From: a virus
Direction: 5' to 3' (one strand)
Length of the DNA: 24,211 nt
Virus record (IMG/VR): IMGVR_UViG_3300023284_000208
Coordinates: 1-24,211 of that record
Shown: piece by piece, positions 1-24,211 of the stretch
How positions within the stretch are numbered: the first letter of the stretch is position 1
Layout: every line of letters begins with the position of its first letter
Position numbers and translations under genes: made by a program
Notes under the pieces: generated by a model
Seen by the model: the letters and a program-made list of their open reading frames with translations, nothing else
What the model was told of the DNA's origin: nothing
Databases searched by the model: none

Positions 1-32
1 ACGGAACTGTTGTACCAACTGGATTGGAATGA
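1..32 (+). CDS. 3' end of an upstream gene (partial)
   Basis: The window opens inside a reading frame that ends GTVVPTGLE and stops at TGA 30-32. That stop overlaps the ATG at 29 of the exonuclease gene in the ATGA arrangement used repeatedly in this window, so this is probably the tail of the preceding gene in the same operon. A second frame (stop 52-54) is also open, but it would need a longer overlap. Nothing can be said about function. Confidence 0.4.
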   Translation, partial: GTVVPTGLE

Positions 33-976
33 TGCTTACGGTATTCGACGGTAGCTACATGCTGCACAGGACCTGTCACATACCCTCCTTTGAGTCGTTA
101 CAGACCACTGACGGCAGACAGACCGGAGGTGCGTTTGGGGTGGTCAAGAGCGTTCACAAGATTCTCCATACCTTTCACTCTCGACGGGCCGTGTTCGTAT
201 GGGACGATGTTCGCAGGTCTGAGCGGCGGGAGAGGATATTCCCGGAGTACAAAGCCAATCGTATGCTCAAGCAGGGAGACGATGGCTTCGAGGAACGAGA
301 GCGTTTCAACACCTTCTACAACGACCAAAGGAATCTTGTAGCAAAGCTCCTGGAACACCTGGGGGTTAGGCAGATCACGATACGGGGCAAAGAGGCCGAT
401 GACATCGTGGCTTTTATTGTCAAGTCCTGTAAAGGTCGCTGCGTGGTCGTTACCTCTGACAAGGACTACTATCAGCTTGTGGATCAGAATACAGCCATCT
501 GGTGCCCTGCAAAGGAAACGCACATTGACCTGGACAACTTCGTTGAGGTGGCGGAGGTAGAGCTTTCTCAGTTCCTGCTCGCCAAGGCGATCCTTGGCGA
601 CGTGTCGGACAATATCCCTGGCGTGAAGGGGATTGGCCAGAAGACGGTGGTTCAGCTTATGGCCATGGTCCGAGGCATTGAGGCTGATACGTCTCCTGAC
701 CTACTCGCCGCCTTGGTCCAGATCATCGCCAAGGACGGAAGCACACGCCAAAGGAAGGTCCTGGAACAGGCCGAGGTAATCGTCCGTAATCTGGAACTGA
801 TGGACCTGTCGAAGGAGGAGTTCAGCTACGACGAGATGTGCCAGATCATGTCGGGCGTGACGGTCGGGCCGTCCTTCAACGAGCAGGCCATCTTGGACCA
901 CTTCAGGGCTCTACAGTTCGGTGAGTTCATGCGAGATTTCCTGTCGTTCTCAGCACCTTTCAGGATGCTTAGCTGA
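29..976 (+). CDS. 5'-3' exonuclease / flap nuclease (Pol I N-terminal-domain family)
   Basis: This 315-residue protein belongs to the PIN-like 5' nuclease family (bacterial Pol I 5' domain, T4 RNase H, T5 exonuclease), which removes RNA primers and 5' flaps during replication with metal-ion catalysis. The family signatures appear in order: FDGSYMLHR (Asp7), FVWDD (56-60), FPEYKANR (71-78), GKEADDIVA (from 120), TSDKDYYQL (142-150), and the H3TH segment GDVSDNIPGVKGIG (190-203). All expected acidic metal ligands are present and the length is normal for a free-standing phage enzyme. ATG 29 and ATG 32 are both possible starts, with a GGATTGGA ribosome-site-like stretch just upstream. The stop overlaps the next ATG (TGATG), so it is co-translated with what follows and heads a repair and recombination operon. 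Family assignment is firm; the exact in vivo role is inferred. Confidence 0.93.
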   Translation: MMLTVFDGSYMLHRTCHIPSFESLQTTDGRQTGGAFGVVKSVHKILHTFHSRRAVFVWDDVRRSERRERIFPEYKANRMLKQGDDGFEERERFNTFYNDQRNLVAKLLEHLGVRQITIRGKEADDIVAFIVKSCKGRCVVVTSDKDYYQLVDQNTAIWCPAKETHIDLDNFVEVAEVELSQFLLAKAILGDVSDNIPGVKGIGQKTVVQLMAMVRGIEADTSPDLLAALVQIIAKDGSTRQRKVLEQAEVIVRNLELMDLSKEEFSYDEMCQIMSGVTVGPSFNEQAILDHFRALQFGEFMRDFLSFSAPFRMLS

Positions 977-1020
977 TGGACCTGCTCGTCGGACACCTTC
1001 TGGGCGACTACGTCTTCCAG
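976..1020 (+). pseudogene. N-terminal stub of a DUF3307-like gene
   Basis: The first 15 codons after the exonuclease gene read MDLLVGHLLGDYVFQ. This matches the opening motif of DUF3307 phage and bacterial proteins (leucine-rich start, then HLxGDxxxQ). The rest of that family, usually over 100 further residues, is missing: the frame runs on into a GIY-YIG endonuclease and the next gene starts directly after it. The start overlaps the upstream stop as TGATG, as expected for an original operon gene. I infer a DUF3307 gene truncated by insertion of the endonuclease gene. Recognition rests on one short motif from memory. Confidence 0.55.
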
Positions 1021-1794
1021 AAAAGAGTTGCTCTGGGAAGCATAGTCGCTATAGTTATTCTTATGGGCTGTATCTACGTCATAACCAACACCAAGACGAG
1101 TGGGGCCTACATTGGGAGTTCCAACGGAGAGGTGGGGTATCGTTGGACTCGCCACCGTAAGGACCTGAAAGCGGGAAAACACCATAGCAAACATTTGCAG
1201 CGGGCATGGGACAAGTACGGACTGGCTGCTTTTCATATCAAGGTTTTGGAAACCGTTGATTCTTCAGAGCTTCTGCAACGAGAGCAGTTTTACCTGGACG
1301 ATAGGAAGGCCAACTATCCATCACGTTTGAACTACAATGTGTGTTGGGTGGCTGGAAACTGCTTGGGGATAAAGCACTCAGCAGAGCGGCGTCGTAAGGG
1401 GTCTCTAAGCCACATGGGAAAGAAACGAACAAAGAAGTCCATAGAGAAGCAGGTTCGTACCTGGACGCAGAGATACGGTAAACCCGTGTCGCTAAGAGAC
1501 CCAAGTGGTCGTGTTAGATCGGGCATACGAAACCTCAGAGCGTTTGCTCGTGACCATGGATTGACGGTGGTTGCACTGCGTATGGTTCTTTCTGGGAGAC
1601 TGAGAAGCCACAAGGGTTGGACAAGACCGGATCGTGGGAAGAAAACTTTCTCTTTCATCTCCCCGGACGGTGAGAAGATCGTCGGCGTAGAGAATCTCAA
1701 GTTGTTCTGTGAGGAGCGTGGATTGGCGTACAAGCAGATGCAAAAGGTCCACGCCGGTACACACAAATCACACCGAGCGTGGGTGAAGCTATGA
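976..1794 (+). CDS. GIY-YIG homing endonuclease with two tandem C-terminal DNA-binding repeats
   Basis: The GIY-YIG nuclease core starts near residue 30 with GCIYVITN...GAYIGSS, followed by RWTRHRKDL, HSKHLQRAWDKYG and an E-containing QREQFYLDD segment, the order seen in phage homing endonucleases such as the I-TevI and SegA groups. After a basic linker (about 130-165), two similar repeats of about 50 residues follow, each with a PxG turn, an NLxxFxxExGL-type helix and a final basic HKGW or HRAW motif. These resemble the modular DNA-binding repeats in homing enzymes. The frame begins at 976 on the DUF3307-like stub, translationally coupled to the exonuclease stop; the nuclease could also start at ATG 1063, which lacks a good ribosome site. 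The stop overlaps the next start (ATGA). It is a selfish gene lodged between replication genes; no intron structure was recognised. Confidence 0.88.
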   Translation: MDLLVGHLLGDYVFQKRVALGSIVAIVILMGCIYVITNTKTSGAYIGSSNGEVGYRWTRHRKDLKAGKHHSKHLQRAWDKYGLAAFHIKVLETVDSSELLQREQFYLDDRKANYPSRLNYNVCWVAGNCLGIKHSAERRRKGSLSHMGKKRTKKSIEKQVRTWTQRYGKPVSLRDPSGRVRSGIRNLRAFARDHGLTVVALRMVLSGRLRSHKGWTRPDRGKKTFSFISPDGEKIVGVENLKLFCEERGLAYKQMQKVHAGTHKSHRAWVKL

Positions 1795-2840
1795 AAATCT
1801 TGATGTACGGTGATCTCCATTTCCAGGAGAAGGGCAACCAGGAGGTCAGCTTCAACAGTAAGATCATGCCGATCTGTGGGATCAATGGAGAATGCCTAGC
1901 CACCTGCTTCTGGATCGCTGCGGCGATCCGGGCGACCAAGCCTAATATGGTGGTCAACATGGGTGACCTCGTCGAGAGCGCCGGTCAGGTCGATATGTAC
2001 ACGCTCTACAGCCTGCTGGAAGGAATCCAGGCCATTGACCTGGCTTGTGAGGAGGTGGAGTGTTCTCACTATATCCTGGTAGGAAACCACGATCAGGCTG
2101 ACTACGAGGGAAAGTTCCACATTTGCAAGGCATTGTCGTCTTTCAAGGGCGTCGTCGTGGAGGGCATTGACCTCTGGGAGAATATGGCCTTCATCTCCTA
2201 CCGGCGCAACACTGGTCTGACCCAAACAATGATAGAGAGCGCTAGGGACGTTGGAGCCGAGTACCTGTTCCTTCACACGGACATCAAGGGCGCGAGGCTC
2301 CGTGGCAGCACAATGGCCAAGGAGGGCTTCGACGCCGACTTTGTGGAGGCCAAGGCAATCTTCGTAGGCCATCACCACCACCCGCAGGTTATTGGGTCCA
2401 GGACCTACTGCGTTGGTAGCTGCATGTACCACGACTATCGGGACAGTGTGGTGGACCTTCCGAGAGGAATCTTCACGTTTGATACTGAGACGGGTCAGCA
2501 TGAGAGGATCGCAAATCCGTACACCTCCGTGTTTTGGAGCGTGGACATCAATCGGGCTGAGGATGTGAATCTGATTCCTCAGCGTCCTGTGGGATTCCAG
2601 GGCCGGCTCAACCTCCGGATAAGGGCTGACACCGAGTTCCTGGAAGTGGTGAAGTCCGCTTCCTCCTCCTGGCCAGACGCACAGATCGTACCGATCAGCC
2701 ACGAGAACGTGGTCCCGAGAGTCCAGATCGACCCCAAGGATGCGCCGATCGAGGTACTGGACAAGCACATAGACACGGAGGCTCCGGCGGAGCTAGACAA
2801 GGGTACGCTCAAGAAGCTTGGTCGGGAGGCGATGGTATGA
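1791..2840 (+). CDS. SbcD/Mre11-like (phage gp47-type) nuclease subunit
   Basis: This 349-residue calcineurin-like phosphoesterase has the motif series GDLH (7-10), NMGDLVE (Asp59), VGNHD (97-101), a lone His in HTDI (162) and GHHHH (193-197). That set builds the two-metal site of SbcD, Mre11 and T4 gp47. With the following SbcC/gp46-like ATPase it should form the end-processing complex used in recombination-dependent replication. ATG 1791 is preferred because MKILMYGDLHF is the usual family start and it overlaps the upstream stop as ATGA; GTG 1779 would add four residues. The C-terminal part, from about residue 240, is less conserved and probably caps the site or contacts the partner. The stop overlaps the partner's ATG, so the subunits are coupled in translation. 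Confidence 0.9.
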   Translation: MKILMYGDLHFQEKGNQEVSFNSKIMPICGINGECLATCFWIAAAIRATKPNMVVNMGDLVESAGQVDMYTLYSLLEGIQAIDLACEEVECSHYILVGNHDQADYEGKFHICKALSSFKGVVVEGIDLWENMAFISYRRNTGLTQTMIESARDVGAEYLFLHTDIKGARLRGSTMAKEGFDADFVEAKAIFVGHHHHPQVIGSRTYCVGSCMYHDYRDSVVDLPRGIFTFDTETGQHERIANPYTSVFWSVDINRAEDVNLIPQRPVGFQGRLNLRIRADTEFLEVVKSASSSWPDAQIVPISHENVVPRVQIDPKDAPIEVLDKHIDTEAPAELDKGTLKKLGREAMV

Positions 2841-5080
2841 TTCCCAGGAGATTGTACATCCAGAATTTCATGTCCATTGGAACTGTGGACATCGACCTTT
2901 GCAACCAGGGACTCGTGCTGATCTCGGGCGACAACCAGGACATCCAATCGGCCAACAGCAACGCGGCCGGCAAGTCCAGTCTGTTCGAGGCCCTTCTCTG
3001 GTGTTATCTCGGGGAAACGTACCGGGGCGTGAACGCAGACAAGGTAGCTCGGATCGTCAAAGGAACGGAGAAGGTGGCTCCTGGAGGCTGTGCGGTTGTC
3101 CACGAAGTGGAGAGGGATGGAGTCACCTACCGGATTTCCCGGTTCAGGAAGCACAAGAAGCATAAGAACGGTGTCTTCTTCGAGAAGATCGCTCCTGAGC
3201 AGCAGGACCTGACGCAATCGAAGGTCCCCCAGACCAATGAGATGATCCTCCGGACCCTTGGAATCCATCCCGAGATACTTCAGCAGACCACGATGATTGG
3301 CCAGGGGATGCCTTGGAAGTTCACAGACCTCACAGACGCCGATCGCAAGCGCGTCATGGTCGAGATGCTTCATTTGCATGTGTGGGACATCGGGTTGGAC
3401 GATTTTCGCAGCAGTGCAGCAGGTGTTCAGGCCCAGATAGACCAGTCTCAGTCGGCAATAACCATGCAGGAGGAGCAGCTTGAGGGCTACCAGCAAGCCC
3501 TGGACATCCGGAAGGACGAGTTGAGGCAGGTGCGGGCCTACCCACCGGCCGATCCGGAGGAGATTCGATCTCTGGATGCACAGATCAAGGAGTTGCAGGG
3601 AGAAATCGAGACGCTCACTGTATCTCTACACTCGTGCAAGACTGAGATGCTTGGCCTTGATGCCTACATCAAACAGGTTACTGAGGAGAGGCAGAGCATT
3701 TATACCGAGCTTCAGGCTTTTCAGATGAGACTCCACAAACTGACGGCTGATCGGATCGAGGAGGTTCAGAAGCTTGAGAATGAGTGCCGGAAGTCTGAGC
3801 TAGTCTCTGTACAGCAACAGAAAGAGCAGAGCCATACTCAGAGAAATGAATGGCAAAAGAAGATCAACCTGGAAAATGATAATGACCGCGCTGCGGCTGA
3901 GTCGATGGCTGCGGCAAATGTCAGGATCGAAAATTGTAAATCCAGGATAGCCCAGCTAGAGCGGACACCAGACGTTTGCCCCACGTGTAATCGTCCTGGT
4001 GCTGCTGAGTTGACCAAGCCGGAGATTGAGCAGCAGGTGGATGCCATGGCTGAACACGTAAAGGTCTACCAGGAGAGAAGGGCAGAGCAGCAAAGCAATC
4101 AGGTAATCCTTGCTGACGCCAAGAAAACACTCAGTCGGCAGGACGCGGAGATCAAGGCATTCGACAAGCAGTTGATGGAGATTGCTACCAGGAGCTATCC
4201 CCAGGTGGACACTCTCATCCACGAGTACGATGCCAAGAAGCAGGAGCTAGACTCCGCTGTCACAGAGAAGGGAGTGGCTTTCCAGGCGAAAGACGAGGCA
4301 GTTACGGGACTGACCAAGCAGAAAGAAAGCCACCAGAGGATGTTCAACGATACCCAGAGCAAGATTGAGGTCCACAGTACCACGATCAACACGAAGCAGC
4401 GTCGCCTCGGAGAGCTTCAGGCTATCCAGAGTGGCTGGGAGGCCCAGATCGAGGCTGCAAAGAAAGTCGTTGCCGACGCCCAGGAGGCGCATGGCACACT
4501 ACGGGAGCAGATCGCCACAGCCAAGGCAGGCAAGGCTTCGCTCGATAACCTCAAGGCCCACTACGACTGGCTGGCGGGTGCCTGTAAGAAGATTCGATCT
4601 CTCAGCATGGACGAGGCTCTGGGCTTCATCAACGAGCGGCTCCGATACTACATGGACATCTTCACGGACGGGGAAATCCAGGTAATCATTCGTCCCGAGA
4701 CGGAGAACGTGACCGGCGGTGTTCAGGACAAGATTGATATTCAGATCACCACGGCCGGCGGTGTCTACAAGTCCGGGTCAGGTGGAGAGAAGCGTAGGAT
4801 TGATCTGGCACTGTACTTCTCCCTCAGCGACCTGTCGGCACACGTCTATGGGTCCCACGTGACGATCCTGGTCTGTGACGAGATCATGGACGCTCTGGAC
4901 ATCACCGGGGTCTACCGCTGCCTGGACATCCTCCGAGCCAAACGTGATGCTGGCCTCTCGGTCTTCCTGACCTCGCAGCGTGTCGAGATTCTTCGAGGCG
5001 TGACCGACTTCGACAAGTGGTGGATCATGCGGAAGGTCGATGGCATCTCAAGCTTGGTGGATTCTCAGACCGCAGCATAG
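2837..5080 (+). CDS. SbcC/Rad50-like (phage gp46-type) SMC ATPase subunit
   Basis: This 747-residue SMC-type ATPase is the partner of the SbcD-like nuclease upstream. The N-terminus gives IQNFMSIG and an extended Walker A loop (31-48) ending NAAGKSS, with the insertion before GKS that I associate with phage gp46 proteins. Two long coiled-coil arms, rich in Glu, Lys and Gln, run from about 190 to 560 and flank a zinc-hook CPTC (381-384). The C-terminal ATPase half has the signature SGSGGEKRR (646-654) and Walker B ILVCDE (Asp681, Glu682), followed by a D-loop-like DALD. All functional motifs are present. It should use ATP-driven movement to feed DNA ends to the nuclease. The start overlaps the preceding stop (ATGA). 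Length is smaller than bacterial SbcC, as usual for phage versions. Confidence 0.92.
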   Translation: MIPRRLYIQNFMSIGTVDIDLCNQGLVLISGDNQDIQSANSNAAGKSSLFEALLWCYLGETYRGVNADKVARIVKGTEKVAPGGCAVVHEVERDGVTYRISRFRKHKKHKNGVFFEKIAPEQQDLTQSKVPQTNEMILRTLGIHPEILQQTTMIGQGMPWKFTDLTDADRKRVMVEMLHLHVWDIGLDDFRSSAAGVQAQIDQSQSAITMQEEQLEGYQQALDIRKDELRQVRAYPPADPEEIRSLDAQIKELQGEIETLTVSLHSCKTEMLGLDAYIKQVTEERQSIYTELQAFQMRLHKLTADRIEEVQKLENECRKSELVSVQQQKEQSHTQRNEWQKKINLENDNDRAAAESMAAANVRIENCKSRIAQLERTPDVCPTCNRPGAAELTKPEIEQQVDAMAEHVKVYQERRAEQQSNQVILADAKKTLSRQDAEIKAFDKQLMEIATRSYPQVDTLIHEYDAKKQELDSAVTEKGVAFQAKDEAVTGLTKQKESHQRMFNDTQSKIEVHSTTINTKQRRLGELQAIQSGWEAQIEAAKKVVADAQEAHGTLREQIATAKAGKASLDNLKAHYDWLAGACKKIRSLSMDEALGFINERLRYYMDIFTDGEIQVIIRPETENVTGGVQDKIDIQITTAGGVYKSGSGGEKRRIDLALYFSLSDLSAHVYGSHVTILVCDEIMDALDITGVYRCLDILRAKRDAGLSVFLTSQRVEILRGVTDFDKWWIMRKVDGISSLVDSQTAA

Positions 5081-5089
5081 GAGACAGAC

Positions 5090-5635
5090 ATGCCTGACGA
5101 CAAAAAGGAAGTGACGCCCTTTGACCCTAACCGGCTCAAGGAGGCGCTACAGGAGCGAGTCAGGCAGCAGTTTCTGGAAGTCATCCCGGAAGACCAGTGG
5201 GACGCGATGATCCAGAAGGAGATCGAGGCATTCTTCGTAGACTCTCACTACGTTAAGATCACTGAGGAGGAGAAGAAACAGCCGGGTTACTATAATTCTC
5301 ATAAGACGTATACTGCTCGGCATATCAATATGACGCCTTTCCGGTCCATGGTGTATGAGGAGCTTTGGAAGCTTGTCTCCAAGAGGCTTCAGGACGCGCT
5401 CACGGAGGAGAAATTCTTCGCAACTGTCATGCCTGACACCCTGAGCACCCAGGACGTTACTGGTTCCAATGACCTGAACGTCATTATGGGTGGCGAGGTC
5501 AAGATGGACGAGTTTTTCAAGTCGATTATGGAGAGTATGGCTCCCATAATCGTCCGTGAGATGTTCAGCAGCTTCTTTGCACAGACCGCCGATCAGGTCC
5601 GTCAGATGCTCCAAAACCGATCTACTCAATTATAG
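5090..5635 (+). CDS. phage protein of unknown function (181 aa)
   Basis: I do not recognise this protein. It is acidic and mostly helical by composition, with no membrane segment, signal peptide or cysteine motif. The first half is charged (PNRLKEALQERVRQQF, EEEKKQPGYYNSHK). The last 60 residues contain an amphipathic, Met- and Phe-rich stretch (EFFKSIMESMAPIIVREMF) that could mediate oligomerisation. AGGAG at 5079-5083 sits well before ATG 5090. It follows the SbcC-like gene by 9 bases and is the last gene of the first operon, so a role in recombination or replication is possible, on position alone. Confidence 0.75.
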   Translation: MPDDKKEVTPFDPNRLKEALQERVRQQFLEVIPEDQWDAMIQKEIEAFFVDSHYVKITEEEKKQPGYYNSHKTYTARHINMTPFRSMVYEELWKLVSKRLQDALTEEKFFATVMPDTLSTQDVTGSNDLNVIMGGEVKMDEFFKSIMESMAPIIVREMFSSFFAQTADQVRQMLQNRSTQL

Positions 5636-5660
5636 GGAAGAATCACACTTTCCTGACACA

Positions 5661-5681
5661 TTTCCTGAAATATGTCTTGAC
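5661..5681 (+). repeat. upstream promoter motif, copy 1
   Basis: These 21 bases are identical to 6924-6944. Both copies end inside the -35 box of a promoter and contain the dyad TTTC-CT-GAAA. In this copy the dyad extends to ATTTC-CT-GAAAT, and a second TTTCCTGA lies 12 bases upstream (5649-5656 and 5661-5668). The placement suggests binding by a shared regulator, which is inferred. Confidence 0.75.
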
Positions 5682-5704
5682 TACCTGTAGTAATGTAGTA
5701 ATAT
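5677..5704 (+). promoter_or_regulatory. sigma70-type promoter P1
   Basis: TTGACT (5677-5682) and TAATAT (5699-5704) are separated by 16 bases, followed by an AT-rich run and then a GGAGG-containing leader to ATG 5732. It drives the unknown gene at 5732 and lies in the only sizeable gap (96 bases) after the recombination operon. Its layout repeats at 6940-6968. Confidence 0.75.
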
Positions 5705-5731
5705 ATAGGTGGAGGCTGAAGGGAGAAAGAG

Positions 5732-6931
5732 ATGATGGCACTGGCTGAGAAAACTGAGATCACCCGCTGGATTCCCGATGAGAACCTGGAGAAGCTCCGG
5801 GCGCGGATCAGGAGCATGGGCCGCAGGGCCAGCAAGATCGGAACCGATCCGGTGACTTTGGAGGTCCTGGAGGATCGGCTGGTCAAGTCCGATGATGGGC
5901 TCTATTTCTCGAAGGAGGTCGAGGTCCGGGTCACGGGCGAGACGCCCAAGATCGCTGGCTGGACCTTCGCGGCCACCTTGGAGCACACTTCCGAGGGCAA
6001 TATCCTGCGGACGATTCCGGGCATTGAGCTTCCCAGCTACTATCGGGACTGCCCACCGACCTGCGAGCATTGTGGTCTGATGCGGAAGCGCAAGGACACC
6101 TACGTGGTGCGCCACGAGGATGGCACCTTCAAGCAGGTCGGTAGCAACTGCCTCCAGGACTTCCTGGGCGGAATCAGTCCCGAGGTGGCAGTGGCCATGG
6201 CTGGGTGGCTGATCGAACTGGCTGACCCTTCCTGGGGCGAGGGTAGTGGTGGTGGGGAGCGTTACTTCTCGGTCAAGGACTACCTTGCCTTCGTGGCCGT
6301 GGAAATCCGAAACAATGGCTGGACGAGCCGAGGGACTGAGCGCGATACCATGAAGACATCGACCGCTACTGCGGCGCTGCACTCGATCTTCCCCACGACA
6401 CCTTACGACCGGGAGCACCGGCTGGTCCCGGACCCCCAGGACGATGAAATGGCTGAGAAGGCCGTCGAGTGGGTTTTGGGCCTGGACGCTGAGGAGGTCG
6501 CTGGAAGCGACTACCTGAACAACCTGAGCGTGACCATCAAGATGGAGGCGATCACCTACCGTGAGGCAGGGATCGGAGCCAGCGCGATTGTGGCTTACCG
6601 CCGGGACGTGGAGAAGAAGGCCGAGGAGGCGTCGGGCGTAAGCGAGTGGTTCGGTGAGGTCAAGAAGCGGAGCACGTTCGAGTTGACCTTCCTGGGCCAG
6701 AACAGCTTCGAGGGCCACTACGGAGTCACTTGGGTGGTTCGGCTCCGGGATAAGGACGGGAACAGTGCGGTATGGTTCAGCAGTTCCTATCCAGGGATCG
6801 GCGACGACGCCCTGGAGATCGGTCGGACCTACAAGGTCAAGGCGACTGTGAAGGACCACGGGGACTACAAGGGCACGAAGCAGACGGTCCTGACCCGCGC
6901 CAAGTTCCTGGAGAAGATGGAAGTTTCCTGA
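5732..6931 (+). CDS. phage zinc-knuckle protein with possible OB-like C-terminus, function unknown
   Basis: This 399-residue protein matches a phage family I have seen without an assigned role. Its hallmark is a cysteine cluster at about residues 107-145, CPPTCEHCGLMRKRKDTYVV, followed about 16 residues on by QVGSNCLQDFLGG; together these probably bind zinc. The C-terminal 90 residues (FELTFLGQNSFEG... to GRTYKVKATVKDHGDYKG) alternate strands and end in a basic hairpin, like an OB or other nucleic-acid-binding beta barrel; that is inference. ATG 5732 and 5735 are both possible, behind GGGAGAAAGAG. The gene has its own promoter (5677-5704), and its last codons are embedded in the regulatory motif of the next promoter. 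Probably a DNA- or RNA-binding protein made at high level. Confidence 0.8.
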   Translation: MMALAEKTEITRWIPDENLEKLRARIRSMGRRASKIGTDPVTLEVLEDRLVKSDDGLYFSKEVEVRVTGETPKIAGWTFAATLEHTSEGNILRTIPGIELPSYYRDCPPTCEHCGLMRKRKDTYVVRHEDGTFKQVGSNCLQDFLGGISPEVAVAMAGWLIELADPSWGEGSGGGERYFSVKDYLAFVAVEIRNNGWTSRGTERDTMKTSTATAALHSIFPTTPYDREHRLVPDPQDDEMAEKAVEWVLGLDAEEVAGSDYLNNLSVTIKMEAITYREAGIGASAIVAYRRDVEKKAEEASGVSEWFGEVKKRSTFELTFLGQNSFEGHYGVTWVVRLRDKDGNSAVWFSSSYPGIGDDALEIGRTYKVKATVKDHGDYKGTKQTVLTRAKFLEKMEVS

Positions 6932-6944
6932 AATATGTCTTGAC
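6924..6944 (+). repeat. upstream promoter motif, copy 2
   Basis: This is the second exact copy of the 21-base motif at 5661-5681. It includes the stop codon of the preceding gene (TGA 6929-6931) and runs into the TTGACA box. Here the dyad is limited to TTTC-CT-GAAA and no second upstream TTTCCTGA is present. Confidence 0.75.
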
Positions 6945-6968
6945 ACATTACATAGGGTGTAGTAAGAT
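6940..6968 (+). promoter_or_regulatory. sigma70-type promoter P2 (near consensus)
   Basis: A perfect -35 TTGACA (6940-6945), a 17-base spacer and TAAGAT (6963-6968) make this the strongest promoter seen in the window. The leader after it shares the string GTGGAGGCTGA with the leader of P1, then has AAGGAGG before ATG 7002. It should drive the genes at 7002 and 7562, up to the terminator at 8002-8036. Confidence 0.85.
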
Positions 6969-7001
6969 AGTAGTGGAGGCTGAGAGAAGGAGGATAGGAA
7001 A

Positions 7002-7529
7002 ATGGGTTGGAGTTATCGCAAAGGCAGCACTCGAAAAGACCTGATCGCCGATCGCATCCGAGAGCAGAACGCGCACGACAAGGATGGGAAGGTGGTCGGC
7101 AAGTTCATCGTCCTGGCACACGCGGCGCGAGGAAACTCGCTCTGGAAAGTCGTCTCGATCACGGACGGGGAGGGCAAGGAGACCGACCGCTTCATCGCCT
7201 TGGACCTGCTGAAGAAGGAGAAGGGCTACGGCTGGGGTTACAAGGACATCAGCGAACCCATGGGACCCCACTACTACACGGCCCCGCTCAAGTACCTGGA
7301 GATGGTTGCTCCCGAGAAGTACCCCGACAGCGTCAACCCGGAGTGGCGCAAGGGGGTTCGGGAGTACCACGAGAAGATGAACCGGAAGCTGGAGATCGGC
7401 AAGACCTACGAGCTTCCCAACCGCACACCGTCTGAGATCACGCTCGCAAGCATCAAGCCCTTGCGAGGCTGGCATGACGGCCGGCTCTACCGAGTCCAGA
7501 AGCGTATGATCGGTGACGAGATCAAATAG
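7002..7529 (+). CDS. phage protein of unknown function (MGWxY family, DUF6927-like)
   Basis: This 175-residue protein begins MGWSYRKGSTRKDLIADRI and has a central block of GWGYKDISEPMGPHYY. This opening and the later KD-SE-MGP motif resemble a family of phage and plasmid proteins of unknown function that I remember as DUF6927-like; the number is not certain. No catalytic motif is evident. The C-terminus (KTYELPNRTPSEITLASIKPL) is strand-rich, and the whole looks like a small soluble protein. AAGGAGG at 6987-6993 precedes ATG 7002, and promoter P2 lies directly upstream, so strong expression is expected. It shares regulation with the gene at 5732, through an identical upstream motif, which suggests a common phase of infection. 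Confidence 0.8.
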   Translation: MGWSYRKGSTRKDLIADRIREQNAHDKDGKVVGKFIVLAHAARGNSLWKVVSITDGEGKETDRFIALDLLKKEKGYGWGYKDISEPMGPHYYTAPLKYLEMVAPEKYPDSVNPEWRKGVREYHEKMNRKLEIGKTYELPNRTPSEITLASIKPLRGWHDGRLYRVQKRMIGDEIK

Positions 7530-7561
7530 GAATTTAGATCAGGGGGATGGAGGAGAGGAAA

Positions 7562-7975
7562 ATGGCCAAGAAAAAGAAGGAAAAATCCACGATCACGAGC
7601 AAGGCCGAGTTCACTCGGAAGCTCAACCGGCTCATCAAGATGCGCCGGGTCATGGAGAAGGCCAAGAAGATCGACAAGGAACTGGCCGCTCTGGTGAAGG
7701 GCTACATGATCGAGGAGAAGCTCAAGGAGGCCGAGGGAGAGGCTGGCTCGGTAACTCTGTATCCGTCCACTCCTTACAGCATGACCGTGGCCGATCTTCG
7801 CAAGGCTCTCAAAGCCGCTGCCAACGAGTTCCTGGGCGTGAAGCTCGACAAGCTCCGCAAGGAGAAGGGCAACGAGTTCGTGGAGAAGCACGGCACTGCC
7901 GGGAAGAAACAGACGAAGCTCCTGGTCAAGCCGGCCAAGAAGCCTGACGTGGCCACGCTAAAACTCGCCTCTTAG
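7562..7975 (+). CDS. small basic phage protein, function unknown (137 aa)
   Basis: I do not recognise this Lys-rich protein. Its first 75 residues (KKKKEKSTITSKAEFTRKLN, then KAKKIDKELAALVKGYMIEE) form a charged helical, possibly coiled-coil region. A short strand segment (GSVTLYPSTPYSMTV) leads to a second helical half with many Lys residues, and no cysteines are present. ATG 7562 is chosen over ATG 7547 because the purine-rich GGAGGAGAGG at 7549-7558 is the ribosome site and would lie inside the longer version. It is the last gene of the P2 transcript, just before a strong terminator. The charge pattern fits nucleic acid binding, which is only inference. Confidence 0.75.
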   Translation: MAKKKKEKSTITSKAEFTRKLNRLIKMRRVMEKAKKIDKELAALVKGYMIEEKLKEAEGEAGSVTLYPSTPYSMTVADLRKALKAAANEFLGVKLDKLRKEKGNEFVEKHGTAGKKQTKLLVKPAKKPDVATLKLAS

Positions 7976-8001
7976 GACTCGGTTAGGGTCCTCAACATTT
8001 T

Positions 8002-8036
8002 GCCTCTACGTTTATAGCGTAGGGGCTTTTTTATTT
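8002..8036 (+). terminator. rho-independent terminator
   Basis: GCCTCTACG (8002-8010) pairs with CGTAGGGGC (8018-8026) to give a 9-bp stem with one G-U pair and loop TTTATAG, followed directly by TTTTTTATTT. It ends the transcript from promoters P1 and P2. The next gene starts 12 bases later, so it needs either read-through or a promoter I cannot see. Confidence 0.9.
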
Positions 8037-8047
8037 GGAGGTGAATC

Positions 8048-8803
8048 ATGGCCAAGGGTTCTGCTGAGGCTGCCCAGCTACTGGTGGGTCTGATGAAACC
8101 ACACTGTATCTCGGTTGAGGTGGCGGGAGCGACACGTCTCGGAGTTCCAGAGGAGGAGGTCCAGACGATCGAGGTCGTTGGTTTGGCCCACCCGCCGATG
8201 TGGGAGTCATTGGACGAGGAGGACTGGACTGGCACGAAGGGAGGTAAGCCTGCCTACGTGGTTGAGCTTCTCGCAAACAATGGCATCACGGGCCGGGGTA
8301 GTTACCTCTCGGGCCAGATTGAAGGCCACGCCGCAGTTGTTCATCTTGTGAGTGCTGTCTCGTCCTATGTCTGCACGAAAATGCTGAGCACGGGTCCAGA
8401 CAGCTTGATCCTGTTTCAGAAGGGCTTTGCAGCCAACCACGGCTTCTGCCTCCACCACACTGGCCTCTACCTGAACGCCGAACCTCCCCGATCCTCACTC
8501 AAGTGGTGGAGACTTTCTACGCCTACTGAGGAGAAAGTGTACTGGTTTGTTGGCATGGACTACGCGATCCCCAAGGACCGGGTGGAGGCAGGTAAGTTCG
8601 TCCTGGAGAATTTGGAGGAGCACCGGATCAGGCAGTACACCATTGGATCAAAGTCTGACAAGACCAAGAAGTACACGGTTACCAATGCCGGTGGGGTCTC
8701 TGGCCATTGGGAGTGTGACTGCCCGGACTGGATGTATCGGAGATCGACCGAGATTCCGCCGGAGCACTGCAAGCATATCAAGGAGGCGATGTTTCAGGGG
8801 TGA
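8048..8803 (+). CDS. SWIM zinc-finger protein of unknown function
   Basis: This 251-residue protein ends in a SWIM-type zinc-binding motif, CxC-x15-CxH: Cys223, Cys225, Cys241 and His243, within WECDCPDWMYRR...HCKHIKEAM. SWIM domains are found in DNA-binding and protein-interacting proteins. The preceding strand-rich segment (residues 196-220, RQYTIGSKSDKTKKYTV) looks like part of the same fold. The N-terminal 180 residues, with several Cys and His, are unrecognised. The start is firm: GGAGGTGA at 8037-8044 is a nearly perfect Shine-Dalgarno for ATG 8048. The stop overlaps the next gene's GTG (GTGA). Position before a RusA-like resolvase suggests a DNA-associated role, which is inferred. Confidence 0.8.
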   Translation: MAKGSAEAAQLLVGLMKPHCISVEVAGATRLGVPEEEVQTIEVVGLAHPPMWESLDEEDWTGTKGGKPAYVVELLANNGITGRGSYLSGQIEGHAAVVHLVSAVSSYVCTKMLSTGPDSLILFQKGFAANHGFCLHHTGLYLNAEPPRSSLKWWRLSTPTEEKVYWFVGMDYAIPKDRVEAGKFVLENLEEHRIRQYTIGSKSDKTKKYTVTNAGGVSGHWECDCPDWMYRRSTEIPPEHCKHIKEAMFQG

Positions 8804-9999
8804 GCGTACCAAAGTTCCAGAACCTATGGTGGTGGGACTTCCGGGCCTCGATAGACCCGGTGGGCCTGAACCATGCCTACGCTCACGACCTCGTGTATCC
8901 GAAGGGCAGCAAAGGGAAAAACCGCCGGCCGATCGCACGCAGGTTCCTTACCGAGGACGGCAAGCTCTACAAGAAGAAGTGGAAGCACATCTTCAGGACA
9001 CAGGCTCCTGGGATGCCCAACTTTCGGCAGGACGAGATTCCTGAGAAGGAGAGGCTTCCACTTCCGAAGGTCTACCTGGATTTTCAGTGGCTCTTTGTAC
9101 TCAAGGACTCTGACTTCGAGTATGGGACGGGCCGGATCAAGGGCAAGGACCTGTCGAACCTTTTCAAGCTCGTGGAAGATGCGCTATGTGAGTTCATTGG
9201 GATCGACGATTCACAGACGCTGCATATCGTGGGAGACAAGCGGCGTTCAAAGCTGTTCGAGACGCAGGCCATTGTCTCTGTCAAAATGCGTCTCGGGTCT
9301 CCGGACATCGAGCAAGACCCGGAGCTAATGAAACGCTATGGTCGTCTCCTCATACCGAGAATGGAGTCACTTATGACAGAAGCCGTGGTATCGTCCTCGC
9401 AGGCCGGGATCATTCAGATCGAGGACGTGCTGGAAGAATACTGCCTCACGGACGAGGCCAAGAACACTATCCGGATGACACTCCAGGAGTTCGGCCCAGA
9501 CGCCAAGATGCTGTTGACTGTCTGCGGAGACCTCTACACCAAGAATCTCGTCAAGGAAGGTTTCTGGTGGGCTTTGATCCAGAGGGTCAATGCCGAGTTC
9601 GCCGAGCAGGTCCGTAAGGACATGGAGAAGAAAAAGCCGAAGGCCAAGAAGGGGCTCAAGGCTCCGAAGGTGAAGGAACTCAGGACGTTGACGGCCCAGA
9701 AGCGAGGTGCCATCCGAACCTCCGACCCAAAGAAGGGTTACAAACGGGACGTTTTCCATGCTATGCTGCTTGGTACGCAGATGACCATGGAGCAGATCGC
9801 CAATGCGTGCAAGGGCCAGGGAAGCAAGCTCTCTTGGTCGGATGCCATGAAGCTCCTCAAGGAGTACCAGAGCGGGAAGTACGGACCTGAGAGCGACTTC
9901 GCCAAGAAGGCTGGCTGGTATGCCGAAATGAAGTCCGAGAATAAGGACGGCCAGGATGAGGCCGTGTTCTGGATCGCTGAGGGTGAATGTGGTCAGTGA
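8800..9999 (+). CDS. RusA-like Holliday junction resolvase with a long C-terminal extension
   Basis: Residues 85-165 resemble the RusA family, which cuts four-way DNA junctions: VYLDFQWLFVL, then KDLSNLFKLVEDAL (from 116), then GIDDSQTLHIVGDKRRSK (from 134). The equivalent of RusA Asp70 (Asp117), the conserved Asn120 and Lys123, and the later Asp pair (136-137) are present, but the second Asp of the usual DxDN is Ser119. About 200 extra residues follow, with a Lys-rich linker near 270-295 (EKKKPKAKKGLKAPK) and a helical tail; RusA alone is about 120 residues. The start is GTG 8800, overlapping the upstream stop (GTGA). It probably resolves branched DNA before packaging. The altered acidic residue leaves activity uncertain. 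Confidence 0.65.
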   Translation: MSVPKFQNLWWWDFRASIDPVGLNHAYAHDLVYPKGSKGKNRRPIARRFLTEDGKLYKKKWKHIFRTQAPGMPNFRQDEIPEKERLPLPKVYLDFQWLFVLKDSDFEYGTGRIKGKDLSNLFKLVEDALCEFIGIDDSQTLHIVGDKRRSKLFETQAIVSVKMRLGSPDIEQDPELMKRYGRLLIPRMESLMTEAVVSSSQAGIIQIEDVLEEYCLTDEAKNTIRMTLQEFGPDAKMLLTVCGDLYTKNLVKEGFWWALIQRVNAEFAEQVRKDMEKKKPKAKKGLKAPKVKELRTLTAQKRGAIRTSDPKKGYKRDVFHAMLLGTQMTMEQIANACKGQGSKLSWSDAMKLLKEYQSGKYGPESDFAKKAGWYAEMKSENKDGQDEAVFWIAEGECGQ

Positions 10000-10696
10000 C
10001 TACACAGAGTACAGACCGGATCAGGTCTACGATGACGGTGCTGCATTCCAGTTGTACCTAGAGTACCTGGACGGCAAGGAAACGTCCGAGACCGTCCTCC
10101 TGAGATTGATGCCCCTTGTCTACAGTATGATCTCCCGCCGGTTCAAGGGCATCCAGCACGCTCACAAAGACGATCTTTTCAGCGAAGCGGCCACTAAAGT
10201 ATGGAAAACCGTCGAGGATAAGAAAATACCGGACTCGTTGCCAGAGGTATTCTATACCTATGTCATCCACGCGATTAACTCGGGCCTGTCCATCGCGCTT
10301 CGGAAGTTGGACCCGTCCTACACGAGGCTGATGGCACACAACATGCCGCCGTCATCTCCAAGGTATCCCACCGTTCGGCAGATTGACGCCAAAATCTTTC
10401 TGGAGGAGCTTCCTGACCTGATTCGCAAGAGAGTTTTACCTACCCTGCGCTTCGACGGAAGGACCAGAGAAGCCTGCTGCTACGTTATGGACAGGATTCT
10501 GGGGAACAAGAGAGTTGTCAGGAGGGTGTTATCGACACGGTTCGGGATCAACAATCCTGATTTCTACATCGAGCACGTGCAGGTCCGTATAAGAACCTTC
10601 CTATATGATGTTAGGGACGTATTCTCTGACCTCACGGTTGAGGGTGACTACCTGGACGTGAGCCAGATTTACCGTGAGATGTCTTATGGCGAGTAG
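9989..10696 (+). CDS. sigma-factor-like protein (region 2 resemblance)
   Basis: Residues about 35-105 (LLRLMPLVYSMISRRFKG, then HKDDLFSEAATKVWKTV and later YTYVIHAINSGL) follow the pattern of sigma region 2: a first helix, an acidic DDLxxEAxxxxW core-binding helix, then an aromatic-containing helix. The C-terminal half does not show a clear region 4, though RTREACCYVMDRILGNKRVV could hold a helix-turn-helix. Bacteriophages often encode such divergent sigma factors for late genes. I place the start at GTG 9989, five bases after GAGGG; ATG 9956 would add 11 residues. It overlaps both neighbours slightly and lies just before a Mor-like gene and the packaging genes, so control of the morphogenesis operon is a fair inference. 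The family match is by pattern only. Confidence 0.6.
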   Translation: MVSDYTEYRPDQVYDDGAAFQLYLEYLDGKETSETVLLRLMPLVYSMISRRFKGIQHAHKDDLFSEAATKVWKTVEDKKIPDSLPEVFYTYVIHAINSGLSIALRKLDPSYTRLMAHNMPPSSPRYPTVRQIDAKIFLEELPDLIRKRVLPTLRFDGRTREACCYVMDRILGNKRVVRRVLSTRFGINNPDFYIEHVQVRIRTFLYDVRDVFSDLTVEGDYLDVSQIYREMSYGE

Positions 10697-11072
10697 GAAC
10701 GGCAGTCCACTGGCGATTTTCGATCCTGTTAGCGGGCAAACACTTGACCTTATCAAGGTCGCTCTGTTAGAGTTTGGTTTGGAGAGCCACCTCCCCGAAC
10801 TTTACGATATTTTCGGTGAGGAGGCTCTGCTGAAGTTTTTGGACATCTTCGGGGCTTGCACGATCCGCGTTCCTTCCCGGCATGAGGTCGGGGACGTGAT
10901 TCGGAACGTGCGTATCTACGTGGAGATGTCCAGGATTCCGAGTAGTACGGAGGGCCGGAAGCGCGTGGTCAAGGACCTCTCTACTCGTTACGACCTATCG
11001 GCCCAGCGCGTGTACATGATCTTTGACGCGATGGAGAAAAGCTTCAGAAAATATCGTGTAGGTGGCAAGTGA
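10686..11072 (+). CDS. Mor-like transcription activator
   Basis: The 128-residue protein follows the layout of the Mor/C family of phage Mu: a helical N-terminal dimerisation part (LPELYDIFGEEALLKFLDIF), a short strand with the FGxxxIxVP pattern (residues 55-63), and a C-terminal helix-turn-helix (about 95-118, VVKDLSTRYDLSAQRVYMIF). Mor proteins activate middle or late phage promoters with host RNA polymerase. ATG 10686 lies inside the end of the sigma-like gene, and the stop overlaps the next start (GTGA), so the two regulators and the packaging genes are coupled. The usual Gly-Gly of the Mor strand is FGAC here. Assignment is by pattern and needs a profile search. Confidence 0.6.
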   Translation: MASRNGSPLAIFDPVSGQTLDLIKVALLEFGLESHLPELYDIFGEEALLKFLDIFGACTIRVPSRHEVGDVIRNVRIYVEMSRIPSSTEGRKRVVKDLSTRYDLSAQRVYMIFDAMEKSFRKYRVGGK

Positions 11073-11680
11073 GTGAAAACGGACAAGTAACCGGCACGGT
11101 CCAACTGGTCAGTCTCCACCAGGTTATGAAGGAGACTGTTGAATATGCGAACCGTGGAACTCCCTTCTCGCCTATTGTCGCTGAGTTCATGCGCTGTCTG
11201 AGTGAATCCCGCTCCGACGCCCAAAAGACAGTCCTCCAGGTTTTCAATAGCCATAAGGCTGAGAGGATTCACAAGCTGCTCTCCGCTGTTGATAAGCTCG
11301 AAGACTCCACGCTCGAAAAGGTTGAGTTGTTGGGCTTCACAGCGCAGTTGGACATGCTCAAGTATCTCACTTCTCGGGCCGACAAGGAGTATGAGGACTT
11401 CAAGGAGGCCGTATCCGACGATCCGAAGCGGAACATATATGGTGAGGGTGGACCTCCGAACTATGTCTTCAACATGGACAGCAAGACCATTCAGATCGGT
11501 AGCGGTGGTCAGTTAGACGATCTGAGTGCTGAGGATCGAGGCTCGATCCGCAGCCTGTTTCAGGGTCTCAAGGAGATTGCGACCAGAGTTAGGCAGGAAG
11601 ATGGACAACCTGACAATCCCCCCGTCCGAGCCCGCGCTCCGGGAATACCTGGAAGCTCTGCGCTCGGTCGTCCAGAATGA
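11069..11680 (+). CDS. unknown protein in the terminase small-subunit position
   Basis: This 203-residue protein is not recognised by sequence. It has a helical middle (KLLSAVDKLEDSTLEKVELL, LDMLKYLTSRADKEYEDFKE), a strand-like segment (YVFNMDSKTIQIGSGGQLDD), and a Pro- and Arg-rich tail. No zinc motif or clear N-terminal helix-turn-helix is visible. It begins at GTG 11069, overlapping the Mor-like stop, and its 3' end overlaps the terminase large subunit by 80 bases. In most tailed phages the gene directly before TerL encodes the DNA-recognising small subunit, so that is the leading guess from position. A head-scaffold or regulatory role is an alternative. Confidence 0.7.
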   Translation: MSENGQVTGTVQLVSLHQVMKETVEYANRGTPFSPIVAEFMRCLSESRSDAQKTVLQVFNSHKAERIHKLLSAVDKLEDSTLEKVELLGFTAQLDMLKYLTSRADKEYEDFKEAVSDDPKRNIYGEGGPPNYVFNMDSKTIQIGSGGQLDDLSAEDRGSIRSLFQGLKEIATRVRQEDGQPDNPPVRARAPGIPGSSALGRPE

Positions 11681-13652
11681 TGACGTAAAGTTTCTTGACC
11701 GTCTGATTACTCAGGTCAAGTTGCTTTCGTCCCAAGCACAGAAGGCTGCCTGGGAAATCTTGCGCCAGTGGCGAGACCAGGGAAAGTCTTCGGTCCTTCG
11801 TAATATATGGCAGATTGACTTCGAGCGTGAGCCCGTCTCGATTAGCCAGTTCATCGAAGATGACTACTACCTGGGGAAGATATGCAATCCCAAGGACGAG
11901 GACCAGGGACGGCTCTACGACGTTTGGAAAGAGGACCTGATGTATGTCTGTGATCCCCGATCTGGGATCATCGAGTGGGCGCTGACCGGAGCGATCGGCA
12001 CGGGAAAAACTACGGCTGGTGTGTTGGGCATGATTTACAAAGGCCCATACATGCTTAGCTGTATGCGGGACCCGTCTCGTTTCTTCGGGCTGATGTCCAA
12101 GTCCAAGATCGTCTTTGGTATCTATGCGACTACGGTAAGTAAGGTCAGTGCTGTAGACTTCGCTGAGTTCCTGGCCAAGATCGACGCCAGCCCCTACTTC
12201 AGAGAGGTCTTCCCAAGGGTTCCCAACCTGAGCACCATGGCCAAGTGGCCGCAGAAGAATATGCACGTCAGCTTCGGCTCCAGGGAACTGCACGCTCTCG
12301 GTGAAAACCTCTACAGCTTCTTAATGGACGAAGTGAACTTCATGGAGCGCCCCAAAGGCAAGAATCCAGAGGACAATCCGGAGCAAGCCTACAAGCTATT
12401 CCACGCCTGTCGGACTCGTATCGAGTCCAGGTTTGCCCGACGTGGTATCATTCCTGGTCTGATGGTCCTGATCTCGTCTCGGAATACGAAGACCGACTTC
12501 CTTGAGAGACGCCTAGAAATGGTTCAGGGGCGGAAAGATGTCCATATATCGGACTACTCGCCTTGGGACGTGCGGAAGTCCTTTGGCGATAAATTCTACA
12601 GTGGCAAGAAGTTCTCTTTGTCTCTCGGAAACAAGTACGTGAGGCCGAAGATACTGGAGGAGGGCGATGCCACGCCGGCTGGTGTTGAGACGATAGAGGT
12701 TCCCATCGAGCACAAGCAGGCTTTCATCGACGATATAAATCAGGCCCTGCGGGACGTTGCGGGCGTGGCCACCTTCGGTCGTAATCTTCTCATCCATGAT
12801 CCTCAGCGGGTGATGAAGGTTATAAATTGGGGCCGAGCACATCCGTTCTCAGCCGAGTCGATCTCCGTGACACTGGACGACCAGGTAGAGATTTCGGACT
12901 TCGTAGATTGGGACTCGCTGGTCCGGATCAGGGATTCCTCCTACGTGCCGAGGATCGACCCAGGAGCACCGCGTACTGTTCACGTGGACCAAGCTACCAG
13001 TAACGACAGCTTGGGGATTGCGCTGGGCCATGTTCAGGATTTCATCCTGGTCAGGCGTGAGGACCCACTCTCTGGCCATGTGATGAATAGCTACGAGCCA
13101 AAAATCTTCATTGATATGATGATGAAGATCACTCCTGGAAAGGACTCGGAAGTCGATCTGACCAAAGTGATTACGTTCCTCTTGAACCTTCGCAACTACG
13201 GCTATAATCTGAACCTCATCACGTATGACGGCTGGCAATCCAAGATTGCGCTTCAGCAGTTCCAACGTCTGCACTATAATGCCAAGATTCAATCTGTGGA
13301 TCGCACAGACGACGCCTACATTGCCCTGCGAACAGCGATCTACGAGGACCGGCTGGACATTTATGATTACGCTCCTTTCTTCGATGAGATCACCAACGTC
13401 ATTCACATCATTAGACGGCGCGAGGGCGATCCACAGCGCAGAGGGAAAGTGGACCATGGGCCAAACGGCTCCAAGGATGTGTCAGATGCTGTGGCCGGCG
13501 TGACGATGAACTGCTACGAGATCGCTGAGGCACCGGCCGTGACTCCAGAGCAGGCAGCGGCGTTGGCTGCGACGATCGCCCCGCCTGCCAAGAACAGAGA
13601 CTCTTGGGTGTTGCAGGATTATAAGAAGGGCCGAATCATCGGAGTCCAATAA
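11601..13652 (+). CDS. terL: terminase large subunit (DNA packaging ATPase-nuclease)
   Basis: The 683-residue protein has both TerL domains. The ATPase motor shows Walker A TGAIGTGKTT (129-138) and Walker B FLMDEVNFM (Asp243, Glu244). The RNase-H-like nuclease shows three acidic positions: Asp463 in VHVDQATSNDS, Asp543 in ITYDGWQSK, and Asp629 in KDVSDAVAG. It translocates DNA into the prohead through the portal encoded next, and cuts the concatemer. ATG 11601 is preferred: AGGAAG lies just upstream, and the longer frame from 11526 only shadows the previous gene. A helical N-terminal region of about 100 residues precedes the motor and may bind the small subunit. The stop overlaps the portal ATG (TAATG). 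No intein or intron interrupts it. Confidence 0.95.
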   Translation: MDNLTIPPSEPALREYLEALRSVVQNDDVKFLDRLITQVKLLSSQAQKAAWEILRQWRDQGKSSVLRNIWQIDFEREPVSISQFIEDDYYLGKICNPKDEDQGRLYDVWKEDLMYVCDPRSGIIEWALTGAIGTGKTTAGVLGMIYKGPYMLSCMRDPSRFFGLMSKSKIVFGIYATTVSKVSAVDFAEFLAKIDASPYFREVFPRVPNLSTMAKWPQKNMHVSFGSRELHALGENLYSFLMDEVNFMERPKGKNPEDNPEQAYKLFHACRTRIESRFARRGIIPGLMVLISSRNTKTDFLERRLEMVQGRKDVHISDYSPWDVRKSFGDKFYSGKKFSLSLGNKYVRPKILEEGDATPAGVETIEVPIEHKQAFIDDINQALRDVAGVATFGRNLLIHDPQRVMKVINWGRAHPFSAESISVTLDDQVEISDFVDWDSLVRIRDSSYVPRIDPGAPRTVHVDQATSNDSLGIALGHVQDFILVRREDPLSGHVMNSYEPKIFIDMMMKITPGKDSEVDLTKVITFLLNLRNYGYNLNLITYDGWQSKIALQQFQRLHYNAKIQSVDRTDDAYIALRTAIYEDRLDIYDYAPFFDEITNVIHIIRRREGDPQRRGKVDHGPNGSKDVSDAVAGVTMNCYEIAEAPAVTPEQAAALAATIAPPAKNRDSWVLQDYKKGRIIGVQ

Positions 13653-15328
13653 TGCCACCAGGAAACGGTATACTCAACAAGCTGGCCAATCTGATGGGCC
13701 TCGATAAGCCGGCTGGTGAGGTTCAGCGCATCGGCACTCCGGTAGGAGAGCCAGATGCTCTCCAGGACATCTCTACGGTCAATCGTGTCTACGACTACTA
13801 CCGTAAGTACACCCACCTGAATCCGGATCGTCTGTCGCTCTACGACGACTATGACGAGATGGACCAGATGACTCTGCTCGCCTCTGCCTTGGACCTGTAT
13901 GCCGAGGACTCTACCCAGCCCGATCACGAGAAGGGCGTGGCCCTGTGGATCGAGTCTGAGGACGCGGAGGTCAAGGCAGAACTCGACAAAATGCTGGGTC
14001 GTATCAATCTTGAGGAGGACATCACCGCCATTGCTCGGGGCATTGCCAAGTACGGCGATGACTTCGAGGCCACGATGTACAACGAGGAGCATGGCGTATT
14101 CGGCTTAACCTTCCTGGAGCCCAAGATCGTCTGGCGGCATGAGGACAAGAACCGGGTGCTGGAAGGCTGGTCGGTTGGCGCAGCTAAGAAGATCGACGAG
14201 AAGCCAGGCTACCAGCCTTGGGACATTGTCCATGGCTTGAGAAAGGGCCGGCGTCGTAACGAGATGTACGGCGATAGCATCCTCCTCCCGGCTCGGCTGG
14301 TCTATAAGATTCTGAAGCTCATGGAAGAGCAGATGGTCATTTACCGGCTGAGTATGCACCCAGACCGGCTGATCTTCTACGTGGACATCGGCGCGGCCTC
14401 ACCAGATGAGGGTAGGACGATATTGGACGCCTGGCGCAGGGCCATGCAAAAGAAGCAGTTCTTCAACCCCAAGACGGGCCAGTACCAGGAAGAATACAAT
14501 CCGTGGGCGCTCGACAACAACATCTATTGGGCGACTCGCCCCAACTCCGAGAGCAAGATTGAGAAGTTCCCCGGCAGTTCCAACGTCGGAGAGATTTTCG
14601 ACGTGGAATACTTCCGGGACCTGATCTTCTCAGCGATCCGGGTTCCGAAGGCATTTCTGGGTTTTGAGGGAGACATCAACGCAAAAGCCACGTTGGCGCA
14701 GCAGGACATTAGATTTGCTCGTGGCGTGAAGGGCATCCAGCGGGCCACTAGGATGATGATTCACCGTGCGGGCCAGATTCATTTGGGCCTTCGGCAGCGT
14801 AATCCTCGTGACCGCAAGCACGCTTTCAAGACCAAGATGACACCTGTGAGCTATCTGGACGAGGCCCAGAGAGCGGACCTGTACCAGCTTCGCTTCGAGC
14901 TTCTGGACCGGATGAGCAGGCTATCGACCGACTTCGAGGGGACACTGGACCAAAAGAAGTGGCTCACGTACCTGCTCGTGGACATTGCCGGATTCTCCAA
15001 GGAGCTTGTGGCAAAGCTGATGGACCTTGGAGGTGACGAGGTGCAAGGTGATGATGAGCCCAGCCAGGATGAGAAGCGTGCTCTTGGCGAGGCCATCAAA
15101 TCCTCTCCTACAGCCCGGAGAATGCTCGCAGAAATGACGGAATTGGCACGTGAGGAGGAGCAAGTTCCAGAGCAGGAGGTTCCGACCGAGCATCCGGGGG
15201 AGCACGTGGGCATCTCCAGCCTGTCTGAGACCAGAGCGGCTGAGAAGGAAGCCGAGGAAAAAACTGAGTCTCGACGCAAAGAAAGAGAAAAAGACCGTGC
15301 AGAAGCTTATGCCGCGCCGGTTAGTTAA
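13652..15328 (+). CDS. portal protein (T4 gp20-like)
   Basis: The 558-residue protein fits the dodecameric portal at the packaging vertex. The most telling stretch is the gp20-type block ending in the head-tail crown: YWATRPNSESKIEKFPGSSN, then VGEIFDVEYFRDLIFSAIRVPKAFLG. The N-terminal half includes the wing region (SALDLYAEDSTQ, AIARGIAKYGDDFEATMY), and the C-terminus is a charged helical tail (from about 470) rich in Glu and Arg. It follows TerL directly and precedes the HU-like gene by two bases. Length agrees with gp20-type portals. The gp20 resemblance is the main reason to call this a myovirus-like phage, although portals of this class also occur elsewhere. Confidence 0.9.
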   Translation: MPPGNGILNKLANLMGLDKPAGEVQRIGTPVGEPDALQDISTVNRVYDYYRKYTHLNPDRLSLYDDYDEMDQMTLLASALDLYAEDSTQPDHEKGVALWIESEDAEVKAELDKMLGRINLEEDITAIARGIAKYGDDFEATMYNEEHGVFGLTFLEPKIVWRHEDKNRVLEGWSVGAAKKIDEKPGYQPWDIVHGLRKGRRRNEMYGDSILLPARLVYKILKLMEEQMVIYRLSMHPDRLIFYVDIGAASPDEGRTILDAWRRAMQKKQFFNPKTGQYQEEYNPWALDNNIYWATRPNSESKIEKFPGSSNVGEIFDVEYFRDLIFSAIRVPKAFLGFEGDINAKATLAQQDIRFARGVKGIQRATRMMIHRAGQIHLGLRQRNPRDRKHAFKTKMTPVSYLDEAQRADLYQLRFELLDRMSRLSTDFEGTLDQKKWLTYLLVDIAGFSKELVAKLMDLGGDEVQGDDEPSQDEKRALGEAIKSSPTARRMLAEMTELAREEEQVPEQEVPTEHPGEHVGISSLSETRAAEKEAEEKTESRRKEREKDRAEAYAAPVS

Positions 15329-15330
15329 AG

Positions 15331-15621
15331 ATGGCGACCAAGCGCGACGTGGCAGCGATCTGGGCCGAGAAGGAGGAGGTCACCGATACTGAGGCACTTC
15401 GGAGGATAGAATCCTTCGTCGGTACTATCAAGGAGATGCTGATTGCCGGCGATGAGATCGTGATCGCTAACTTTATGAGGACTCGGGTTGACGTAGTGAA
15501 GCCTCGGACGATCAGAAACCTGTTCGGGAAGGGCAAGGACGTTGACGTTGGCGAGAGACGACGGCTCATTTTCAAGCCGACGAGGACCTTCAAGCTGGAC
15601 ATTGAGAGGGAGGCTATCTGA
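15331..15621 (+). CDS. HU/IHF-like DNA-binding protein
   Basis: This 96-residue protein matches the HU/IHF fold by pattern. It has a helical N-terminus (EALRRIESFVGTIKEMLIAG), the central strand segment EIVIANFMRTRVDVVKPRT that occupies the place of the GFGTF block, a basic arm-like IRNLFGKGKDVDVGERR, and the closing FKPTRTFKLDI, which corresponds to the FKPSKxLK ending of HU proteins. HU proteins bend and compact DNA; here it could assist packaging or chromosome organisation. It sits among head genes, two bases after the portal stop, with no obvious ribosome site of its own, so translation is likely coupled. The following gene starts on its stop codon (TGATG). Confidence 0.7.
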   Translation: MATKRDVAAIWAEKEEVTDTEALRRIESFVGTIKEMLIAGDEIVIANFMRTRVDVVKPRTIRNLFGKGKDVDVGERRRLIFKPTRTFKLDIEREAI

Positions 15622-15812
15622 TGGGTGAGAAGAAACCGGATCAAGGCTTGCAGCCGATCACGGAGAAGACTACGCTCTGCAACGCCTGCTCCAAGCGGGC
15701 GGATTGCTCCTTGCCGCAGAAGCATATCGTGATGGAGGCCAGTCAGTGCCCGGCCTACGTCCACGAGTCCAAGATCGGGACCCGTTCCGGACCTCAACAG
15801 CTTCTCGGGTAG
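15621..15812 (+). CDS. small four-cysteine (zinc-binding) protein
   Basis: The 63-residue protein has CNACSKRADC followed later by SQCPAY, giving C-x2-C-x5-C and a fourth Cys 18 residues on, a plausible single zinc site. I do not recognise the family. Its ATG overlaps the HU-like stop (TGATG), and it lies within the tightly packed head operon, which supports it being real. Function is unknown. Confidence 0.65.
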   Translation: MGEKKPDQGLQPITEKTTLCNACSKRADCSLPQKHIVMEASQCPAYVHESKIGTRSGPQQLLG

Positions 15813-15814
15813 CC

Positions 15815-16027
15815 ATGAACTTCAAGCAGGCATCTCAGTTCGTCCTGCCCTATGGCAGTCATAAGGGCCGCTCCATTGACGGCGTGGCTTCGACAGACGA
15901 GGGCCTTCGGGACCTCGACAGATTCCTGTCTTGGCTGGAGGATAATCGTCCGGGGACTGACGTGCATGGGGCTGTCAATACCTACCTCTCCGATCCAAGC
16001 ATTCAGAAAGAGCTTCAGAGCCTATGA
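15815..16027 (+). CDS. small DUF3820-like protein
   Basis: The 70-residue protein contains LPYGSHKGRSIDGVA and then LDRFLSWL. This resembles the small domain with an FGxHKGxxL motif followed by YLxWL found in DUF3820 proteins and at the end of some exonucleases; its role is unknown. ATG 15815 is chosen because it lies 2 bases after the preceding stop and gives the expected domain start; the longer open frame from 15704 only shadows the previous gene. The stop overlaps the next ATG (ATGA). Confidence 0.65.
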   Translation: MNFKQASQFVLPYGSHKGRSIDGVASTDEGLRDLDRFLSWLEDNRPGTDVHGAVNTYLSDPSIQKELQSL

Positions 16028-18222
16028 TCGAGATCGACGGATTCATGCTTCGTGCCGAGACTCGCTCTGAGCAGCGCGAGTTCGAGCAGGTCCTGGAAGG
16101 TATCTACCACACCGAACTGGACCTTGAGCCATACATCGTCGGCGATCAATCTATAAACAAATACCTGGAGGGTCTTTGCGACTGTGACCGATGTGTCACT
16201 GAGGCCAAAGCGCTTGGCAGCAAGAGGTCCAGGAATCCTACCAGAGACAGGCTGATCCGCAGGGGTGCTCAGAAGGACCTGGAGGGTTTTGCCAAGCGGA
16301 GAAAGAAGCTCACCACGGCCAGTAAGAAGTCGTTCGAGAAGATTTCCACGGATGTATACAACCGCCTCGTCCGGTTGATGGACGGGTTCGTGGCCGGCCG
16401 CGTAGCTGCAACTCAGGCCCCTGAGTACGCACAGACGGCAATCCTCCTACCTCGACAGCCTACCCGGATGGCCAGGGGCCGAGGGAAGTCCAGGCCCGTG
16501 AGCTTCGACAGGTTCAAGAAAGAGGCCAACAGCATATTCCGGGACGCTTACCACCGCTCGTATCTGCTGGGATTCCGCTCTGCTGGCACTGAGACGTTTA
16601 CTCGACAGGGAATCTCTCAGCTTTCTCGGGAGGATGAGCGCTTCATTCGCTCGGCGATACGGCAGGAGATGGTCTACTTCAACAACTTCCTGGGCGACAT
16701 GAGGAAGCGGCGTGGCCGGATGCCATATCCCAAACGCCTAAAGATGTACACAGAGTCATTTTACAATATGTACATGAACGGTCGGGTCATGGCCACGCCA
16801 GGTGACCACGTGATCCATTGGGTATCAAGACTCGATGAAAACACCTGCATGGGCTGTCACTGGCTCAGTGAGCGGTCTCCGTTCACGAGAGATCGTCTGC
16901 CGTCGTCCCCACGCTCTGGATACACACCATGCCTATGTCTTACAAACTGTCAGGTTGACATTTTGACTGACGGCGGGTATACTCCCCTCAAGGACGTAAA
17001 GGAGGGTGACTATGCCTACACACATAAGCAGAGGTGGAGAGAGGTCAAGAAAGTCCACAAGTTCAAAGCCACGGAAGACCACCGATTCGCCGTCATTGTT
17101 GGACGGAATGGTAGCCTGTTCGGAATCACACAGGACCATCCGGTCTGGACCCAAAGAGGTTGGATGTCTGCAAGAGACGCCTCTCTCGCGGGGGAACTCA
17201 TATTGCATGGTCTGCGGGGATCAAGTTGGCCCACGCAACAGGTCGGGTCACTGCCGGAGTTGTGCGACTTCAGGGCAGTGGAAAGGGCAGAGAGGCGAAA
17301 AGAAGCGAGAAGCTGTCAGGAAGGCTCACAGGTCTCGGAGGCGGCAGTACATCGACTTGAAATGGGAGAACTTTCGCCAGCGGCCAGATGGCCGATACAT
17401 GGCGAGGTATTGGGAGGGCGATCAGACCCATTGGGTATTTCGCTCCAGATGGGTGTGGGAGCAGCACAATGGCCCCATCCCTATGGGATTTATCATTCAC
17501 CACAAGAATCGGGACCGGAGCGACGACCGACCGGAGAACTTGGAGGCGAAGGAGTTTCGGAAGCATTCCCAGGACCATGGTGCGGAGGAGAGGATAGAAG
17601 CAGAGAAACGGAAAATTACGGTCAAGTGTCTGGGGTGCGGGTTGGACTTCTTGACGAGGCCAAAGAGAATACAACAAGGCCGTGGGAGATATTGCAGCCA
17701 CCTTTGCGCCGATGGAGCGAGGCAGAAACGTGTTCAGCTAACCTGCGATCAGTGCAAGGTGAATTTTCAGAGAAAGCTATCGGAACACCAGAAAACAACA
17801 GGGTTCGAGAACACTTTCTGCTCTCAAACCTGCTTCAGAAAGTATCAGAAGGTATCTCATTGGATGACCCTGCGGTGTTCTTACTGCAAAAAGAGTTTCG
17901 AGAGAATAAAGGGAGAGGTCGAGAAGCAGAGGAGGAAGTCACCGAAGGCGAGATCATTCTGCTCGAAGGATTGCTTCCTGGAATCTCTCTCTACGACCTC
18001 ACTGTAGAGGAAGACCATTCATTTGTGGCTTCTGGATTGGCTATCCATAACTCCAACTGTCGGTGCAAGTTGTACATGAGGCGGGCAAGCCTCAAGGAAA
18101 GGCGCAGCATTGGCCAGAGGCAGGTGTCGATCGAGTACGCCCTGAAACAGCTACGCAAGATCAAGGAGCGCCAGATTAAGTTCAGGCCCTCGTTCAAGCC
18201 AGGGTCTAGTGTGCGCTCATAA
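16024..18222 (+). CDS. MuF-like minor head protein interrupted by an intein
   Basis: This 732-codon frame encodes a phage head protein split by an intein. The N-extein (1-304) is a basic, helical protein ending in DENTCMGCHWLSERSPF and SGYTPCL; the C-extein (677-732) begins SNCRCKLYMRR. Joined, they read TPCLSNCRCKL, the normal zinc-binding C-x2-C...C-x3-C-x-C end of SPP1 gp7/Mu F-like proteins, which act at the portal and are packaged in the head. The mature spliced protein would be 360 residues. An additional Cys-rich CDCDRC lies near residue 53. The start overlaps the previous stop (ATGA). The intein is entered separately. The extein match is strong because splicing restores the family signature exactly. 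Confidence 0.85.
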   Translation: MIEIDGFMLRAETRSEQREFEQVLEGIYHTELDLEPYIVGDQSINKYLEGLCDCDRCVTEAKALGSKRSRNPTRDRLIRRGAQKDLEGFAKRRKKLTTASKKSFEKISTDVYNRLVRLMDGFVAGRVAATQAPEYAQTAILLPRQPTRMARGRGKSRPVSFDRFKKEANSIFRDAYHRSYLLGFRSAGTETFTRQGISQLSREDERFIRSAIRQEMVYFNNFLGDMRKRRGRMPYPKRLKMYTESFYNMYMNGRVMATPGDHVIHWVSRLDENTCMGCHWLSERSPFTRDRLPSSPRSGYTPCLCLTNCQVDILTDGGYTPLKDVKEGDYAYTHKQRWREVKKVHKFKATEDHRFAVIVGRNGSLFGITQDHPVWTQRGWMSARDASLAGELILHGLRGSSWPTQQVGSLPELCDFRAVERAERRKEARSCQEGSQVSEAAVHRLEMGELSPAARWPIHGEVLGGRSDPLGISLQMGVGAAQWPHPYGIYHSPQESGPERRPTGELGGEGVSEAFPGPWCGGEDRSRETENYGQVSGVRVGLLDEAKENTTRPWEILQPPLRRWSEAETCSANLRSVQGEFSEKAIGTPENNRVREHFLLSNLLQKVSEGISLDDPAVFLLQKEFRENKGRGREAEEEVTEGEIILLEGLLPGISLYDLTVEEDHSFVASGLAIHNSNCRCKLYMRRASLKERRSIGQRQVSIEYALKQLRKIKERQIKFRPSFKPGSSVRS
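16936..18051 (+). mobile_element. intein in the MuF-like protein (372 codons)
   Basis: All splicing motifs are in the host-gene frame. Block A starts at Cys305 (CLTNCQVDILTDGGY, then VKEGDYAYT). Block B has the TxxH pair in ITQDHPVWTQRGWMSARDA. Block F is LYDLTVEEDHSF, and block G ends AIHN at residue 676, with Ser677 as the +1 nucleophile. No splicing residue is missing, so it should be active. The roughly 260 codons between blocks B and F (17195-17983) give no recognisable protein in this frame, while the +1 frame encodes an HNH endonuclease. The intein sits at TPCL/SNCRC, in the conserved zinc-site end of the family, a typical place for inteins to persist. Confidence 0.9.
17012..18007 (+). 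CDS. HNH homing endonuclease nested out of frame in the intein
   Basis: In the +1 frame relative to the intein, a 331-codon gene encodes a clear HNH protein. Its core is YMARYWEG, VWEQHNGPIPMGFIIHHKN, DRPENLEAKEFRKHSQDH, with the paired His, Asn and final His residues of the HNH family. Before it lies a CMVCG...CRSC zinc ribbon. After it come three tandem zinc fingers (VKCLGCG...YCSHLC, LTCDQCK...FCSQTC, LRCSYCK...FCSKDC). ATG 17012 follows a near-perfect Shine-Dalgarno (AAAGGAGGG, 16998-17006), although the same bases also encode the intein's conserved KEGD. ATG 17207 is a shorter alternative, but it would cut the first zinc ribbon. Translation could also occur by frameshifting from the intein. 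It stops at 18007, within the intein's C-terminal block. Confidence 0.8.
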   Translation: MPTHISRGGERSRKSTSSKPRKTTDSPSLLDGMVACSESHRTIRSGPKEVGCLQETPLSRGNSYCMVCGDQVGPRNRSGHCRSCATSGQWKGQRGEKKREAVRKAHRSRRRQYIDLKWENFRQRPDGRYMARYWEGDQTHWVFRSRWVWEQHNGPIPMGFIIHHKNRDRSDDRPENLEAKEFRKHSQDHGAEERIEAEKRKITVKCLGCGLDFLTRPKRIQQGRGRYCSHLCADGARQKRVQLTCDQCKVNFQRKLSEHQKTTGFENTFCSQTCFRKYQKVSHWMTLRCSYCKKSFERIKGEVEKQRRKSPKARSFCSKDCFLESLSTTSL

Positions 18223-18228
18223 TTCCCG

Positions 18229-18254
18229 TTGACGTTTACAGTGTAGAGTAAAAC
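18229..18254 (+). promoter_or_regulatory. possible promoter before nrdJ
   Basis: TTGACG (18229-18234) and TAAAAC (18249-18254) lie in the 43-base gap before nrdJ, but the 14-base spacer is too short for a good sigma70 promoter. The region has a partial dyad, GTTTAC and GTAAAAC. The Shine-Dalgarno GGAGGAA follows at 18258-18264. Low confidence; nrdJ may simply be read from upstream. Confidence 0.25.
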
Positions 18255-18265
18255 ACGGAGGAATC

Positions 18266-21004
18266 ATGTCCATCACCGAACAGCGCGTAGAGCCAAAACT
18301 AACCGATAACTCGTTGACCGTCTTGGAGAAACGATACCTTCAGAAGGACGAGTTCGGGACTATCCTGGAAACCCCAAAGGAGCTTTTCTGGCGTGTGGCC
18401 AGAGCCACAGCGGAGGCCGAGCGATCCTATGCGGCCAAGGATAACGCCACAGAGGACGAGATACAGGCCCGTGTGGACTACTACGCCGAGGAGTTCTACC
18501 GGAACATGGCCGAGTGCCGGTTCATGCCCAATACGCCTACCCTGTTCAACACGGGCGTCAAAGAGAAGGCTTGTGGATCGGCCTGCTTTGTCCTGCCTCT
18601 TGAGGACTCGATGGAGGGCATCTGCGACTGCGTGAAGTGGATTGCTTTGATCCAGAAGGAGGGTGGAGGCATTGGAGTGCCTCTGGATGGTCTCAGGCCG
18701 GCCGGAAGCTGGATCAAAGGGGCCAAGGGCTACTCATCCGGCCCGATCGCCTTCTGGAAGGCGCTGTGCGAGATGACCAATGCCATCCAGCAGGGCGCGA
18801 AGCGGCGCGGGGCCTGCATGGCAATGATGTGGTATCACCACCCGGACATTCTGAAGTTCATCTTCTCGAAGCAGGTCCTGGCCAACTTCCCGAACTACAA
18901 CATCAGCGTGAAAGTGGACGAGCCGTTCATGCGGGCTGTCAAGGAGAACCCGGATGTTCCTCTCGTCACTCACTGGAAAGACCGGCACTGGTTCATGCCT
19001 CATGCGATAGATGAGAAGATCAACGACATTCTCGAAAATGGGAATCCGGTCACCAACCACTGGCCCGGAGACCCAAACCTCCTGTCGGTCGCCTACCAGG
19101 TTCAGGACCTGATCCCGTGTACTCCCGCAGGACGGTTCGTGGACAGTGATTTGGACCTCAAGGACGTTTGGACCATCGGCGAGTTCTGGGAGACGATCTG
19201 CCGGCACGCCTGGAAGACCGGGGAGCCTGGGCTGTTCTTCTGCGACAGGATGAACGACAAGTACCCGCTCAAGGACATGACGGTCACGATCCCCGCTGAA
19301 ATGACCACTACTCACGAGGATCGGGAAGTTTCTATGAGGATCGAGTCCACGAATCCATGCGGCGAGGTGCCCTTACCACCTTTTGGTAGTTGTAATCTCC
19401 TGAGCATTAACGTCGCCAAGCTCATTCGTAAGGTCAAGGACGGCCATGCTGCCGTGGAGTTCGATTTTGATGGCTTGAAGCCCATCGTCCAGACGGGTCT
19501 ACGGTTTCTTGATGACATCATCGACGTGAATGGTTATCCAGCGCCTGAGATCGACTACATCGCCCGGCAGACCAGGGACGTGGGACTCGGTGTCATGGGC
19601 GTAGCCGACGCCCTGTACGCTCTTGGGATTTCCTATGGTTCAGACGAGGGAATCGCCTTTATGGAGGCCATTGGCACTGTTGTACGTGAGTCTGTAGAGG
19701 AGGCTGAGTCCAAGTTGGTCGAGGAGCGTGGGGCCTATCCTTTGTATTACAAGATTCCTGGAATGAAGGTCTTCGACGCGGGCCGGAGGCATGTCAAGGC
19801 TACGATGAACGCCCCCACAGGTACGATCAGCATCATTGCCGGCTGTTCATCCGGGATCGAGCCGCTCTACGCACTGGTGTTCATGCGCCGGGTAATGCGT
19901 GATGGCCTTGGCAAGCCTACTGAGATGCTGGAAGTGAACCAGTATTTCGAGCAGGCCCTGCTGGACTACTTTTCATCCTCCACATCCGGAGACGACCTAA
20001 TCAGAGAGACAGTGGAACGGATCGTCCAGGAGGTCTTTGACGGTAAGACCATGGACTCTCCCGCTGGCCGGGAGGTGGTTCAGGGACCCTCTGGATCGTG
20101 CCAGTGGCACCCAGACGTTCCACAGGACATCAAGCGCGTCTTCGTCGTAGCCCAGGACATCAGCCCGGAGTTCCATGTCAAGGCGCAGGCGGCTTGGCAG
20201 AAGAATTTCGACAGCGGTGTCAGCAAGACGGTCAACCTGCCTCACAGTGCGACTGTGGAGGATGTAAGGCAGACATACATGATGGCCTATGACCTCGACT
20301 GCATCGGGATTACGGTCTACCGGGACGGTAGCCGGAGCGGGCAGCCGATGAGTACGAAGAAAGACGAGAAGGGTACTGCAATGAGGGAGACCTTCGAGAA
20401 ATCCTATGGTGGGAAGAAGGAGGATGAACCCTCGGTCCTGGTAGTTCGTGAGCCAGGTCCCCCAGAGCCGAAGAAGATGCGCTGGGTCATGCCGTCCGTC
20501 CGGATGAAGCAGGAGACGCCGTTCGGGACGATGCACGTGCATTTCGTGGTCGATCCGAGCGACCGCTACCGGGTCAAGGAGATTTTCGCCCAGTTGGGAA
20601 GATCCGGACACATGGCAGCAGCCGACCTGGAGGCCATCTGCCGGCTTGTGAGCCTCTGGTTGCGCTCATCGGGCGACTGGAAGCATATTCTACGCCAGCT
20701 AGAGGGTATTGGCTCCGCTCTGGCAGTTCCCACTCGGGACGGCCCGATAAACAGTCTTCCTGCGGCTCTCCACAACGCAATCTCGAAGTTCATTCACATG
20801 AAGCACCAGTACGGAATCGAGAAGATTCTCATGGGGACGGTGGACATCGACAATATAAACCTGAAGGAGAGTGGATCAGGAGCATCTGCTGTAAACCCTG
20901 CCGTAGGCTACCAGATAACGTGCCCAGACTGTAGTGGTGTCCTGGTGGCGAAGGAGGGGTGTTGGACCTGCTCAGACCCAGGTTGCGGATATTCTCGCTG
21001 TTAG
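18266..21004 (+). CDS. nrdJ: adenosylcobalamin-dependent (class II) ribonucleotide reductase
   Basis: This 912-residue enzyme reduces ribonucleotides to deoxyribonucleotides using vitamin B12 coenzyme and works without oxygen. Visible signatures are ACGSACFVLPLEDSM (Cys103, Cys107), KEGGGIGVPLDGLRPAGS, QQGAKRRGACMAMM, the thiyl Cys365 in NPCGE, its redox partner Cys376 in FGSCNL, and a PTGTISIIAGCSSGIEP block. A TSCPD-type domain follows from about 735 (KKMRWVMPSVRMKQETPFG...), and the C-terminus is a zinc-ribbon-like tail (CPDC...CWTCSDPGC) that carries the thiols for reducing the active site. The domain order matches bacterial NrdJ and nothing is missing. It would supply deoxynucleotides for phage DNA synthesis, provided the host makes or imports cobalamin. 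GGAGGAA precedes ATG 18266. It has its own gap upstream. Confidence 0.95.
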   Translation: MSITEQRVEPKLTDNSLTVLEKRYLQKDEFGTILETPKELFWRVARATAEAERSYAAKDNATEDEIQARVDYYAEEFYRNMAECRFMPNTPTLFNTGVKEKACGSACFVLPLEDSMEGICDCVKWIALIQKEGGGIGVPLDGLRPAGSWIKGAKGYSSGPIAFWKALCEMTNAIQQGAKRRGACMAMMWYHHPDILKFIFSKQVLANFPNYNISVKVDEPFMRAVKENPDVPLVTHWKDRHWFMPHAIDEKINDILENGNPVTNHWPGDPNLLSVAYQVQDLIPCTPAGRFVDSDLDLKDVWTIGEFWETICRHAWKTGEPGLFFCDRMNDKYPLKDMTVTIPAEMTTTHEDREVSMRIESTNPCGEVPLPPFGSCNLLSINVAKLIRKVKDGHAAVEFDFDGLKPIVQTGLRFLDDIIDVNGYPAPEIDYIARQTRDVGLGVMGVADALYALGISYGSDEGIAFMEAIGTVVRESVEEAESKLVEERGAYPLYYKIPGMKVFDAGRRHVKATMNAPTGTISIIAGCSSGIEPLYALVFMRRVMRDGLGKPTEMLEVNQYFEQALLDYFSSSTSGDDLIRETVERIVQEVFDGKTMDSPAGREVVQGPSGSCQWHPDVPQDIKRVFVVAQDISPEFHVKAQAAWQKNFDSGVSKTVNLPHSATVEDVRQTYMMAYDLDCIGITVYRDGSRSGQPMSTKKDEKGTAMRETFEKSYGGKKEDEPSVLVVREPGPPEPKKMRWVMPSVRMKQETPFGTMHVHFVVDPSDRYRVKEIFAQLGRSGHMAAADLEAICRLVSLWLRSSGDWKHILRQLEGIGSALAVPTRDGPINSLPAALHNAISKFIHMKHQYGIEKILMGTVDIDNINLKESGSGASAVNPAVGYQITCPDCSGVLVAKEGCWTCSDPGCGYSRC

Positions 21005-21005
21005 G

Positions 21006-21050
21006 CGTACCTCAAAATTTCTTGCGGACGCTAATTAAAATGGAGGTACG
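21006..21050 (+). promoter_or_regulatory. hairpin that could hide the tmk ribosome-binding site
   Basis: CGTACCTC (21006-21013) is the exact reverse complement of GAGGTACG (21043-21050), with a 29-base AT-rich loop. The right arm contains the Shine-Dalgarno GGAGG (21042-21046) of the thymidylate kinase gene, so pairing would block its translation. The loop contains no clear promoter. Confidence 0.5.
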
Positions 21051-21052
21051 TG

Positions 21053-21685
21053 ATGCCGCTCATCAGCTTCGAGGGAATAGACCACTGCGGTAAGGACACG
21101 CAGATTGACCTCCTGGTCGCACGCCTCCAGTCCCGAGAAATCCCGTACTTCGTCACTAGACACCCAGGTGGTACCGAGTTTGGCCAGGAGTGCCGAAAGC
21201 TGCTCCTGGATGCTGGATCGACGATCTGCAACCGGGCCGAGGTCTTCTTGTTCATGGCCGATGCTGCTCAGAACTACGAGCAGGTGGTGAAACCAGCCCT
21301 CGCAAAGGGCCAGTTTGTCATCGTCAACCGTGGGATAGACTCTCCGTTCGCGTACCAGGGATTCGGTCGCGGGGTTCCTTTTGACCTTCTCAGAACTGGA
21401 TTCTGGTACGCTACTGACCATACCATTCCAGGGCTGACGATCCTCCTGGATATACCGCCCGAGGAGGCGGAGAAGCGCAAGTCTGGGCGTGAGTTTCAGA
21501 ATGGGGATCGGTTTGAGTCCCTGGACTTGAAATTCCACGAAACGGTACGGGCTGGATATTTGAGACTGGCTCACCAGCACTCAGATCGGATCATGGTCAT
21601 CGACGCCCTTGGCAACTCAGACCTTGTATCGTACAAGGTACTCAGGACAATCGGGGAGAAGTACCCAGAGATCAACGGGGGCTGA
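21053..21685 (+). CDS. tmk: thymidylate kinase (dTMP kinase)-like
   Basis: This 210-residue protein phosphorylates dTMP to dTDP. It has the family's P-loop region FEGIDHCGKDTQ (6-17), the substrate loop RHPGGTEFG in place of xREPGG, and NRGIDSPFAYQGFGRG in place of the DRYxxSxxAYQG motif, followed by LLDIPPEEAEKR and a lid-like region. Two departures stand out: the P-loop Ser/Thr after Lys14 is Asp15, and the DR motif is Asn-Arg. The overall length and fold are otherwise normal. ATG 21053 is preferred over GTG 21050, with GGAGG six bases upstream. It is next to nrdJ, consistent with deoxynucleotide supply. A hairpin may control its translation. Confidence 0.88.
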   Translation: MPLISFEGIDHCGKDTQIDLLVARLQSREIPYFVTRHPGGTEFGQECRKLLLDAGSTICNRAEVFLFMADAAQNYEQVVKPALAKGQFVIVNRGIDSPFAYQGFGRGVPFDLLRTGFWYATDHTIPGLTILLDIPPEEAEKRKSGREFQNGDRFESLDLKFHETVRAGYLRLAHQHSDRIMVIDALGNSDLVSYKVLRTIGEKYPEINGG

Positions 21686-21809
21686 GGAAGCCGCGAGGCT
21701 CGGGGCGGGTAGCGCTGCCCGCATGGGAGGAGCGACTGTAGTGTTCCAACGGGATCACCCGGCCGAAGGCAAGGTCTGGAGATCGTGTAAGCCTCTATGA
21801 AAGGACGAC
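21686..21809 (+). other. 124-base gap with a strong hairpin, unassigned
   Basis: This gap between tmk and the next gene is GC-rich. It holds a strong hairpin, GCGGGTA-GCGC-TGCCCGC (21705-21722), without a T-tract. A short frame from ATG 21723 (MGGATVVFQRDHPAEGKVWR...) ends at 21800 after 25 codons, but it has no ribosome site and would start at the hairpin. No tRNA can be folded. It may be a processing site, a small RNA, or the remains of a gene. Confidence 0.35.
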
Positions 21810-22316
21810 ATGGCTAAGAAGAACGACAAAGAGAGCTACCTGACGAAGAAGCAGTTGAAGCAGGCTCTGGCGAACTTCGGAGCAGACCAGGAGCGCCGGC
21901 TCGACGACAAGCTCAAGGCCATCAGCAATCAGGTGAATTTGTCTTTGAGCGGTAGTAGGACTCTTTTGACCGACCATGCCATGCGGATCAATGCGCTGAC
22001 CGATTTCTGCTTTTCCAACCTTGGTGAACTGTCCGTTATGATCGACGGCTTGTGGGAGCAGGCTGGTGGCCGTCCTGAGTCTGTGCCACCGGAGCATCTT
22101 GACAAGCTCAGGGAAACGATCCATGAGAGGATTTCTGAATTTCAGGGGGAACTGAAGAAGTACCAGGAGCACGCCAAGAAGCGTATGGCCGAGATGGTTG
22201 ACAAGGTCAAGTCCAGTATCGCGCCAGCCAAGCCTGAGCCAGCGGTGAGGCAGATCGACCTGAGCGATGAACTGCCGATGGACGAGTCCTTGGAGATGGG
22301 TTCAGAGAAAGAATGA
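21810..22316 (+). CDS. phage protein of unknown function with coiled-coil regions
   Basis: I do not recognise this 168-residue protein. It is rich in charged helices: residues 10-45 (YLTKKQLKQALANFGADQER), a middle hydrophobic section (ALTDFCFSNLGELSVMIDGLW), then a long charged helix (HLDKLRETIHERISEFQGEL to MVDKVKSS) that should form a coiled coil. The C-terminus is acidic. AAAGGA lies seven bases before ATG 21810. It starts a run of five overlapping or closely spaced small genes. A structural or regulatory role cannot be told apart. Confidence 0.75.
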   Translation: MAKKNDKESYLTKKQLKQALANFGADQERRLDDKLKAISNQVNLSLSGSRTLLTDHAMRINALTDFCFSNLGELSVMIDGLWEQAGGRPESVPPEHLDKLRETIHERISEFQGELKKYQEHAKKRMAEMVDKVKSSIAPAKPEPAVRQIDLSDELPMDESLEMGSEKE

Positions 22317-22606
22317 TAAAGGTCCTCTGTGTATTTTGCAGGCTCCACATCTACAACATCGAGGAAGGGGACGATCCCAAGGCCGAGAACTTCAAGCCAT
22401 CGGACAAGAAGCACGTGCCGAAGCCTCGTTCACGCCACGTGATGTGCTGTCCGCACTGCAAGAAGCAGTTCTTCCTTCGGACGCCTCGGGGCATTAAGAT
22501 TCTTACGGAGGACAACAAGCTCTACCCAGGTGGTCAGGACCTGGAGGAGCTTCTGAGGGAACATGCAGGACCTGAAAACCTCACAAAGCCACAGCCTCGG
22601 CGCTGA
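22313..22606 (+). CDS. small zinc-ribbon protein
   Basis: The 97-residue protein has CVFC near its start (residues 6-9) and CCPHCKKQFFLR (about 45-56), giving two CxxC knuckles that can hold one zinc ion in a ribbon fold. The middle is charged. The C-terminus ends in a basic TKPQPRR. Its ATG overlaps the previous stop (ATGA), and its 3' end overlaps the next gene by 44 bases. Such ribbons often bind nucleic acids or proteins, but no function is assigned. Confidence 0.75.
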   Translation: MIKVLCVFCRLHIYNIEEGDDPKAENFKPSDKKHVPKPRSRHVMCCPHCKKQFFLRTPRGIKILTEDNKLYPGGQDLEELLREHAGPENLTKPQPRR

Positions 22607-22928
22607 GTGCTTTATCTGTGGAGATACACCGGATTTCTATATCCGGGTCACGACTACCTTCGGGTTCCGAATGGCCATTCCAGTCTGCGAGTACCATTCC
22701 GATCTGGAGGACGTGAGGGCTCTGACCTCAATGACCAGGATCACCGGGAACCCTTCTTCGATCACGTCAAAGTTTGGTATGAAGGCCAAGAGCGGGCCTT
22801 ACTACCGCAGCCTGAACGGAGAGATGACAACGTGTTCGGAAGTCGAGGTCATCCGGTTCAATAAAAAGCCGAGGCTCCTTGTAAGAGCCCTCAGTTGGTT
22901 GGGTTCTCTTTTTGGAGATAGAAAATGA
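22563..22928 (+). CDS. small CxxC/CxxxH zinc-binding protein
   Basis: The 121-residue protein has CFICGDTPDFYIRV (residues 16-29) and VCEYHSDLEDV (from about 40), a plausible C-x2-C...C-x2-H zinc site. The middle is polar and the C-terminus is basic and hydrophobic (RLLVRALSWLGSLFGDRK), which might associate with a membrane or another protein. ATG 22563 follows AGGGA closely and overlaps the upstream gene by 44 bases. The stop overlaps the next start (ATGA). The family is not recognised. Confidence 0.7.
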   Translation: MQDLKTSQSHSLGAECFICGDTPDFYIRVTTTFGFRMAIPVCEYHSDLEDVRALTSMTRITGNPSSITSKFGMKAKSGPYYRSLNGEMTTCSEVEVIRFNKKPRLLVRALSWLGSLFGDRK

Positions 22929-23134
22929 ACATCTCTTGTGAGTGTGTGGACGACGCCGAGGGCCTCTACAACCTGACCGTGGTGGACCCCGCCCATTACA
23001 GGGCGCTCAACACCGTCTTCCGGAGGTTGAGAGGCGAGCACCTCGACGCCATTGCCGAGGTCATCACGAGGGTTCGCAAGGAGAAGCACGCCAAGGCAGA
23101 GGCCAGCCGTCCTCCTGTCGCTCCCTGGAAGTAG
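22925..23134 (+). CDS. small unknown protein (69 aa)
   Basis: The short protein begins MNISCECVDDAEGLYNLTVV and has a basic helical middle (HYRALNTVFRRLRGEHLDAI, ITRVRKEKHAKAE) and a Pro-rich end. No family is recognised. Support comes from the ATGA overlap with the previous gene, GGAGA before ATG 22925, and the close following gene. It sits directly before the arginine decarboxylase gene, three bases away, so the two are probably translated together. Confidence 0.65.
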   Translation: MNISCECVDDAEGLYNLTVVDPAHYRALNTVFRRLRGEHLDAIAEVITRVRKEKHAKAEASRPPVAPWK

Positions 23135-23137
23135 CAG

Positions 23138-23683
23138 GTGGAACTCCTGCCCAAGAGTTGTTTCCTGACTCGTGGCGTTGGCCGGCACCGGGAGAAGCTG
23201 GCCAGCTTCGAGGAGGCGCTACGCCGTGCGGCCATTGCCAACTTCAACCTCGTTACCGTGAGCAGTATCTTTCCTCCTGGTTGCCTGATCGAGCATCGGG
23301 AATCAGGGATGGGAAAGCTCAAGACGGGTCAGATCGTCTTCTGCGTAATGAGCCGAGCCGAGACAGATGAGCCTGGGCGCAGGGTTGCGGTCAGTGTCGG
23401 GATTGCCATACCAAAAGACTGCACTCACCATGGCTACATCTCAGAGCACCATGCCTTTGGTCAGGACGAGAAGCAGGCAGGAGATTACGCCGAGGACCTC
23501 GCCGCTGGGATGCTTGCCAGTACGCTTGGGGTAGAGTTCGACCTTGACAAGGCGTATGATGAACGGAAAGAGCAGTATCTGGTCGGTGGGCAGATTGTGG
23601 ACACCCGGAACTGGACTCAGACGGCGCTTGGCGAGGATGGTCTCTGGACGACCGTACTCTCAGCAGTGGTGTTCCTGATCTGA
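23138..23683 (+). CDS. pdaD: pyruvoyl-dependent arginine decarboxylase
   Basis: This 181-residue protein matches the pyruvoyl-dependent arginine decarboxylase family, which converts arginine to agmatine, the first step of one polyamine pathway. The family pattern is clear: FLTRGVGRHREKL, SFEEALRRAAI, NFNLVTVSSIFPPG (35-48), LKTGQIVFCVMSRAETDEPG, then GIAIP and GYISEHHAFG (99-108), and a final AGMLASTLG block. The enzyme cleaves itself between Ser42 and Ser43, making a pyruvoyl group on Ser43. The conserved Asn37 and Glu103 of the active site are present. Length is normal. The start is GTG 23138, shortly after GGAAG. It is most familiar from archaea and some bacteria, so a phage copy is notable. 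It may raise polyamines for packaging or metabolism, which is inference. Confidence 0.9.
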   Translation: MELLPKSCFLTRGVGRHREKLASFEEALRRAAIANFNLVTVSSIFPPGCLIEHRESGMGKLKTGQIVFCVMSRAETDEPGRRVAVSVGIAIPKDCTHHGYISEHHAFGQDEKQAGDYAEDLAAGMLASTLGVEFDLDKAYDERKEQYLVGGQIVDTRNWTQTALGEDGLWTTVLSAVVFLI

Positions 23684-23697
23684 TTGGAGGACTCGTC

Positions 23698-24087
23698 ATG
23701 TATACCTACAGGGCTAAAGTCGTCCGTGTGATCGAAGTTGATACCCTCCAGTTGGCCGTGGACATGGGGCTTCGATTAACTATCGAGTCTCAGTTCCGGC
23801 TGTTGAACGTAAAGATGCCAGTGCTGAGGCCACGCAAGGGACAGTTCGATGGTCGGAAATGGTATGAGACTGAGGAGCAGAAGCAGCAGATCATTGAGGC
23901 AGCCAAGAAGGCGCGGGCCTTCATAATTGAGAGCGTTCTGAGTCGTGATGTTACGGTCAAGACCGAGAAGGCAGAAAGCTCTGATAGCTACCTGGTCGAG
24001 GTCTTCTACGAGGCGAATGGTGTTGAGATTTCCCTGAATCAGGACCTACTAGATCGTGGTCTTGCCGAGCCCTATAAGCGATCCTGA
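23698..24087 (+). CDS. staphylococcal-nuclease-like protein with altered active site
   Basis: The 129-residue protein follows the thermonuclease (SNase) OB-fold: YRAKVVRVIEVDTLQLAVDMG (1-24), FRLLNVKMP (33-41), a long helix (EEQKQQIIEAAKKARAFIIE), then YLVEVFYEANGVEISLNQ and LLDRGLAEPY, the usual ending. Many phages carry such proteins. The catalytic set is only partly kept: Asp15 and Arg34 correspond to Asp21 and Arg35 of the staphylococcal enzyme, but the positions of Asp40, Glu43 and Arg87 are not conserved (VKMPV replaces the DTPE motif). The protein may be a nucleic-acid-binding relative rather than a nuclease. GGAGG lies a few bases before ATG 23698. Its gene ends just before an incomplete zinc-ribbon gene. 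Confidence 0.75.
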   Translation: MYTYRAKVVRVIEVDTLQLAVDMGLRLTIESQFRLLNVKMPVLRPRKGQFDGRKWYETEEQKQQIIEAAKKARAFIIESVLSRDVTVKTEKAESSDSYLVEVFYEANGVEISLNQDLLDRGLAEPYKRS

Positions 24088-24211
24088 CGAGCACCCCTGT
24101 CTCCGGGGCGCTCACAGGTGGAAAGTCATCCGGAGCGTCGTCTCCTCCGAGCCGGAACTCCTGGAATGCCGTCTCTGCGGCCATAAGATCGACGCCAGCG
24201 ACCGTATGGCT
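24056..24211 (+). CDS. small zinc-ribbon protein (partial, runs off the window)
   Basis: An open frame from GTG 24056 continues to the end of the window and encodes HPCLRGAHRWKVIRSVV, then ELLECRLCGHKIDASDR. The C...H...CxxC layout is a plausible zinc ribbon. It overlaps the end of the SNase-like gene by 32 bases, with AGGA at 24041-24044 as a possible ribosome site. A GC-rich hairpin (24089-24113) lies inside it. The 3' end is missing, so length and function are unknown. Confidence 0.5.
   Translation, partial: MVLPSPISDPDEHPCLRGAHRWKVIRSVVSSEPELLECRLCGHKIDASDRMA

What the first reader, a model, noticed from the sequence alone, without database searches (positions are those of the whole stretch)
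17012..18007. HNH homing endonuclease encoded out of frame inside an open intein
The host-gene frame encodes intact N- and C-terminal intein splicing blocks, but the HNH core and four zinc-binding modules appear only in the +1 frame. The intein frame stays open across the roughly 260 codons that shadow the HNH gene, and both frames are open together for 996 bases. Under uniform codon use a chance open run of this length would be rare, roughly (61/64) to the power 260; sense-strand shadow frames elsewhere in this window reach at most about 165 codons, although the local composition makes shadows long. The layout suggests an overprinted intein: the head protein splices in cis while the endonuclease is made separately from an internal start with a strong Shine-Dalgarno at 16998-17006. 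Usual inteins carry their endonuclease in frame.
Basis: partly seen in the sequence, partly recalled or inferred. Interest (0 to 1): 0.88.

Follow-up and report, generated by a model that had tools for sequence, protein, structure and literature searches.

The report
Intein with overprinted HNH endonuclease gene
In this phage a DNA-cutting homing enzyme is encoded in a second reading frame inside a self-splicing protein insert; about a hundred other phage sequences have the same layout, so it looks like a widespread, maintained way to store a selfish gene inside an essential one.

Summary
Confirmed and extended. The 732-aa head-gene ORF 16024-18222 contains a 372-aa intein (16936-18051: Cys1, block B TxxH, terminal His-Asn, Ser+1). 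Its ends are predicted with confidence as a Hint fold, and the best PDB matches are inteins; the middle is predicted disordered. Over that middle, the +1 frame encodes an HNH_3 endonuclease with zinc modules (17012-18007). The open host frame is not luck: of 81 HNH codons where a third-position T would create a host-frame stop, none ends in T (44/172 elsewhere, P=6e-9). Relatives do the same. L132 (HNH 36% identical) has the same insertion site, phase and open frames. Among 111 fetched loci with an intein C-block beside a related HNH, the C-block is never in the HNH frame, and 96 keep the host frame open (92 in the opposite phase, mostly terminase; about 8 of those 101 expected by chance). Fifteen others have host-frame stops and look like split inteins. 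Most likely the head protein splices in cis, the HNH is translated from its own internal start, and it drives homing. Splicing, HNH expression and cleavage are not shown. The nearest precedent read, ShiLan, lacks a splicing domain. A 2025 preprint on "non-canonical" phage inteins could not be read.

The parts
16024..18222 (+). Host ORF (732 aa), probable MuF-like minor head protein interrupted by an intein
   Evidence: Open frame. Three small ORFs downstream of a portal gene at 13652-15328 (phrog_213 E=2e-40). The spliced extein has no Pfam or significant PHROG hit, so the name is inferred from position and the CL|SNCRC motif shared with L132, whose host ORF is a portal protein (phrog_3753 E=1e-44).
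16936..18051 (+). Intein, 372 aa, Cys1 ... His-Asn, followed by Ser+1
   Evidence: Aligned with 52 inteins: C1, G14, H68, N372 invariant. AF2 pLDDT about 79-97 for residues 1-90 and 91-95 for 351-372, about 40 in much of the middle. Foldseek best hits gp41-1, MchDnaB-1 and other inteins.
16936..17200 (+). N-terminal splicing region (blocks A and B; ITQDH at 17125-17139)
   Evidence: 25/89 identical to L132.
17989..18051 (+). C-terminal splicing blocks F/G: LYDLTVEEDHSFVASGLAIHN
   Evidence: Position; the C-terminal 36-aa stretch is 20/36 identical to L132.
17201..17963 (+). Overprinted stretch: host frame is an open, apparently unstructured spacer; +1 frame is the HNH protein
   Evidence: 0 host-frame stops vs 11.4 expected; T3 avoidance 0/81 vs 44/172, P=6e-9.
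17012..18007 (+). HNH homing endonuclease ORF in the +1 frame (331 aa from ATG 17012; alternative starts 17108, 17207)
   Evidence: HNH_3 E=1.4e-15; 62/174 identical to the L132 HNH; Foldseek best hit I-HmuI, E=1.8e-3.
16998..17005 (+). Candidate Shine-Dalgarno AAAGGAGG, six bases before ATG 17012
   Evidence: -12.1 kcal/mol to anti-SD; background 5% quantile -9.3.
17492..17566 (+). HNH catalytic core IIHHKN...ENLEAKEFRKH (+1 frame)
   Evidence: H, H, N and H columns invariant in A6.
17201..17263 (+). N-terminal zinc ribbon YCMVCG...HCRSC (+1 frame)
17627..17974 (+). Three C-terminal FCS-type zinc modules (+1 frame)
   Evidence: zf-FCS E=2e-7; coordinates.

Best explanation
This is an overprinted intein. 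The head-gene frame is translated from end to end, and the intein (Cys1 at 16936, block B, block F/G, Asn372, Ser+1) splices itself out in cis, taking with it a roughly 250-residue spacer that has no role of its own beyond being free of stops. On the same mRNA an internal ribosome-binding site starts a second protein in the +1 frame: an HNH endonuclease with zinc modules. It probably cuts intein-free alleles of the head gene at the CL|SNCRC site, so that repair copies the intein with the HNH inside it. The likely origin is the entry of a complete free-standing HNH gene, with its own start and stop, into a mini-intein between blocks B and F. Because it brings its own start it need not be in frame, but the host gene then purges any stop in the host frame. 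Shown by sequence: the intein blocks, the HNH domain, the two open frames, the stop avoidance and the conservation of the layout. Inferred: splicing, HNH translation, target site and homing.
For: Intein. HNH. Stop avoidance in this window: 0 observed, 11.4-13.9 expected under three nulls; T3 before AA/AG/GA 0/81 vs 44/172. The same-phase relatives L132 (0/57), L135 and L142 (0/49 each) show it too, whereas free-standing HNHs (773/2974) and opposite-phase loci (2080/7523) do not. Allelic relative L132: same site, phase and C-block. Class-wide, frame-blind: 111 loci with a C-block beside a related HNH, 0 in frame, 96 open across the HNH (92 of 101 in one phase against 8 expected by chance). Own initiation: 99/117 overprinted HNHs have ATG 44-70 codons before the HH motif, against 47 in the unused frame; SD of 5 nt or more at 46% vs 12%. 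HNH is the protein-constrained frame: substitutions fall mainly at HNH third positions in overprinted (0.49-0.58) as in free-standing (0.52) loci. Free-standing relatives occur near uninterrupted-length terL, e.g. BP10, 50% identical to the Highwayman HNH.
Against: No protein-level evidence of splicing, HNH expression or cleavage. In the window the start codon is unclear: L132 starts at MIKYCVKCG just before its zinc ribbon, but the window has no start codon at the equivalent place, so it would use ATG 17012 (strong SD, predicted disordered tail) or ATG 17207 (loses the first ribbon Cys). The host protein has no family match. Insertion at an empty site was not seen: no intein-free allele was found.
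Confidence: 0.85

Rival explanations
1. The HNH is made by programmed ribosomal frameshifting from the intein frame, giving an intein-N/HNH fusion, rather than by its own start.
For: Most relatives share one phase (HNH is -1 relative to host), as a -1 frameshift would need, and the window has no start codon where L132 has one.
Against: The window, L132 and the L135/L136/L142 group are in the other phase. HNH frames are often closed a few codons upstream of a positioned ATG, and ATG and SD are enriched there. No slippery-site search was made.
Confidence: 0.08
2. The HNH ORF is a decaying passenger: the intein still splices but the HNH is no longer expressed or active.
For: Unclear start codon in the window; intein endonucleases are known to decay (general knowledge).
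Against: 331 codons open, HNH residues and zinc Cys retained; with the host frame as reference the HNH frame is also more open than expected (0 vs 4.5 stops, P=0.001).
Confidence: 0.12
3. Assembly or sequencing indels hide an ordinary in-frame intein-HNH fusion.
For: The window is a virus contig, not an isolate genome.
Against: The same layout is in several isolate phage genomes (TJE1, Highwayman) and over 90 loci; indels would not produce codon-level stop avoidance.
Confidence: 0.01
4. A retained, non-splicing insertion of the ShiLan kind: the spacer stays in the head protein.
For: An out-of-frame HNH in an open insertion is what ShiLan is (PMC11855218).
Against: Blocks A, B, F and G are present and conserved with all catalytic residues, with a confident Hint fold. 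ShiLan lacks these.
Confidence: 0.03

Closest known systems
ShiLan domain (Arsenault, Gosselin, Gogarten 2025, PMC11855218)
   Same: HNH endonuclease with zinc modules encoded out of frame in an insertion that is open in the host phage gene
   Different: ShiLan has no intein splicing domain and no visible RBS, and is thought to stay in the methylase; here a complete intein surrounds the HNH
Canonical intein with in-frame homing endonuclease
   Same: Mini-intein splicing domain with the endonuclease placed between blocks B and F
   Different: Endonuclease is in another frame and would be a separate protein, not a domain of the excised intein
Fractured genes: split inteins with an endonuclease ORF between the halves (described by Dassa et al. 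2009, from memory; seen here in Vibrio phage 1.245.O and Brochothrix BL3)
   Same: Independent HNH ORF between IntN and IntC
   Different: There the host frame is broken and splicing must be in trans; here the frame stays open and splicing can be in cis
Free-standing HNH_3/zf-FCS endonucleases beside terL (phages BP10, PAE1, SN1)
   Same: Same HNH family, with own start and stop
   Different: Not inside an intein
Gosselin et al. 2025 preprint, 'Actinobacteriophage Inteins... Non-Canonical Architecture' (doi 10.1101/2025.01.02.630785, not held)
   Same: Title suggests it may describe related arrangements in actinobacteriophages
   Different: Content could not be checked; the window and most loci here come from uncultivated viral contigs

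Membership tests
Intein (class 1, cis) | Nucleophile at position 1, block B TxxH, C-terminal His-Asn, Cys/Ser/Thr at +1 | tested here: met
   Cys1, ITQDH, HN|S; invariant columns
Intein (class 1, cis) | Hint fold | tested here: met
   confident terminal regions; Foldseek hits to inteins (E 8e-5)
Intein (class 1, cis) | Protein splicing | not testable with these tools
   Needs expression
HNH homing endonuclease | HNH motif with zinc modules | tested here: met
   HNH_3 E=1.4e-15, zf-FCS; catalytic columns
HNH homing endonuclease | Cleaves the element-free allele | not testable with these tools
   No empty allele found in phages; biochemistry needed
Canonical in-frame HEN intein | Endonuclease in the intein reading frame | tested here: not met
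   HNH is in +1; no C-block in the HNH frame in 111 loci
ShiLan-type hidden HNH insertion | Out-of-frame HNH in an open insertion | tested here: met
ShiLan-type hidden HNH insertion | No splicing domain | tested here: not met
   Splicing blocks present
Fractured gene / split intein | Host frame interrupted between IntN and IntC | tested here: not met
   Host ORF open 16024-18222

The most novel reading that the evidence does not exclude
Overprinted inteins are a large, so far largely unnamed class of phage mobile element: at least two opposite reading phases, several insertion sites in terminase and head genes, and several entries of an HNH gene into inteins, with the host's essential gene acting as a filter that keeps the passenger's shadow frame free of stops. 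The window is a rare-phase member in a head gene.
Probability: 0.6. Interest if true: 0.85.

Novelty: new variant of a known kind. Interest (0 to 1): 0.78.

Why it matters
Endonuclease-bearing inteins are normally pictured as one polypeptide with two activities. Here the two activities are split between overlapping frames of one stretch of DNA, so the selfish nuclease is made apart from the host protein and still rides inside an essential gene. It gives a clean natural case of long same-strand gene overlap with a readable rule (third-position T avoidance in one phase, no Met followed by A in the other), a plausible route from free-standing endonuclease to intein passenger, and a reason why some phage terminase annotations hide endonucleases. 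It also makes testable how two frames of one message are both translated.

Tried and rejected
Pattern searches with the whole host ORF or the whole HNH found no close relatives; only alignments reached them. Search of annotated phages with the joined L132 flanks for an intein-free allele: none. Spliced extein against Pfam and PHROGs: nothing significant. Alignment A3 was too divergent to search with. A tree of 151 HNHs shows frequent switching between overprinted and other states (23 changes; starred branches force at least 6) and k2 needing 3 changes, but the window and L132 sit on long branches, so their placement and the number of origins are not trusted. Rejected: indel artefact (relatives); chance open frame (codon tests). 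The 'zero stops' count over the 117 loci is circular because loci were chosen for it (the same holds for the ATG-A count); the frame-blind test replaces it. The fetched loci were found with queries mostly from overprinted elements, so the ratio of architectures is not an unbiased census. My first label of phage CL2 (L010) as free-standing was wrong: it has a C-block in a closed frame, so it is of the fractured kind.

Full report
WHAT IS THERE. The window is a 24,211-base IMG/VR virus contig. The ORF 16024-18222 (+) is open for 732 codons. In the +1 frame an ORF is open from 17000 to the stop at 18005-18007. Pfam finds HNH_3 (E=1.4e-15) and zf-FCS only in the +1 frame, and Intein_splicing (E=2.7e-4, below its gathering score) only in the host frame.

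THE INTEIN. By comparison with L132 the intein starts at Cys 16936 (CLTNCQVDILTDGG...), one short step upstream of the more obvious Cys 16948, and ends at Asn 18051 before Ser+1: 372 residues. In an alignment of 53 inteins from this study the invariant columns are C1, G14, H68 and N372. AlphaFold with this alignment (two rows removed) gives pLDDT of about 79-97 for residues 1-90 and 91-95 for 351-372, and about 40 for much of the middle; short helices of medium confidence appear near 107-126 and 262-326. Foldseek's best PDB hits are inteins (gp41-1, MchDnaB-1, M. smegmatis DnaB). The host-frame product is therefore a mini-intein interrupted by a long, largely unstructured spacer.

THE HNH. The +1 product has HHKN...ENL...H and four zinc pairs; the H, H, N and H columns are invariant in a 20-sequence alignment. 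Its model matches I-HmuI best (E=1.8e-3, weak). Residues 1-60 counted from ATG 17012, which are the shadow of intein blocks A and B, are predicted disordered.

CHANCE? In this phase (host = HNH+2) a host-frame stop arises only when an HNH codon ends in T and the next begins AA, AG or GA; T to C at a third position is always synonymous, so every such stop can be avoided without changing the HNH. In the 254-codon core no codon ends in T at the 81 risky places, against 44/172 elsewhere (P=6e-9). Synonymous shuffles, codon-order shuffles and codon usage of the other window genes all expect 11-14 stops and never reach 0 in 5000 draws. Same-phase relatives show the same (L132 0/57; L135 and L142 0/49 each), while free-standing HNHs (773/2974) and opposite-phase loci (2080/7523) do not avoid T there. 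With the host frame as reference, the HNH frame is also more open than expected (0 vs 4.5 stops, P=0.001).

RELATIVES. tblastn of the HNH in annotated phages gave hits inside terL genes of Tetrasphaera phage TJE1 and Acinetobacter phage Highwayman. In both, the terL frame carries intein blocks A, B, F and G and the HNH is in another frame; a Rhodobacteraceae phage and a fecal phage scaffold are alike. Searches with HNH alignments fetched 80 viral loci, 34 genome loci and a further viral set. L132 is the closest to the window: HNH 62/174 identical, intein N region 25/89, C region 20/36, insertion at the same CL|SNCRC motif, same phase, both frames open. Its host is a portal protein (phrog_3753) with a C-terminal extension holding the motif. 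L135, L136 and L142 form another same-phase group, in terminase genes. The spacer regions of the window and L132 align weakly (41/145), as expected for shadows of related HNHs.

HOW GENERAL. A frame-blind search for an intein C-block near the 3' end of the HNH finds 111 loci: offset 1 in 101 (92 with no stop between), offset 2 in 10 (4 with no stop), in the HNH frame in none. For the 101, synonymous shuffling expects 291 stops and about 8 stop-free loci. The 15 loci with stops carry mostly a distinct C-block (VYNMEV...NGGxIxHN) and look like fractured genes with split inteins; Vibrio phage 1.245.O and Brochothrix BL3 show IntN and IntC on separate ORFs. A looser criterion gives 117 overprinted loci (113 of one phase, 4 of the other). 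The tested hosts are almost all terminase large subunits. The fetch was made with queries mostly from overprinted elements, so this is not a census.

HOW IT WORKS (inferred). The host frame is translated through and the intein splices in cis. The HNH is translated on its own: across the overprinted loci 99/117 have an ATG 44-70 codons before the HH motif (47 in the unused frame), SD matches of 5 nt or more are at 46% against 12%, and the HNH frame is often closed a few codons upstream of that start. L132 has AAAGGA shortly before its ATG. In the window the equivalent place has no start codon; ATG 17012 has the strongest SD tested (-12.1 kcal/mol), ATG 17207 a moderate one (-8.6). The HNH is the frame constrained at the protein level, since substitutions sit mostly at its third positions in overprinted as in free-standing loci. 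Free-standing relatives sit near terL of ordinary length, which suggests that a complete HNH gene moved into a mini-intein; the HNH tree agrees with repeated switching between states but not with a firm count of origins.

WHAT IS KNOWN. The closest paper read is Arsenault et al. 2025 (PMC11855218): an out-of-frame HNH in a phage methylase insertion (ShiLan) that stays open in the host frame but has no splicing domain. Nine literature searches found no paper describing an out-of-frame endonuclease inside a splicing intein. A cited preprint on non-canonical actinobacteriophage inteins is not held and may cover related ground, so novelty is put at 'new variant of a known kind'.

LIMITS. No expression data; no close allele and no empty allele of the window's own gene; the host protein's name rests on gene order and a motif; the start codon is unresolved; no slippery-site search was made.

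Noticed in passing
L013 (Vibrio phage 1.245.O) 161-3889; L012 (Brochothrix BL3) 727-2607; L010, L030, L041, L060, L074, L083, L089, L096, L100, L103, L109, L115, L154, L173, L198: Fractured terL loci: IntN and IntC on separate ORFs (checked in L013 and L012) with the HNH between; the fifteen others have a C-block with host-frame stops, mostly of the type VYNMEV...NGGxIxHN.
   Followed up: partly
L057 1-2835: One terL ORF carries two inteins, each with an HNH in an overlapping out-of-frame ORF.
   Followed up: partly
L079 1038-4748 and L093 1218-4802: terL-like ORFs with a LAGLIDADG-type insertion upstream and an overprinted HNH intein downstream in the same gene.
   Followed up: no
window 976-1794: GIY-YIG homing endonuclease gene between an exonuclease-like gene and SbcD/SbcC-like genes.
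   Followed up: no
window 5681-6946 (-): A 421-codon antisense ORF lies opposite the gene at 5732-6931 (phrog_2319 match); long antisense shadows are common in this composition.
   Followed up: no
window 17189-17212: The codons before the HNH zinc ribbon (TCG CGG GGG AAC TCA TAT TGC ATG) lack the start codon that L132 has there; the start may have moved upstream to 17012.
   Followed up: partly
PHROG families phrog_30251 and phrog_35162: These profiles match the spacer (shadow) translations of several overprinted inteins, so they may have been built partly on non-functional shadow protein.
   Followed up: no
L098 (Thermoplasmatales archaeon MAG), L117/L118 (Patescibacteria-type assemblies): Overprinted HNH inteins in archaeal and candidate-phylum assemblies, possibly proviruses.
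   Followed up: no
L186 3212-7141: The HNH match lies in a 1310-codon ORF with an intein-like C-block in the same frame, a possible ordinary in-frame HNH intein (outside the frame-blind count because the match is short).
   Followed up: no
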